The notes under the pieces were generated by a model, which was not told the DNA's origin, searched no databases, and saw only the letters and a list, made by a program, of their open reading frames with translations. Positions 1 through 54,896 of a DNA stretch of 54,896 nucleotides are shown here, one piece after another; within the stretch, counting starts at the first letter, position 1, and every line of letters starts with the position of its first letter. The stretch is taken from positions 1 through 54,896 of the IMG/VR virus record IMGVR_UViG_3300045538_000396, one strand, 5' to 3'. A program made the position numbers and the translations under genes. This DNA is from a virus.

Positions 1-283
1 GAATTATAACTGGTATCCCAACCGTACTTTAAATACAAAGTTGCACTAGAGTAGGCTTGAGAAGCAAATTGTATATAACCAAACTGGTTAACACTTATAT
101 TGTAAGCCGTGGGCAAAGGTTTACCATAGGTGCTTGTATCATCGTAACTGCCATCGGTAGTGTTCCCCGAATTCGTCCAAGTAAGGTTTGCATCGGTTGT
201 AAATGTATTAGGTCTTACATTAACTTGTGCTTGCCATACAGTTGACCAAGCACCATTAACTCTGGCTTTTACCGCTGTGCAAT
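1..283. repeat. Left copy of the terminal overlap
   Basis: These bases match 54614-54896 with no indels and seven mismatches, all between 127 and 177. The simplest reading is that the contig is circular, or circularly permuted, and was cut inside a tail gene. The mismatches show that the two copies come from different molecules or variants, or that a real second copy exists. Confidence 0.9.
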
Positions 284-362
284 TGGTCCAAACGCCTCCC
301 ACCCTAACTTTAGGCTGAGTGACATTGACCCAATTCCCACCGACACGAACCTTGTAAGCCAT
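1..362 (-). CDS. Putative tail fibre/adhesin protein, 5' part (runs off the left edge)
   Basis: The ATG is at 362-360 and the frame stays open to base 1. The same frame continues from 54613 down to the stop at 54286, giving a 229-residue protein if the ends are joined. Residues 3-44 hold three short repeats of the type KVRVGGxW (near residues 4, 18 and 32), a pattern seen in phage tail-tip proteins. The rest is rich in Ser, Thr, Tyr and Asn, as expected for a beta-structured adhesin. Residues 63-79 cover the stretch that differs between the two terminal copies: Thr63, Asn64, Thr69 and Tyr79 here versus Trp, Asp, Val and Ser in the right copy. The downstream neighbour begins three bases after the gene's start codon on the upstream side. 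Adhesin function is inferred from composition and position. Confidence 0.75.
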   Translation of the reverse strand, partial: MAYKVRVGGNWVNVTQPKVRVGGVWTNCTAVKARVNGAWSTVWQAQVNVRPNTFTTDANLTWTNSGNTTDGSYDDTSTYGKPLPTAYNISVNQFGYIQFASQAYSSATLYLKYGWDTSYN

Positions 363-365
363 TCA

Positions 366-713
366 TTATTCCACTGGAGGTGCTAAAGGTGTTGGTGTAG
401 CCCAAGGAAGAGGCAAAGAAACGACAGGCGGGTTCTTTTGGTCTTCAATTTGTCTATCGAGGGTGGCTTTTATTTCGTCCACATTAATTTTTTCAGCAAC
501 CCAACCCCACACTTGTTGAAAGGTCAAATCTTCATAAGCAGTGAAGGGGTCACCTTCAGCCCAAGTTACAGCACAAGAGCCAAAAGCGGTTGCATGGTAA
601 GTGTCTTCCGAAGCATTCATACGCCAATAAATAGTGAAGACCACATCGGACTTCGATTCAAAAGTTGGATAACAATCCATTCTTTCAACGGTATCAACAT
701 AAACTTTAGACAT
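366..713 (-). CDS. Small conserved phage protein next to tail-fibre genes
   Basis: This 115-residue protein begins MSKVYVDTVERMDCYP and has a mixed alpha/beta core with a short WGWVAEKI helix motif near residue 70. The C-terminal tail is proline-rich (PPVV...PLPW..PTPLAPP). It overlaps the end of the upstream 52-codon gene by eight bases, so the two are probably translationally coupled. Proteins of this general type lie beside tail-fibre genes in marine podoviruses and cyanophages, to my knowledge without assigned function. A role in tail-fibre assembly or host interaction is only suggested by location. Confidence 0.75.
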   Translation of the reverse strand: MSKVYVDTVERMDCYPTFESKSDVVFTIYWRMNASEDTYHATAFGSCAVTWAEGDPFTAYEDLTFQQVWGWVAEKINVDEIKATLDRQIEDQKNPPVVSLPLPWATPTPLAPPVE

Positions 714-864
714 CAGTCACTTCCTTTTTTTGTGCGTCGGCCTGGGCCTGAATTTCTTGTTGAAATTTTTGAACCAACAGGGCCACTTCCAAATAGGGCC
801 TTTGCGTTAGAGCATTGAACACGATGTTCAATTCTGCCTCGGTAAATTCTAGTTTGAACGACAT
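706..864 (-). CDS. Short conserved helical protein (52 aa)
   Basis: The ATG at 864-862 lies five bases downstream of an AGGAGAG ribosome-binding site, and the frame closes at 706, overlapping the start of the next gene. The product (MSFKLEFTEAELNIVFNALT...) is predicted to be two amphipathic helices with a Gln/Ala-rich tail. Many podoviruses have a short protein with the same pattern (tEaELNlVlnaL...pyleV..Lv.KiQ) near tail-fibre genes. Function unknown. Confidence 0.75.
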   Translation of the reverse strand: MSFKLEFTEAELNIVFNALTQRPYLEVALLVQKFQQEIQAQADAQKKEVTDV

Positions 865-884
865 AACTCTCCTTTAGGGTTGAA

Positions 885-3161
885 TTAGTATTGTAGCCAC
901 ACATCGCCATTATTAATAGTCCCACCAGGCTCGCCTGATTGAACAAAAGTTTTAGGGACTCGATGTCCCCCATAATGCGTAAGGTCAGTGGTAGCGTTTA
1001 TATGGCGAAGCATAGTCAAGTCACCTGACATATTAACTTGTAAGACATTTGCAGGTGCAGACCAACCGCCAAGCCTCAGAACATTATCAGGGTCTAGGCC
1101 AAAATTGACAGCGTATTGTGCTGAACGATGGAACGACATTGCGGCTGTTCCTCCGTCACTAGAATAGACTTGCAGTTGCATATTGTTGGTATTAGCAAGG
1201 TATACATTATTACCTTTATTACTTCTAAAATACATAATTCCATCGACTGTATCGCCATTCCTAGCAATTGCATAAGATGTGTAATTGGAGGAATCTAAAA
1301 CTGTTGCTTCCGTTCCTGCTCCATTAGCCCCTTTATTACAATATATGGTTCCTGCATTCCAACGCATTTGCCAACCGTGTGAATTATTGTGGAAACCTGA
1401 AGTTCCCCCATTTTGGGCAATCATTAAAGAGACATTACCATTTGCACTCGTTTCAAACTCTAGTCCGCACCACCCATTTCTACTTCCTAAAACTTTCCAC
1501 GAACCATAGGAAGATGAATTAGGTAAAAAGTGAGCACCATTATTAGGTGAGTAAAGACCCGTAAAGTTACTAAACTGTATCCACTCATTTGAATGTATGC
1601 GGTCTGTAGCCCTAACTGTTCCTGTAACATCTAAGGTATATTGCGGATTCGTATTGGCTATTCCGACCCTACCATTATGACGAATGACCATTCTTGTTCC
1701 AAAAGTATCAACACTATTGGAAGTATCAAAATTGATACCCATTCCATCGCCATAGTCCAACATTTGCAATCTGCCACCCCAAATAGATGGATAACCACCA
1801 TGCCTAAATAAAATTTCGGGTGAACCGCCATAAAATAATCTTAACTGCCCTGTTAGTGTTCCACCTGTAATTGGTAGAGCATAAGATGAATAGTTTGAAG
1901 TAGTCAAAAACTCTACCCAAGATTGCCAAGTGCTGTCGTTTCTTCTTCTTAAAAAAGCCCTATCCGATTCATAAGGAAATGCTAATTGGGTTCTTCTTCC
2001 GTAATTATCACCAATGTTTATAGTTCTGATATTAGGCGAGGAAATAGGTGGAGTTCCCGTAGGAACGGGGTCAAAAGTCTTAAATGATTGCCCCCAATCT
2101 GAATCAATGTTTGAACTTGTTGTGGGATTTGCTACAACTGCATAAGATGAGTAATTACCAGCGTGTAAGACTTGATTACCCGCTTGTGTGATTGCACCTG
2201 TAGAGTTGATTGTTCCCGATACGCTTAATCCTGTAAGCGTTCCAACACTCGTAAGCGATGAAGCGGTAACATTACTTGCTAAGGTTGAACCTGTAATTCC
2301 TGAAGCGGGAACAGAACCTGCAGAACCTGTCGTATTTTGATTAAGCGTTCCAATCGAACCGCCCAAGGTTAAACTACCCGAACCTGTAACTGTCCCTGTT
2401 AGCGTTATACCGCTTACATTACCTGTGCCCGCAACGGAAGTAACTGTTCCACTATTGGCTGTTGCTCCTGCGGTAATACCATCAAGTTTTGTGGCATAAG
2501 TTCCTGTCATATAACCATTAACACCCGAAGACGCAGCAGGCATACTTATTGCGGGCGTAGCACCACCACTTGAAACAACAGGTGATGTTCCCGTAACAGA
2601 AGTGACTGTGCCTGAGCCTTTGTTGTTAAAAGTCGTCCAATCGGTAGAGGATAAATATCCATTAGCCGAAGCCGTTGCAACAGGGATTCCAATGGAGACG
2701 GCAGCCGAACCATTGTAAGAAGTTCCGCTTAAAGGCGATGTGATGGTAAGGGTATTAGCAACAGACCCTGCCGAGCCTGTGGTGTTTTGATTAAGCGTAG
2801 GGAAGGTGCAATTTGTTAAAGTTCCTGAAGCCGGAGTTCCAAGAGCGGGAGTCGTTAGTGTAGGTGAAGTAAGAGTTTTATTCGTTAGTGTTTGTGTGCC
2901 TGTTAAAGTTGCGACAGTAGAATCAATTGTTATTGTTCCGCTAGTGGTAATCGGATTAGCACCCCCAGAAACACTTAAACCCGTTCCTGCAGTAATCGAA
3001 GTTACCGAACCACTACCTGCAGTGGCTGCAGTCCACTCTACTCCGGTACCGGTAGATGAAATAACTTGGCCACTAGTTCCTGTAGAGCCGTTAATTTTAA
3101 TTGGACCAGCGGTAATCTCTAGACCATTTTTAACTCTAAACTCTTTAGGATTAGTAGCCAC
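885..3161 (-). CDS. Tail fibre protein with Gly/Ser/Thr-rich shaft and knob-like region
   Basis: The 758-residue protein has a low-complexity shaft over about residues 20-340, rich in the TGTxTLTNKTL, SGT and GTVTSV motifs common in phage tail fibres. Residues 350-425 resemble a pyocin-knob-type module (DWGQSFKTFDPVPTG... TWQSWVEF). A section near 490-520 (HNGRVGIANTNPQYTLDVTG) is typical of trimeric fibre repeats. The C-terminal 200 residues are aromatic and Gly-rich and probably form the receptor-contacting tip. No S74 auto-cleavage domain is visible here. A near-perfect SD is not obvious, but the ATG follows the neighbour closely. It is one of several fibre genes in this block, so division of labour among them is unknown. 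Confidence 0.88.
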   Translation of the reverse strand: MATNPKEFRVKNGLEITAGPIKINGSTGTSGQVISSTGTGVEWTAATAGSGSVTSITAGTGLSVSGGANPITTSGTITIDSTVATLTGTQTLTNKTLTSPTLTTPALGTPASGTLTNCTFPTLNQNTTGSAGSVANTLTITSPLSGTSYNGSAAVSIGIPVATASANGYLSSTDWTTFNNKGSGTVTSVTGTSPVVSSGGATPAISMPAASSGVNGYMTGTYATKLDGITAGATANSGTVTSVAGTGNVSGITLTGTVTGSGSLTLGGSIGTLNQNTTGSAGSVPASGITGSTLASNVTASSLTSVGTLTGLSVSGTINSTGAITQAGNQVLHAGNYSSYAVVANPTTSSNIDSDWGQSFKTFDPVPTGTPPISSPNIRTINIGDNYGRRTQLAFPYESDRAFLRRRNDSTWQSWVEFLTTSNYSSYALPITGGTLTGQLRLFYGGSPEILFRHGGYPSIWGGRLQMLDYGDGMGINFDTSNSVDTFGTRMVIRHNGRVGIANTNPQYTLDVTGTVRATDRIHSNEWIQFSNFTGLYSPNNGAHFLPNSSSYGSWKVLGSRNGWCGLEFETSANGNVSLMIAQNGGTSGFHNNSHGWQMRWNAGTIYCNKGANGAGTEATVLDSSNYTSYAIARNGDTVDGIMYFRSNKGNNVYLANTNNMQLQVYSSDGGTAAMSFHRSAQYAVNFGLDPDNVLRLGGWSAPANVLQVNMSGDLTMLRHINATTDLTHYGGHRVPKTFVQSGEPGGTINNGDVWLQY

Positions 3162-3190
3162 AGTTCACTCTCCCCATGGATTATTTTTTA

Positions 3191-4876
3191 TTAAGCAGTT
3201 GTTAACGAAAGACTTGTTCTCGTAAATACAACATTGTAAGAGTAACCAGCACCATTTACTCCGATAGCGGTAAGTGTAGTTAAGCCACTATTGGCATTAA
3301 CACTTGCTGCAAAAGTTATAAAAGATTGGCTTTCACCCATTTCAATGTAGTTGAGGTCATAAACGGTAGGCTTACCAGTTACGCTCATCAATAATTTAAC
3401 AACAGCACGTGCCTCAGCACCACCAGAATTTGTTAGTTGATAGACAGCAATTAGATACTCAGCCGCACCACCCGTAAAAGTATCAATCGTAGTGACTGCA
3501 CCGGTACTGTTATTTACAGAAAGTGATTTAGAAACTTTAGTTTCTTCAGCAGTAACTAATTCACCCGTTGATGGTTTGAACTTTAAACGACTATCCGTAG
3601 TTTTAACGGCTTGATTGCCACTGGAAGTACCAACCCAAGTTGGGTAAACATAAGAAGAAGTCGTTGTGTCATTTGTAATAGCAACATTAGTAGCATTAGT
3701 TGCAGTCGTTGCAGTCGTAGCCGTAGAAGCATTACCAGTTAAATCACCGGTAATCGTACCAGCCGTAAAGTTTCCAGATGCATCACGTGCAACAATAGCC
3801 GAAGCAGTGTTCGCAGAAGTTGCAGTTGTTGCAGAATTTGAAACTTTGCCTGCAGTAGAAATAGTATTTAATTTAGTATCGGCAATAGAACCTGCCAACA
3901 TAGTGTTCGTAACTGTAGCCGTGTCCGTGGTATAGATACCATTTGTAACACTAGAAGCATTACCGGCTAATGAAGCCGTAATAGTTCCAGCAGCAAAGTT
4001 ACCCGAACCATCTCTCGCAACAATCGCTGATGCCGTATTTGCAGAATCAGCAGTCGTAGCAGAGTTAGAAACTTTTCCAGAAGTAGAAATAGTTGCCAAC
4101 TTGGTGTCTACAATAGCGGCAGATGCATTAATGTCAGCATCAACGATGGTTCCATCAGCAATCATCGTGCTGGTAACAGTTCCCGTATCACCCGTTGTAA
4201 CAACCGTACCCGTAGTTGCAGGTAAGGTAATGGTGTTAGTACCAGAAGTTGCGGCAGGGCTAAGAGTAATGGTTCCGGAAGTAGAGCCATTCAATAAAAT
4301 ATTTTTTCCTGAAGAAACGGAAACGTGTTCGGAAGAGGTCCAAGCATTTGTTGCACTTACCCAGTTAAAAGTTTTGTCCGTTGTGCCCTTAAGAGTAAGT
4401 CCACCACCATCTGCCGTTGTGTTGGTAGGAGTAGTAGCATCACCTAAGATAATGTTTTTGTCTTCAATAACTAAATTAGTTGAATTCAAATTTGTAGTAG
4501 TACCATTAACCGTAAGATTTCCGCTAATATTTAAATCGGTTAAAGAAACCGTAGAGGGAAGCGTTAAAGTAACTGTACCGGATTGTGCACTGTTGAAAGT
4601 TCCGTTAGCAAGAATTTGTTCTGAGGTACCCGTAACTGAGGTTGTTGCAGGAAGTGATACCCACGTACTATCTCCACGAAGAAAAGTAGAACTAGTTGCA
4701 CTACCACTTGCCAAACGAGCAGTTGATACAGTTCCTGTTGCTAAATTACTTGCGTTAGTTGAATAGGCTTTGGTTGCAACATCCTGTTCACTAGTAGGGT
4801 CAGCAACATTACTGATTGCCGAGTTGTTGGCATCAAACCCGTATTTTCCAAAAAGTTTTTTATTAGTAACAGCCAT
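3191..4876 (-). CDS. Tail fibre protein with two 76-residue internal repeats
   Basis: This 561-residue protein starts MAVTNKKLFGKYGFDANN, an N-terminal pattern seen in marine phage fibres that attach to the tail. The middle is almost entirely Ala/Thr/Ser/Asn/Gly. A repeat of about 76 residues (GKVSNSATT... SANTASAIVARD) occurs twice, near residues 265-345 and 341-420, so the shaft can be lengthened by unit duplication. The C-terminal 110 residues are more complex and predicted beta-rich (VSVTGKPTVYDLNYIEMGES, VNGAGYSYNVVFTRTSL). It is probably a second fibre or fibre base that works with the 758-residue fibre next to it. Confidence 0.85.
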   Translation of the reverse strand: MAVTNKKLFGKYGFDANNSAISNVADPTSEQDVATKAYSTNASNLATGTVSTARLASGSATSSTFLRGDSTWVSLPATTSVTGTSEQILANGTFNSAQSGTVTLTLPSTVSLTDLNISGNLTVNGTTTNLNSTNLVIEDKNIILGDATTPTNTTADGGGLTLKGTTDKTFNWVSATNAWTSSEHVSVSSGKNILLNGSTSGTITLSPAATSGTNTITLPATTGTVVTTGDTGTVTSTMIADGTIVDADINASAAIVDTKLATISTSGKVSNSATTADSANTASAIVARDGSGNFAAGTITASLAGNASSVTNGIYTTDTATVTNTMLAGSIADTKLNTISTAGKVSNSATTATSANTASAIVARDASGNFTAGTITGDLTGNASTATTATTATNATNVAITNDTTTSSYVYPTWVGTSSGNQAVKTTDSRLKFKPSTGELVTAEETKVSKSLSVNNSTGAVTTIDTFTGGAAEYLIAVYQLTNSGGAEARAVVKLLMSVTGKPTVYDLNYIEMGESQSFITFAASVNANSGLTTLTAIGVNGAGYSYNVVFTRTSLSLTTA

Positions 4877-4884
4877 GTCTTCTC

Positions 4885-5634
4885 CTATTCAAAGATGCTA
4901 TACTTTAATATTTTAACATACACCAATCCACTGACTGGCGTGCCATATAACTTATAAGTTGTTACATTGTTTGATACTTGTGCCTCGACTGTAAAATTGC
5001 ATAAAGGTGCGTCTAATTTAACAACTCTTGCATACTCAGTTAAAACGGCCTCAGTATCAGTAGCGGTTGTATAGCATAAAGTTAATATTTCTGATGACTG
5101 GTAGAGTCCACTTTCGTTTTTAACCTGAATTAAATACTTAGTTGTTGGAGACGATGGAGACAGTATGTCAAGTACGCTTTTGCTTGAAAAAGACTGTACC
5201 CCAATGCCAGTATAATGACCAACTGTGGGAATCTTAAATACATCAGATTCTGTAGCCTTTGTAATCCATTTATAACTATCTTGCACACTTAAGTCATAGA
5301 TATAGGTTTTTTTCGTATCTAGGGCGTAAAGAATGAGTCCATCGGGTCTCTGCGGAAAGTAATAAGTCCAATTAGTTCCATCCCAATGAGCAATGAATCC
5401 CTTATAAGAACCCCAATCTCCCGTAGCATTATTGGGGATTAGGTATTTTTTACCCTTATCATCATTAGAATTTGCAAGGGTCGGCTTAATACCTGTAGTA
5501 GCACTCATAACGCTTAGGTTTATAAAAGCATCTAATTGTTTAAGAGCCGAATTCATTGCCTCTAGCCAACCACCCTCACCATAGATTGACTGACCGCCAT
5601 AAAGCCCAGTTGAGGTACCAGTAATTTGACTCAT
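4885..5634 (-). CDS. Tail fibre-associated protein with DUF2793-like domain
   Basis: The ATG at 5634-5632 overlaps the TAA of the upstream gene (TAATG), a better start than the upstream in-frame TTG. The product is 249 residues. Residues 20-115 follow the DUF2793 pattern: an N-terminal helical segment (GEGGWLEAMNSALKQLDAFINL), then a GxxYLIPNNATGDWGSYKGFIAHWDGTNW-type beta segment and a FPQRPDG motif. DUF2793 occurs in phage tail-fibre proteins. The C-terminal half is beta-rich with no family I recognise. Coupled translation with the 91-residue gene suggests joint use in the tail tip. Confidence 0.75.
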   Translation of the reverse strand: MSQITGTSTGLYGGQSIYGEGGWLEAMNSALKQLDAFINLSVMSATTGIKPTLANSNDDKGKKYLIPNNATGDWGSYKGFIAHWDGTNWTYYFPQRPDGLILYALDTKKTYIYDLSVQDSYKWITKATESDVFKIPTVGHYTGIGVQSFSSKSVLDILSPSSPTTKYLIQVKNESGLYQSSEILTLCYTTATDTEAVLTEYARVVKLDAPLCNFTVEAQVSNNVTTYKLYGTPVSGLVYVKILKYSIFE

Positions 5635-5909
5635 TATCCACCCCAATTATTACCGTAGTTACTACCATATCCATAATCGTATGGGGTAGTAGATACGCTA
5701 AAAGTTACTTCTGATGGCGGAATAACATACTCAGCCTTAAACGTTGTTATGCTTTGAGTTATTATACCTTGTTCTGCTCGGTAAGGATTCTTATCGGCAG
5801 ACCTTTCTTTTCGGCCTCTATCTGAAGCCACATTAATCCCACCAGTTTGAATCAATCTGAGGGCTCTATTTATTTCTTCTCTTGATGCTTCGTTAACTGA
5901 ATGTATCAT
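5634..5909 (-). CDS. Small tail-associated protein of unknown function
   Basis: The 91-residue product starts MIHSVNEASREEINRALRLIQ, a short amphipathic helix. A charged middle follows (SDRGRKERSADKNPYRAEQG), and the tail is rich in Tyr, Gly and Asn (YDYGYGSNYGNNWGG). Its start codon overlaps the stop of the 1423-residue hub gene, and its stop overlaps the start of the DUF2793-like gene. A role in joining hub and fibre is possible but not shown. Confidence 0.7.
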   Translation of the reverse strand: MIHSVNEASREEINRALRLIQTGGINVASDRGRKERSADKNPYRAEQGIITQSITTFKAEYVIPPSEVTFSVSTTPYDYGYGSNYGNNWGG

Positions 5910-8900
5910 TAATCTTCCTCTGGCAATCTGTAAGCAATTTCCATAACAACTTTTGACGTTGAACCGTAAACCTCTATATCTAAATTATATCCAGTACGTT
6001 TTCCGGCAGGTAAATTGAGCCTTCTTGGTTTCTTATAAGTTTGTTCCATGACCACTTCACCAGAAATAATATAATCGCCATCAATGTATGCCTTTGCAAC
6101 CACGTTTCCATTACCATAAAAATCAATATAGTCATAGACTTTTGTATCAAACGGATTTCCAATTTGCTGAACTCCGTTCTTAACCATGTTTGAGTCAATA
6201 CGTTTGTATCCCGTTCTAATAGTCATGGGAATAAAATTATCGCCCGCAAATAATTGCCATATACTTAGACCCGGATTATCTTTAAACTTGGAGATATCAT
6301 ATATACCCTGCCTCACTTGGCTCTTAAACTCATTGTAGTTTTCCTGACTACCGTTTCCTTGATTTGCAAATAAAGCATAAACATTATCATTTTCATCGGA
6401 AATAATATCTACTGCGTTAATACCAAGTGTGGTGATTGGCAAACTTTCTACAGCCAAGTCTATACAAATAGCCGTATGACCGCTGAAATCATCAGATGGA
6501 GCATTGCTCCAAAACATAAAGTACTTTCCGTTCCATACAAATGAACGTATGGTATTGTTTATTCCAGTCAATTCTCTTATATCTCTAAATTTTGATATCT
6601 GTTGTTTGTTATTATCATAACCAAAACCAGAAACTAGATTGGCGTAAAAATAACTACCAACCGTTGGTATCCACCAAAATTTAAAATCCTCAGTTTGTTT
6701 AGAGGTTGCAGTAAAGAAACTTGGTTTTACTTTTCCCTCAGATATGCATTTAGCAACCTGACCATTCGTCAACATTAATCCACGTTTAGATAAATAAATA
6801 AGACCAAATGAAGTGGCCTGAACGCTATGCGGTGCAATACAGCCATCCTCAACCTGTGTCTTTGAAAGACTCATTTCTGTTGGCTTACCACCTTCTAGCC
6901 GATATATAGAATCCTCGCAAAGAATCATTAATGAATTAGCATAACTCTTTAGAGCCAAAGGCTTATAGGGTAACGTCACCATAAAAGTATCAGGGAAAGC
7001 ATCTGGTGTTCCCATAGGGGTCCATCGAACAGCATTACCTGAGATACCAAAATACATACCAAAATGTTCAGTTAAGCCCGTCAAGTCCTTGGGTGGAGTA
7101 TTAAACAATACATCAATCTCACCAAATGGACCTACGTCTGTATAGTATGAGGTTGGATTTTCACCCAAATAGGCTGTTGATTTTGAATCAAAATATAGGG
7201 ATTCATGAATAGGTACTTTATCAACCAACTGATAAGTACCAGCCGTACCCGTTCTATAGATATTCCAATATTTATAATATCCATTTCTAGGAACCCATTT
7301 AGCAGTAGACGTTAGAGTTGCTGAGTTATCCCAATAAGGTGTATATCTTTCAATCTCTATGTATCCTGTACTTAGTGGTACGCCACTTGAATCATATTTT
7401 CTTGCCTTAAACAAACCATCAATGACTTGTGTTTCTTTGTCATAAGTTGCTTTTATAAGAATTGTATATATTTTAAGACCAACTTTAGCACCTGTTGATA
7501 TAGTACTACTTGCAGTTAATACGTTACCGCCAGAGCCGGAGGTTGCCTGCACACCGGTAACCATAAATACTGGGTTATAGAAAGTACTGTTTATTAATCT
7601 TTCTGATGGATAATTCATGTTTACAGAGAGAGCATCATCAAGCAAATATCCACTTCCACCAGTTGCAACTGTTACGGAACTTTCAATAATAACTCCGGCA
7701 GCAACGGTAAATGTAACCGTGCCTCCAGTCCCAAGCGAAGTACCGGTTTGATTAAGTGCTTTTGTATAAGTTCCATCTACAAGTGGTTCAACATCAAAAT
7801 CTGTATTTATAGCAAGAGGTCTAATGGCCCTGATTGCAGTTATCGCACCGGAACCAGTAGGTGTGGTTGCGTCAACATCATAATCGTCATCAGAAACATA
7901 CTCATCTTTTTCTAGGATTTGAATTGATGGATAAGACGAGATATCTTTAGGTTCCTTAAATTGATTGCTAAAAGTCCCTGGTCTTTCTAAATTCTTAAAC
8001 CAAGTGTATGGATTTACTCGGTTGTTATTACCAGCAGCGTTTCCTTGGCTAATATTGGTTAAAGCAATTCTTGCTCTAATTTTAATCTTGGCTGGCGAAA
8101 CAGGTGAAAGATTATTGTAGATAACCTGTTCAATCTCACGTTTATTGTTATCCAGATATTTTTTGGAGTTTTCAAAATCGTCCGTAGCAAAAATATACCA
8201 GTCTTTTCCGTCATTAACGGAGTACTCAAAACCCACAAAGGTAGGGCCGTAAGTACCATCCACAAAATCAGTGTACGAGTATGTAAGTTTTATTGTATAT
8301 GCATTAAAGGGATAATCCGGCTCACCAAACTCATCAAAAGTCATGGTGCCTATGTTTGCAATATTTACTATGTTTCCACTTGCATTTGTTTTAGCCTGAC
8401 CATTAAATTCAAGTTTTAAATGTGAATCAAGACTTTCATCATACCAGGATTGCATATTATTAGCATTTGTCTGTGTTACGGTCAATGGCGATTCTAGTGC
8501 TTCAAGAGTTATTGCTACTTGACTCCAGTGACCAGCAGTATCTTTATCGTTGTAAATATAACCAGCAGAAAACTTAGCATTAGTATCATAAGATGCAGAA
8601 TCATCGTCATCGCCTTTAAGATTCTGAGACCAAGTATAGGACTGATTACTGTATTCTCTTAAAAGTAACCAGTGTGAAAAATCAGAAAACCCAGAGGTTG
8701 GTGCACTTGGAATCGCAACATTAATGCTTTGATTAGCAGAAGCAACAATAGATGCTTCGATAGAGGGTTGGGAAAATTCCCCATACTCAGAGACAGCGAT
8801 GACCCTATAGCGATAGGTACGACTCACAAGTGAACCAGGTGTACTTGCAATAGTTAAAGTAGGTGATGGTGGAACATAAACTTCACTTCTGTTAATTGGG

Positions 8901-10180
8901 TATAAATTTTGCGGAGATGATTGTCCTTCTATCGTATTATCTTTTGCATAAAAGTATACAGAATCTCCATCATACAAATTATTATCACTACCTTGTGGCA
9001 TAAGTATTCGGGTACGTGCAATTTGTATATAACAACCATCTTCTACATTATTATTAGAATCTAAATCTGTTGGAGCAGATAGGTTGGCAATGTTGAATAT
9101 AGTTGGAGATACAAAAATTACCTTACAGGTTTTTTTATAATAAAGCGGGTTAGCCCAACCAGGTCCAGCAAATACAATTAAATCGTCTGTTTTCAGTTTA
9201 TGGGGAGTTGAAGTAGTAAATTGTACATGTTTGATGTTTTCAATATAGGACATTTTGGTTACAGTTATTTTGGGATTATGACTTGCCGTTGGATAAACGG
9301 TAAAACCAGAACTTATATTCTGAACGTTATCTTGGTCAAAATAACCATCGCTGAGTACATTTCTTATTACAACTCTTTCTTTTGTCGTATTAAAAGTATT
9401 ACTAATAGGAGATAGGCCGCTTTCGTCAACCATACCGTTTACATCACGTTCATATGAATAAACGTAAGTATGGTCTGCTTTATCGAGTTGACTTGCTATA
9501 TCGTCAAACAACGTAGAGTCTTTTTTGTTTTCTCCTGAGTCTACAAAATTGGTTGATTCTGAATCTCCAATTCTCTCATATCCATCTCCAGAATCCCTGT
9601 AGATTGAATATTTACTAGCACCCTTGACTCCATCAAATGTAATGTCAACTTCGCCATCTTCTTCGAGTTGGTTATATCCATACTCATCGGAAGGATGTTG
9701 CCAACCATCTTGAGTTAATGCTGAAATTCTATATCTATACAATTGAGCCTTTAATTTTCCTTGAGATATCTTTTTGGGTTTAATTTCAATAGCCTGAACT
9801 GTTAACGGTTCATTGAAACCTACAGTTACAGATGATTTAGGTTTATTAGTACCAAGTGGAACCATGTCCGAATCGTTTACAATCTTTCGGGGTCTGAACC
9901 CATCGCTAGTAAAAAGAATACGTTCTTGGTCTTCAATAAATTGATAAACATAGTCCCTGTACTCATCTGAATAAACCCATTTACCACGGTACTTAAATAT
10001 CTTTTTGGTTGTAGATGGACTTACAACTTTATAGAAAATAGGTTCTTTAAAGCCATTAGAAAAACCACTTCTAATATCAACGTTATCTAAAACAGTAGCA
10101 AACTTTTCCGGTAATAGACTTTTATCTATTATCTCGTTGATACCATTTGAATAGTCGATGCGAAGGGTTTTTCTTAACAT
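5909..10180 (-). CDS. Large tail hub/nozzle-type protein with fibronectin III-like segments
   Basis: I place the start at the ATG at 10180 (MLRKTLRIDYSNG), two codons inside the longest frame, which begins at a TTG overlapping the previous stop. The product is about 1423 residues. Fibronectin III-like strands occur near residues 145-175 (YRYRISALTQDGWQHPSDE) and 455-480 (YRYRVIAVSEYGEFSQPS). Residues 1040-1200 carry a segment typical of podoviral tail hub or DNA-stabilisation proteins (LTEHFGMYFGISGNAVRW, then SIYRLEGGKP and GLIYLSKRGLMLTNG), probably part of a beta-propeller-like body. It lies just after the two connector proteins, the usual place for a tail nozzle. Assignment rests on these patterns and gene order. 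Confidence 0.75.
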   Translation of the reverse strand: MLRKTLRIDYSNGINEIIDKSLLPEKFATVLDNVDIRSGFSNGFKEPIFYKVVSPSTTKKIFKYRGKWVYSDEYRDYVYQFIEDQERILFTSDGFRPRKIVNDSDMVPLGTNKPKSSVTVGFNEPLTVQAIEIKPKKISQGKLKAQLYRYRISALTQDGWQHPSDEYGYNQLEEDGEVDITFDGVKGASKYSIYRDSGDGYERIGDSESTNFVDSGENKKDSTLFDDIASQLDKADHTYVYSYERDVNGMVDESGLSPISNTFNTTKERVVIRNVLSDGYFDQDNVQNISSGFTVYPTASHNPKITVTKMSYIENIKHVQFTTSTPHKLKTDDLIVFAGPGWANPLYYKKTCKVIFVSPTIFNIANLSAPTDLDSNNNVEDGCYIQIARTRILMPQGSDNNLYDGDSVYFYAKDNTIEGQSSPQNLYPINRSEVYVPPSPTLTIASTPGSLVSRTYRYRVIAVSEYGEFSQPSIEASIVASANQSINVAIPSAPTSGFSDFSHWLLLREYSNQSYTWSQNLKGDDDDSASYDTNAKFSAGYIYNDKDTAGHWSQVAITLEALESPLTVTQTNANNMQSWYDESLDSHLKLEFNGQAKTNASGNIVNIANIGTMTFDEFGEPDYPFNAYTIKLTYSYTDFVDGTYGPTFVGFEYSVNDGKDWYIFATDDFENSKKYLDNNKREIEQVIYNNLSPVSPAKIKIRARIALTNISQGNAAGNNNRVNPYTWFKNLERPGTFSNQFKEPKDISSYPSIQILEKDEYVSDDDYDVDATTPTGSGAITAIRAIRPLAINTDFDVEPLVDGTYTKALNQTGTSLGTGGTVTFTVAAGVIIESSVTVATGGSGYLLDDALSVNMNYPSERLINSTFYNPVFMVTGVQATSGSGGNVLTASSTISTGAKVGLKIYTILIKATYDKETQVIDGLFKARKYDSSGVPLSTGYIEIERYTPYWDNSATLTSTAKWVPRNGYYKYWNIYRTGTAGTYQLVDKVPIHESLYFDSKSTAYLGENPTSYYTDVGPFGEIDVLFNTPPKDLTGLTEHFGMYFGISGNAVRWTPMGTPDAFPDTFMVTLPYKPLALKSYANSLMILCEDSIYRLEGGKPTEMSLSKTQVEDGCIAPHSVQATSFGLIYLSKRGLMLTNGQVAKCISEGKVKPSFFTATSKQTEDFKFWWIPTVGSYFYANLVSGFGYDNNKQQISKFRDIRELTGINNTIRSFVWNGKYFMFWSNAPSDDFSGHTAICIDLAVESLPITTLGINAVDIISDENDNVYALFANQGNGSQENYNEFKSQVRQGIYDISKFKDNPGLSIWQLFAGDNFIPMTIRTGYKRIDSNMVKNGVQQIGNPFDTKVYDYIDFYGNGNVVAKAYIDGDYIISGEVVMEQTYKKPRRLNLPAGKRTGYNLDIEVYGSTSKVVMEIAYRLPEED

Positions 10181-10182
10181 TA

Positions 10183-10968
10183 TCAAGCACTTTGATTAGA
10201 ATAACGTACGCCAATAATGAGCCAGTTTAGACCCAATGGGATGTACATATGGGAAGAAGAACTTGCTGTATATAAGTCAACATAACTTCGGTATATTCTT
10301 GGGCTCACTTGCTGACAGAAAATAGTCTGAGTTTGCGTTGATGGTGTTGCAGAAGAAATGGTAGAGCCGCTGCTTCCTGCACTTGCAACCCATATACATT
10401 CGGATGCTTTAGCGGGGGTATTCTGGGTACCTGATACATAACTAGGAAAAGGAATTTCTTTGTGTGTTGGAATTGTTGAGGATGTTGCTGCAATGGGGTC
10501 GTAGTAACCAGATTTCTTTGCAATATTAGTTGATGTTCCAGCAGAAGAACCAGCAGAAGCAATTGCCTGATTAACTAATTGACTAATGGTAGAAGCAAGA
10601 GAATCTACTTGAGAAATAACATAAGTCTGAGTGGCTACCTGTTGATTAGAAACTGTTACATTCCCACTAAAAGCAGGATTATTAATTGGGGCAATGCTAG
10701 GTGCAGTAACGGAGCCAACAAAGTTTGCACCGGATAGTTTTGCTAGACCCCCGCCCGTTTCTCCAAGATTGTAAAGAAAGTCCCAAGAACCGCTATTTCC
10801 AGTTGCATAGTTCCATTCATAGACTTTATTAGTACTATTGTCTTGCCATACCCAGCCCCTAAAATCATTAGTAAACGTACCAAGTAAACCATTTGCTGAG
10901 GTCATGTCTGAATAGGCCGGAGAGCCACTGTCTTTAATAATTCTGTTTCCAATAATTTTAACAGCCAT
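10183..10968 (-). CDS. Putative tail/head-fibre protein
   Basis: The 261-residue protein begins MAVKIIGNRIIKDSGSPAYSDMTS. It contains a WxWxDNSTNKVYEWNYATGNSGSWDF segment that looks like a small beta domain, then a coiled-coil-like stretch (VISQVDSLASTISQLVNQAIASA, about residues 116-138). A Ser/Ala-rich C-terminal beta region follows. This N-terminal beta, central coil and C-terminal beta order fits a short trimeric fibre. It lies between the adaptor gene and the tail hub. Attachment site and ligand are unknown. Confidence 0.7.
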   Translation of the reverse strand: MAVKIIGNRIIKDSGSPAYSDMTSANGLLGTFTNDFRGWVWQDNSTNKVYEWNYATGNSGSWDFLYNLGETGGGLAKLSGANFVGSVTAPSIAPINNPAFSGNVTVSNQQVATQTYVISQVDSLASTISQLVNQAIASAGSSAGTSTNIAKKSGYYDPIAATSSTIPTHKEIPFPSYVSGTQNTPAKASECIWVASAGSSGSTISSATPSTQTQTIFCQQVSPRIYRSYVDLYTASSSSHMYIPLGLNWLIIGVRYSNQSA

Positions 10969-10970
10969 AA

Positions 10971-11597
10971 TTACTCTGCCCTTCTTGTGTTAGGTTGTGG
11001 AGTTTGAATTCCAATGAATTGATTAAATAATTGCATATACATTAATGATTGTTCTATGTCTTGTTTATCACCATCAATCATAAAAAGCCAAGATGCAGCA
11101 GCATATTTTATATAAATGTGATGTGGCAACGGGATGCTTGAGTCAACTGTATCTGCTAATAGAGACATAATTAATGGATTCTTAACATAACCAAGTGTGA
11201 TATTTTTGTTTGATGTTGGATAAGGAGTAACTTTAATTGATTTACCATCATAAACAAGCCATCTCAATGGAGTCCCAGTTTTTGTTTCCCACTGTGGATT
11301 TTTCATTTCTTCTTCTTGCTTTGATGTTAACAAAAGAATTTTTGAATTATACTTACATCGTTCTAATGTAAGATAATCATTTACTGGAGCCGAAGTTTTA
11401 CCATAATCATCAATAACACGGGTCTCTTCTACGTAATTACAATTAGTTAGTCTGCAATATGTTTGTATTGCATAATTAATACCAGAAACAACATCGTCTT
11501 GAGACCAAGTATTTGAAACATCACTTGAATCCCCAATAAGAAGTCTTGTTTCTTCTATCAATTGTGATAAGTTTTTAGCAGCAATTTGATTAGCCAT
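10971..11597 (-). CDS. Head-to-tail connector/adaptor protein (downstream copy)
   Basis: The chosen ATG at 11597 (MANQIAAKNLSQLIEETR) follows the previous stop by a few bases and gives 208 residues. An in-frame GTG upstream is less likely. The pattern of N-terminal helices (LIEETRLLIGDSS...WSQDDVVSGINYAIQTYCRLT), a central beta part (TPLRWLVYDGKSIKVTPYP) and C-terminal helices (PHHIYIKYAAASWLFMIDGDKQDIEQSLMYMQLF) matches phage adaptor proteins that sit under the portal. The C-terminal half is typical, including the L/I-P-x-x-x-x-x-x-Y-A motif. The next gene upstream has the same general plan. Confidence 0.75.
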   Translation of the reverse strand: MANQIAAKNLSQLIEETRLLIGDSSDVSNTWSQDDVVSGINYAIQTYCRLTNCNYVEETRVIDDYGKTSAPVNDYLTLERCKYNSKILLLTSKQEEEMKNPQWETKTGTPLRWLVYDGKSIKVTPYPTSNKNITLGYVKNPLIMSLLADTVDSSIPLPHHIYIKYAAASWLFMIDGDKQDIEQSLMYMQLFNQFIGIQTPQPNTRRAE

Positions 11598-11599
11598 TA

Positions 11600-12265
11600 T
11601 TACCACCCATAAGGATTATAGATACCATTTTTCCTTCTTCCGCCAATAGGGTTTGGCTTCATGGTAAGAGTTCCACTGTTACCTAAAATGGCAATTGATT
11701 TAATATTTGATATTTCGTTATTACGTTGTATTTTATAATTTTGTGCCATTTGAAGGTTCATTGCTGGTCCAGGTATTATATATATTTCACTTAAGCAACC
11801 AAATAAGATAGCCTCTTCCGCATCAGGTGGTAGCGTTATATCAAGTATTTCACCCTGTGGAATAATAGAATATTTTACCCTCAAGTTAGCACTTGCTTTA
11901 GTAATCGGATAGATACGTAATTCATTCTTTAAAACATCAAATCCCCAGTGTGAAGCAATGCCAATTTCGTGCTGTTCATTGACCTTATTGTTGATATCTA
12001 TGATATTTACTTCTTCTAGTATTTTATATTTTCCATTTGATAACTGAAGTTCAACCATATGGACTCTGTTGATGTCGTATCCTGACTTTGAAATTGTATA
12101 AGTATTGGCATTGGCAGAGACGGTTATACTTGATTCATCTTGCAAAATCATCGTTTGACGACATAATCGCCTAATGCTTTCCTGCATATAAAAGTCAATA
12201 ATACTATCTTTCAGGTCGGGTCTGTGAAGTCTTACTTGACCAAGCAATGACCTAACATTAATCAT
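11600..12265 (-). CDS. Head-to-tail connector/adaptor protein (upstream copy)
   Basis: The 221-residue protein starts MINVRSLLGQVRLHRPDLKDSIIDFYMQESIRRLCRQT, the N-terminal helix pattern of portal-adaptor proteins. A beta region follows (SITVSANANTYTISKSGYDINRVHMVEL, LRIYPITKASANLRVKYSIIP). The C-terminal helices carry LPPDAEEAILFGCLSEIYIIPG. Its ATG overlaps the TGA of the SAP-like gene (ATGA). Together with its downstream neighbour it probably builds the short connector between portal and hub. The C-terminal tail (GGRRKNGIYNPYGW) is basic and aromatic. Confidence 0.75.
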   Translation of the reverse strand: MINVRSLLGQVRLHRPDLKDSIIDFYMQESIRRLCRQTMILQDESSITVSANANTYTISKSGYDINRVHMVELQLSNGKYKILEEVNIIDINNKVNEQHEIGIASHWGFDVLKNELRIYPITKASANLRVKYSIIPQGEILDITLPPDAEEAILFGCLSEIYIIPGPAMNLQMAQNYKIQRNNEISNIKSIAILGNSGTLTMKPNPIGGRRKNGIYNPYGW

Positions 12266-12423
12266 ACCTCTCCCAATTTAGAAGTGTTTATATATTTAAT
12301 AATAGCATCCGCAATTTGCTCTTTACTCATAAAGCGAACCTTACCGGGAAGCGTAATGTTATCTTTTTTTACTAACTTTAATAACTCAGGAACACTTAAG
12401 TTTTCTATGTCTTTTATGTTCAT
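12262..12423 (-). CDS. Short SAP/HeH-like peptide (53 aa)
   Basis: The ATG at 12423-12421 follows an AAGGA site by seven bases, and the stop overlaps the start of the adaptor gene (ATGA). The product, MNIKDIENLSVPELLKLVKK... with GKVRFMSKEQIADAIIKYIN, follows the helix-extension-helix layout of SAP-like DNA-binding motifs: LxVxELLKLVK, a G-K turn, then a second amphipathic helix. Comparable small proteins lie between capsid and connector genes in other podoviruses. DNA binding or head-completion roles are possible but unproven. Confidence 0.72.
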   Translation of the reverse strand: MNIKDIENLSVPELLKLVKKDNITLPGKVRFMSKEQIADAIIKYINTSKLGEV

Positions 12424-12443
12424 AATAAATCCTTAAAAGAATA

Positions 12444-12462
12444 TGGGGGGCAAAGCCCCCCA
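12444..12462 (-). terminator. GC-rich hairpin after the capsid gene
   Basis: Six G residues plus C (12445-12451), a three-base loop and the matching arm (12455-12461), closed by a T-A pair, lie between the capsid stop and the SAP-like gene. Read leftward, it is followed by ATATTCTTTT, only a moderate U-tract. It may act as a partial terminator that keeps capsid mRNA high relative to the tail genes, or as a 3' stabiliser. Confidence 0.7.
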
Positions 12463-12484
12463 ATATCCTCGATTACTCTGAAAA

Positions 12485-13441
12485 TTACGCAGAGTACACA
12501 GGTAGAATAACCAAAGATTCAGGTTTTACGATTTTGAAACCGAAAACTTGAAGACCTTTGACTCCGTAACCAAAACGGTCCGTCAAGGGCAGCATTTCAT
12601 GTTTAATGAATTGCGAAGCAAAGGTTAAACCACAGTTGTGACCCACAATAACAGGGCACTGTTCGCCAGACTCAAACTTGTTGGTATCACCATCACCAAC
12701 AGCATTAGTGGCGGAATTAGGCAGATTGTTGGAGACATAAATGGTCATTCCATCAATTTCACCAATTTGACCATTGCGCATGGGCGAAACAGAATCGCCA
12801 GTAATTAAAGCACTCTTCAAGTCAGAGTTCTTTAACGTACGAGCCATACCCGGATTCAGAACAACAAAACGTTTTCCATCACGGGGAACATTTTGCTCAT
12901 CTAAGGCCTGACCTGCTTCCAAAAGTTTATCTACGACAGTAGCAGCACCACTGTTGTAGTTAAAAGAAGCAAGTTGTTTAATTTCACCACTTGTAAAAGT
13001 GGGTGAAGTTTTGCTTGCAGCAGCAAGAGCGGCAAGAACTTGTTTGTCAATATTAATTGACATCTGCATAGCAGCGTCTTGAGTAGTCATGTCAATAACA
13101 TTCAAATCAGACATGAATTCATCAATGTAATCAACCGAGAAAGCATAGTACTTTGCTTGGTCAATGGTTAAGGTAATATGGTCCGTAAAATCAATAGCAC
13201 CCGCAGTGCCTAGTTGGTCATATTCAACAGTAGCACCACTAGTCGTCCAGTCTTTAATCGTGACAGTAGGAACAGTGCGAATAATAACTTTGTCGCCATA
13301 TGAGGAAATCTCGCCTTCCCAATCGGTGTTAGAGATAGCGGGGACGACTGCGGTTGAATAGAACTTCTCTTGCAACTTGGCAGAGTAAATCTGCGGAATA
13401 AAATTTTTGGCTGAAAGTACAGCCTTTGGAGTGTAAGCCAT
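12485..13441 (-). CDS. Major capsid protein (HK97-like fold expected)
   Basis: The 318-residue protein lies directly after the scaffold gene and ends before a strong hairpin, the usual setting of a major capsid gene. It starts straight in the capsid body (MAYTPKAVLSAKNFIPQIYSAKLQEKF), with no long helical delta domain. The mid-part has a typical spine-helix region (AAMQMSINIDKQVLAALAAAS) and a LDEQNVPRDGKRFVVLNPGMARTL segment. It ends with GYGVKGLQVFGFKIVKPESLVILPV, a terminal beta pattern seen in marine podovirus capsid proteins. The AAAAGGA site before the ATG is good. Codon use looks slightly richer in GC than the neighbours, as expected for high expression. Confidence 0.9.
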   Translation of the reverse strand: MAYTPKAVLSAKNFIPQIYSAKLQEKFYSTAVVPAISNTDWEGEISSYGDKVIIRTVPTVTIKDWTTSGATVEYDQLGTAGAIDFTDHITLTIDQAKYYAFSVDYIDEFMSDLNVIDMTTQDAAMQMSINIDKQVLAALAAASKTSPTFTSGEIKQLASFNYNSGAATVVDKLLEAGQALDEQNVPRDGKRFVVLNPGMARTLKNSDLKSALITGDSVSPMRNGQIGEIDGMTIYVSNNLPNSATNAVGDGDTNKFESGEQCPVIVGHNCGLTFASQFIKHEMLPLTDRFGYGVKGLQVFGFKIVKPESLVILPVYSA

Positions 13442-13457
13442 TGTAAAATCCTTTTAA

Positions 13458-14468
13458 TTAAGTTTTAAATTGTTTTGAGAAAAAGTTATCGGCTTTTTTC
13501 ATAAGTTCTGCCCGTTTCACTGGGTCTTTTACTCTATGAATATTTTGCGATATCCTCATGAAATCAACTTCTGTAAGTTCTTCGACATTTTCTAAACGCA
13601 TGTTTGAACTTACGCTTGGAGATGTTTTAACTCGCATTTCTGCAGGAGCGACTTTTTTTACAGTTGTTGGGACGGTAGTTTTATTAGTAGATAATTTATA
13701 ATCATCAAAAACTTTAATAACATCATTGACATCAAAAGGAATAGTCCCTTCGTAAACACCCCTGTAAATACTTGGTGCAGAGCCATAAATCCATTCTTTA
13801 AACTCGTCAGAAAGCCTCACATCATCAAAATCGGGATGAACCTGTTTGATTTGCTCGTCTCTTTCATTAATTTGTTTTCGGATTTTAGACTCATCAAGTT
13901 CGGCTTTAATGGTATTAACTTGGTCTTCAACAGTTTTAAACTTGTTGTTTAACTCGTTTTTTACAACTAAAGCCTTTTTTTCAGCGATTCTAGCGGTCTT
14001 GGGAAACTCTGCTTCCCAATCACTAACCTCATCGTTGGTAGTGTCCATGTTAAAAAGTTCTGATAAATTATCAGTATCTACATTTGAAACCTTTTGGTTT
14101 CTAATATCTTCTAATTCCCGTTTAATAGACTCATTTTGTTCCAAAATATCTTTCAAGGTTTTCTCGTACTCAGAGCGTTCTTTTTGAGCAGCATTCATGG
14201 CTTTTACAGCAGATTTATACTTAGATTCTGAAACCATTGCATCCTGTGGTTCTTGGATTTCGTTGGCACTAGAAGTTTCAGATGCCACAGTTTTTTCAAT
14301 AGTTTCGGTTTCGGTATTATATGCTTTGCCAATCGAATTAGGCAATTCAATGCTTGTTGATGGTTTTTGACCATCGTGAGCAGTGAGTTCACCACTTGCC
14401 ACAAGTTCAGCAATTGCTTCATTTGCACTAGCAGAGTCTTGTTTTATTTTTTCGAGTCTTCGGTTCAT
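13458..14468 (-). CDS. Scaffolding protein
   Basis: The 336-residue product is highly charged and mostly helical, with long coiled-coil stretches at about residues 80-130 (KAMNAAQKERSEYEKTLKDI) and 170-210. It has a conserved-looking HPDFDDVRLSDEFKEWI segment near residues 215-232 and a basic C-terminal helix (VKDPVKRAELMKKADNFFSKQFK). Acidic coiled coil plus basic C-terminal helix, immediately before the capsid gene, is the usual scaffold layout. The ATG follows a GGAG site and overlaps the end of the upstream 94-residue gene. Confidence 0.85.
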   Translation of the reverse strand: MNRRLEKIKQDSASANEAIAELVASGELTAHDGQKPSTSIELPNSIGKAYNTETETIEKTVASETSSANEIQEPQDAMVSESKYKSAVKAMNAAQKERSEYEKTLKDILEQNESIKRELEDIRNQKVSNVDTDNLSELFNMDTTNDEVSDWEAEFPKTARIAEKKALVVKNELNNKFKTVEDQVNTIKAELDESKIRKQINERDEQIKQVHPDFDDVRLSDEFKEWIYGSAPSIYRGVYEGTIPFDVNDVIKVFDDYKLSTNKTTVPTTVKKVAPAEMRVKTSPSVSSNMRLENVEELTEVDFMRISQNIHRVKDPVKRAELMKKADNFFSKQFKT

Positions 14469-14749
14469 AGTTTACTCCTGACGGTTCCAATGGAACTTGG
14501 TCCTAATGATTCACGCTCACGAGATTGTGAGTTGGTGTCTAATTGTTTAATGCTATCTTCTAGGCAACATATTTCACGCAAAGCGGAAATATAGCCACGA
14601 ATACGTAGTACTTCATCAAATGAAGTAACCATTTCAAGTGACTCTCTCTTTTGTTCAATAAAGAATTTTAATAATTCTTTCATTTGAGTCCAATGCGGAG
14701 AGAATACAACAGGTTTTGTATTTTCTAAAAGTTTATCAATATTGCTCAT
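14465..14749 (-). CDS. Small helical protein between portal and scaffold
   Basis: The 94-residue product has an N-terminal segment MSNIDKLLENTKPVVFSPHWTQM, then a long predicted helix (LLKFFIEQKRESLEMVTSFDEVLRIRGYISALREICCLEDSIKQLD in pieces). The last 20 residues are Ser/Arg-rich. It overlaps the scaffold start. Short helical proteins at this position occur in several podoviruses without known function; a head-assembly accessory role is inferred from position only. Confidence 0.75.
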   Translation of the reverse strand: MSNIDKLLENTKPVVFSPHWTQMKELLKFFIEQKRESLEMVTSFDEVLRIRGYISALREICCLEDSIKQLDTNSQSRERESLGPSSIGTVRSKL

Positions 14750-14767
14750 AAGTTTAATAGTATCACG

Positions 14768-17044
14768 TTATAAAATTTCATTTTCATCAATTTGAACGGG
14801 TTCTTGTGAGGGGTCACTGGGCTGCTGTTGAATATTTTGAGTCATGCCATCCATGGGATTGCCCATATTTTGATTCAAATCCGTAGATTGCATTTGTTGA
14901 GATACATCACCAACCGAAACGGGAGATGGACTTACACCCATTTGTCCTTGTTCAATCTGATTCTGGGCAGCACTATTAATTTGTTGCGATGCCATCATTC
15001 TTTCTTCATTATTTGTTTCAGAAGAACGAGATTTTAAGTCTGTCAAAACATCAGTAATTGACATCTCCTTCATTTGTTCAATGGCTTCTGTCATTGAAGG
15101 AGTCATTGCATCTTGTGACATCATAACAAGTTCGTAAATAGCCGGATAGGCTGGGCTATTGGGCTCAGTGTTAGTAAGAATTTGCAACAAAGCATCAGGT
15201 CTAGGAGTCTCTGAACGCACTTTAGGCGCGGCTTGTTGTGCTGCTTCCGCTTGTTGCTTAATCATCATTTCCATAATTTTTGCAGCCTCTTCGTCTGAAT
15301 TAACAATCTCAGAGCCATTAAATCCATGTAGGCGTATCCATTCCTTCAGAATAGCAGGCTTATTGATAAAAGGTTTGTAGTCTGGGTCCATCATAATTTG
15401 CGAGAGTTCTTGCATGTTTGCAAGTTTAGATTCGGTATTAACAAGTTCAGTAACTCCTCCTGCGGAAATAGAAAAATCACCCTTCATATTTTCATTAGTT
15501 GAGTACTGCATATTCCAATCATAAATTTTTCTAATAAGAGGTTTTGTAATAAAGTTGTCAATGTTAAAAATAATGCCCTTAATGTAAGAGTTTGCTGCGT
15601 TAAAAAGCATACTCATTCCAGAAGCCGTACGATTATGTTGGCCCGAAGCCGTGCCCGCAAAACCCTGAGTCATATCAGGCATTGAGGTCACTTCTTGGAT
15701 AAAAAGTTTGAAATTATCTTGAAGAAGTTTTAATTCTCCAAGGATACTAGGAGTTTGTACAAATTGAACAGGTGGTTGGCTCATTCCTTCCATGGATTTT
15801 ACACTCCAAACACCCCAAGGCTTAAGTCCATCAAACTTGAATCCATTTACCATGCGACTCGTGTCATAAATAACTTGAGGACCCGCAGCGATACCCATAT
15901 TATCAACCATTGCACGCGCGGAAGCATTAACAATTTCCTGTGGGTCACGCATCTTTTCAGGTAGGCTTCTGCCCCATATACTGTAAAGTACTCTTTCGTA
16001 TGGACAAACCATAAAAGGTAATGAAGGATTTTCCAAGCCAGAAACGGCAATTTTGATGCAATAATTTCCAACCGACCAAATACAAGTCATAACAGGTTGA
16101 TTATCTTTTCTGTCTTCAATGGCAAAACCTGCTTTTCTTAAATCATCAGGTTGCATCCAACCCCAATGTTCATAAGCAACATAACGGTCATAATGATTCA
16201 TTTGGTTATTATTCTTATTCAAAGAAAAAACTCTAGACTCCCAGGGCTCGGCTGACCAATTACCTTTAGGGTGAGCCTCAACTACTTTCATAATTTCTTT
16301 TTCGTCAAAATCTTGCTGTTTGGCTAGTTGCAATAGTTGTGCTTGATTAAGTACATGACGCTGTATAGCCCACATAGCATCATCAATGTCAAAAGCAGCA
16401 GGGTCTGGATAAAACTCATAGGGCGATACTACATCTACGTCTGCTCTAATATCTTCTTCTTGCGTCATATCAAAGACACCCATGGTCTTAGACTTAGACC
16501 ATTTATTTTTTTTCTTTCCAGAGGCAAATGGTCCCTTAATAACTGCTGTACCTGAAATAACTAAATCAAGAATGGCTCGTGAAAATTTTTCGTTCCAATT
16601 GGCTTCAATCAAATCATCTGCAATTCGTACTCGCATGGTATCGCAAGCAATATTAGCCATAACAATTTTTTCTTTAATGGACGGAGGAAGAGCAGGATTT
16701 CTTTCTGCCTCTTTTGTATCAGTGATACCCAGAGAAACAAGTATAGGTTCTGGTGTTGGCTTAATTGACCAAGGATATCCATTTGGTCCACACATAGTGG
16801 TCATAATTTGAGAATACGCAGACATGCATTTCATTTGAGTAAAATTCAAGAAAATTCCAGAACCATTTGGATTATCATCACTGGTTGCATGAGATAAACC
16901 ATCAAATTGCATTTTACTTTCAATCCATCTCTGTTCCTGTATTGTTCTAAGATTTTTTACAGAAATAAAACGATGATGAATAAGCCTAGCCAAATCACTA
17001 GTTTGACTTATCGGTTGTCCTTCGTTGAGGTCAACAATTTCCAT
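14768..17044 (-). CDS. Portal protein
   Basis: The 758-residue protein follows the large terminase gene and precedes the scaffold, the standard portal position. Expected features are visible: an N-terminal helical start (QTSDLARLIHHRFISVKNLRTIQEQRW), a wing region with conserved aromatic residues (VVSPYEFYPDPAAFDIDDAMWAIQRH) and a YERVLYSIWGRSLPEKMRDPQEIVNASARAM segment characteristic of podoviral portals. The C-terminal part is Gln/Met-rich and helical (about residues 590-740), which could be a barrel-like extension. The length is at the long end for the family and fits P22-like or SU10-like portals. The ATG follows a TAGGAG site. Confidence 0.9.
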   Translation of the reverse strand: MEIVDLNEGQPISQTSDLARLIHHRFISVKNLRTIQEQRWIESKMQFDGLSHATSDDNPNGSGIFLNFTQMKCMSAYSQIMTTMCGPNGYPWSIKPTPEPILVSLGITDTKEAERNPALPPSIKEKIVMANIACDTMRVRIADDLIEANWNEKFSRAILDLVISGTAVIKGPFASGKKKNKWSKSKTMGVFDMTQEEDIRADVDVVSPYEFYPDPAAFDIDDAMWAIQRHVLNQAQLLQLAKQQDFDEKEIMKVVEAHPKGNWSAEPWESRVFSLNKNNNQMNHYDRYVAYEHWGWMQPDDLRKAGFAIEDRKDNQPVMTCIWSVGNYCIKIAVSGLENPSLPFMVCPYERVLYSIWGRSLPEKMRDPQEIVNASARAMVDNMGIAAGPQVIYDTSRMVNGFKFDGLKPWGVWSVKSMEGMSQPPVQFVQTPSILGELKLLQDNFKLFIQEVTSMPDMTQGFAGTASGQHNRTASGMSMLFNAANSYIKGIIFNIDNFITKPLIRKIYDWNMQYSTNENMKGDFSISAGGVTELVNTESKLANMQELSQIMMDPDYKPFINKPAILKEWIRLHGFNGSEIVNSDEEAAKIMEMMIKQQAEAAQQAAPKVRSETPRPDALLQILTNTEPNSPAYPAIYELVMMSQDAMTPSMTEAIEQMKEMSITDVLTDLKSRSSETNNEERMMASQQINSAAQNQIEQGQMGVSPSPVSVGDVSQQMQSTDLNQNMGNPMDGMTQNIQQQPSDPSQEPVQIDENEIL

Positions 17045-17053
17045 TATAAACTC

Positions 17054-18445
17054 CTAATAGCCAATCCGTTTGTTAATAGGCTTCCACTCATAGTTTACCA
17101 AATGTTTTTCAATAATGTGGTTTCTATGGTGAACTTTATCCCAAGAAGTAACACAATACCTAAACGCATCCATCAAATCATCTTCTTGTTTCAAAATATC
17201 TCCATTAGGTTTAAATCTATATAATCTCATTTCCTTCAATGTTTCTATGCAAGATTCAAATATATATAATTGTTCTGCGGCTATTTTTGACCTTATAAAA
17301 GATATGCCGTAATTTACCCTATTATCAGCAATAATCAATTTTTCTTCACCAAGTATGTCCTGATAAAGTTTAAAAGGCGAGTCCCCCGTTGCAATAGACC
17401 TTTGCCTGGAGTTGGGGTCTATGGAGAACTTGCACTCCCAGTCACGTAGTCTATAGGCATGATAAATAGAAGTCTCACCTGATTTTTTATACTCTTGGTA
17501 TATGTATCCAGTATTACTTTGTGGGTCAATAGCCATCACTACAGCACAAGTAGGGTGGGCAATACCCACATCCAATCCACCAATAATTTTCCAGTTAGGG
17601 TTGATTTCAAAATCCGGAACAACATATTCTTCTTCGTCAAATTGATACACTTTTCCTGTTCCAACCGTTGGTTTTCCAAATTTACGACTATCTATTTCGT
17701 GGGGTCCTAGGCCAGCCAACTGTATCCTTTTATCATCTTCCGATAAATGAGTTACGTCATCCCAAGTTAGATAATGTACGCCATATATACCATCTTTGTT
17801 GTTTATCATTTCATCGCACAAAGGAGTCACTCCCCTTAATGGTGTAAATGTTAGAAACACGTACCCAGATGTTGCAATGGTACGCATCTTGGCTTCTTTA
17901 AAAATGTCTTCGGGCGGTTCTTCATCACACCAAACAAAATTAACCGAAGAACCTTGAAATTTTTCTCGACCTTGGTCATAAGAAAAGAACTGAATAGTAC
18001 TATTTTCTCCCGATTTGTGCTTAATTCTTGCAATATCAATGGCTCCTGGAATACCACTCTTTCTAATAGGGTCGCCAACCAAGCATTCCCTTGGAATTAG
18101 ACCCGTACCCCATTCGCCAAGGGGTCCAAAGAGTTTTTCTTGCAAGGTATCACGTACACGAGTCGATGATTCCCCCGCTACCCATACAGTGACAGGTTTA
18201 TCGTATCTTACACCCTCGTACCAGTCAGGATAATACCCCGTTAGATGGTAGGCACAAAAAGCAGAACCAACGGTTGTTTTTCCAGATTGATTTCCACCAA
18301 ATAAAGCCACAATTTTATGTTTATCGTTGATAAATTCTCTTTGTTTTGGGTAGGGATTAAATGTCTTTAACTTATTTTCACGATTACGCCTATTTATTTC
18401 GGCTTCGTACTCCATAAGTTTCTGTATTTCCATAATTTCTTTCAT
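17054..18445 (-). CDS. terL: Terminase large subunit
   Basis: The 463-residue packaging motor carries all core motifs. Walker A is GGNQSGKTT (residues 50-58), Walker B is VNFVWCDEE (168-176), and a coupling-type FLTFTPLRG follows near 198-205. The nuclease domain has GGLDVGIAHP with Asp292 and a C-terminal EDDLMDAFRY with acidic residues at 421-426. The ATPase would drive DNA into the prohead through the portal encoded next door, and the RNase H-fold nuclease would cut the concatemer. The start MKEIMEIQ follows AGGT and gives a normal N-terminus. The rightward promoter of the 44-codon gene overlaps this gene's upstream region. Confidence 0.95.
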   Translation of the reverse strand: MKEIMEIQKLMEYEAEINRRNRENKLKTFNPYPKQREFINDKHKIVALFGGNQSGKTTVGSAFCAYHLTGYYPDWYEGVRYDKPVTVWVAGESSTRVRDTLQEKLFGPLGEWGTGLIPRECLVGDPIRKSGIPGAIDIARIKHKSGENSTIQFFSYDQGREKFQGSSVNFVWCDEEPPEDIFKEAKMRTIATSGYVFLTFTPLRGVTPLCDEMINNKDGIYGVHYLTWDDVTHLSEDDKRIQLAGLGPHEIDSRKFGKPTVGTGKVYQFDEEEYVVPDFEINPNWKIIGGLDVGIAHPTCAVVMAIDPQSNTGYIYQEYKKSGETSIYHAYRLRDWECKFSIDPNSRQRSIATGDSPFKLYQDILGEEKLIIADNRVNYGISFIRSKIAAEQLYIFESCIETLKEMRLYRFKPNGDILKQEDDLMDAFRYCVTSWDKVHHRNHIIEKHLVNYEWKPINKRIGY

Positions 18446-18452
18446 AAGTACC

Positions 18453-18461
18453 TGTTATTAT
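18453..18461 (+). promoter_or_regulatory. Putative extended -10 promoter for the 44-codon gene
   Basis: TGtTATTAT matches an extended -10 element (TGn followed by five of six bases of TATAAT). No good -35 box is visible. A start near 18468 would give a leader of about 36 bases before the ATG at 18504. The element sits just upstream of the leftward terminase gene, so it could interfere with it. Confidence 0.4.
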
Positions 18462-18503
18462 CTAAGAAGGGTCGAGTTGGCACTCAACCAAAAAGGATTT
18501 AAC

Positions 18504-18638
18504 ATGAAATACTGCACTAAATTCAGTAAGGAACCAAAGCCTGCGAAAGAATTTTCGCAAAAAACCTTCCCTGCAATGGGCAAAAAAGGTAAAGGATTTG
18601 TTTCTCGTCCCAAAGGGTACGAAACGACAGAGGGATAA
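18504..18638 (+). CDS. 44-residue basic protein transcribed against the terminase genes
   Basis: The frame runs from ATG 18504 to TAA 18638. An AAAAGGA site lies six bases before the ATG, and a perfect intrinsic terminator begins 29 bases after the stop. The product, MKYCTKFSKEPKPAKEFSQK followed by a Gly/Lys-rich half, is basic, has one Cys and no predicted membrane segment. It is read rightward although every neighbour from 1 to 21131 is leftward. Own promoter, own ribosome site and own terminator resemble a moron gene, an independently expressed inserted gene. I do not recognise the product. Lys/Gly-rich tiny proteins also occur at 36080-36703, but I see no clear homology. Confidence 0.72.
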   Translation: MKYCTKFSKEPKPAKEFSQKTFPAMGKKGKGFVSRPKGYETTEG

Positions 18639-18666
18639 TTCCCAACATCGTTTAAGAACGAAAAGG

Positions 18667-18691
18667 GTGGGGCTTTTGCCCCACTTTTTTT
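18667..18691 (+). terminator. Intrinsic terminator of the 44-codon gene
   Basis: A perfect seven-pair stem, GTGGGGC/GCCCCAC, with a TTTT loop is followed by seven T residues. It ends at the stop codon of the convergent small terminase gene. Read leftward, it has only CCCTTTT after the stem, so termination should be strongest rightward. Confidence 0.9.
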
Positions 18692-19202
18692 ATACATTTT
18701 CATCTGAAGCATTATTTTCCTCTAGGATTTCCGTTTCTTCGGGAGGTTTCCAACCTTGTTGCGAAAGTTCTCCCTTTATTTTTTCTAACAGAAGATTTCT
18801 ACGCTCGTTTAATTCTGATTCAGATAGTGTTTTAACATCTGTTTCAGCGCGAAATACCTGCTTGTCCTGAAAACGTTGATTCATTTGTGCGGCTCTGCGA
18901 GACATAGCATCATATTTTAACTTTGCAGCAGGTACTTCTTCAGGAGCATTGACATACATAGCCGCCATAAGGGCTCTGTCTCCAAGTGAGTGTCCACCTG
19001 CTTCTTCTGCATACCTAAAGTCATCATGAAAGTCTGGGTAATTTTTAAACCAATAATAAACTTTACCCACGGAAGGTGCACCGGGTTGGTCACAAAACAT
19101 TTTTAAAGGATTACCGTCACTCACCCACTCAATAATTTTTTTCATGATGGCTTGTCTAGTGTAATCAACACCATTGATATTCCACATTTCTTCGTGTGCC
19201 AT
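18690..19202 (-). CDS. terS: Terminase small subunit (probable)
   Basis: I choose the ATG at 19202 (MAHEEMWNINGVDYTRQ), preceded by GAGG, which gives 170 residues and no overlap with the upstream gene. A longer frame to 19349 would overlap it and begins with a Lys/Arg-rich stretch. Residues 15-65 contain an HTH-like region (IMKKIIEWVSDGNPLKMFCDQPGAPSVGKVYYWFKNYPDF), a pattern typical of small terminases that recognise packaging sites. The middle (AKLKYDAMSRRAAQMNQRF) and the charged C-terminal coil could form the oligomeric ring and contact the large subunit. Position two genes before the portal supports this, although a 44-codon gene separates it from the large subunit. Confidence 0.85.
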   Translation of the reverse strand: MAHEEMWNINGVDYTRQAIMKKIIEWVSDGNPLKMFCDQPGAPSVGKVYYWFKNYPDFHDDFRYAEEAGGHSLGDRALMAAMYVNAPEEVPAAKLKYDAMSRRAAQMNQRFQDKQVFRAETDVKTLSESELNERRNLLLEKIKGELSQQGWKPPEETEILEENNASDENV

Positions 19203-19245
19203 AGTTTTTTTAACCTCAATACGTTTTAAATAACCTTTTAATGTA

Positions 19246-19743
19246 TTAGTTTCTTTCCGTTTCTTTAATTTCTTTATGTAGTTCTTTTGTGCTTGACTCA
19301 ACTTGAACTTGTATTTCCGATATCTCTTGCATGTTCTTTTCATATCCAACTTCCTTTAAAATGCTAGATGATTCACCCAAAGTTTTAAGCAATTGTTCTT
19401 TGGCCTGTTCGGCTCCAGTCACACTATTAAGCGATGTAATTGCCATAGTAATATCTCGCACAAAAGCCGTGTACGTCTTAACGTACTCAAACTTCTTAAG
19501 TTCTTCTAGGTTATCTTCTACTCTCTTCTCTCTGCGACTGGTCTCATCAGCCACTGTGGTCAGCATTGCATTAAACTTTTCATATTGTTCATCATTCATA
19601 ACTACACCAAATCCACTATCTTCTTGTATAGGTTTATGTATCAACTTCTCAAGAAGTTCCCCGATTTTTTTATAACTCCTATATATAGCAACCTTTAAGT
19701 TCTCCTTTAGATACCCAAGAAGTAACTCCATTTTTTTTATCAT
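19246..19743 (-). CDS. Coiled-coil protein of unknown function
   Basis: The 165-residue product begins with a membrane-proximal-looking amphipathic segment (MIKKMELLLGYLKENLKVAIY). Two predicted coiled coils follow, around residues 50-85 (NAMLTTVADETSRREKRVEDNLEELKKFEYV) and 110-160. Its ATG overlaps the stop of the previous gene (ATGA). I do not recognise a family. Its place just before the small terminase could suggest a packaging accessory role, but nothing in the sequence proves it. Confidence 0.7.
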   Translation of the reverse strand: MIKKMELLLGYLKENLKVAIYRSYKKIGELLEKLIHKPIQEDSGFGVVMNDEQYEKFNAMLTTVADETSRREKRVEDNLEELKKFEYVKTYTAFVRDITMAITSLNSVTGAEQAKEQLLKTLGESSSILKEVGYEKNMQEISEIQVQVESSTKELHKEIKETERN

Positions 19744-20000
19744 GTCAAGTCTCCTTCATTTTTAATTCCTAATTTTTTACACCACATATCATGCTCTGAG
19801 GTATCTCTATATTTTTCATTACAGTCTAGCAACAACAGATGTACGCACATAACCAAGTGTACATATATTTCTAGTAACTCCTCAAGGGACTCATCGTCAA
19901 CACCTTGACCATCAGCCGGAAACTTTTCTTTTGCGTGCTTTAGATACTCCGACATACCCTCATGGGCTTCTGAGTCTAACTTAGCCCAGTTCTTTTTCAT
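19740..20000 (-). CDS. Small acidic protein of unknown function
   Basis: The 86-residue product is acidic, with an N-terminal MKKNWAKLDSEAHEGMSEYLKHAKEKFP segment and a hydrophobic helix (EELLEIYVHLVMCVHLLLLDC, about residues 41-60) that contains two Cys and one His pair. The helix is too charged at its ends for a sure membrane segment. It overlaps the HTH gene upstream by 20 bases and the coiled-coil gene downstream by four, so it belongs to the same operon. No family recognised. Confidence 0.7.
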   Translation of the reverse strand: MKKNWAKLDSEAHEGMSEYLKHAKEKFPADGQGVDDESLEELLEIYVHLVMCVHLLLLDCNEKYRDTSEHDMWCKKLGIKNEGDLT

Positions 20001-20577
20001 TTTCTAAATTCCTTATGATGGGTAATTCTTGTGGTTGCTTTTTAAACGTTCTCCTGATTCTTTGCCTAGTTGTACTAAATTGATTGTAGTAAAAAATATT
20101 AGGAACAATATTTACTTTACCCGTTTCTAGGGTAGGGGCTACGGTATCAAAAGGAATATACTTTTGTTTTTGAAATACAAAAAACTCTACGCTTTTATGC
20201 TGTAGGTTTTGGGCTACGGCTTGCCGGCTCACACCCCTCAAGCGTGCTAGTTCAGATTGCGTTATAAGCCCAATAAAGCCATTCGTAAAGTCGTGTAGGG
20301 TAATCTTGTGCCAAAGGTCATCATTGATGGGTAAAAGCCCTGTAGCGAGTTTTTCTGATGGTTTTAAAATCTTCCTTAACGCCACAGGAGGTATCTGTTC
20401 TAGCAGGGCCTCTATCTTAATCGCCACAGCCATTTCTACGTTTCTAAAAGCAGCGTCAAAAGTTTTGCTTATAGAATAAACAAAAGGTTTACTTTCGGAA
20501 TCAAAGACAACTACTTGATGATTGGTATCAATCACATCGTGTCTGAAACTTAACTTAGGGCAAGGTTTGATAGACAT
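19981..20577 (-). CDS. Helix-turn-helix protein, putative regulator
   Basis: The 198-residue protein contains a clear HTH at residues 105-127 (LITQSELARLRGVSRQAVAQNLQ), with the QSELARxxGVSRQAV pattern of bacterial DNA-binding regulators. The N-terminal 100 residues are of unknown fold, and the C-terminal tail is basic (TTRQRIRRTFKKQPQELP). It is the second gene of the leftward virion block. Its ATG overlaps the previous stop (TAATG). It could regulate the divergent promoters at 21.1-21.4 kb or act in packaging-site recognition; both are inferences. Confidence 0.78.
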   Translation of the reverse strand: MSIKPCPKLSFRHDVIDTNHQVVVFDSESKPFVYSISKTFDAAFRNVEMAVAIKIEALLEQIPPVALRKILKPSEKLATGLLPINDDLWHKITLHDFTNGFIGLITQSELARLRGVSRQAVAQNLQHKSVEFFVFQKQKYIPFDTVAPTLETGKVNIVPNIFYYNQFSTTRQRIRRTFKKQPQELPIIRNLENEKELG

Positions 20578-21131
20578 TACTTTTTCTCTATAAGTGAAAT
20601 ATGAATTTTACCACCACAGTTAACATCATAATTTAATGCAGCCTGTAGTGCGGTGCGGATTAACTCTTTTCCACTTTTATTTCTGGAAACGTAGGCAGCC
20701 CCCAGTGCAAAAGATTCTCCACTACCTATAGCCACAAAAGTAAAATCAGGAATTTGTACGACAGAAAAATCACTGCCAACCCGGTAGATATTATTTTTAA
20801 AAATAATTAGGATATCTATGTCGTAGTTCTGGGGTTCTCCGCCCTCATCCTTTTCTTCTTTCCAAGCATCCGTAATCACGGCTCGTTTAATAAAATCGCC
20901 GATTTCAAAAGCCGAGGTCGCACCTTCGATAAGTTTACTGTTTGCCATAATTAAACTATCCAACCGAGCCGAGCCCGCACAGCCAATGTAGATGCTGAAC
21001 TTAGAGCCCTTACTCCTGAGTAAACGCCACTTGTTACCGAGGTCGTATTTAGGTCCGTTTGAGTAGGTAACCCTTGAGTCGCTACCCAAGTGAATACCGA
21101 TATCGTCTTTGTATGCAGCAATTACAGTCAT
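20577..21131 (-). CDS. HslV/proteasome-beta-like Ntn hydrolase
   Basis: The 184-residue protein begins MTVIAAYKDDIGIHLGSDSR. If Met1 is removed, Thr2 becomes the N-terminal nucleophile. Asp18 and Lys34 then become residues 17 and 33, exactly the Thr1/Asp17/Lys33 triad of proteasome beta and HslV subunits. Further matches are IYIGCAG (48-53), VAIGSGESFALGAAY (133-147) and YDVNCGGK (168-175). The last resembles the family's Asp-x-x-Ser-Gly-Gly, with Cys in place of Ser. The length fits HslV (about 175 residues). It heads the leftward virion operon. Usual prohead proteases are other folds, and the capsid protein lacks an obvious delta domain, so head maturation is only one option; host-protein or self-processing are others. 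No ribosome site precedes the ATG. Confidence 0.8.
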   Translation of the reverse strand: MTVIAAYKDDIGIHLGSDSRVTYSNGPKYDLGNKWRLLRSKGSKFSIYIGCAGSARLDSLIMANSKLIEGATSAFEIGDFIKRAVITDAWKEEKDEGGEPQNYDIDILIIFKNNIYRVGSDFSVVQIPDFTFVAIGSGESFALGAAYVSRNKSGKELIRTALQAALNYDVNCGGKIHISLIEKK

Positions 21132-21410
21132 GAATATAAGTATATATGGTATGTCAAGTGTTATTTCTAAATTTCTCTGTAAAAAAAAGACGGAGGTCTT
21201 TTACCTTGGCCCACGTCTTGGCTGTGGTCCCTTCCCCCCCTACCTAATATAAATGATTAATTATCAATAGACCAAAAGCAAAAGCAACTGATTACCGATT
21301 TTCCCCCTTCGGGTGAAAGTTTGCTTGTGTAAACTCTCACAAATCTCTTGGATTCTGAATCATCCAATTGTTTGTTCTCTCAATTGATTCAGGTACACTA
21401 GGAGCCACAC
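21132..21410. promoter_or_regulatory. Divergent control region between the leftward and rightward blocks
   Basis: This 279-base gap separates the first leftward gene from the first rightward gene. On the left side, read leftward, it has TTGACA at 21151-21156 and a TATACT near 21138-21143, close to the ATG. The same place has TATAAGT (21135-21141), the reverse of the iteron core found at 23.2-23.4 kb. On the right side lie a 10-pair hairpin with one mismatch (21313-21340, loop GCTTGTGT) and an inverted repeat, TGAATCATCCAATTG / CAATTGATTCA (21356-21391). A small AAAAGAC/GTCTTTT hairpin lies at 21185-21202. These suggest regulated divergent transcription. Exact promoters are not certain. Confidence 0.6.
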
Positions 21411-22220
21411 ATGGCACTCATCAGAAACTTAGTTGTTCCATCAACCGTGATGGTATCGACTAGCACTAACGGCAGCACTGCCGGTAACCTTTACAACGGA
21501 GAGTCCGGTCTTAACCTCGACGCTATCTCCGTCTCAAAGAACAATGACGCTGTTGAGACTATGAACCGTCTCATCTACGCAGCCAATCTGTTGATTGGTC
21601 TTAACGAAGAAAAGCCAGAACTGGCAGAAGGTGCTACAGTTTTGGGACTCACTTTACCTCGCGTCCTTTCTCAAATCGTGTTTACGCTTACGGGCAATCC
21701 ACGTAAAGACTCACGACTTGCAGTTCTTAAGAATCAGACGCTCGCTGGTAAGTTAGTAGAAAAATGTCCAAGCCTTCATCATCGAACAGGCAAGGTAGAC
21801 ATGGCTCCGTTCTTAAGTCTTAAGAAAGCGGAGACTGATGGTTCCACACAAATTCCTTCAACCCTATTCAATATTGGTAAACTGAATCGCACCACCAAAG
21901 ACAAGCCAGTCGGTGACTCTATTGCTATCGCATTGGCTATTGTTGGTGGAGAGGTTGATAAAGATAGAGTAATTACCAACAGTTATAAACAGGGTCTACC
22001 TAAAGCCGGTTCTACCTTCACACCTATGGTGCTCGATGTAGAAGCCGGTCAGAAAATAAACGTAGTTCGGGAAGCACACTTTAAGTTCGCTAAGTCGCTT
22101 CCTAAAGGTATCCCGAACCGTTCCACACCAGCAGGCTCCAAACAGTTCCAGGCCTGGCTGTCGGAAAACCTACCCACCCTCATGTCAGAGATGGTAGTGA
22201 CAACAAAGTCCAAAAGTTAA
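21411..22220 (+). CDS. First rightward gene, unrecognised 269-aa protein
   Basis: The ATG follows AGGAG by six bases. The 269-residue product begins MALIRNLVVPSTVMVSTSTNG and has a Thr/Ser/Asn-rich N-terminus. A helical core follows (DAVETMNRLIYAANLLIGLNEEKPELAEG), then a basic segment (TGNPRKDSRLAVLKNQTLAGKLVEKCPSLHHRTGK) and a basic, Pro-containing C-terminus. There is no signal peptide or membrane segment. I do not recognise a family. GC content looks higher than that of the surrounding genes. Its position behind a structured leader, in a short operon with its own strong terminator, suggests an early and well-expressed gene. Host takeover or replication start are possible roles, but nothing in the sequence decides between them. 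Confidence 0.8.
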   Translation: MALIRNLVVPSTVMVSTSTNGSTAGNLYNGESGLNLDAISVSKNNDAVETMNRLIYAANLLIGLNEEKPELAEGATVLGLTLPRVLSQIVFTLTGNPRKDSRLAVLKNQTLAGKLVEKCPSLHHRTGKVDMAPFLSLKKAETDGSTQIPSTLFNIGKLNRTTKDKPVGDSIAIALAIVGGEVDKDRVITNSYKQGLPKAGSTFTPMVLDVEAGQKINVVREAHFKFAKSLPKGIPNRSTPAGSKQFQAWLSENLPTLMSEMVVTTKSKS

Positions 22221-22239
22221 TTAACCATACAACCTAGAG

Positions 22240-22257
22240 ACGGGGGGCTATCACCCC
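22240..22257 (+). terminator. G6/C6 hairpin between the two early genes
   Basis: Six G and six C residues pair around a CTATCA loop, flanked by GAGA and TCTC that could extend the stem. No T-tract follows, so full termination is unlikely. It may be a partial attenuator or an mRNA processing/stability element between the two genes of this operon. Confidence 0.4.
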
Positions 22258-22286
22258 CCTTATCTCTCAAACCTTACGAGGTATCT

Positions 22287-22664
22287 ATGAAAAATTTTCG
22301 CCTGTATTCAGAACAAGTTCTCCGTATCCTTACGGACAAACTGTCCACCCAACAAGCGTGGATAGAAGACCCAAACTTCCGAAAAATCTATACCCCAGTC
22401 AACGTGGTATTAGAGTTGAAGGAAGGTTGGAAATACTTCAACTCGGTTGACCCCTCAGTCTCGCTAATCCAAGTTCATCTTAAGTTTGCAAGCATCGTTG
22501 CGCTCATAGGTGAGAAAGGACAACTCTTTGAGTTTACGCGAGAAGAGAATAGAGAGTTCGTTGATATGATTAGACTGGCTATCGAACATCACAATTACCG
22601 TGTCCATTACTGGCACGGCAATGACATGTCCGAAACAGTTGGTTTTACTGTTACTAAACGTTAA
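22287..22664 (+). CDS. Second rightward gene, unrecognised 125-aa protein
   Basis: The 125-residue product begins MKNFRLYSEQVLRILTDKLSTQQAWIEDPNFRK and alternates helices and strands. It contains FNSVDPSVSLIQVHLKFASIVALIGEKGQLFEFTREENREFVDMI. It is soluble by appearance and has no Cys pairs or catalytic motif I know. An ACGAGGT site precedes the ATG. It ends the short early operon and is followed by a six-codon ORF, a small hairpin and a strong terminator. Function unknown; co-transcription with the 269-residue gene suggests related timing. Confidence 0.78.
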   Translation: MKNFRLYSEQVLRILTDKLSTQQAWIEDPNFRKIYTPVNVVLELKEGWKYFNSVDPSVSLIQVHLKFASIVALIGEKGQLFEFTREENREFVDMIRLAIEHHNYRVHYWHGNDMSETVGFTVTKR

Positions 22665-22675
22665 TGGAGTCAACC

Positions 22676-22696
22676 ATGAGTATCTCAATGTATTAA
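22676..22696 (+). other. Six-codon ORF with ribosome-binding site
   Basis: ATG AGT ATC TCA ATG TAT TAA follows GGAG by seven bases and lies before a perfect GCAGTC/GACTGC hairpin (22730-22746) and the terminator. It could be a translated leader-type peptide affecting termination, or chance. Confidence 0.25.
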
Positions 22697-22761
22697 TACT
22701 TAGAGGTTAACCTGAACACCACACAATAAGCAGTCTGTCCGACTGCATCGTCACATTAAAA

Positions 22762-22798
22762 GGGGGCTCCCGCGTCCAAGGGAAAGCCCCCTTTTTTT
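22762..22798 (+). terminator. Strong intrinsic terminator of the short early operon
   Basis: GGGGGCT...AGCCCCC forms the lower stem and CCC/GGG the upper part around a GCGTCCAA loop. Seven T residues follow. It separates the two-gene early operon from the iteron region. Confidence 0.92.
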
Positions 22799-23226
22799 AT
22801 GTTCGTTGTGTAGCCAGAAGTTCCGGCCCCGGTTGTTACTACTTCAGTTACAAACATAAAGGTGAGGGGCTATCATAGAATGCAACCTAGCAATGCAGTT
22901 AACTTGATAACGCTCACGCGACTTAATATCCAATCTATGAATGCATAGCAATGCCATTAGAGGGCAGAGGAATGTTATACCCTGTTAGGTATGTCCTATG
23001 AAGCAGAGGCACCCTGTAGGGCACTATAGAGAGGAATTAGGGGTATTGTTTTGCACTGTGTAGACAGAGAGTGTGCTTTATTATGTCAAGTATCCAAAAA
23101 AACAGTTAAGAAGTCTAGGTTTTTTAAAAAGTATTATCTTTCCTATATAGAACGCTTCTGATTCATCAACAGATAAATAAAATATAGGTTAAGTAAGTTT
23201 ACATTTATAACAAACTAATAAAATGA

Positions 23227-23355
23227 CTATAAGTAACTTATAGAATTACTTATATATATACTTATATAGAAACTTATATAGTTACTTATATATACTTATA
23301 TGAATACTAATAAGTAACTTATATAGATACTTATAGATATATATATATACTTATA
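23227..23355 (+). repeat. Nine ACTTATA iterons
   Basis: The heptamer ACTTATA occurs nine times in 129 bases, usually as ACTTATATA, with mostly 10-20 base spacing. The array starts with the perfect palindrome CTATAAGT-A-ACTTATAG (23227-23243). The pattern suggests a protein-binding array, such as an origin or operator. One reversed copy also lies at 21135-21141 before the Ntn hydrolase gene. Confidence 0.85.
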
Positions 23356-23414
23356 AGATTTACTATTTAATTGTATGTAGATACATATATATTATATATA
23401 AGGAGCCGAGAGAG

Positions 23415-23445
23415 GCGAAAAAAGGGCGAAAAAAAAGCGAAAAAA
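23415..23445 (+). repeat. Three GCGA(6-8) units
   Basis: GCG followed by six, eight and six A residues occurs at 23415, 26 and 37 in the 234xx numbering, with about 11-base spacing. Phased A-tracts spaced at one helix turn would bend the DNA between the iterons and the promoter. This is visible in the sequence; the bend is an inference. Confidence 0.7.
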
Positions 23446-23453
23446 GAAAGTTC

Positions 23454-23482
23454 TTGACAGGTTTTTGAAATCGTGAGAAACT
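23454..23482 (+). promoter_or_regulatory. Putative promoter of the long rightward operon
   Basis: TTGACA (23454-23459) is followed after 17 bases by GAAACT (23477-23482). The -10 is weak against TATAAT, but the same TTGACA-N17-xAAACT layout recurs at 29482. The first gene starts 45 bases downstream behind AAGGAG. Phased A-tracts lie immediately upstream, like an UP element. Confidence 0.65.
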
Positions 23483-23527
23483 GATTTTCGGTTCGGTTTT
23501 AACGCTAAACACTCTAAGGAGAATAGT

Positions 23528-23809
23528 ATGGCATTACTTAAATTACAACCTAAAAACATCACTTGGTTTAAACGAGATGCTAAAGGTAGTAAATCATACA
23601 GAAGAATTGATAATGTTATAGATATCACCCCCGAAAAGGCTATGTCTATTCTTACAACAGAGACCGACCAGGGTTACTCAGATGAGATTATCTATTTCTG
23701 TTATAAGGTATTACTAGATAATGGATATCTAAGACAATTAAGAGACCATAATTACAAGAGACCCTTACTAGCAAGGGCACTAGAGTTAAGGAAACAGGGA
23801 GTTATTTAA
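23528..23809 (+). CDS. First gene of the long rightward operon, unknown (93 aa)
   Basis: The ATG follows AAGGAGA by seven bases. The product (MALLKLQPKNITWFKRDAKGS...) is basic and mixed alpha/beta, with an ITPEKAMSILTTETDQGYSDEIIYFCYKVLLDNGYL helical part. It could be a small winged-helix-like protein, but I see no firm HTH motif. As first gene behind the iteron and promoter region it is a candidate regulator or initiator; this is inference from position only. Confidence 0.75.
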   Translation: MALLKLQPKNITWFKRDAKGSKSYRRIDNVIDITPEKAMSILTTETDQGYSDEIIYFCYKVLLDNGYLRQLRDHNYKRPLLARALELRKQGVI

Positions 23810-23831
23810 CTTAAGTTTTATAGGAGGCTAT

Positions 23832-24071
23832 ATGCCAAAGCAATACTATGTAGTTCATAGAGATACAGGTGTTCTCTATTACAAACAAGGATTTTACACT
23901 TTGTTTGATGTGATGGAACACTTTATATGTGATTCAGAAAGCACTCCAGATGAGATAGATAACTTTATCTCTATGGGGGTAGATACTTTTTGTAATTCTT
24001 TTATGACCAGCATAGGTCTACGAGTTACCAATCTAAGACTTAATAGCAATGCCTTGGAGAATAGTTTATGA
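23832..24071 (+). CDS. Unknown small protein (79 aa)
   Basis: The ATG follows AGGAGG. The product begins MPKQYYVVHRDTGVLYYKQGFYTLFDVMEHFICDSEST, with an N-terminal beta hairpin and a following helix. Two Cys (in FICDS and DTFCNS) are not in a zinc pattern. Its stop overlaps the ATG of the next 20-codon ORF (ATGA). No family recognised. Confidence 0.72.
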   Translation: MPKQYYVVHRDTGVLYYKQGFYTLFDVMEHFICDSESTPDEIDNFISMGVDTFCNSFMTSIGLRVTNLRLNSNALENSL

Positions 24072-24130
24072 GTTTGTTCAATAGAGCATATTACTTTATT
24101 CTCACTTTAATTGAACACCTTACTCGATAG
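24068..24130 (+). CDS. 20-residue hydrophobic peptide
   Basis: MSLFNRAYYFILTLIEHLTR is encoded by a frame whose ATG overlaps the previous stop (ATGA) and follows GGAG by about eight bases. The centre (AYYFILTLI) could be a short membrane-associated helix. The next gene starts eight bases on behind GGAGAG. It may be a real small membrane peptide or merely a coupling ORF. Confidence 0.45.
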   Translation: MSLFNRAYYFILTLIEHLTR

Positions 24131-24138
24131 GAGAGCCG

Positions 24139-24234
24139 ATGGATATACTAATAACCCTAGTGTTTGCAATAGTTACATTCTATACACTAAGTAAGATTAT
24201 CGACATATGTTTTAACAAAAAGGAGAGCCAATGA
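24139..24234 (+). CDS. 31-residue single-pass membrane peptide
   Basis: The ATG follows AGGAGAGCCG. The product starts MDILITLVFAIVTFYTLSKI, a likely transmembrane segment, and ends with a short basic/polar tail (CFNKKESQ). Its last codons, AAG GAG AGC CAA TGA, are at the same time the ribosome site and start overlap of the next gene. This is the first clear use of the shared junction motif of this gene series. Confidence 0.65.
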   Translation: MDILITLVFAIVTFYTLSKIIDICFNKKESQ

Positions 24235-24689
24235 AAAGCACATATATAGTAAAAATTAAAGAAAAGTTATCTCTACCTGCTGGTGCTTATTACATCGGCG
24301 ACCCTTGTTATATATTAACTGCAGAAGTATATGACAGAATCCTAATGCCTGCTTCCTACGAAGCAGAAAGAAATAGGCGAGATGCTTATGAGTTTTACAG
24401 CAACCCAAAAAATGAATATACTCAGCGTGGTGTTGTTATGCGTACGCTTCACGGAGATGGTTGTTTTACAAGCAATATAGGCTTCACTTTTCCCGTAGAC
24501 TCAGGGCAAATTGCCTGTATTGATATCGCTTCTATTGGAATAAGAGAACTTATTCATAGTGGTATCGACAAAAAATGTGTGTATCTTTATACCGCTAGTA
24601 AACCCTTTGATTGTGTTCGACACGACAATGGGGTGCTTAGATTCAATAGTGTTTCTATTAACACAAGTGATATGGAGGAGAGCCAATGA
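24231..24689 (+). CDS. Phage protein with AGxYYIGDPCY motif, unknown function
   Basis: The 152-residue protein begins MKSTYIVKIKEKLSLPAGAYYIGDPCYIL. The AGxYYIGDPCY element occurs in many phage proteins of unknown role. A TLHGDGCFTSNIGFTFPVDSGQIACIDI segment follows at about residues 70-98; with the Cys and acidic residues it might bind metal or ligand. The protein ends EESQ, the junction motif. It starts and ends with ATGA overlaps behind GGAGAGCCA. No mechanism can be given. Confidence 0.78.
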   Translation: MKSTYIVKIKEKLSLPAGAYYIGDPCYILTAEVYDRILMPASYEAERNRRDAYEFYSNPKNEYTQRGVVMRTLHGDGCFTSNIGFTFPVDSGQIACIDIASIGIRELIHSGIDKKCVYLYTASKPFDCVRHDNGVLRFNSVSINTSDMEESQ

Positions 24690-24823
24690 TTGATATGGGT
24701 GCATATGATTCTATCGTAGAAAGAACAATATCAAGTAAAGAAGAACAGGAGACAGCATCTGCAAGATTTAAAGAAAGAGTAAAGAAAATGTTGGAGGAAT
24801 TAGATTCAAAGGAGAGCCAATGA
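24686..24823 (+). CDS. Small charged helical protein (45 aa)
   Basis: The frame from ATG 24686 (behind GAGGAGAGCCA) to TGA 24823 encodes MIDMGAYDSIVERTISSKEE and a charged helix rich in Glu and Lys, ending KESQ. Predicted to be one long amphipathic helix. It lies between two ATGA junctions of the same type. No family recognised. Confidence 0.65.
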   Translation: MIDMGAYDSIVERTISSKEEQETASARFKERVKKMLEELDSKESQ

Positions 24824-24963
24824 GAAAAGATTTAACTTACATTACCATTCCTATTTACCACTCTGAAATTGATAAAAAAATAATCATAGACCGAGAACTA
24901 ATGATTCGAGATTTTGAAGAACAAATTGACCGCATCGAATTAAAACTAAAGGAGAGCCAATGA
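24820..24963 (+). CDS. Small charged protein (47 aa)
   Basis: The ATG overlaps the previous TGA and follows AAGGAGAGCCA. The product starts MRKDLTYITIPIYHSEIDKK and continues as a charged helix (RELMIRDFEEQIDRIELKL) ending KESQ. The first part could be a beta strand and the second a coiled-coil helix. Unknown function; a member of the tiny-gene series. Confidence 0.65.
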   Translation: MRKDLTYITIPIYHSEIDKKIIIDRELMIRDFEEQIDRIELKLKESQ

Positions 24964-25274
24964 GCAACGATAAAACAGAACATAATGGTTGGACAAACTA
25001 CGCCACTTGGCGAGTCAATCTTGAAATGTTTGACGCCCCCGACTATTCGTGGGACATTACTGCCGATACTGATGTTCACGAACTCGCACAAAGATTAAAA
25101 GATTCTGTGATATGTTTTGTGGACGAAACTTGCGAACTTGCTACTACGAGAGGTTGGGCAATAGCATTTGTAGATGAAGTTAATTTTTACGAGATTGCCA
25201 AGCACATGATTGAAGCCAATGAATTCTATTGTGAGATTGGCAAGAAAGTAATCGAAAACCATAAGGAGAAATAA
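24960..25274 (+). CDS. DUF7249-like protein
   Basis: The 104-residue product starts MSNDKTEHNGWTNYATWRVNLEMFD. The WTNYATWRVNLE element is characteristic of the DUF7249 group of small phage and plasmid proteins. Helices follow (VHELAQRLKDSVICFVDETCE and YEIAKHMIEANEFYCEIGKKVI). Function unknown. The ATG follows the shared GGAGAGCCA junction. The stop is followed two bases later by the next ATG. Confidence 0.75.
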   Translation: MSNDKTEHNGWTNYATWRVNLEMFDAPDYSWDITADTDVHELAQRLKDSVICFVDETCELATTRGWAIAFVDEVNFYEIAKHMIEANEFYCEIGKKVIENHKEK

Positions 25275-25275
25275 A

Positions 25276-25446
25276 ATGAACGAAGAACTGAAAGAATACA
25301 CTTGCAATATCGTAATAGATTTTGGTAGAAGTTATATGGCAAAAGACGAGCAAGAGTTTAGGCAAATGGTTACAGATGATTTTTATGAGGAACACGGCAT
25401 AAAATTAGCCTACTCAGAAATTAGAAACATTACAGAGGTAAGATGA
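25276..25446 (+). CDS. Small protein of unknown function (56 aa)
   Basis: The ATG follows AAGGAGAAATAAA. The product (MNEELKEYTCNIVIDFGRSY...) is predicted to start with a beta strand, then a helix with many acidic residues (DEQEFRQMVTDDFYEEHG) and a last strand. It ends with an ATGA overlap. The beta-helix-beta layout and its acidic nature could mimic DNA or bind a host protein, but that is speculation. Confidence 0.65.
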   Translation: MNEELKEYTCNIVIDFGRSYMAKDEQEFRQMVTDDFYEEHGIKLAYSEIRNITEVR

Positions 25447-25607
25447 TTAGCATAGGCGATAAAGTAAAAGTTAAAGACCAAGATATCACCGGCATAGTTG
25501 TTGAGATGTGGAATAATAAAGTAGTTATTCAGGACCTGGACTCCGAATATAAATCTCCCGATGACCGACTAGAGTATCGCATATCAGACCTTGAGGAGAG
25601 CCAATGA
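25443..25607 (+). CDS. Small KOW/SH3-like barrel protein (54 aa)
   Basis: MISIGDKVKVKDQDITGIVVEMWNNKVVI... follows the pattern of a small beta barrel: GDKVKV, a GIVVE turn, KVVIQD, then a short acidic tail. This resembles KOW or SH3-like domains in nucleic-acid and ribosome-associated proteins. It ends EESQ at a GAGGAGAGCCAATGA junction. Assignment is by pattern only. Confidence 0.68.
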   Translation: MISIGDKVKVKDQDITGIVVEMWNNKVVIQDLDSEYKSPDDRLEYRISDLEESQ

Positions 25608-25798
25608 AATTAATAAAAAATAATTGTGAGGCTTGTGATTACAACGCACCTTACATTAATAATTTAAGCGACAAGGTAGAAGATAGATTATGCGGTGCTT
25701 GTTTAAATGTTTACGAAAAAGAGAGCCAAGATTTTAACGCACCTTTCTTCTTTGATTTTCGCAATGCTAGCAAATTGATATTAAAGGAGAGCCAATGA
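25604..25798 (+). CDS. Small zinc-finger-like protein with an internal fossil junction
   Basis: The 64-residue product has CxxC pairs at residues 8/11 and 30/33, a likely zinc site. Residues 12-42 (starting DYNAP and ending KESQ) and 43-64 (starting DFNAP and ending KESQ) look like two units. The DNA at 25718-25733 (AAAGAGAGCCAAGATT) resembles the shared gene junction AAAGGAGAGCCAATGA, with one G lost and ATGA changed. The protein therefore looks like a fusion of two former cassettes. It uses the normal junction at both ends. Confidence 0.7.
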   Translation: MKLIKNNCEACDYNAPYINNLSDKVEDRLCGACLNVYEKESQDFNAPFFFDFRNASKLILKESQ

Positions 25799-25968
25799 GC
25801 AAACCCATTAGTTATAACGCCGTTACAGATATCTGTATCAGAATAATGGACTTCTTAGTGCCCGAAAAAGAAGAAGACGATAGTTATGATTTTGAAGCGC
25901 AAGATGAGTTAAGAACAATTGTTGAGGCTTGGCTTCGACAAAACAACCTACCTTTTGAGGAGAAATAA
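25795..25968 (+). CDS. Small acidic helical protein (57 aa)
   Basis: MSKPISYNAVTDICIRIMDF... encodes a mostly helical, acidic product (EKEEDDSYDFEAQDELRTIVEAWLRQNN). It begins at the last clear copy of the GGAGAGCCAATG junction. Its own last codons (GAGGAGAAATAA) serve as the ribosome site for the next gene. No family recognised; strongly acidic small phage proteins are sometimes DNA mimics, but there is no specific evidence. Confidence 0.65.
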   Translation: MSKPISYNAVTDICIRIMDFLVPEKEEDDSYDFEAQDELRTIVEAWLRQNNLPFEEK

Positions 25969-25969
25969 A

Positions 25970-26371
25970 ATGAGTATTACTAAAAGCGAATTAGGAACAC
26001 TAGCAAGAAAGAATAGAGGTCGTGGAATTAACGCAGAAGATGTTGTTCAAATACTTAGGTCAAACAACATAGTTACTATGTCGTGGGGCACAGAAAAATT
26101 AACTGGATTTGGTAGCCCAACTTTCTATGCACGCAATAATAATATAGCAGACGGATTCGGTTTCAAAGTAAACGGAAGATTACATAAAGGCTGGGTTTTA
26201 ATAACCGTTAACTTTGCAGATTTGTTTGATATTTATTTAACCAAACCACAACTCAAGTTTGGTAGCACAGAAGGTATGAAACCAACTGTTACCAATGTGT
26301 TCATAGAAGACTTAATGGAAACCCTAGATTACTTAATCGAAACACCCAAAGAGGAGTTAATCAATGCCTAA
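25970..26371 (+). CDS. Unknown protein (133 aa)
   Basis: I choose ATG 25970 (MSITKSELGTLARKNRGRG), which has GAGGAG nine bases upstream. A longer frame from 25919 lacks a site. The N-terminus is an Arg-rich helix (LARKNRGRGINAEDVVQILRSNN), the centre is beta-rich (GFGFKVNGRLHKGWVLITVNFADLFDIY), and the C-terminus is an acidic helix. Looks like a soluble alpha/beta protein. Its end overlaps the Api92-like gene by eight bases. No family recognised. Confidence 0.72.
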   Translation: MSITKSELGTLARKNRGRGINAEDVVQILRSNNIVTMSWGTEKLTGFGSPTFYARNNNIADGFGFKVNGRLHKGWVLITVNFADLFDIYLTKPQLKFGSTEGMKPTVTNVFIEDLMETLDYLIETPKEELINA

Positions 26372-27062
26372 CTGGTGCAGTAACATCTTACGAATTACTT
26401 CTGAAGACAAAACAATCATTGATAAAATAGTCAAAGGAATTGAAAACGACGAGGGATTGTTTGCGTTGTTTTATCCGATTCCAGAGGAATTAAATTACCA
26501 AGTAGGAAACCCACCCACTAAAACAGACGAGGAAATACAAGCACTCAAAGAAAAATATGGTGCTACCGATTGGTATGATTGGTCGCTTAAAAATTGGGGT
26601 TGCAAATGGGACGCTTGTGATATTGATATCACCGACGGCGGAACAGATTCTTTATCTATAATATTTTCTACGCCTTGGGGTCCACCTATAGATTTTTATA
26701 AAAAGTTTGCCAACGATTATAAGGTTGAAATCTATGCTGATTACAGCGAGGAGGGTATGGATTTTTGCGGTAAGTTTCAGTCTTATATTTTAGATGGCGA
26801 AGTATATGCTAATGAAGATTACAGAAATATAGATGAAATGAGAAACGATATTCTGTCTTGCTATCTTGTGGCAAACAAAGATAAAAAAGTAACTCCAGAT
26901 GATTTCTTACATGAGGTGAGAAGTTTGTATTCAGAAAACTACCCTAAAGTTAATGACTATTACGATTGTTTTCAGGTCTTTAATGATTATTGGATTGAGA
27001 GCCGATTGGAAGATGATGAATTTTGTAAGCAGTATGGAATCATAAACGAAACAACTAATTAA
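26364..27062 (+). CDS. Api92/DUF1281-like protein
   Basis: The 232-residue protein begins MPNWCSNILRITSEDKTII, the hallmark start of the Api92-like/DUF1281 family found in phages and plasmids. It continues with FALFYPIPEELNY, YDWSLKNWGCKWDACDIDI and FSTPWGPPIDFYKKFANDYKVEIYADY, all in family order. The fold is probably ferredoxin-like beta-alpha-beta. The C-terminal 80 residues look like an extra acidic extension. Family function is unknown to me. The ATG follows GAGGAG within the previous gene's end. Confidence 0.88.
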   Translation: MPNWCSNILRITSEDKTIIDKIVKGIENDEGLFALFYPIPEELNYQVGNPPTKTDEEIQALKEKYGATDWYDWSLKNWGCKWDACDIDITDGGTDSLSIIFSTPWGPPIDFYKKFANDYKVEIYADYSEEGMDFCGKFQSYILDGEVYANEDYRNIDEMRNDILSCYLVANKDKKVTPDDFLHEVRSLYSENYPKVNDYYDCFQVFNDYWIESRLEDDEFCKQYGIINETTN

Positions 27063-27072
27063 AGGAGGGCTT

Positions 27073-27240
27073 ATGTCCTGTGATTGCAGTAGTAAAAGAA
27101 AAAACGAAGACAGAGAGTATGTATTAACAGTTAAAGCGTTTATAACAGTAGACGCTTGTTGCGAAGATGTCGCAGAAGATTCTGATTTTTCATTATCAGA
27201 TGCAGATGACTGGGAAATTGTAGATGTCGAGGAGGCATAA
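27073..27240 (+). CDS. Small Cys-containing acidic protein (55 aa)
   Basis: The ATG follows AAAGGAGG. The product begins MSCDCSSKRKNEDREYVLTVKAF, has a CxC pair at residues 3/5 and a CC pair near residue 29, and a strongly acidic C-terminus (EDVAEDSDFSLSDADDWEIVDVEEA). The four Cys could bind zinc. Its stop overlaps the start of the next gene (TAATG). Unknown function. Confidence 0.65.
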   Translation: MSCDCSSKRKNEDREYVLTVKAFITVDACCEDVAEDSDFSLSDADDWEIVDVEEA

Positions 27241-27590
27241 TGAAAATAGAATTAAAAAGTATAGATATAAATCTTAAGTTTTCCGAAGAGACTGTAATGT
27301 TTATGGCAGATGTTTATGTTGAAGGAAAAAAGGTAGCCTATGCACAGAACGATGGTCGTGGTGGTGCAACTTACTACAACATCTACGCTAGACCTGAAAC
27401 CCTGTATGAAAGAAACCTCGAACTTGTAGAACAAGCAGAGGTTTATTGTGATGCCTTACCGGATGAATCATTAACCTACGAGTTTAATGGTGAGATGAAA
27501 ACAATAGAACTTAAGAGTTCACTCACTTATGTTATCGATAAGTTAGTCGAAGAATATATAGAGAATAAAGAATCTAAGAAGTCCGCTTAA
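27240..27590 (+). CDS. Unknown conserved-looking phage protein (116 aa)
   Basis: MKIELKSIDINLKFSEETVMFMADVYVEGKKVAYAQNDGRGGATYYNIY begins with beta strands and a Gly-rich loop (QNDGRGGATYYN). A helix (ERNLELVEQAEVYCDAL) and a final acidic helix (VIDKLVEEYIENKESKK) follow. The AxNDGxGGxTYY loop looks like a conserved functional site. I do not recognise the family. Coupled to the preceding gene by TAATG. Confidence 0.72.
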   Translation: MKIELKSIDINLKFSEETVMFMADVYVEGKKVAYAQNDGRGGATYYNIYARPETLYERNLELVEQAEVYCDALPDESLTYEFNGEMKTIELKSSLTYVIDKLVEEYIENKESKKSA

Positions 27591-27613
27591 CTTAACCCCA
27601 AAGGAGAAAGACA

Positions 27614-27931
27614 ATGCAACGAGAAGTAAATACGAAAGATATAAATACATTAGTAAATCATTTATCCGCTGAACAAAACAAAGATTTTATGTTTAACATC
27701 ATTTGCAATTTCTTAGAGGAACGCACTGGTGTTTCTATTAAGAAAACTTTTACCGGCAATGTAGTAATAAGTTTTGAGTTCTCTGTCGAGCAATCGGGAA
27801 ATGTTGATGATGTAAAAGAACAAGTTACACAACAGATAAAACAAGCATTGCGGTCAGATAGGTCGAGGCAAGGTTTCTATATCCTGACAGAGGAAGATAT
27901 CGATTTCAACAATATTGAATCACGCAAGTAA
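27614..27931 (+). CDS. Unknown protein (105 aa)
   Basis: The ATG follows AAAGGAG. The product has helices at both ends (TLVNHLSAEQNKDFMFNIICNFLEERTG and DDVKEQVTQQIKQALRSDRSRQ) around a beta core (TFTGNVVISFEFSV). This alpha/beta/alpha layout resembles small nucleic-acid or protein-binding folds. No diagnostic motif. It lies just before the ArdC-like gene, 17 bases apart. Confidence 0.7.
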   Translation: MQREVNTKDINTLVNHLSAEQNKDFMFNIICNFLEERTGVSIKKTFTGNVVISFEFSVEQSGNVDDVKEQVTQQIKQALRSDRSRQGFYILTEEDIDFNNIESRK

Positions 27932-27948
27932 CCACAAAGGAGAGCCTT

Positions 27949-28968
27949 ATGGCAAAAGAAAAAGGAATGAGTCAGAAAGAAATGTATGAAAGTATTACTA
28001 ATAAAATCATTGAAGCCATTGAATCAGACAATGGAACTGAGTGGGTAAAACCTTGGAGAAACTTAATGTCTAACGAGGTTAGGTCTATTGACAATCGTCA
28101 GTATCACGGAGTCAATCAGATGATTCTTAATGCTCATCAGTATTATTTGCCCAATAAAGATAGATGCCACAGTAAAGTATGGGGAACCTATAAAGCCTTT
28201 AAGCGACACGGCTTTCGGATTGGCTCAGAACAATACAAAAAACATGCAGATATATATTACTTTAAGATGCTCAAAGTTAAGAACAAAGAGAAGTCTAAAG
28301 AAAAGAATAAGGATGTATACGATAAGATTCCAATGATGAGATTCTATAGGGTTTATAACGGTGGACAATGTGAGAATTGGGTTGAGCCAAAAAGGGAAGA
28401 AGTATTAGTTGCCTGGAGTGATGACCAACATTGCACACCAATAGAGAATAGAATTGCTGAACTTAATCCTAAGATTGTATTCGGAGAAAACCAAGCATAC
28501 TACTCACCTATTACTGACCATATTGGTATGCCTCATAAAGAACAGTTTGATACACCGGTTAATTACTACGCCACTTTATTACATGAGTTAACCCATTGGA
28601 CTAAACCCAAGCATAGGGCAGATAGAAGGCAAGACCTTGCGGACAAGAGTATGTCTGAGTTCAGAAATTCTTATGCGTTTGAAGAATTGGTTGCAGAGTT
28701 AGGGGCTACCTTCTTGTCATCACATTACAACCTGTCGAACGATACGGCTATGAGAGAGTGTCATATCCCTTACCTTGCGTCTTGGTTAGAAGGAATTAAA
28801 GAAGACTCTAAAGCCATATTTAAGGCATCCTCACTAGCACAAAAGTCTTCTAACTTTATCTTGGGTATCGTCCCTGAATGGGAGAAACAAGAGAGTGATG
28901 AAGATACTACTGGTAAAAATGAAACGACAGGTCTCGACTCTGAACTTGTCTGTCAATTAACTAACTAA
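27949..28968 (+). CDS. ArdC-like antirestriction/zincin metallopeptidase protein
   Basis: The 339-residue protein has the two-part layout of ArdC. The N-terminal ssDNA-binding domain covers residues 8-115 (YESITNKIIEAIESDNGTEWVKPW, YHGVNQMIL, KVWGTYKAFKRHGFRIG). A zincin domain has HELTH at residues 212-216 and a downstream EELVAELGA with Glu246 or Glu250 as the third metal ligand. In plasmids ArdC protects incoming ssDNA from restriction; here it may protect phage DNA or process host proteins. The ATG follows GGAGAGCCTT, close to the cassette junction. It is the largest gene in the accessory part of this operon. Confidence 0.88.
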   Translation: MAKEKGMSQKEMYESITNKIIEAIESDNGTEWVKPWRNLMSNEVRSIDNRQYHGVNQMILNAHQYYLPNKDRCHSKVWGTYKAFKRHGFRIGSEQYKKHADIYYFKMLKVKNKEKSKEKNKDVYDKIPMMRFYRVYNGGQCENWVEPKREEVLVAWSDDQHCTPIENRIAELNPKIVFGENQAYYSPITDHIGMPHKEQFDTPVNYYATLLHELTHWTKPKHRADRRQDLADKSMSEFRNSYAFEELVAELGATFLSSHYNLSNDTAMRECHIPYLASWLEGIKEDSKAIFKASSLAQKSSNFILGIVPEWEKQESDEDTTGKNETTGLDSELVCQLTN

Positions 28969-28982
28969 CTTACGGAGGCAAT

Positions 28983-29132
28983 ATGACTAACTTAAACCCG
29001 AAACACATTGAAAGACTTTTCGCTTGTAGCGATAATTCGCTAGACGAATATGACGTAGAATCTGACTATCAAGAACCAACCGAACAAGAGGAACGAATGC
29101 GTGAACTTACGCAAAAGATACTCGGTATCTAA
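28983..29132 (+). CDS. Small acidic protein (49 aa)
   Basis: The ATG follows CGGAGG. MTNLNPKHIERLFACSDNSL... is acidic and mostly helical, with the run DEYDVESDYQEPTEQEERMRELTQKI. It follows the ArdC-like gene by 14 bases and is probably in the same transcript. Too short to classify. Confidence 0.6.
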   Translation: MTNLNPKHIERLFACSDNSLDEYDVESDYQEPTEQEERMRELTQKILGI

Positions 29133-29166
29133 TCTAACTGAGCAACTAAACAAAGGAGAATAAATA

Positions 29167-29325
29167 ATGTATAACCTAAATCAAAGAGAAGAAATGGAAA
29201 TAAGTTTACGTGTATGGCTTATGAATCGTGGAGTTAGTAAAATTAATTTAGAAGATATGAACGATAAAGAACTATCTGAATGGACTCATTTCATTAGGTT
29301 CATGAGTGATAAGGAAATCAAGTAA
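29167..29325 (+). CDS. Small helical protein (52 aa)
   Basis: The ATG at 29167 follows AAAGGAG by ten bases. MYNLNQREEMEISLRVWLMN starts a product predicted to be two or three helices (then LEDMNDKELSEWTHFIRFMSDKEIK). Its TAA overlaps the ATG of the next gene (TAATG). Unknown function. Confidence 0.62.
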   Translation: MYNLNQREEMEISLRVWLMNRGVSKINLEDMNDKELSEWTHFIRFMSDKEIK

Positions 29326-29480
29326 TGAAATTCAAAGATAGACAAGAAAAGGAAGAACTTATTATCAAATCCCTTGGAGAAAGACCCAAAAACCTTCAGT
29401 CTTGGACTGATATGCAAGTCATTACTATGTTTAATAAAATCATATACATACAAAAAATGAAGGAGGCTAAAAAAAAATGA
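29325..29480 (+). CDS. Small basic helical protein (51 aa)
   Basis: Coupled by TAATG to the gene before it. MKFKDRQEKEELIIKSLGER starts a basic product with a WTDMQVITMFNKIIYIQKM helix and a Lys-rich end (KEAKKK). The stop lies immediately before the -35 box of the next promoter, so this may be the last gene of one transcription unit. Unknown function. Confidence 0.62.
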   Translation: MKFKDRQEKEELIIKSLGERPKNLQSWTDMQVITMFNKIIYIQKMKEAKKK

Positions 29481-29481
29481 C

Positions 29482-29510
29482 TTGACAACCCAAAAAAAAT
29501 CACTTAAACT
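29482..29510 (+). promoter_or_regulatory. Putative internal promoter
   Basis: TTGACA (29482-29487), a 17-base A-rich spacer and TAAACT (29505-29510) form a good sigma70-type promoter. It matches the layout of the operon promoter at 23454 (TTGACA-N17-GAAACT). It would drive the recombination and nuclease genes from 29530 onward independently. Confidence 0.72.
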
Positions 29511-29529
29511 TTATAAGGAGGTAAGGCTT

Positions 29530-29718
29530 ATGGAAACTGTTTATTCAATAGAACATCAGACACAAACAAGTTCTAAAGCAGTAGGTATATTTAGTCACTT
29601 AGAAGATGCCCTGGGTTTTCTGGAGGCAATGATGAAGGATGAAATGCTCTTCACCCCTGATTCAAAATTAATTATTACTAGAGCAACAATAGGAGGTCAT
29701 CATGACCAAACACATTAA
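29530..29718 (+). CDS. Unknown protein (62 aa)
   Basis: I choose ATG 29530 (METVYSIEHQTQTSSKAVG), which has AAGGAGG upstream. A longer frame begins at a TTG inside the promoter. The product has a beta strand start and a helix (FSHLEDALGFLEAMMKDEM), then a final strand (KLIITRATIGG). Its end overlaps the next gene by 17 bases. First gene behind the internal promoter; function unknown. Confidence 0.7.
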   Translation: METVYSIEHQTQTSSKAVGIFSHLEDALGFLEAMMKDEMLFTPDSKLIITRATIGGHHDQTH

Positions 29719-29959
29719 TATTTATAACAACATTAAAGAAGCCCTGGATATGCCAGGATTTGATGAACACTTTGAAATTAGAACTTGGTATGACCACAGT
29801 GGTTATCATGCAGTAACAGGTACATCTGATGGAATTAACTTTAGTCAGATTTCTGAAGCAACAACGGGTAACTCTGAAGTTGAAGCCGTACTTGGATTGA
29901 CTACCATTCTTCCATACAATGCAACCAAGTCTTATGTAGTAGATGCAGAGGTGCTTTAA
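29702..29959 (+). CDS. Unknown protein (85 aa)
   Basis: MTKHINIYNNIKEALDMPGF... has an AGGAGG site inside the previous gene's end. A centre HFEIRTWYDHSGYHAVTG suggests a beta core, followed by EATTGNSEVEAVLGLTTILP. No catalytic motif. Its stop overlaps the start of the next gene. Confidence 0.68.
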   Translation: MTKHINIYNNIKEALDMPGFDEHFEIRTWYDHSGYHAVTGTSDGINFSQISEATTGNSEVEAVLGLTTILPYNATKSYVVDAEVL

Positions 29960-30318
29960 TGAATATTATATTTCCATTCATTTCAAGATGCACAATCTTT
30001 ACAGAAAATGATATCGAAAATACCCCGATATCTAAAGACATAGAAAGCATTCTTTTGCTTGACCATTTTTATGGCTTTACTGGGCTACACGCAATCAAGA
30101 GAGCCGTATTAACTCTTGGGAATATAAAGAGTGCAATTAGAATCATTAGTGTAGATAGATACTTTTTGGGTCAAGGGTTTAAACCACAATATCTATTGGG
30201 TAGTGGATTGACTTGCAATGAAGATGTCTCAAAGGGCACCGAATTATCTATACTGATACTAGATGAGAACACAAATCTCACCCCCCAAATACCTGTCAAC
30301 ATGGAAAACTACAGATGA
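29959..30318 (+). CDS. Unknown protein (119 aa)
   Basis: MNIIFPFISRCTIFTENDIENTP... is mixed alpha/beta, with a hydrophobic start that is too short for a membrane anchor. A LLLDHFYGFTGLHAIKRAVLTLGNIKSAIRIISVDRYFLGQG region follows. The C-terminus is polar (LILDENTNLTPQIPVNMENYR). Coupled to genes on both sides by overlaps. No family recognised. Confidence 0.68.
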   Translation: MNIIFPFISRCTIFTENDIENTPISKDIESILLLDHFYGFTGLHAIKRAVLTLGNIKSAIRIISVDRYFLGQGFKPQYLLGSGLTCNEDVSKGTELSILILDENTNLTPQIPVNMENYR

Positions 30319-30632
30319 ACAAAAGCACTTTTATAAAAACAAAAATTAAAGAACTACCTGATGGGTTGTTTATTTGTTTTGACTTTAATGAAGTGCATCT
30401 ACAAATACAAACTGATTTAAATTCTGCCATTAAAGAGTTTGAATCTTTAGTGGTTGAACTTAAAAATATAAAGACTGAAAGACAAGAAGAACACTGGGTT
30501 CAGGAGTATGAATCAAGAGAAAGATTAAACTTTCAGTCTAGTGCTGTTGATGGGTTTGCTGGTGAAGACAAGCCTATCAATGCAGCGCAAAATATAATAA
30601 CTCCGCTTAATAATTATAAATTTTTTGAATAA
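30315..30632 (+). CDS. Unknown protein (105 aa)
   Basis: MNKSTFIKTKIKELPDGLFICFDFNEVHLQIQTDLNSAIKEFESLVVELKN is a beta region followed by a coiled-coil helix (AIKEFESLVVELKNIKTERQEEHWVQEYE). The C-terminal 35 residues are polar. The ATG overlaps the previous stop (ATGA). It lies just upstream of the YqaJ-like nuclease, so a recombination accessory role is possible; no direct evidence. Confidence 0.68.
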   Translation: MNKSTFIKTKIKELPDGLFICFDFNEVHLQIQTDLNSAIKEFESLVVELKNIKTERQEEHWVQEYESRERLNFQSSAVDGFAGEDKPINAAQNIITPLNNYKFFE

Positions 30633-30656
30633 CTTTTACCTAGGAGGTAACACGCA

Positions 30657-31271
30657 ATGAGCAAGAAAATTATCAGTGCAGCAGAATCTAATCTTGAGTA
30701 TGCCAACCGAGACCTAAGCGATTGGCTAAGGAATAGACGAACCGGTATTACAGGTACAGACGTAGGTAAAATTATGGGTGTATCCAAATGGGGTTCACCC
30801 CAAGATGTTTGGAAAGATAAGGTGGGTATTAGCCAACCCATTGAGGACAATGAATCAATGCTGTGGGGTCGTATCCTTGAAGACGTAATAGCAATGGAAT
30901 ACTCCAGGCGTAATTGTGTTCGTTATTACAAACCTGAAACCCTAAGAGGTAAAGAAGAGTGGATGATTGGCTCACCAGATGGAGTAATAGTAAATGATTC
31001 CAATGAAGACGAGTACGGACTAGAGGTTAAAACATCTCGAAGTCTTAAAACTTTTTCAAACGGTATACCTGCAGATTATGAATACCAATGCAGATGGTAC
31101 ATGATGATATGTGATTTACCTTATTGGGATTTGGCTGCTCTTATTATGGGTAGTCAGTATCAACAATTTAGAGTCATGAGAGATAATGATATAGAAGAAC
31201 AAATGATTAAAACTTGTGGAGACTTCTGGTTTAACCACGTGAAGGCACTGGTTCCGGTTGTTTCAATTTAA
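30657..31271 (+). CDS. YqaJ/lambda exonuclease-type viral recombinase nuclease
   Basis: The 204-residue protein shows the YqaJ nuclease signature: RRTGITGTDVGKIMGVSKWGSPQDVWKDKVG (in two parts, 28-57), Glu75 in the WGRILEDVIA helix, Asp108 in GSPDGVI, Glu123-x-Lys125 in GLEVKTS, and Gln144 in YEYQCRWYMM. The PD-(D/E)XK site degrades dsDNA ends 5' to 3', leaving ssDNA tails for annealing. Its partner would be the ssDNA-binding protein encoded just downstream, though no classic Beta/RecT annealase is recognisable. The ATG follows AGGAGG. It probably works in recombination-based replication and concatemer formation. Confidence 0.9.
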   Translation: MSKKIISAAESNLEYANRDLSDWLRNRRTGITGTDVGKIMGVSKWGSPQDVWKDKVGISQPIEDNESMLWGRILEDVIAMEYSRRNCVRYYKPETLRGKEEWMIGSPDGVIVNDSNEDEYGLEVKTSRSLKTFSNGIPADYEYQCRWYMMICDLPYWDLAALIMGSQYQQFRVMRDNDIEEQMIKTCGDFWFNHVKALVPVVSI

Positions 31272-31306
31272 CCACCCTTAATGGGTATTCTAAAAGGAGT
31301 AATGAG

Positions 31307-31900
31307 ATGAACCTAAAATTTAATTTAGACTCTCAGTCAGCAAAGAAAACGCAGTACGAAGTACCAAGTGCAGGAGGTAGTGTTGCAAGACTTTACCGAA
31401 TCATTGACCTAGGTACACAACAAACAACCTACTTGGGTGAGTCGAAAATGACCCCTCAAGTTATGTTGGTTTTTGAACTACCTAGTGAACTAACCAAGGA
31501 TGGCAAACCTATGTCCATTAGTTCAATCTATACCAAGAGTTTAAACGAGAAGGCTAAACTTCGTGGTGTTGTTAAAGCACTCACCGGTACCAACATTACC
31601 GATGACAATGTTCGTAACTTCAACCTACAAGATTTAATCGGAAAGGTATGCACTCTTGATATTATTAACAAAACCGGTAAGGATGGAACAGTTAAAGCCT
31701 ACGTGCAGAACGTTAGTTCAGCATTAAAGGGTATGCCGGTTCCCGAGCCACACAACGAAACTTTAATCTTTGACCTTTCCGAGTTTAGTAAAGAAGTGTT
31801 TGATAAAATTCCTGCTTACTGGCAGAATAAAATTCAAACAACCAAAGAGTACGATGCCGTTGCAGTAAGACACGGAAGAACAGACGAAGTACCTTTTTAA
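31307..31900 (+). CDS. Probable phage ssDNA-binding protein
   Basis: The 197-residue product follows the pattern of phage ssDNA-binding proteins that accompany YqaJ or RecT-type genes. It has an N-terminal VPSAGGSVARLYRIIDLGTQQTTY element, a MLVFELPSEL strand, a SIYTKSLNEKAKLRGVVKALTG region and a LQDLIGKVCTLDIINKTGKDGTVKAYVQNVSSAL OB-like half (in pieces). The tail ends EVPF, after RTD, an acidic C-terminus typical of such proteins. An AAGGAG site precedes the ATG. It would coat ssDNA made by the nuclease encoded upstream. OB-fold assignment is by pattern, not by structure. Confidence 0.75.
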   Translation: MNLKFNLDSQSAKKTQYEVPSAGGSVARLYRIIDLGTQQTTYLGESKMTPQVMLVFELPSELTKDGKPMSISSIYTKSLNEKAKLRGVVKALTGTNITDDNVRNFNLQDLIGKVCTLDIINKTGKDGTVKAYVQNVSSALKGMPVPEPHNETLIFDLSEFSKEVFDKIPAYWQNKIQTTKEYDAVAVRHGRTDEVPF

Positions 31901-31911
31901 TTAAACAATCA

Positions 31912-31953
31912 GTATGGGGTTGGTTATTACCTCCAACAGCAACCACCCCATAC
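31912..31953 (+). terminator. 13-pair hairpin after the ssDNA-binding gene
   Basis: GTATGGGGTTGGTT pairs with AACCACCCCATAC, with one bulged T and a 15-base loop, followed by CTTTTA. The short T-run suggests a partial terminator or an mRNA stabiliser that raises the level of the ssDNA-binding message over the genes downstream. Confidence 0.55.
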
Positions 31954-31970
31954 CTTTTACTGGAGGCTAT

Positions 31971-32387
31971 ATGCCAATCATTTTAAATAATTACAGTGAT
32001 ACGTTTGAAGAAACCTGGAAATTGTATCAAAGCACACACGCTAAGATGGTGCTCACAACAGTTAATGCTGGTGTTAGAAACGATAAAGTGTATATCCCGG
32101 TTAACATCGGCTCAAAAGAAACTGCTTGTATTAAGTGGAAGTTTCTACTTGATGAGGTCATTATCGTTGATGAAAAAATAGACGAGCAACTTCTTTTTGA
32201 GGCGGTTGCTCTTTATTGTCATGACCGTATTCGTGAAACCAAAAGCGGCAACTATAGACTACCTATGCTTGCAACACTACTACGTACAGATAGTACTGAC
32301 CTAGGCAAGACGGTAGAGATACTAGACTATATTAGAGAAGCGAAGCGTCTTACGGACAAACTAAAGGAGAATGCCAATGCTAAGTAG
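31971..32387 (+). CDS. Unknown protein (138 aa)
   Basis: I choose ATG 31971, behind TGGAGG. An upstream in-frame ATG at 31914 would start inside the hairpin. MPIILNNYSDTFEETWKLYQ... has a beta middle (VNAGVRNDKVYIPVNIGSKETACIKWKFLLDEVIIV) and helical ends (LLFEAVALYCHDRIRETKSGNYRL, KTVEILDYIREAKRLTDKL). Lies in the recombination gene group. Function unknown. Confidence 0.72.
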   Translation: MPIILNNYSDTFEETWKLYQSTHAKMVLTTVNAGVRNDKVYIPVNIGSKETACIKWKFLLDEVIIVDEKIDEQLLFEAVALYCHDRIRETKSGNYRLPMLATLLRTDSTDLGKTVEILDYIREAKRLTDKLKENANAK

Positions 32388-32802
32388 ACTAGTAGAAATG
32401 GTTGACGGTCAGGTTGTAGGTAATGAGGAACTTGTGCCTAGCCTGTTAAAAATTATGTATTCACAACCGGACTCTACAACAAGAGAGAGTACCAAGCCTG
32501 GCGTTAGGGTATGCCGCAATAGACCCATGAAATGCCCTCATTGCGGAGATACTTTTTACTATTGGTCGGATAGCACAAAGACATACGATGAGGTGTTTGT
32601 TCAGCCCATTCCTAAAGCAAATGGTTTTGGTTGGATAACTAGTAGAGCAACTTGCGGTAGTAATGTATGCTCAGTTAAAGAGTCAGATTTTTCAATGAAA
32701 ATTAGTCCAGAGTGGATAAGATTAAATGGCGGTGTTAACATAACCGCTCCCAACAACAACAGAGTCAGTAGACTTATTGAGGTGAGAGATGAACGAAGTT
32801 AA
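32377..32802 (+). CDS. Zinc-ribbon-like protein (141 aa)
   Basis: I choose ATG 32377 (MLSRLVEMVDGQVVG), which lies seven bases after GGAG; the ATG at 32371 is too close to it. The product has an N-terminal helical part and a zinc-ribbon-like part with CPHCG near residue 53 and TCGSNVC near residue 93. An alpha/beta end follows (SRLIEVRDERS). Zinc ribbons in phage replication regions often bind DNA or assist transcription. It overlaps both neighbours by a few bases. Not assignable to a named family. Confidence 0.72.
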   Translation: MLSRLVEMVDGQVVGNEELVPSLLKIMYSQPDSTTRESTKPGVRVCRNRPMKCPHCGDTFYYWSDSTKTYDEVFVQPIPKANGFGWITSRATCGSNVCSVKESDFSMKISPEWIRLNGGVNITAPNNNRVSRLIEVRDERS

Positions 32803-32980
32803 TGAAATAAGTAGAATCTTAAGAGAACACGATAAATTATCAAATGAACTAGCCGTTATCAAAAAGAAAATGGAGGATGTTTCAATATCGCTGGGTATGA
32901 ACAAAGAGTATGCAAAAAACCATATTGCTTCTAGCGGATTCCTTCGTGGTTGGATTGTTGCTGCAAGGAATAACAGTTGA
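32789..32980 (+). CDS. Small coiled-coil protein (63 aa)
   Basis: MNEVNEISRILREHDKLSNELAVIKKKMEDVSISLGMNKEYAKNHIASSGFLRGW (in parts) is a heptad-type helix over residues 5-35 and a more compact end. Its start overlaps the zinc-ribbon gene and its stop overlaps the TTG start of the resolvase. Unknown function. Confidence 0.65.
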   Translation: MNEVNEISRILREHDKLSNELAVIKKKMEDVSISLGMNKEYAKNHIASSGFLRGWIVAARNNS

Positions 32981-33363
32981 TTATATTTAGTGCGTCACTA
33001 GAGATAGAGCCTGTAGCAAAAGGAAGACCTAAGTTTGTAGTTAGGGGAACTTTTGCTACTGCCTATACCCCAAAGAAAACGAGAGATTATGAGGCTCTTG
33101 TGTCGGAGTGGGCTAGGGCTGTATACAACAAACAACCTAGCGAAAAGGCTTTATCGGTGACTCTCAATGCTTTCTTCTGTAAGGCAAAAAGTAATAAGAA
33201 AAAATATCATACGCAAAAACCCGATGCAGATAACATGAAATCTGTATTGGACGCACTTAATGGCATTGTGTATAAAGATGATTGTCAGATTATTGAATTA
33301 AGAATAAACAAACACTGGTCCGATAAGGGCTCTGTTCATGTAGTTGTAAAGGAAATAGAATGA
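32977..33363 (+). CDS. rusA: RusA-like Holliday junction resolvase
   Basis: The start is TTG at 32977, sharing bases with the previous stop (TTGA) and seven bases after AAGGA. The 128-residue product matches RusA: KGRPKF (15-20), AYTPKKTRDYE (29-39), KPDADNMKSVLDALNG (81-96) and KDDCQIIEL (100-108). Metal-binding acids are Asp83, Asp85, Asp92 and Asp101/102, with Lys112 downstream. The dimeric enzyme cuts four-way junctions, here probably those formed by recombination-dependent replication before packaging. The length agrees with the family (about 120 residues). Confidence 0.92.
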   Translation: MIIFSASLEIEPVAKGRPKFVVRGTFATAYTPKKTRDYEALVSEWARAVYNKQPSEKALSVTLNAFFCKAKSNKKKYHTQKPDADNMKSVLDALNGIVYKDDCQIIELRINKHWSDKGSVHVVVKEIE

Positions 33364-33554
33364 AACGAATGGAAATCAAACGAAAAATAAAAGAATTAAA
33401 AGAAGAGTGTTTAACCCTTAAACACAGCAGGCTTAAGAAAGATAGGGAAAGAAAAGACCAACTACCAATACTTCAGAAAAAATATGAGTACTTTTATAGC
33501 CTGTTAAAACAAATTAACGATATTGATTACACCATAGACAAGGAGATGCTATGA
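33360..33554 (+). CDS. Small basic coiled-coil protein (64 aa)
   Basis: MKRMEIKRKIKELKEECLTLKHSRLKKDRERKDQL (in parts) is a highly charged helix, and YEYFYSLLKQINDIDYTIDKEML forms a second. ATGA overlaps link it to RusA upstream and to the membrane-anchored gene downstream. It may pair with the latter's coiled coil. Unknown function. Confidence 0.65.
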   Translation: MKRMEIKRKIKELKEECLTLKHSRLKKDRERKDQLPILQKKYEYFYSLLKQINDIDYTIDKEML

Positions 33555-34138
33555 GGAATAAGATACTTTATATACTACTTGCTATAGTCATATGTTCTTG
33601 GGCCATCATACTTTTCAAAGATAACAATTCTTTAATTGCCCTAGCGGAAGAAAGTAATAAGCGTTCTGATATTCTATTGTTAGAAGCCAATTCATTAAGA
33701 AAGAAGAGTAATGAACTTGAATCAAACATACACAATAAAAATATCAGGATTAACGAACTTAAGGGGTTACTCAAAAGAAACCCAACTAATGATGATGGGG
33801 GGGTACCACCTACCGGAACTGAACTGGGTAATAGTGATACCCTTTCTGGAATCATTAAACGCACCCTACCTAAAGACACTAAGTATGAAGGACAACTAAT
33901 CACTGCTCTTCAATTGGTTGATGAAGTAGAGCAAGAATCTGTACTTAAAACAAAACAAATAGAAGTTCTAACTATTGAGAATGCTAAACTTAGGGAGTCT
34001 CTTCAATATAAAGACCGAGCCTACGAAGTACAACTTGATGTCATAAGGGCTCACCATGAAGCAATGACTAAAGCAAAGATGCTTTATGGCGGTAGTGGAA
34101 TTGCTGTAGGCTTTATCTTATCCATCATTAGTAACTAA
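33551..34138 (+). CDS. Membrane-anchored coiled-coil protein (spanin-like layout)
   Basis: The 195-residue product has an N-terminal hydrophobic segment (KILYILLAIVICSWAIILF, residues 4-22) and a long charged coiled-coil region (residues 30-80 and 105-170). A second hydrophobic segment lies at the C-terminus (GGSGIAVGFILSIISN, about 180-195). An N-terminal anchor plus periplasmic coils fits an inner-membrane spanin, but the C-terminal hydrophobic end is unusual and the gene lies far from the endolysin and holin genes. It could instead tie a replication or repair complex to the membrane. ATGA overlap with the gene before. Confidence 0.65.
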   Translation: MRNKILYILLAIVICSWAIILFKDNNSLIALAEESNKRSDILLLEANSLRKKSNELESNIHNKNIRINELKGLLKRNPTNDDGGVPPTGTELGNSDTLSGIIKRTLPKDTKYEGQLITALQLVDEVEQESVLKTKQIEVLTIENAKLRESLQYKDRAYEVQLDVIRAHHEAMTKAKMLYGGSGIAVGFILSIISN

Positions 34139-34148
34139 AGGAAACAGC

Positions 34149-35273
34149 ATGAGAGAAAGAGATAAAGGAAGAGCCCAGGAACGTAAACAAAGAAGAAACG
34201 TACTACTACTAGACAATAAGTTGTCTGACAAAGATAGGATACAGGTTCTCTTGTCTGAAATAACAGCCATGCGTGGAGAAATTAGAGACGCTAAAGCAGA
34301 GGCTCTATCGACTACGTTAATCAAAAATGAAATATTTAAACTATCCGATGCAAATCTAGATATACCTAAGTGGTTGTATCAAACAAAACCACAGAGCAGT
34401 AAGGTACTAGGTATTCCAACTATATTTGCTAGTGATTGGCACTATGGGGAAAAAGTATTCGCCTCTCAAATAGGTGGAATCAATTCCTTTGACCTTGCCA
34501 TTGCAGATAAACGAATTCAATACCTAGTCAATAATTCATTAGACATTTTGTTTAATCATTTGGCTAACCCCAAATATGACGGGCTTGTATTCCCGTTAGG
34601 TGGAGACATGTTCTCCGGAAACATACACGAAGAATTAGCGAATACAAATGAAGAAGAGATGATGCCTTGCGTATTAAGATTAGCGGGTAGGATTTCGTGG
34701 GCTATTAGCGTGTATCTACAACACTTCGACCACATCCATATTCCTGTTGTTACCGGTAATCATGGAAGAACAACACGTAAGCCTATCCATAAAAACAGAG
34801 TCTATTCAAATTATGATTGGCTATTAGGTTGTATTCTTGCCAAAGAATATAAGAATGAAAAAAGAGTTACGTTTCAAATCTCAGATGGAACCGACTGTCA
34901 ATTCCAAATATATAATCACCGTTACCTACTAACTCATGGAGACCAATTCTCAGGTGGAGATTCTATTATTGGTGCCATTGGAACAGTAGCGAGAGGCGAC
35001 TCTAAGAAAAGAAATAGAGAATCACAGATTGGTAAACCCTATGACACCCTTATTTGCGGTCACTTTCACCAACTATCTATTATGAAGAAACTCATCGTCA
35101 ATGGCTCACTTAAAGGCTACGATGAGTATGCTTACGCCCACAACTTCCCCTTTGAGGAACCTCAACAAGCCATGTGGTTGACTCACCCTGAACATGGTAT
35201 TACTTTTAATATGCCTATCTTCCTGGAAGACAACCCAAAAAAACAACACTACAAACTACCTATTACTTTTTAA
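34149..35273 (+). CDS. Calcineurin-like metallophosphoesterase
   Basis: The 374-residue enzyme carries all metallophosphoesterase motifs: SDWH (Asp96, His98), GGDMFSG (Asp153), TGNHG (Asn204, His205), THGDQF (His263) and GHFHQ (His305, His307). An N-terminal 80-residue helical, basic section (MRERDKGRAQERKQRRN...) precedes the catalytic domain. Relatives act as nucleases or phosphodiesterases on DNA (SbcD/Mre11-like) or nucleotides. Its place among RusA, YqaJ and other nucleases favours a DNA-end role, but no SbcC-like partner is present. The ATG follows AAGGAAACAG. Confidence 0.88.
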   Translation: MRERDKGRAQERKQRRNVLLLDNKLSDKDRIQVLLSEITAMRGEIRDAKAEALSTTLIKNEIFKLSDANLDIPKWLYQTKPQSSKVLGIPTIFASDWHYGEKVFASQIGGINSFDLAIADKRIQYLVNNSLDILFNHLANPKYDGLVFPLGGDMFSGNIHEELANTNEEEMMPCVLRLAGRISWAISVYLQHFDHIHIPVVTGNHGRTTRKPIHKNRVYSNYDWLLGCILAKEYKNEKRVTFQISDGTDCQFQIYNHRYLLTHGDQFSGGDSIIGAIGTVARGDSKKRNRESQIGKPYDTLICGHFHQLSIMKKLIVNGSLKGYDEYAYAHNFPFEEPQQAMWLTHPEHGITFNMPIFLEDNPKKQHYKLPITF

Positions 35274-35281
35274 GGAGAGAA

Positions 35282-35833
35282 ATGAGTTTAACTCTAGAAA
35301 TAAAACCTGACTACCATACCTTCGAGGACAAAGATAAACTTGCACAGGTAGGCTTTATTCACTGTCAACGATATCTTAAAACACTGCCAAATGTTCTTGC
35401 TGTCTTTGATGTACAAGCAGATAAAAAATACCAAGAACTTGATATTGATGGGATAGCCGTAATAAAGAATGGCGACTCTAATGAAGAACGTACCTTTGAA
35501 ATTAAGGTAGATACTTACTTTGACAAGAGTCCTAACTACTTCTTTGAAACCATTAGTAACTCCAACAAATGCTCAGAGGGATGCTTCCTTAAGAGCAAGG
35601 CTCAGTATCTCTTTTACTACTTCCTAAAGAAAGAGTTACATATCTTTAAACTACCGGAAGCCCAGGAGTGGCTCAAAAAGAATGGGAATAACTACAATGT
35701 AGCCAAGGCTAAGAATAGGTACTACTATTCAGAGGGGCTACTGGTTAAGCGAGAAGACTTCATCCGTGATAATAATGTTAAAATTATTGATGTCAGGGAT
35801 GGCAAACTTATTAGTGGAGATGACAATGCCTAG
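35282..35833 (+). CDS. Putative PD-(D/E)XK nuclease
   Basis: The 183-residue protein has a QELDIDGIAVIKNG strand with Asp54 or Asp56, followed by TFEIKVDTY with Glu73-x-Lys75. This spacing fits the D...(E)xK core of restriction-like nucleases. An FFETIS segment follows near residue 88, then a helical part (EGCFLKSKAQYLFYYFLKKELHIFKL) and a basic C-terminus. It could be a phage-encoded Holliday-junction or nicking enzyme. The ATG follows AAGGAGAG, nine bases after the phosphoesterase stop. Assignment by motif only. Confidence 0.65.
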   Translation: MSLTLEIKPDYHTFEDKDKLAQVGFIHCQRYLKTLPNVLAVFDVQADKKYQELDIDGIAVIKNGDSNEERTFEIKVDTYFDKSPNYFFETISNSNKCSEGCFLKSKAQYLFYYFLKKELHIFKLPEAQEWLKKNGNNYNVAKAKNRYYYSEGLLVKREDFIRDNNVKIIDVRDGKLISGDDNA

Positions 35834-36080
35834 AAAAGAACCCAGAAACTATAAAGAAGAATATGGTGAGTATCATGCTAAACAAACTCAAAAGAAAAAT
35901 CGTGCTGCTCGTAATCATGCTAGGGATATCATGGAAAAGAAAGGTCGAGTACGTAAAGGAGATGGTAAAGCGGTAGACCATAAAACACCACTTATGCGTG
36001 GTGGAAGTAAATCTGTTTCAAACCTACAAGTTATGTCTGCTAAATCAAACCGAAAGAAAGGTATTAAAAGGAGCAAGTAA
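35826..36080 (+). CDS. HNH-like nuclease (84 aa)
   Basis: I choose ATG 35826 (MPRKEPRNYKEEYGEYHAKQ), behind GGAG. The C-terminal half has AVDHKTPLMRGGSKSVSNLQVMSAKSNRKKG (two parts), the DH...N...N pattern of HNH nucleases. No Cys pairs frame it. The small size (84 residues) and basic N-terminal helix fit a nicking or packaging-associated HNH, although such enzymes usually lie next to the terminase. It overlaps the PD-(D/E)XK gene by eight bases. Confidence 0.82.
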   Translation: MPRKEPRNYKEEYGEYHAKQTQKKNRAARNHARDIMEKKGRVRKGDGKAVDHKTPLMRGGSKSVSNLQVMSAKSNRKKGIKRSK

Positions 36081-36196
36081 TGCACAAAAAAGAGTGGATA
36101 CAAGAAGTAAAGAATAAACCCAACGCCTCTAAACGTGGCAAGCCAATTGTGGCAAATAAACCTTCCATGCGTAGAGCAGGAAACCGAGGTAAATAA
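36080..36196 (+). CDS. 38-residue basic protein
   Basis: Coupled to the HNH gene (TAATG), with GGAGCAAGTA before it. MHKKEWIQEVKNKPNASKRG continues with a Lys/Arg-rich part (KPSMRRAGNRGK). Very basic and probably nucleic-acid binding. First of several tiny basic genes at the end of this operon. No family recognised. Confidence 0.6.
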   Translation: MHKKEWIQEVKNKPNASKRGKPIVANKPSMRRAGNRGK

Positions 36197-36197
36197 T

Positions 36198-36305
36198 ATG
36201 AAAAAAGTTACTAAGAAAAAAGCAGAGAAAGCCCCTAAAGCGAAAATGGCTAAAGGAAAAATGCCTTTCGTTATGTTCGGAAAAAAGGAATCTAAGAAGT
36301 ACTAA
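36198..36305 (+). CDS. 35-residue Lys-rich protein
   Basis: MKKVTKKKAEKAPKAKMAKG continues with KMPFVMFGKKESKKY; about 40 percent Lys. The ribosome site is weak (GAGGTAAATAAT). Similar Lys/Met-rich tiny proteins occur in marine podoviruses near the end of the early region. Probably binds nucleic acid; function unknown. Confidence 0.55.
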   Translation: MKKVTKKKAEKAPKAKMAKGKMPFVMFGKKESKKY

Positions 36306-36306
36306 A

Positions 36307-36468
36307 ATGAAAACAGAGAAAGCAGTTTGTCCATTTTGTAAAAAAAAGTATCCACTTGATGAACTTACAAAATACTCCGACAAACTGTTTTTTTTGTTCT
36401 GTAAATGCCCCCAATCTATGGGCAAATCTCAACCCTGGAGAAGTGATGACAAAGAAAAAAAGCGTTAA
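36307..36468 (+). CDS. Small Cys-containing protein (53 aa)
   Basis: MKTEKAVCPFCKKKYPLDEL starts a product with CPFC at residues 8-11 and a CKC at 32-34, a possible zinc site. The C-terminus (PWRSDDKEKKR) is charged. The last 23 bases overlap the start of the DUF6321-like gene. Weak ribosome site. Function unknown. Confidence 0.55.
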   Translation: MKTEKAVCPFCKKKYPLDELTKYSDKLFFLFCKCPQSMGKSQPWRSDDKEKKR

Positions 36469-36703
36469 TCTATCCGTGGGTCGTGGAGAAAAACTTCCTG
36501 TTTCTAAGGGCGCAGGACTAACGGCCAAGGGTAGGGCTAAGTATAATAGAGCAACCGGCTCTAACCTTAAAGCACCGCAACCACAGGGTGGTCCTCGCAA
36601 AAGGTCGTTTTGTGCTAGGATGAGTGGAATGAAGGGACCTATGAAAGACGAAAAAGGCAGACCGACAAGAAAGGCTGCTTCACTTAAACGATGGGGGTGT
36701 TAA
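36446..36703 (+). CDS. DUF6321-like basic protein (85 aa)
   Basis: I choose ATG 36446 (MTKKKSVNLSVGRGEKLPVSKG), five bases after GGAG. A longer frame from 36356 would overlap the Cys-rich gene fully. The body GLTAKGRAKYNRATGSNLKA, then GGPRKRSFCARMSGM, then KDEKGRPTRKAASLKRW matches the highly conserved DUF6321 proteins of marine phages. Strongly basic with one invariant-looking Cys in SFCARMSGM. Function unknown; the almost invariant core suggests binding to a conserved nucleic acid or host component. Confidence 0.85.
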   Translation: MTKKKSVNLSVGRGEKLPVSKGAGLTAKGRAKYNRATGSNLKAPQPQGGPRKRSFCARMSGMKGPMKDEKGRPTRKAASLKRWGC

Positions 36704-36805
36704 ATGCAAAATCACTACGAAAGAATGAAAAACCTATACGGTAGAAAACCTTTTCTATCGGGATTCATTACCGGAATGCTGTTAGTATTTCTGGTTTGTT
36801 GTTAG
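36704..36805 (+). CDS. 33-residue single-pass membrane peptide
   Basis: The ATG directly follows the DUF6321-like stop and a GGGGGTG site. MQNHYERMKNLYGRKPFLSG is followed by a hydrophobic end (FITGMLLVFLVCC). The basic N-terminus suggests an N-in orientation. Unknown function; it may be a small membrane effector. Confidence 0.6.
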   Translation: MQNHYERMKNLYGRKPFLSGFITGMLLVFLVCC

Positions 36806-36806
36806 C

Positions 36807-37139
36807 ATGAAGAGAGGAGAAAAAAAATACCTAGATAAGTTATCGGGTATGGGATGCTATTGCTGTAAGGTTGACTATGGTATAGAAACCCCAGCCAATA
36901 TACATCATATAAGAGAGGGACAAGGCATGGGACAACGTTCTGAACATATCGGTGAAACTATACCCCTATGCGAAGGTCATCATCAAGGTAACTTTGACAC
37001 AACGAAACTAGCCTTCCATAATAATCCCAAGCAATGGAGAGAGAAGTATGGTTCAGAGGCAGAGATTGCAAGGGGCTATCATACTTTGATTCTCAAACTA
37101 GACAGTGAAAACCCCGGATGGGATGGTAACTTTGATTAA
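36807..37139 (+). CDS. Ref-like RecA-dependent nuclease
   Basis: The 110-residue protein shows the Ref (P1 recombination-enhancing function) HNH-type core: GCYCC (16-20) with a Cys pair, ANIHHIREGQGMGQR (30-44) and IPLCEGHHQG (52-61). The C-terminal part is LAFHNNPKQWREKYG. In phage P1, Ref is a RecA-dependent nuclease that cuts D-loops and boosts recombination. Here it would join RusA and the YqaJ-like exonuclease in host-dependent recombination. The start is GGAGAAAAA-rich (the ATG follows TTAGC, so the site is weak). Confidence 0.82.
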   Translation: MKRGEKKYLDKLSGMGCYCCKVDYGIETPANIHHIREGQGMGQRSEHIGETIPLCEGHHQGNFDTTKLAFHNNPKQWREKYGSEAEIARGYHTLILKLDSENPGWDGNFD

Positions 37140-37404
37140 AAACATAACTGACTTTATAGAAGAATCAGGGTATATGGATGAGAACATCATTCTTTATGAT
37201 GGATTTGAGTCTGCATTTATAGGTATCTCAGTACAAAATAACATGTCAATGGCAACCTATGACTACGATAAGTGCCTTAATATACTTATAGATAGAGATA
37301 ATATGTCCGTAGAAGAGGCTGATGAGTACATGCAGTTTAATGTAATAGGTGCACATCTTGGGGACTCTACCCCTATCTTTATCATGTGTAAAATTAACGA
37401 TTAA
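37123..37404 (+). CDS. Unknown conserved-looking phage protein (about 93 aa)
   Basis: The start is uncertain: ATG 37123 (MVTLIKNITDFIEESGYMDEN) follows GGATGGG, and a GTG at 37105 is also in frame. The product has IILYDGFESAFIGISVQNNMSMATYDYDKCLNILIDRDNMSVEEADEYMQFNVIGAHLGDSTPIF (in parts), a pattern present in many phage proteins of unknown role. Acidic, alpha/beta, with a D/E-rich centre. It overlaps the Ref-like gene by 17 bases and is the last rightward gene. Confidence 0.7.
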   Translation: MVTLIKNITDFIEESGYMDENIILYDGFESAFIGISVQNNMSMATYDYDKCLNILIDRDNMSVEEADEYMQFNVIGAHLGDSTPIFIMCKIND

Positions 37405-37475
37405 ACGACCATTAACCTAGGTCAAGGCTCCCAGGCTTACTTGGGTAGTCCGGGGCTCGAGAAGGGGCTTAAACG
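37405..37475. other. Convergent intergenic region
   Basis: Seventy-one bases separate the ends of the rightward and leftward blocks. CCATTAA (37410-37416) can pair with TTAATGG just inside the leftward gene, around several short GC-rich hairpins (CCCA...TGGG at 37430s, repeated GGGGCT). There is no T-tract terminator on either strand. It may slow both polymerases by structure. I see no tRNA. Confidence 0.4.
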
Positions 37476-37694
37476 CTATTTAATGGTAAATTTATCTACC
37501 GTACTAGCACCTAGGCATACGCAAATAACCGTTACCGCCCCAGTAATGAGTTCAGGAGACGGCGCATAATTAATATCGGTAAAAGAATTACAAAAAAAAG
37601 TAATAAACAAAGTAATCGAACCCACCATAGCAATGAGCCGTTTGGTGCTAGGATTTTCTCTTTCATCGGTGAGCACCTTTTTGAGCCATTCCAT
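37476..37694 (-). CDS. Putative holin (72 aa)
   Basis: MEWLKKVLTDERENPSTKRL is followed by two hydrophobic segments: IAMVGSITLFITFFCNS (about 22-38) and ELITGAVTVICVCLGAS (about 49-65). Two membrane passes, a charged N-terminus and a short C-terminus (DKFTIK) fit a class II holin. It lies three genes after the M15 endolysin. Its start overlaps the previous stop. A holin would form the holes that release or activate the endolysin. Lysis role is inferred. Confidence 0.75.
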   Translation of the reverse strand: MEWLKKVLTDERENPSTKRLIAMVGSITLFITFFCNSFTDINYAPSPELITGAVTVICVCLGASTVDKFTIK

Positions 37695-38062
37695 TATTTT
37701 TTATTCCTCTTAGGTCTAACTACTTTCTTTTTTGACCGTACAGCCTCTAAATAAACCTGCAGAACTTCTCCAGCATCATCTTCTTTTTTCTTTATAAAAA
37801 CTGAAGCGGCACTCATTAGTGAGTAACCAATAAAACCACAAATAAATCCAGACGCTAACTGCCATTCCCAATTTTGGTAGGGAAGTTCAAAGTAAGCGAG
37901 AACCGGCACACCAAATACAATTGAAAAGATAACGGACAAACCGCCACGATAGAATCCATCTTGAATACTTTTTGCGTGAAAAAATCTTAAAGCAGAAGTA
38001 CCACCCAAAAGACCACCCAAAGCAGAAGAAAGTTTATGTTGTAAATATTCAAGCACAACCAT
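37694..38062 (-). CDS. Membrane protein of the lysis cassette (122 aa)
   Basis: MVVLEYLQHKLSSALGGLLGG starts a product with three likely membrane segments (about residues 12-26, 42-58 and 68-88: GGLSVIFSIVFGVPVLAYF, LASGFICGFIGYSLMSAASVF). The C-terminus is Lys/Arg-rich (SKKKVVRPKRNKK). It could be a second holin, an antiholin or a regulator of holin timing. It starts two bases after the previous stop, in the lysis cassette. Confidence 0.72.
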   Translation of the reverse strand: MVVLEYLQHKLSSALGGLLGGTSALRFFHAKSIQDGFYRGGLSVIFSIVFGVPVLAYFELPYQNWEWQLASGFICGFIGYSLMSAASVFIKKKEDDAGEVLQVYLEAVRSKKKVVRPKRNKK

Positions 38063-38065
38063 AAG

Positions 38066-38173
38066 TCACCTTCCCTGTCCTATGTAAAGTTTAACACGCT
38101 TAGACTTAGGCCCAGTTTTAGGTGATTTTGTAACCTTGGTTTTGTATTGGAAGCGTAATTTCTCTTTAGCCAT
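38066..38173 (-). CDS. 35-residue basic protein
   Basis: The ATG at 38173 lies inside the end of the endolysin gene and follows AGGGTGG. MAKEKLRFQYKTKVTKSPKT ends with GPKSKRVKLYIGQGR. About one third Lys/Arg. No membrane segment. It may be a lysis-cassette accessory or an RNA-binding peptide. A longer frame extends to 38281 but would lie antisense-free within the endolysin gene and lacks a site. Confidence 0.6.
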   Translation of the reverse strand: MAKEKLRFQYKTKVTKSPKTGPKSKRVKLYIGQGR

Positions 38174-38624
38174 TTGCCACCCTAAACAAAGAACCATCTT
38201 TCGTTTTATTTCCGTACAGTACCGAACGCCTAGGAGTCTCGCCATCTTTAGCAATAGCAATATGAATCCATGTAGAGCCACTAGAACTTGACTCTAGGAT
38301 AAGTTGGTCGAACTGCAGGTCGCTGTCTCTAAGAGCGTCAAAAACAGTATGAGGAAATTTGCCATGTACATTGAAGTCACATGCCCTGCAGTCTTTGTGG
38401 GCAGAATTTTTACTGCCACCGACCAATTTATTTAATTCTTCATTGCGATAAAAAGACATTATTCTAATGGGTAGATTAAAAATACTTCTTACTTCCTCTA
38501 AAAAGTTGCACATTCTCAAAAGATTTGATTTAAGATTTTCTGGAATAGTATTATTAATATTTTTATTTTTAGCGGTATCCGAATGTTCAGCCTCTGCTAA
38601 GGTAAAGTGCTCTGTAATTTTCAT
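38166..38624 (-). CDS. Endolysin, M15-family peptidase
   Basis: The 152-residue protein has the M15 (VanY/D,D-carboxypeptidase-like) zinc site: SxHxxxxAxD at residues 74-83 (His76, Asp83) and WIH at 119-121 (His121). A SFYRN element lies at 57-61. It cuts peptide cross-links of peptidoglycan. No signal peptide, so release needs the holin encoded nearby. Its ATG overlaps the stop of the 3114-residue gene (ATGA). Length agrees with the family. Confidence 0.9.
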   Translation of the reverse strand: MKITEHFTLAEAEHSDTAKNKNINNTIPENLKSNLLRMCNFLEEVRSIFNLPIRIMSFYRNEELNKLVGGSKNSAHKDCRACDFNVHGKFPHTVFDALRDSDLQFDQLILESSSSGSTWIHIAIAKDGETPRRSVLYGNKTKDGSLFRVANG

Positions 38625-41600
38625 TTGATAAGTCCATACTTCTTAAAGGCTTTACCTTGTAATTCAATAATTTCATCTTGTTGTCTGTTAAATTTATCGA
38701 GCGTCTCTTTGAATTCAGGAGTATTCATAGTTCCGTTAATTCTAGACCTTCTAACAAATCGGTTTCTTTCCTCAGTAACATTGCTTCTTTTCCTAGATAA
38801 ATTTATAAGTTCTTTATTGTTATATGGCATTCGAGCACTAGCAATAAGTCTCTGAGCAGAAACTTTATCTCCGGCATCTTCAAACTTCTTAATAATTGCG
38901 TCACTTCTTCTCCTCTTCTCGTCAAGTTCATAAATTAACTGAGCATTTCCGCCAGTTTTATCTGCCGTTCCAAAGGGCAATGGCGAAATGAGAGGATTAG
39001 ATGTAGGTTTATATACTGTTTCATCTCCTATTTCAGATAAAGATTTAACAAGTTGAACTGATTGTGTAACTGCACCAGTTGCGTAAACCTTAAATAAATA
39101 CTCAAAATCTTGGGGACTAAAATCAAGTTTTCCGTTTGTTACTTCATACAAACCTCGTGCAATATTATCAGCAACAGGGTTGGTACCCGCACGTGCAAGC
39201 ATCCATTGAGGAATAAGGCCCTGTGGGTCTTCACTTTTTATTTTAGAACCCGTCCAAGACTCGTTCGTAGTAGTAGCCACAAATGGTTTTAAGAGCGTGG
39301 GGGATAGATTCTGTATGACTCCTTCTGCACCTCCACCACTACCCGTGAATGAGAAAGAATTTAAAATATCTTTAGTAGCAGTTAAAGCATCCATATCGCC
39401 ATTAGATAACTTACTTAAATTTCTTCCAAGTTGAAATAACATACCAAGACCACGGATTCTGATTTTAATATATGAACCATCAGAAGCAGGCAAAACCATG
39501 TATTGTCTTTTAATGTAATCAGGAATTGCTGAAGAGTCTAAACCATCCATTTCGTCATACATAGATTGTTGTACCATTCCTGCAAGAAGTGCACTACCAA
39601 TTAGTCCCAGGCCTTTTTTCCCGGTAAGACTCTTAAACACACGCGATTGGCCTGCAATATTGGCCGTTGTGTAAGAATAAAATCCGTTTATTTTTCTAGT
39701 AATCAAACCTTTTCTGTCAAAATTTGCTGTTATATCCTTACCCAACAAAGTGGCTTGGTCTAAGGACATCCCTGATTTTCTACCTTCTTTGTAAGAGGCA
39801 AATCGTATAGAGTTCTCAAGAGAGTTCATTTCAATACTGACAAGATTACCAATACCTTCCAAAATCTGTCTACCGCCCTGATAACCCGCGCCTTTCCTTA
39901 ATTTAGCAGATAGATTATCTGTAATTTCACTGATAACAAGATTATTGTCCTCAACGAAGTTATGAGAACCCCCCTTAAGGTAGTACTCATTGTATTCACT
40001 TAATAGTTGGTCTTTCTTAATTGCATCATCAAAAGCCGCTCGATTACCGTCTTCTCTTAACTTCTTCATTAATAAGTTATGTTTTCCAACAGTTTTAATT
40101 GCTGAAGGTATTTGTTGCGTAATTGCCCATCTTTTACCTGCTATGGGAGTATTGGTTATATTAGTTAGCATATCAAAATAATCTGCTGTAAAATTTTTAA
40201 ATGCAAAAAATGGATTATAGCCCGTGTTCAAGGCGTTCCAGTTTTTAAGAATTTTAAAGTAAGCCTTACCAACAACACCCGTTGGCATCCAACCGCTATC
40301 CAAAGAACCATTATAAAGTTTTGCCATGTGCATGGCTATTTCATTAGTAGTATCAAACGCAAGATAAATTTTCTTGGACACACCTTGGCTATCAAATATT
40401 TGTAATGGAACTATGTTATCAGCAGGAGGTGGGACAGAAATTTCTTTAACAGTTAGTTGCCCATTTTTATCTACGTATGTCTTTTTAATGATTTTACTAG
40501 AAAACCCTTCAGATAATTGTTTTGCATCACTGTAGTTCATTCCACCTTCAACCAAAGCGTTAACAGTACTCATGGTTTCGGGGTCAACAATGGCAACAAA
40601 ATTCTTTTCAAATATATTGTTTTTAAGACCTAACTTTACAAAATTATATAAGGAATTTTGTGCGGGCGCAAAAGCAACAGCCCTTGCTCTTTTCTTTAAC
40701 ATCTGCAAGGAGTGTTGTAAAACTTCTCCTCTAGGTTTTTCACTATTTCCAATTCTGTATTTTAATGCAATATCAAGACCTGCAAATCCCATTGCGCCTC
40801 TTTCGTTATAAACGTTATACTTGGTAAAGTTCGGTGAGTTTAAAGAATCTTCATAAGCATAAAGAGGAGCGTAAGTTTTATATTTTGTTGTTAACGATGT
40901 GTAAGTTTCCATGGGTAGTATCCCAGCCGTAACGAGTTCTTTTAATGAACTATTTAATAAGTTGGTAAGATTCTCATGGGCTAAAGTAAATACCTGATTT
41001 AGTCTTGGTTCTCTTCTAGCCATATCTGCCAACAATTTATCTGCCTCTACCTTGGACCGAGGTGGCGTAAGTTGTCCAATCATTTTAGGTTCTTTTTCAA
41101 CCCACTCTTGGTAAGCAACATTTAAGTCTTCGGCAGACCTTAACTCTACAAATAAATCAAAATCAACCATAAAGTCTCCAGCAGCCGTTTTTTTACTTAT
41201 ATTAGGTCTTGTTTTCACGTATTGACTAAAAGCCACTTGCAACGGCTTCATAATTTGTCCATCAAAAATTGCTTGAGAAAGATTTATGTTTGCATTTTTC
41301 TTCTGATTTGCCAAAGATAGTTGCAGGAAAGCATTAAAATTGTCTGGAAGGGATTCACCTAGTTTAGTTTCAAGTTTAGAAACTAATTTCTGTAATGGTG
41401 AGTCATCACTAATCCAATGATTTTTAAATTTTTCCCATAGTGTAAATTTTTCTTTGTTATCACTTGCTTCGTCAAGCATTTTTCTTCGTTTTTTAGAAGT
41501 AGCAAAGAAGTCAGAACCACCACTGTCGTCTATTTCATCAGGTGGTTTAGGGGGTTCGGGAGGTACGGGAGGAGTATTTCTACTTTCTTGTCGACTACTA

Positions 41601-44600
41601 CTTTCTTGTCGACTACCGGCAGTTGGGGTAGCATAATTGTTATCTTTAGAAGTTAATCTTGCAATTGGTTCTTCTGCTGAAGACATAGATACATTAACCG
41701 GCTCTCCATTATTAAATACCTGAGCAGTTTGATTGGTAATAATTGGAGGCACTTCTTTTGTAGACACTTCTTCTGAACCCTCCCAAGGGTCATCTAGGTC
41801 ATACCAGTCATCTGGGGGTTGTGGTCCGTCTTGTAGACGTTGCTCTGCCGCTGCTTCTTCATCGTAAGATTCTTGGGTTCTCGGAGCGGGTTCTTCCCAC
41901 TCCAAATCTCTTGGGTCTTGTTGTGGGTCTTCTAAGTGTTGTCTATCGTTAGCGTAGTATTCTCTTTCATTCTTCATCGCTTGTAATTCCTGAAATTCCG
42001 CAACTTCTTCAGCCGTGGCTTCTCTAGAATTAAGCCATAAATCATCTGAAACTTCTTCTGCACCAAGTTGTTGATTCTTTTTGGCTTGATTAGCGGTAAC
42101 GGCAGTAGGGTCAGTAAGCATTGAAGATGGAGGTAAAGACCCGGACTGCGCATTAGGTTTAGAGACGTTACCAGTAGTTTCGGGCTTACCGCGAAGCGTG
42201 CTTGACTGTTGTAAATTAAATTGGTTAGCACGCGTAATGGCTGAAGCAGACACACGAGCACTCTCATTATCTGGTACTTTCATATTCATAATGGTTGAGT
42301 TTGAATCTGTTCTTAGTAAACCATCTCGTACTCCTTGCAAAATTCTTTTTTGTTCACTTAAAATACTAGAAATATTTAAAATATCATCAGCAGCATATGC
42401 ATTGTCACCCAAACCAGCATCGGCTAAGGTTGTTTTTCCATCTAATCCAATAGCAGGCTTGTTAGAAGTGCCTTCAACAAGTTTGTAAGTAACTAATTCA
42501 TACTTATCTTTAAATTTACCATTCTCATCAAAATAAAGTTGTTTTATCATGTTATCTTTGGGGCTTTTAGAAATTTTTTCTAAGTCGAAACCGGTACGTT
42601 CAAACTTGAGCCTAGAAGAAATTTCTTTATCAGTAACAACATCTAGATTGAGGTCTGGCAATTTTTCAATTCCGGTAACAACATATTTTCGTGTACCTAC
42701 TTTAAACACATCGCCCGCTTTATTTAACTTACGCCCATTACTTGGTTGTATAAGAGCCGTTTTTAGATAGGTATTTACACCATTAACGTCTACAACCGTT
42801 GATGATAATGCATCAAACCCAAAAGACTTTGCGTTTGGAAAAGTATTATTAATTATGTTAAGTGTGAGATTGCCAACGAGTCTGTTCTTGTTGGGCTCTA
42901 TATTTAGTTCAATAATTTTTTCTTTTTTATCCGAAAAAGAATCATAAAGTTTATTTAAGTCATCTCTTGATGTCATTGTATCCGTAAACTTCATTGTATC
43001 TCTTACTAAAACTTCATACACAGCAAGTTGGTTTTGAATTTCTTCTATTTTTGATTTTGTTGCTGCTAAAATTTTATAGTTTGCATCTAACGCTGAGTCA
43101 GAATTTCCTTCATTGGGGTCTAAAAGTGATTCAAAATTTCGATTTTCGTTTTTAATTTTACCTAAAAGTTCATCGCCAAAAGACATCCCACTTTCACTAT
43201 TAAAACTACTCTCAGTAAGCAATTTAATTATTGGTTTATTTGCTTCATCGGGATTATCAAACTTATTCCTGAATAAATTTGCTTCTTTCATAAATTCTCT
43301 AAATTGCTTAACAGAAACTTTATCTTTTGTTGTGGGCATTTTTTTAAGTAGTGCCTCAAACATTGAAACAATTCTATTAATTGACTCAATTCTAGCATTT
43401 GTAAATGAAATTTCGTAATCACTAGGTGCTGCATCTTTAATGACTTTTTCTTCGATTAATTTTGCTCGGCCTTCTTTTGTCAATCTAAATTTTGCCTTGT
43501 TTATAGTGTTTTTAAGAAATGATATATCCGTTTCAAGTAAGGGTCGTATCTCATTTACAATACGTGATGCGTCAACTTCAGCGGCAAATTGTGATTCTTT
43601 TTTAAACTCTATAGTATCCAACTGTTTTAATTTTATTGATTTTTGTTCGTTTTCTTTAAAGATTTTTGCAAATGATTCTGCTTTTCCAAGACGAGACCAA
43701 ACATTAGATGCTGAATCTAATGTCATAAATCTATTGCTAACATTTTTAGTTAAAGTATCATTTAAAATTTTCTCTTGTTTATCTTTCTTTTTTTGATATA
43801 TATCTTTTAACTTATTATTTAAATCCTCCACGCTCCAAATATATTCTAAGCCATCGTCTTTATATGTCAGTTCTTCACCCTTGTCTATTAAGAGGTCAAG
43901 TGTTTGCTCTTGAGTTTCAAAGCCTCTTACTTTGGCTTCTTCGACCCATCGTGAGTCGGCTCCTGTTGAACCACCGCTTCTTAAAATAAGTCCTTCAACG
44001 TTTCCTTTTCTTGCTTTTTCAATCCTTTTTATTGTATTATCAATGGCATTCTTACCCCTAAAACTTAAGTCTCTGTTACCAATACCAGCATACACATTAT
44101 GTTCTGCATTGATTGGAGGCTCTCCCTTCATCGGAGAAAAGTATCCATTTTTTTGACTTTCATACCATTGCTCATCAAAAAAGTAAACCTTTTTGCCAAA
44201 AGCAAGAGCAAATTTAACACCATATTCTGTTCCACTAGGTTTTACTAAGTATTGCTCATTATTTACTCTTTGTAACTTACCAACAGCAAAAACAACATCC
44301 GCCTCATGAACAATATAATAATTTCTTCTTACTAATGCTTCTTTAAATCTAGTTTTGCGTCTTTGAAAACCGTCGGGAGGTTTTTCAATATTTTTTATAA
44401 GAGAGTCAAAATAATTTATTCTATTAACGCTATCTTCAAGTCTTATTAAATTAGAATCAATTAATGGGTTTTTACTTAATTTAACTGCTTTAATCCCACT
44501 ATAATCCAAGCCCCTAAGATAATATAAACTATCTTGGTTATACTCTCGAATTAGAATTGTGCGTCCTAAAAGGTTACTTTCTATCTCTTCTAAAGTGTAT

Positions 44601-47600
44601 AAATCTCTAGGGAGAAGTTCTCGAACTAAACCCGTAATAGTTACTTCACCATCTTGATTAGGTTCCGATACCCTCACATCTTTGTCTTTACCCAAAGTTA
44701 CTAAATAACCTGGATTTGCTGCCTTGTCATAGGCATTTCCTTCGTAACGTCTTGTTTCAACTATATACTCATCACCTTTTTTTAAATTCCACAAATCTTG
44801 TGTTGTGTTAATAACATCTTGTTCCACAGTATTGTTTTTTTCAAGTGCTTCAATTGTAAATTCTTCTGCATATCTTTCTACGGGTATTCTTTGTACAGGT
44901 TTTTGTTCTTCTATAATTTTGTTTATACTATTTGCATTAGATTTTAATTCTTTCCGCGCTTTTGCTACAGTGTCATGCTTAAAATCAACTAATTTATTGC
45001 CTTCCCTACCATAAACGCCCCATCGGTATACAAGATTTTGAGGCTTAACAAACTTGCCAGTCAGCCCTCTTTTTATATGTTCTTGTCTAGTAAGAGGCCC
45101 TTTGTAAACTTTTAATGTTTCAGACTTAGATTTATTTAATTTGTAGGCCAATTTAACAAAAGTAAAATCATGACGATTAACGGAGCCAACATCATCCTTT
45201 AACCATGTGCTGGGACTTGAATCAAGGTCGTTATAATTTGTTTTTAATACTTCTTTTGCTAAACGCAAATTGTTTACAAATTTTTCTTGTTCAACCTTTT
45301 TTTGTTTGAGGAGTTTGATTTCTTCTTTGGGTGTTCTAGGTGCGTCTCCTGTTTCATTTGTGGCTTGCTCTTCGGGGGCTTTTTCTTCGGCCCCAGTTTT
45401 ATAGGTAGTTTCTGCGTTTTCAATACTTACGATTTTAAATTCCTTTTGTTTACCAAAATCTGGGTTCACATCATAAGGACCTACCCTCGTATAAGTCTTT
45501 GGATTATAACTACCTGCCGCATCTCCCAAAATAGTTGCTTCAGTTTTACGGATATTATTAAAAATAAATTTTGTGAACTCTTGTAAATTACTAATCTGTT
45601 TTAATTTATCTACTACTTCAGTAAAATCAGTAATATTATTTGGTTGTTCAAAATCTTTTTTAAGGTCATCATATAATTTTTTTATTTCATTTACAGTATT
45701 TTCTACTTCGTAAGATTTAGCAGGGTCGCTCTTACCAAGAAGTTTGTAGACTTCAGAAATCTTATTATAAATATTCTTATTAAGTTCATCCTTTTTCATT
45801 ATTTCTTTATCTAAAACATCAATGTTTTCTAAAAGTCTTTTATAATCTAATGGTAATTGTTCGGACAGTGGAACTGTACCATCTCCCTTTGAAGATTCCA
45901 TCCATTGTTTAAGTAAAGATAAATCAGAATATGCTTGTTGAAATTGAATTAAAATCTGTTGTCCATGTACTGTTGGCGAAAAGTCTTCTCCAAATATAGC
46001 GCGCAAAGCAGTTTCGTTGTTTGTTAAAAAAGAATAGTGTAGGCTTTTGTGCGCTTCTAGTGAGCGTATAGCGCGATTTATTTTATTTACTTCAATATTA
46101 ATAACTGCATTAATTTTCTCATCAGATTTATTTGCAGGATTTTTGATAATTTTTTCTAATTGAATATTTCTAATGGCTTTTAACTCATCAAGTTCATTAT
46201 TAAATTTGTCTTGTTTAGTTTTGTCAGGTAAGTTTTCAATAAATTCGGTTGGAATAACTCTTCCGTCGTCTGTTTTTACTACGCTTCCACCATCCTCATT
46301 AAGAAATTTAGTACTGGGGATAATGTTTGTAGTTTCAGTCGTACCATCTGGTAATCGAATTACAACTTTAGTAGGTGTATTATTATTCTTGTCGTCAAAA
46401 CTATCAACATAAACCCTTTCTAAAGAATTAATATCAGTAATAAGTGGTAATTGTTCGGTTTCATCTTTAATTGGTGCTTCTTCATCTTTAGGTTTTAGTG
46501 TTGGGGCTTCTTCAGTGGCAACTTCAGGTAGAGGTTCTGCTGCACCAGTTGGTGGTGGAGATGGCTTTTTGCCAGGTCCATTGGGGTCATACTGCTCGGG
46601 GCCTATAACTGGGGGAAGTACCGGGCCCTGTACCGGTGGTTCCTCGCTACCCTTAACAAGTTGTTTCTCTATATTTTTTCTTGCCCGGTCCATCTCGGCG
46701 ATAGGACCAAATTTTCGATATGGAAGAGTCATGGTATGAAATAGTGCACCAATAGAAAAACTTTCTAACGCACCCTCATTGGTCTTTCTTAATAAATAAT
46801 CAAAGTAAGTTTCACCCTGTCTAGGTTCATCAAGTTTTAACTTGTTATCAAGCATCGCTTGAACGGGCATCATTAAAACATTCACGCCACCCATTGTTGC
46901 GGCTTCACCCATAAATCTAAGAAAAGATGGGTTTAATTGACCAAAAGCGGGAAGGTATACAAAAGCAGCAGTAGGTAACGAAGAAACAAAAGATTTATAA
47001 TATGCTTCATCTGTATTCATACCAGAGTTAATAAGGTTTTGCCTAGATTGTCCCATAGCACCAACAGCAAAATTAAAAGCAATTGGAGTTTGAGCCCCAA
47101 GTCTTTGCATTAACATCATGCTTTTAGAAGCCTCTTTTGCAGTATTGATACTTGCAATAGTTTTTGATGGGTTAATTCCACTACTCAATAGAGAAGTTGT
47201 TCTTGCAAGAACACCATTCGCAGTATAACCTGCTGCATTTTCAGCAATTGTTGCACCAACAACATTTGTCTTAACTAATTTTGAACCCAAACTTATACTC
47301 TTACCAAGCAATCCGGCAACTCTGGCAATTGGAATAAACGAAGGAGCCATATGCGCGGCTGTATGCAAACCCCAAGTTAAAAATGAACCAACACCTGTAA
47401 CATCGTCAAATTTGTTTGTGTCACCCTTATCTCTTTGCACATAGTTAGACATATAACCAGACATTAAGGACGTTTCTGTACCCCATTTAGTTAAAATATT
47501 TTCGCTAGTATTTCTGGTAACTAAATCAAAAGCACCGCCAAAGAATTGAGCCGTACCTCCAGCCAAAGAGTCTAAACCAGACTGCAGGCTTCTTGTAATA

Positions 47601-47965
47601 GGTGTATCAATAAGATTAGTTAGACCCCTGGTCTCTAGATTTTTTTTCGTAGACTTTACTATTTCTTCTGTGTACAGTCTTCTATTTTTGTTTTCCACTT
47701 CCTCTAAATTAATTTTATTTACTTCATCCTCTGGAATAAATGACCACCAATAATTTGTATTGGGTAATAATCTGGATTCATAATTATCACCGCTTTTCCC
47801 AATGAAATTTAGTCTGTTGCGTGCAAGGTCGTCCCTCGTTGGATTAGATAAAGGTTCAAAAGTAGGATTTGGTTTTTTAATAGAGTTCTCTTCGGAACCA
47901 GAAACTTCCGTGGTTTCATTAATGCTATCTAGATTTGATTCTTCTTCTGACCCGCTATAAATCAC
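38621..47965 (-). CDS. 3114-residue large polyvalent virion protein with SLOG-like and LPD38-like parts
   Basis: The start is GTG at 47965, overlapping the previous stop by one base (TAGTG) and following GAGGAA. Residues 190-305 are hydrophobic and Gly/Ala-rich. Pro/Glu-rich linkers lie near residues 440-510 and 2115-2150. A SLOG-like Rossmann segment covers about 1210-1360, with ADVVFAVGKL and SGTEYGVKFALAFGKKVYFFD before YAGIGNRD and RSGGSTGADSRW. The last 600 residues (WNALNTGYNPFFAFKNF onward, with FDRKG and IRGLGMLFQLG) resemble the LPD38 region of large polyvalent proteins. Its position between the lytic virion protein and the endolysin suggests a protein ejected into the host with DNA. 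SLOG domains bind nucleotides, so it could sense or consume host signals. Function unproven. Confidence 0.85.
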   Translation of the reverse strand: MIYSGSEEESNLDSINETTEVSGSEENSIKKPNPTFEPLSNPTRDDLARNRLNFIGKSGDNYESRLLPNTNYWWSFIPEDEVNKINLEEVENKNRRLYTEEIVKSTKKNLETRGLTNLIDTPITRSLQSGLDSLAGGTAQFFGGAFDLVTRNTSENILTKWGTETSLMSGYMSNYVQRDKGDTNKFDDVTGVGSFLTWGLHTAAHMAPSFIPIARVAGLLGKSISLGSKLVKTNVVGATIAENAAGYTANGVLARTTSLLSSGINPSKTIASINTAKEASKSMMLMQRLGAQTPIAFNFAVGAMGQSRQNLINSGMNTDEAYYKSFVSSLPTAAFVYLPAFGQLNPSFLRFMGEAATMGGVNVLMMPVQAMLDNKLKLDEPRQGETYFDYLLRKTNEGALESFSIGALFHTMTLPYRKFGPIAEMDRARKNIEKQLVKGSEEPPVQGPVLPPVIGPEQYDPNGPGKKPSPPPTGAAEPLPEVATEEAPTLKPKDEEAPIKDETEQLPLITDINSLERVYVDSFDDKNNNTPTKVVIRLPDGTTETTNIIPSTKFLNEDGGSVVKTDDGRVIPTEFIENLPDKTKQDKFNNELDELKAIRNIQLEKIIKNPANKSDEKINAVINIEVNKINRAIRSLEAHKSLHYSFLTNNETALRAIFGEDFSPTVHGQQILIQFQQAYSDLSLLKQWMESSKGDGTVPLSEQLPLDYKRLLENIDVLDKEIMKKDELNKNIYNKISEVYKLLGKSDPAKSYEVENTVNEIKKLYDDLKKDFEQPNNITDFTEVVDKLKQISNLQEFTKFIFNNIRKTEATILGDAAGSYNPKTYTRVGPYDVNPDFGKQKEFKIVSIENAETTYKTGAEEKAPEEQATNETGDAPRTPKEEIKLLKQKKVEQEKFVNNLRLAKEVLKTNYNDLDSSPSTWLKDDVGSVNRHDFTFVKLAYKLNKSKSETLKVYKGPLTRQEHIKRGLTGKFVKPQNLVYRWGVYGREGNKLVDFKHDTVAKARKELKSNANSINKIIEEQKPVQRIPVERYAEEFTIEALEKNNTVEQDVINTTQDLWNLKKGDEYIVETRRYEGNAYDKAANPGYLVTLGKDKDVRVSEPNQDGEVTITGLVRELLPRDLYTLEEIESNLLGRTILIREYNQDSLYYLRGLDYSGIKAVKLSKNPLIDSNLIRLEDSVNRINYFDSLIKNIEKPPDGFQRRKTRFKEALVRRNYYIVHEADVVFAVGKLQRVNNEQYLVKPSGTEYGVKFALAFGKKVYFFDEQWYESQKNGYFSPMKGEPPINAEHNVYAGIGNRDLSFRGKNAIDNTIKRIEKARKGNVEGLILRSGGSTGADSRWVEEAKVRGFETQEQTLDLLIDKGEELTYKDDGLEYIWSVEDLNNKLKDIYQKKKDKQEKILNDTLTKNVSNRFMTLDSASNVWSRLGKAESFAKIFKENEQKSIKLKQLDTIEFKKESQFAAEVDASRIVNEIRPLLETDISFLKNTINKAKFRLTKEGRAKLIEEKVIKDAAPSDYEISFTNARIESINRIVSMFEALLKKMPTTKDKVSVKQFREFMKEANLFRNKFDNPDEANKPIIKLLTESSFNSESGMSFGDELLGKIKNENRNFESLLDPNEGNSDSALDANYKILAATKSKIEEIQNQLAVYEVLVRDTMKFTDTMTSRDDLNKLYDSFSDKKEKIIELNIEPNKNRLVGNLTLNIINNTFPNAKSFGFDALSSTVVDVNGVNTYLKTALIQPSNGRKLNKAGDVFKVGTRKYVVTGIEKLPDLNLDVVTDKEISSRLKFERTGFDLEKISKSPKDNMIKQLYFDENGKFKDKYELVTYKLVEGTSNKPAIGLDGKTTLADAGLGDNAYAADDILNISSILSEQKRILQGVRDGLLRTDSNSTIMNMKVPDNESARVSASAITRANQFNLQQSSTLRGKPETTGNVSKPNAQSGSLPPSSMLTDPTAVTANQAKKNQQLGAEEVSDDLWLNSREATAEEVAEFQELQAMKNEREYYANDRQHLEDPQQDPRDLEWEEPAPRTQESYDEEAAAEQRLQDGPQPPDDWYDLDDPWEGSEEVSTKEVPPIITNQTAQVFNNGEPVNVSMSSAEEPIARLTSKDNNYATPTAGSRQESSSRQESRNTPPVPPEPPKPPDEIDDSGGSDFFATSKKRRKMLDEASDNKEKFTLWEKFKNHWISDDSPLQKLVSKLETKLGESLPDNFNAFLQLSLANQKKNANINLSQAIFDGQIMKPLQVAFSQYVKTRPNISKKTAAGDFMVDFDLFVELRSAEDLNVAYQEWVEKEPKMIGQLTPPRSKVEADKLLADMARREPRLNQVFTLAHENLTNLLNSSLKELVTAGILPMETYTSLTTKYKTYAPLYAYEDSLNSPNFTKYNVYNERGAMGFAGLDIALKYRIGNSEKPRGEVLQHSLQMLKKRARAVAFAPAQNSLYNFVKLGLKNNIFEKNFVAIVDPETMSTVNALVEGGMNYSDAKQLSEGFSSKIIKKTYVDKNGQLTVKEISVPPPADNIVPLQIFDSQGVSKKIYLAFDTTNEIAMHMAKLYNGSLDSGWMPTGVVGKAYFKILKNWNALNTGYNPFFAFKNFTADYFDMLTNITNTPIAGKRWAITQQIPSAIKTVGKHNLLMKKLREDGNRAAFDDAIKKDQLLSEYNEYYLKGGSHNFVEDNNLVISEITDNLSAKLRKGAGYQGGRQILEGIGNLVSIEMNSLENSIRFASYKEGRKSGMSLDQATLLGKDITANFDRKGLITRKINGFYSYTTANIAGQSRVFKSLTGKKGLGLIGSALLAGMVQQSMYDEMDGLDSSAIPDYIKRQYMVLPASDGSYIKIRIRGLGMLFQLGRNLSKLSNGDMDALTATKDILNSFSFTGSGGGAEGVIQNLSPTLLKPFVATTTNESWTGSKIKSEDPQGLIPQWMLARAGTNPVADNIARGLYEVTNGKLDFSPQDFEYLFKVYATGAVTQSVQLVKSLSEIGDETVYKPTSNPLISPLPFGTADKTGGNAQLIYELDEKRRRSDAIIKKFEDAGDKVSAQRLIASARMPYNNKELINLSRKRSNVTEERNRFVRRSRINGTMNTPEFKETLDKFNRQQDEIIELQGKAFKKYGLIK

Positions 47966-50900
47966 TATTTCCTCACTATTGGGATTGGTTTAATTTGGTA
48001 ATCAGTTACATTTCCCTTTTTATCGTACACAACAGTAATTTTAGAGTCAAAACTTGGACTTTTTCCTAAAACAGTAAAAAACTCACCCAAAGCCCTAGAA
48101 GTTAACTCAGTTGTTTTATTTACTTTAATCGGAGAATCTTTATAAAGGTCCCTATTTCCCTGTTTAAAAGCGTTACTGTTAACATGCTCAAGTGCTCTTG
48201 CAAAATTAACTTTAAAGGCTTGCGATGTACCAAGTTGTTTTATTTCTTCTTCGATTTTAGTTAACCTCGGACTTCTTGATTTGTTCCTCCAGTCAAATGT
48301 ATCTTTAGCAATAAATTCTGTTGGATAACCATTTTCATCTTGTTTTATTATTTGATAACTAAGTCCACCCCAACTAAACTGTCTCATTGCAAGGTCAAAC
48401 TTGCCAGAAGTTCGATTATTCCATTCTGAACCCTCTACACCACCCTTACCCAATGGTCTACCTTTTAATCCATCAGCAAGTGCCTGAACATCTGTTTTAT
48501 CCAAAATATTTGAAAAATTAAAGTCTTTCAGTGCACCCGGAACTGCATTTGACATAATACCAGCAAGAAAAAATTTAACTGGGGCTGGTAGTGGTCGTAA
48601 TGCTGAAGAGAATTCCAACGCACTGGATGACTCACTAGGTTTGCCAATAGCAGCCTTTGGAAGTTTTGTTTCATTTTTAAACTTTGAGTCAAGACCCTTA
48701 AAGAATGTGGCAAGAGTCGCAGCAAATGGAACAATTGGATTACTTGTGGCTGTTACATTCTTTTTGCCTACTTTTGTTTTTGAACCAGTAGGAGTTAAAC
48801 TTTTTTCTACATTGTTATATATACTTTTGATTTCCCTCATAGAATCTTCAAACATACTTTCAACAGCGTTTTGCTTAGAACCACTAACATTCATCATAGC
48901 CATTGGAGGTACCTTATTTGATATTCCTAATCCCTTATTACTCGACGCATTCTTACTTGATAAACCAATACTGTTTGTAAAATAATTGAGAGCCCTTTTG
49001 CCGCCTTCAAATTCGGTCATAGCAAGAGCAATAGACTCAGTATCTTTTCCAGCAATTTTTTGATAATCACCAATTCCGGTTTTACCAGAAACAAAATCAA
49101 TATATTTTTGAGTATCATTTTCACTTTTGGGTGCGTATTTATTTAAAAAAGAACTAAGACTGTGCCCCCTACTGGCATCAAGTTCAATTTGTCTCGTTAA
49201 AGCACTAAATCCTTCTTGCGGTGTTTTAAATTTAGCAAATCTTCCACCATTAGTTGCACCTGGTTGACCTTTAAATTCCAAGGCTCCGGGATTGTTGTAC
49301 CTCTCAGATAGCGGTACCTTTTCATTACTGCTTGATTGGTTACTGTTTGTTGAACTTGATGGTGTTTTGATTTTAAAATCAATCATATTAGGCGGAAGGG
49401 GGGCCGATTTGGGTATAAAGAAAATCTCACCGTTTGTAGTACTTTGAACTGGCCTTCTTGGTCCGCCGTATACATCTTCTTTTGCTTCTGCATCAATTGA
49501 CATTTGAAGAGTTTTATGATTTTCTCTTTTTAATGATAAATAAGAACCTGGTGGTAAGTTATAAAGTTTAATTTCCTTTTTGTTTGCCTCAGCAACACCG
49601 CCCATTTTACCATTTTCGTCTGGTACAATTCCTGCCTCTTTGGCTCTTGCATCGTTATAATCACCGGGGGCTCTAAAATATAACGGGTTTGCACCAATGG
49701 GTTTTCGGTCCGGGTCATCTTTCCACATATTATTTTTTAACGAACTCAATCCATCACTTATTTTATTACCTAAACCTTTTAACTTGTTAACATCCTCAGT
49801 TGAAAGTGGTTTACCACCCAACTGCAGACTAGATAAAAAACTTTTTTCATTTGAGGAAGAAGGTGATTGTTCTACCGCTGAATTTTTTGAAACACTATCT
49901 GTTGAATTTTTACTTTCAGGTTGAGTCCTCAAGTAATCATCAAAGATTTGTTGGGCAATAGAATAACTTGTTGGCACATCCATATTTTGAAAATCTGTTG
50001 TTTTCATTATATGAAGTGAAAGGTCTTTAAACCATTGTTGTTGCGCTTTTCTTACGTCCTCTTTTGTGCCGTTAGAAATACTGGTAGGAAAAGGTTTATC
50101 AAAACTTTTTTTAATAGCATCCATAGAAGTCGTATCTTGCTTTATTTGATTTACACGTTCTAACCAACCTTTATGTTGTTGAGCCATAATGCTAGGGTCT
50201 AAATAAAATTGTGTTTTGATAACTCCATCTGCATCAGTAACACTTACGGCCTTTATGGCATTCTTAACCAGGGCTTCTGTACTCGGATTGTTAAAAATTA
50301 CATTTCCTTCTCCATCATCTAATCTCAATCCATTTAATATTGCTCTGGATAAACTTTTTTCTTTAAATAGGTCTGCAACGTCAATATTCGTTTTTTGTAA
50401 CATTTCCATTAATTTAGGATTTGCTGATTGTCGTGTCAGTGCATCCATAAGATAGGCAACTCTATCGTCATTGTTTTCAGGCTTGCCTCTCATTAGTACG
50501 CTAGAGTTAAATGTGTCCATCAACCCATTCACAGCAGAAGTTGTGTCTAATTTCTCGCCAGCCGCATTATAAGCAAAAAAAGCAGAATCCCCACTTGTAC
50601 CCTGTCCCCTTCTGGAACCCGAACCCGAACCACTTATCGCTGCTCTTAAATCACCAGTAAATTTAGTATACAGGTCTAGTGTTGTAAGTGAAGTCTCAGG
50701 TAATGGTTTTCCACTTGAATCTACGCCACCAGAAAAAATAAATGATGTAACTTGGTCACCGTTACCATCTATTGAAGTACCAATTTTTGCTGGCCTTCTA
50801 TACTCTTCTGGAACCTGTTGTCGCTTTGAAGCGTAATAGTCAAATATAACTTTGCTAAATCTTTCGGAGTCCTGTAGTTGAATTGCTTCAATGGCTCTAC

Positions 50901-51339
50901 TCTGTATATTGCTGTTCATTTGATTTTGGTAATCTTGTACTTGTTGAGTATATTGTTGAACTTTCTGGGGATTATTCTGATTGGTAGCAACCCGTAAAGC
51001 ATCTTCTGCATTTAACAACTTAGTTAAAGTTGGGTCTATTTCTATCGGCTTGGGTGGTGAAGCCCCCACTCCGGTTATTGAAATTTGAGTCGAGGCTGTA
51101 TCTGGAGTTGAAATTGCGGGCTGCTTAGGATTTACAATAGGGGGGGGATTCACCGCATTAAAGTAATCTTTCATAGACTGAGTTAAATTTTTATTAGTAC
51201 TGTCTTTTTCTTTTTTGAGGTCGTCATCCCAACGCAACATATTAACTGTTTCTTTTACTTTTGCAAGATTTTCAGGCTCTAGGGATTTGCCAATTCCTGC
51301 CCCAAAACCCGCTAGTGCTACTCCAGACCAACCACTCAT
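47965..51339 (-). CDS. 1124-residue virion protein with lytic peptidoglycan-hydrolase domain
   Basis: Residues 1-680 are mostly helical and Gln/Ser/Asn-rich. Residues 680-785 have the pattern of virion-associated muralytic domains: RYNNPGALEFKGQPGA, GRFAKFKTPQEGFSALTRQIELD, LSSFLNKYAPKSENDTQKYIDFV, then ESIALAMTEFEGGKRAL. The remaining 340 residues include KINVVYDKK-type beta segments. The domain would open the cell wall locally during DNA entry. The ATG follows TAGGAG. Neighbours are the S74-type pilot protein and the giant protein, which together look like an ejection set similar in role, not sequence, to T7 gp14-16. Confidence 0.82.
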   Translation of the reverse strand: MSGWSGVALAGFGAGIGKSLEPENLAKVKETVNMLRWDDDLKKEKDSTNKNLTQSMKDYFNAVNPPPIVNPKQPAISTPDTASTQISITGVGASPPKPIEIDPTLTKLLNAEDALRVATNQNNPQKVQQYTQQVQDYQNQMNSNIQSRAIEAIQLQDSERFSKVIFDYYASKRQQVPEEYRRPAKIGTSIDGNGDQVTSFIFSGGVDSSGKPLPETSLTTLDLYTKFTGDLRAAISGSGSGSRRGQGTSGDSAFFAYNAAGEKLDTTSAVNGLMDTFNSSVLMRGKPENNDDRVAYLMDALTRQSANPKLMEMLQKTNIDVADLFKEKSLSRAILNGLRLDDGEGNVIFNNPSTEALVKNAIKAVSVTDADGVIKTQFYLDPSIMAQQHKGWLERVNQIKQDTTSMDAIKKSFDKPFPTSISNGTKEDVRKAQQQWFKDLSLHIMKTTDFQNMDVPTSYSIAQQIFDDYLRTQPESKNSTDSVSKNSAVEQSPSSSNEKSFLSSLQLGGKPLSTEDVNKLKGLGNKISDGLSSLKNNMWKDDPDRKPIGANPLYFRAPGDYNDARAKEAGIVPDENGKMGGVAEANKKEIKLYNLPPGSYLSLKRENHKTLQMSIDAEAKEDVYGGPRRPVQSTTNGEIFFIPKSAPLPPNMIDFKIKTPSSSTNSNQSSSNEKVPLSERYNNPGALEFKGQPGATNGGRFAKFKTPQEGFSALTRQIELDASRGHSLSSFLNKYAPKSENDTQKYIDFVSGKTGIGDYQKIAGKDTESIALAMTEFEGGKRALNYFTNSIGLSSKNASSNKGLGISNKVPPMAMMNVSGSKQNAVESMFEDSMREIKSIYNNVEKSLTPTGSKTKVGKKNVTATSNPIVPFAATLATFFKGLDSKFKNETKLPKAAIGKPSESSSALEFSSALRPLPAPVKFFLAGIMSNAVPGALKDFNFSNILDKTDVQALADGLKGRPLGKGGVEGSEWNNRTSGKFDLAMRQFSWGGLSYQIIKQDENGYPTEFIAKDTFDWRNKSRSPRLTKIEEEIKQLGTSQAFKVNFARALEHVNSNAFKQGNRDLYKDSPIKVNKTTELTSRALGEFFTVLGKSPSFDSKITVVYDKKGNVTDYQIKPIPIVRK

Positions 51340-51349
51340 TGTAATTCTC

Positions 51350-52228
51350 CTAAGCCACTAGTGCTGAGTATTCATTGTAGGTTTGCATTTCAAAACCCAA
51401 CTTAGAATAGTCAACAACATAATAGCCGTTATCAACAGAAACTGCAGATTCATAAGGCGTATTCAAGAGGTCTTGCGCCATGACCCCAACGTAAATTACA
51501 TCGCTCCATCTGTATTGAAACTTATAAATTTTTAAATCGTTTTTATATTCTAAAAATTCTACATTACGTTTTAACCTGATGTCGGAAGGGGGAGTGGTAG
51601 TGGTAGTGGTAGTGTTTGTTTGTCCTTGACTATACATTCCATAACCTAGTGCTGCGTCACCAATTGTTTTTCCTGCCTGAGCATAAGCATTAGCAGCAGC
51701 CTGACCAAACGTACTCGCTTGTTGACCATACACTTGAGATTGATTTCCCATGCCTTGAGCATATACTTGTCCGGCATTTACTATCGATTGTGAACCGGGA
51801 GAAACTAATGAAGTTTGTAAATTTAATCTATTTAACAAACCTTGATTAAAAGCGGCAACTTTACCGGTTGCATTGGATAAACCTAGTTTAGTTAAGCGGT
51901 CATACTTTAGACCACCGTATTGACCCTGACCACCCATTTGAGTAACTTGTCTTACTTGGTCCGAATATTGATTAGAAATTTGACCACTTATTTGAGACCA
52001 ATTGAGAGGTCCGTCTGAGTTTGCTAAAGCCATAAGTCTTTGCTGTAGAGGACCATAAAGTGCCTTTTGGTCGTTATACATGCTCTCACGGAATGCCAAA
52101 TCTTTTTGTGCCATTGCCTCTTGTCTGCGTGCAGCATCCTCAGCAGCGGAAGCCGCTTTATTCCCACCAATAATTGAAGACGCTGCTCCAATTAACGCTG
52201 CACCTACTAACCAAGGACCTAAAGCCAC
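51350..52228 (-). CDS. Pilot-like virion protein with C-terminal S74 chaperone domain
   Basis: The start is GTG at 52228, behind GAGGAG. Residues 1-25 (MALGPWLVGAALIGAASSIIGG) are hydrophobic and Gly/Ala-rich, and residues 30-200 are helical and Gln-rich, as in DNA-ejection pilot proteins. A Thr7 linker leads to residues 220-290, where SDIRLKRNVEFLE, YKFQYRWSDVIYVGVMAQDLL and VVDYSKLG match the S74 intramolecular chaperone, with the SD(x)RLK site where autocleavage would occur. S74 domains usually end tail fibres or spikes; here it ends a pilot-like protein. It starts the second leftward block. Confidence 0.82.
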   Translation of the reverse strand: MALGPWLVGAALIGAASSIIGGNKAASAAEDAARRQEAMAQKDLAFRESMYNDQKALYGPLQQRLMALANSDGPLNWSQISGQISNQYSDQVRQVTQMGGQGQYGGLKYDRLTKLGLSNATGKVAAFNQGLLNRLNLQTSLVSPGSQSIVNAGQVYAQGMGNQSQVYGQQASTFGQAAANAYAQAGKTIGDAALGYGMYSQGQTNTTTTTTTPPSDIRLKRNVEFLEYKNDLKIYKFQYRWSDVIYVGVMAQDLLNTPYESAVSVDNGYYVVDYSKLGFEMQTYNEYSALVA

Positions 52229-52262
52229 ACTATTCTCCTCATAAGAATATATATACCTTTAT

Positions 52263-52291
52263 ATTATCATTGTGTTTTCAACTACTTACAA
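52263..52291 (-). promoter_or_regulatory. Putative promoter of the second leftward block
   Basis: Read leftward, TTGTAA (52291-52286), a 17-base spacer and GATAAT (52268-52263) match sigma70 consensus in four and five of six positions. It lies in the only sizeable gap (52229-52319) of the leftward genes and would drive the pilot, lytic, giant and lysis genes. Confidence 0.65.
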
Positions 52292-52319
52292 GTTTGCCCA
52301 ATAGTTAAAATAGTATTAA

Positions 52320-53159
52320 TTAAATATCATGTTCCCCTGATACCGTCCACTCAGACTTACCGCTAAAGAAGACACTTCTAACGGCAATCTTAAAGGGGTA
52401 ACTTAAATCAATAGCCTTGGGAGTCCAAGCCGACTTATAAACATAATGAGTGCTGTTCTCTGTGATGTGGGTACCAATTTTGACTTCTCTTAGGGGTGTC
52501 AGGTAGGAGGCTTGGTCTGATGGGTCGTAAATGTTGTTTAAAGCCTTATAGACCACTACCTCGAATCCAAGTGGCTGGTTAGAGGCTTTAGGATACGTAA
52601 AGCGTATATCGCCATATTTGGCGTCATATTTGACAACAATTAAACTTGATTCAACATAATCACCGGGACCCTCTCCGGGAAGGTATATAGTAATGGGTGT
52701 CTCTATGTAGTTTGTATTAATAAGTCCAGTAATACCAACAGTTAAAGACTTTTCCGTGTATGTACCTCTACTAGCAGTACTTGTTAAACTTATGGTAATG
52801 CTTGCCTCGTTTTCAAATAGCAAAAGTGGAGTTTCTCTCGTAATAGCAACGGTTAAACTTTTCTCTTCAACAATCGAAGCAATTGTTGTGTAATCATTAA
52901 TCCCAACGGTTAGACTTCGTTCTTCAGAGGTCGAAGCAACTGTCATGTAATCATTAACACCAATTGTTAAACTGCTCTCTTCAATAATTGGAGCAACAAA
53001 CATGTAGTTATTGATACCTACCGTAATAGAGGCTTCATCTTGACTTTGCATAGAAGCCGGAGTGGTTGTATAAACCGTCAGCGTACTTAAAGCAGAATCG
53101 GATGTAATACTACTCGGCTGATTTACATATACTTCTATAGAGGATTCAACATAAGACAT
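52320..53159 (-). CDS. Tail/adhesin protein of about ten 17-20-residue beta repeats
   Basis: The 279-residue protein is built of a repeated strand-loop unit. The clearest copies run EASITVGINNYMFVAPIIE, ESSLTIGVNDYMTVASTSE and ERSLTVGINDYTTIASIVE, then shorter, diverged units to about residue 185. The first 40 residues hold earlier diverged units (VESSIEVYVNQPSS). The C-terminal 90 residues (YGDIRFTYPKASNQPLGFEVVVYKAL...FKIAVRSVFFSGKSEW) look fibronectin III-like. A beta-solenoid or stacked-hairpin shaft with a binding tip is plausible. The start is ATG 53159. A site is weak (AATAGGTATGAA). Confidence 0.78.
   Translation of the reverse strand: MSYVESSIEVYVNQPSSITSDSALSTLTVYTTTPASMQSQDEASITVGINNYMFVAPIIEESSLTIGVNDYMTVASTSEERSLTVGINDYTTIASIVEEKSLTVAITRETPLLLFENEASITISLTSTASRGTYTEKSLTVGITGLINTNYIETPITIYLPGEGPGDYVESSLIVVKYDAKYGDIRFTYPKASNQPLGFEVVVYKALNNIYDPSDQASYLTPLREVKIGTHITENSTHYVYKSAWTPKAIDLSYPFKIAVRSVFFSGKSEWTVSGEHDI
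52637..53036 (-). repeat. Tandem 51-60 bp coding repeats in the beta-repeat adhesin
   Basis: Near-identical units (encoding E-[KRS]-S-L-T-V-G-I-N-D-Y) recur every 57-60 bases in the middle and more diverged at the sides. DNA similarity is greatest around 52860-53030, suggesting recent unit duplication. Such repeats can change in number by recombination. Confidence 0.75.
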
Positions 53160-53166
53160 TTCATAC

Positions 53167-54039
53167 CTATTGAGTGGCTGTTACCCTTAGCGTGAAAGTC
53201 GTTGTTTCTGTGATTTGAGTTGTAACAGCAACACCGCTAGTACAAGCAATGCTTGTTGCACCACCCGTGAACGTACCTTTGCTTCTAGTTATTGAACCAG
53301 AGCCATTACTAAATGTTGGTGTTATCTGAAAACTGGCACCTGAGTCAACAGTCTGACTAGAAGATGTAAATCCAGAAATAGTTGGATTTAAAGCAGAGGC
53401 TGTAACTGTTGCGGTTCTTTGGTCACCATAACCTGCTTCATTTTTAACTTCTAGGGTATAAACGGTTTCAACGATAGGTTTTGCAACCGTATAAGTTGTA
53501 CCACTTACAACATTATTTATTGTAGTTGTTCCATAAACAATTTTAGCAATGGTACCTGAACTTGGAGTGTACGTTGGAACAAGTAGTACATTATTGCCAG
53601 ATACAGTAGCCGTAAAAGCAGATATCTGCGGCAATGTTAAAACACTTATTTCTTTTGTCATTTGGTCAGAATTTGGAGACGCAATAGCACTATTAACTGC
53701 AGTTATTGTATAGGTTAAAGTACCCGTTGCTGTAGGAGTAATGGCAGCACTTTGAACGCCATTAGCAACACTTAATCCTGGAGCAGAAATACCGCTTCCG
53801 GTAATAAGACACGATGTATAATCATTAAAAATATCTACAGTAAACTTTACAAATCCACCAATAGTAAGTTGATTTTTATCTGCAGTAACACTCAAAATAA
53901 CAGGTGCTGGGGTTACTCCCGTTGGACCTCCACCTCCACCTCCACCTCCACCTCCATCTTCAACTGGAGAAATAATTATTTTGGCTTTAGCCTCGGCAGG
54001 GTCAAGGAAATACTTACTAAATAACTCTTTACGTGCCAT
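53167..54039 (-). CDS. Ig-like tail protein with poly-Gly linker
   Basis: The 290-residue product starts MARKELFSKYFLDPAEAKAK, a short probable attachment helix, followed by ten Gly (residues 29-38, encoded by a CCACCT microsatellite) and Pro/Thr. Three to four Ig-like beta modules follow: VTADKNQLTIGGFVKFTVDIF (50-70), LTYTITAVNSA, GTTYTVAKPIVETVYTLEVKN (175-200) and TFSNGSGSI..TTTFTLRVTATQ at the end. Ig-like domains decorate many phage tails and capsids and bind surfaces weakly. The ATG follows GGAGAATAGAT. It is probably a decoration or adhesin in the fibre block. Confidence 0.8.
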   Translation of the reverse strand: MARKELFSKYFLDPAEAKAKIIISPVEDGGGGGGGGGGPTGVTPAPVILSVTADKNQLTIGGFVKFTVDIFNDYTSCLITGSGISAPGLSVANGVQSAAITPTATGTLTYTITAVNSAIASPNSDQMTKEISVLTLPQISAFTATVSGNNVLLVPTYTPSSGTIAKIVYGTTTINNVVSGTTYTVAKPIVETVYTLEVKNEAGYGDQRTATVTASALNPTISGFTSSSQTVDSGASFQITPTFSNGSGSITRSKGTFTGGATSIACTSGVAVTTQITETTTFTLRVTATQ

Positions 54040-54041
54040 AT

Positions 54042-54278
54042 CTATTCTCCATTATCTATTGTATCACTATGGTATTTGTCAATTAGCCTATCCAAAATAT
54101 CCCCAATAGGCTCGCTATAGAGAGAGGTATCCAATTTCCCATTAGGCAGAACCCTTGTTAATACTTGGTCTTGAGTTGTGTCAATAATAATTTCACCCCC
54201 ACTGTAAACGAGTTTCTCAATAAATTGAGTCTCTGGATGGCAGTGGATAATAACTTCTAGGTGGGTAGGTTTTGACAT
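54042..54278 (-). CDS. Unknown small protein in the tail block (78 aa)
   Basis: I choose the ATG at 54278 (MSKPTHLEVIIHCHPETQF), behind AAGG. A longer frame to 54329 overlaps the adhesin's end. The product is acidic alpha/beta: beta strands (HLEVIIHCHPE, KLVYSGGEIIID) and an acidic helix (EPIGDILDRLIDKYHSDTIDNGE). Two His and one Cys lie close in HCH, but no zinc pattern is complete. It sits between adhesin genes; a fibre chaperone is possible. Confidence 0.68.
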   Translation of the reverse strand: MSKPTHLEVIIHCHPETQFIEKLVYSGGEIIIDTTQDQVLTRVLPNGKLDTSLYSEPIGDILDRLIDKYHSDTIDNGE

Positions 54279-54285
54279 AAATACC

Positions 54286-54896
54286 TTAAGGTGTGTAAAT
54301 AATATAACAGTCGTAGATTTTGAACCCAATGTCGCTTTCGTAAGTTATAGTTCCATATTGGATACAGGATGCCCCCCATTCTTCCATTTGATAAGCAACA
54401 CAGGTGTTATAGTCCGTCTCCGTAATGCGTGCTTTTCTGTACCCAACCTTAACCTTTATATAATTAAGATTGTTATTGGCCCCTAAACTAAATGTCGCTG
54501 TTTGTACAGACGAACTGCTTGCATCAGAGAAACTTTTTGTTGCAATCGTTGAAAGATTGGCACTATTACTTGTTTGCATAATACTGAGCGTTGTGGAAGC
54601 ATCGCCTGTAGCAGAATTATAACTGGTATCCCAACCGTACTTTAAATACAAAGTTGCACTAGAGTAGGCTTGAGAAGCAAATTGTATATAACCAAACTGG
54701 TTAACACTTATATTGTAAGCCGTGGGCAAAGGTTTACCAGAGGTGCTTGTATCATCGTAACTGCCATCGACAGTGTTACCCGAATCCCACCAAGTAAGGT
54801 TTGCATCGGTTGTAAATGTATTAGGTCTTACATTAACTTGTGCTTGCCATACAGTTGACCAAGCACCATTAACTCTGGCTTTTACCGCTGTGCAAT
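54286..54896 (-). CDS. Putative tail fibre/adhesin protein, 3' part (runs in from the right edge)
   Basis: The frame enters at 54896 and stops at 54286. It is the same gene as that starting at 362, so the full protein has 229 residues. This copy differs at four residues in the stretch corresponding to residues 63-79 (Trp, Asp, Val, Ser). The C-terminal 110 residues (FSLGANNNLNYIKVKVGYRKARITETDYNTC..., ending FKIYDCYIIYTP) are beta-rich with several Cys and Tyr, compatible with a jelly-roll-like tip. A TTG at 54729 is also in frame but is internal. Confidence 0.75.
   Translation of the reverse strand, partial: CTAVKARVNGAWSTVWQAQVNVRPNTFTTDANLTWWDSGNTVDGSYDDTSTSGKPLPTAYNISVNQFGYIQFASQAYSSATLYLKYGWDTSYNSATGDASTTLSIMQTSNSANLSTIATKSFSDASSSSVQTATFSLGANNNLNYIKVKVGYRKARITETDYNTCVAYQMEEWGASCIQYGTITYESDIGFKIYDCYIIYTP
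54614..54896. repeat. Right copy of the terminal overlap
   Basis: It matches bases 1-283 without gaps. All seven differences lie between 54740 and 54790, flanked by 126 and 106 identical bases. Confidence 0.9.

Follow-up and report, generated by a model that had tools for sequence, protein, structure and literature searches.

Clustered mismatches in the end overlap of a metagenomic phage genome, probably two strain alleles of one putative tail protein gene

The two ends of virus record IMGVR_UViG_3300045538_000396, a stretch of 54,896 bases that was analysed whole and is referred to here as the window, are direct copies of the same 283 bases at 97.5% identity, and their seven mismatches are packed into a short patch of a single gene. 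We consider that these mismatches are most probably two strain alleles exposed by metagenome assembly, that is ordinary strain variation, and give this reading, in which we infer both the strain origin and the branch in the assembly graph, a probability of about 0.72.

The end overlap and its clustered differences

The mismatches lie at 127/54740, 157/54770, 158/54771, 165/54778, 173/54786, 175/54788 and 176/54789 (left/right copy) and span 50 bases between exact flanks of 126 and 107 bases. A previous reading of the letters by a model (hereafter the sequence-only reading) had the 126-base flank right and was one base out on the other two dimensions, which it gave as 106 and 51 bases. Its central observation of seven clustered mismatches between the terminal copies is borne out, as the chance of seven random sites in 283 bases falling within such a span is P ~1e-4, and for this reason the cluster needs an explanation. 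The codon changes that it listed are likewise as we find them, being from the left to the right copy T63W (ACG/TGG), N64D (AAT/GAT), T69V (ACC/GTC) and Y79S (TAT/TCT) together with a silent change at G66 (GGG/GGT). All seven changes are in frame and neither copy contains a stop or an indel.

Six of the seven changes are non-synonymous and one is silent, which had been taken as a sign that amino-acid change is favoured within the patch. This does not hold up against a neutral expectation: 72-78% of substitutions in the patch would then change an amino acid, at least six of seven would do so with a probability of 0.39-0.52, and the preponderance of such changes lacks statistical significance. 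The ratio of six to one is compatible with neutral, relaxed or diversifying change. Had the patch come from a relative under strong purifying selection (omega 0.1-0.2), the probability of at least six non-synonymous changes in seven would drop to 0.0005-0.023, which disfavours plain import from a constrained relative.

As its ends overlap, the record as a whole is best read as an essentially complete, circular-mapping and podovirus-like phage genome, and because this 283-base direct overlap is imperfect, its circularity would escape a test for exact end repeats. Pfam and PHROG profiles identified genes for a terminase large subunit, a portal or head-tail adaptor, a major head protein, an internal virion protein and an exonuclease along with tail and tape-measure or lysin-like genes. 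The record also encodes a very large polyvalent protein of the injected or virion type, 3114 residues long (38621-47965, minus strand), in which a large polyvalent protein associated domain 38 (LPD38) lies close to the C-terminus, and an ArdC-type anti-restriction protein with a zincin-like metallopeptidase domain (27949-28968, plus strand).

The gene across the junction and its relatives

The variable gene is on the minus strand. From its start at 362 it extends past the left end of the window, resumes at 54613 and reaches its stop at 54286 (Table 1). Only joining the ends makes it complete, as one 229-residue gene from ATG to stop. Its product is probably a tail (host-contact) protein, a label that we base on the tail and virion genes that surround it and on the way its repeats are arranged, the N-terminal 120 residues comprising three short 'KVRVGGxWxxV'-type repeats followed by a Thr/Ser/Asn-rich domain. 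The affected codons (63, 64, 66, 69 and 79) belong to the first third of the gene, and 150 residues follow the patch.

Table 1 Coordinates of the end overlap, the variable patch and the genes around the junction
Feature	Position	Strand	Remark
Residues 1-120 of the probable tail protein (229 residues)	3..362	-	ORF translation
Residues 28-229 of the 229-residue probable tail protein, to the stop codon	54286..54894	-	ORF translation
DUF7936 gene, upstream neighbour in the tail region	366..713	-	Profile match; led to related loci
End overlap, left copy	1..283	-	Allele 1: Thr63, Asn64, Thr69, Tyr79
End overlap, right copy	54614..54896	-	Allele 2: Trp63, Asp64, Val69, Ser79
Variable patch, allele 1	127..176	-	
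Variable patch, allele 2	54740..54789	-	

Profile searches assigned the 229-residue protein to no Pfam or PHROG family, and no other similar copy of the overlap or of the gene was found across the 54.9 kb of the record. An AlphaFold2 model from the single sequence of residues 28-229 was all-beta with the patch in a strandless stretch, although at a pLDDT of 43 it is too poor to use. In the neighbouring 290-residue protein (53167-54039) a short CCACCT run at 53930-53956 encodes a polyglycine stretch.

No relatives of the variable gene were recovered from IMG/VR with a peptide pattern, from INPHARED with tblastn, or among GTDB genomes or PDB sequences, collections that may omit records very close to the window. 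The conserved 23-base flank had no exact match in IMG/VR and the neighbouring virion protein used as a query found no relatives. The neighbours of DUF7936 genes do reach the tail regions of distant phages. In two of the related records, L003 and L004, genes adjoining the DUF7936 gene (L003 1247-1909 and L004 9062-9838) encode three YNDAGTWR-type repeats and then a domain, a layout that resembles the KVRVGGxW repeats of the window gene with sequence similarity that is not significant. A candidate relative of residues 81-179 at L003 3144-3473 was rejected, this best match being weak and not significant (E=0.16) and gaining no confirmation from phmmer.

Strain alleles and rival explanations

If at least two strains were present in the source metagenome and differed by seven bases within 50 bases of a single probable tail protein gene, the structure of the record would follow from the way in which such mixtures are assembled. 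Assembly has to open a circular genome at some point, and de Bruijn assembly of a mixed population would do so at a graph branch of the kind that strain differences create. With one allele at its start and the other at its end, the contig would then carry the gene in duplicate over 283 bases with clustered mismatches, and the exact flank shared at such a branch would be expected to be about one k-mer long. The 126-base flank equals the k-1 that a node-based de Bruijn graph would give at k = 127, but the shorter 107-base flank does not correspond to such a length. Neither version loses the frame or gains a stop, as expected of real alleles. Viral microdiversity is known to fragment de Bruijn assemblies (PMC11443906). 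Contig ends would on this account be enriched for polymorphic places, so that a cluster found there says little about the patch being exceptional, and the word 'hypervariable' applied by the sequence-only reading exceeds data that consist of two versions only, taken from contig ends ascertained at graph branches.

The same arrangement could be produced by tandem paralogues, two near-identical adjacent gene copies whose shared stretch the assembler did not cross so that each end of the contig lies in a different copy. The start of one copy and the stop of the other would give the same in-frame joining, and L003 does carry two tail-type genes around its DUF7936 gene (1247-1909 and 2418-3560). 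These two neighbours are however not near-identical to each other, a recent duplication is not expected to differ in 50 bases only, and a missing segment that is nowhere seen would be required, and we regard this explanation as unlikely. Error in assembly or consensus at the contig end, with bases drawn from the reads of a related phage or from a chimeric local assembly, would account for variants being seen at contig ends only, and assemblers are known to yield inter-strain chimeric stretches (PMC11443906). Against this the differences are seven substitutions with no indel, frameshift or stop, the 107 bases past the patch agree perfectly to the end, and reads drawn in from elsewhere would themselves point to a true second allele close by, which leaves such error a rather improbable source of the mismatches.

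The sequence-only reading had raised the question as to whether the patch is diversified by a diversity-generating retroelement, in which adenine-directed reverse transcription from a template repeat would be responsible for the changes. Six of the seven sites are first or second codon positions, codons 64 and 69 are derivable from AAY, and all seven sites could be template adenines, although this last is true of any two-allele comparison made without a template. The reverse transcriptase that had been reported as not visible in the window is indeed not detected, with no RVT_1 match in the 54.9-kb record at E up to 10 and none among the ORFs of at least 250 aa that were scanned with profile libraries (Pfam, PHROGs), nor was there an RVT_1 match at E up to 1 in 20 related records reached via the DUF7936 gene, which are distant and include many fragments. 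The template-repeat check proposed by that reading, run on both strands of the record with tolerance at adenines and at lengths of 30, 40, 51 and 60 bases, gave nothing beyond the reversed-sequence control, the best scores at 30-51 bases being equal to those of the control. In phage retroelements an IMH G/C tract and a GC-rich hairpin with a GRNA loop are found, the latter 4-34 bp after the variable repeat (PMC3240598); here no G/C run in the gene reaches 8 bases, and the sequence after the patch forms no GC-rich stem capped by a GRNA loop. The patch moreover sits mid-gene, with its 150 residues still to come, and 13 adenines within it are identical in both versions. Given that reverse transcriptase, template and IMH-type features were not found, that the patch is mid-gene and that these adenines are unchanged, we do not file the locus as a diversity-generating retroelement, an origin that we consider very improbable. 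To an adhesin patch diversified in a targeted way without a phage-encoded reverse transcriptase, whether by a host or satellite retroelement acting in trans or by undescribed local mutagenesis, we would give equally little credence.

What stands of the earlier proposal is a locally variable patch in a probable tail protein or recombination with a relative, which is likely to be its biological content, while the targeted and retroelement-like part is not supported, no reverse transcriptase, template or IMH having been found. The two strain alleles probably came apart through selection on an exposed loop, either relaxed or diversifying, or through recombination of a short tract between closely related phages, in the latter case in a segment that evolves fast locally. 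Neither route would call for a dedicated mutagenesis system. Similarity and template scans of the whole record found no gene-conversion donor within the genome. The same biological pattern is reported for tail proteins of marine phages whose non-synonymous variants cluster in small segments (PMC6832022).

The feature is real but ordinary and offers no evidence for a new diversity generator. It illustrates how the ends of an assembled phage genome may be determined by differences between strains in a host-contact gene, with the effect that automatic classification would not recognise the genome as circular. In the orphan tail protein the patch is a candidate for a loop that affects host range.

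Comparison with known systems

Like retroelements of the BPP-1 type (PMC3240598), the locus has amino-acid-changing differences within a short patch of what is probably a phage tail protein. It differs in that the patch is mid-gene and in that no reverse transcriptase, template repeat, G/C-run feature of the IMH or GRNA hairpin was found. Its likeness to strain bubbles and imperfect end overlaps (PMC11443906) lies in a contig that ends where alleles diverge and in exact shared flanks, although here the k-1 length fits the 126-base flank only. In comparison with the microdiversity described for tail proteins (PMC6832022) there are just two versions, which come from contig ends rather than from read mapping, and the protein has no annotated relative; the two cases are alike in that, within one population, non-synonymous variants of a tail-type protein are packed into a small segment.
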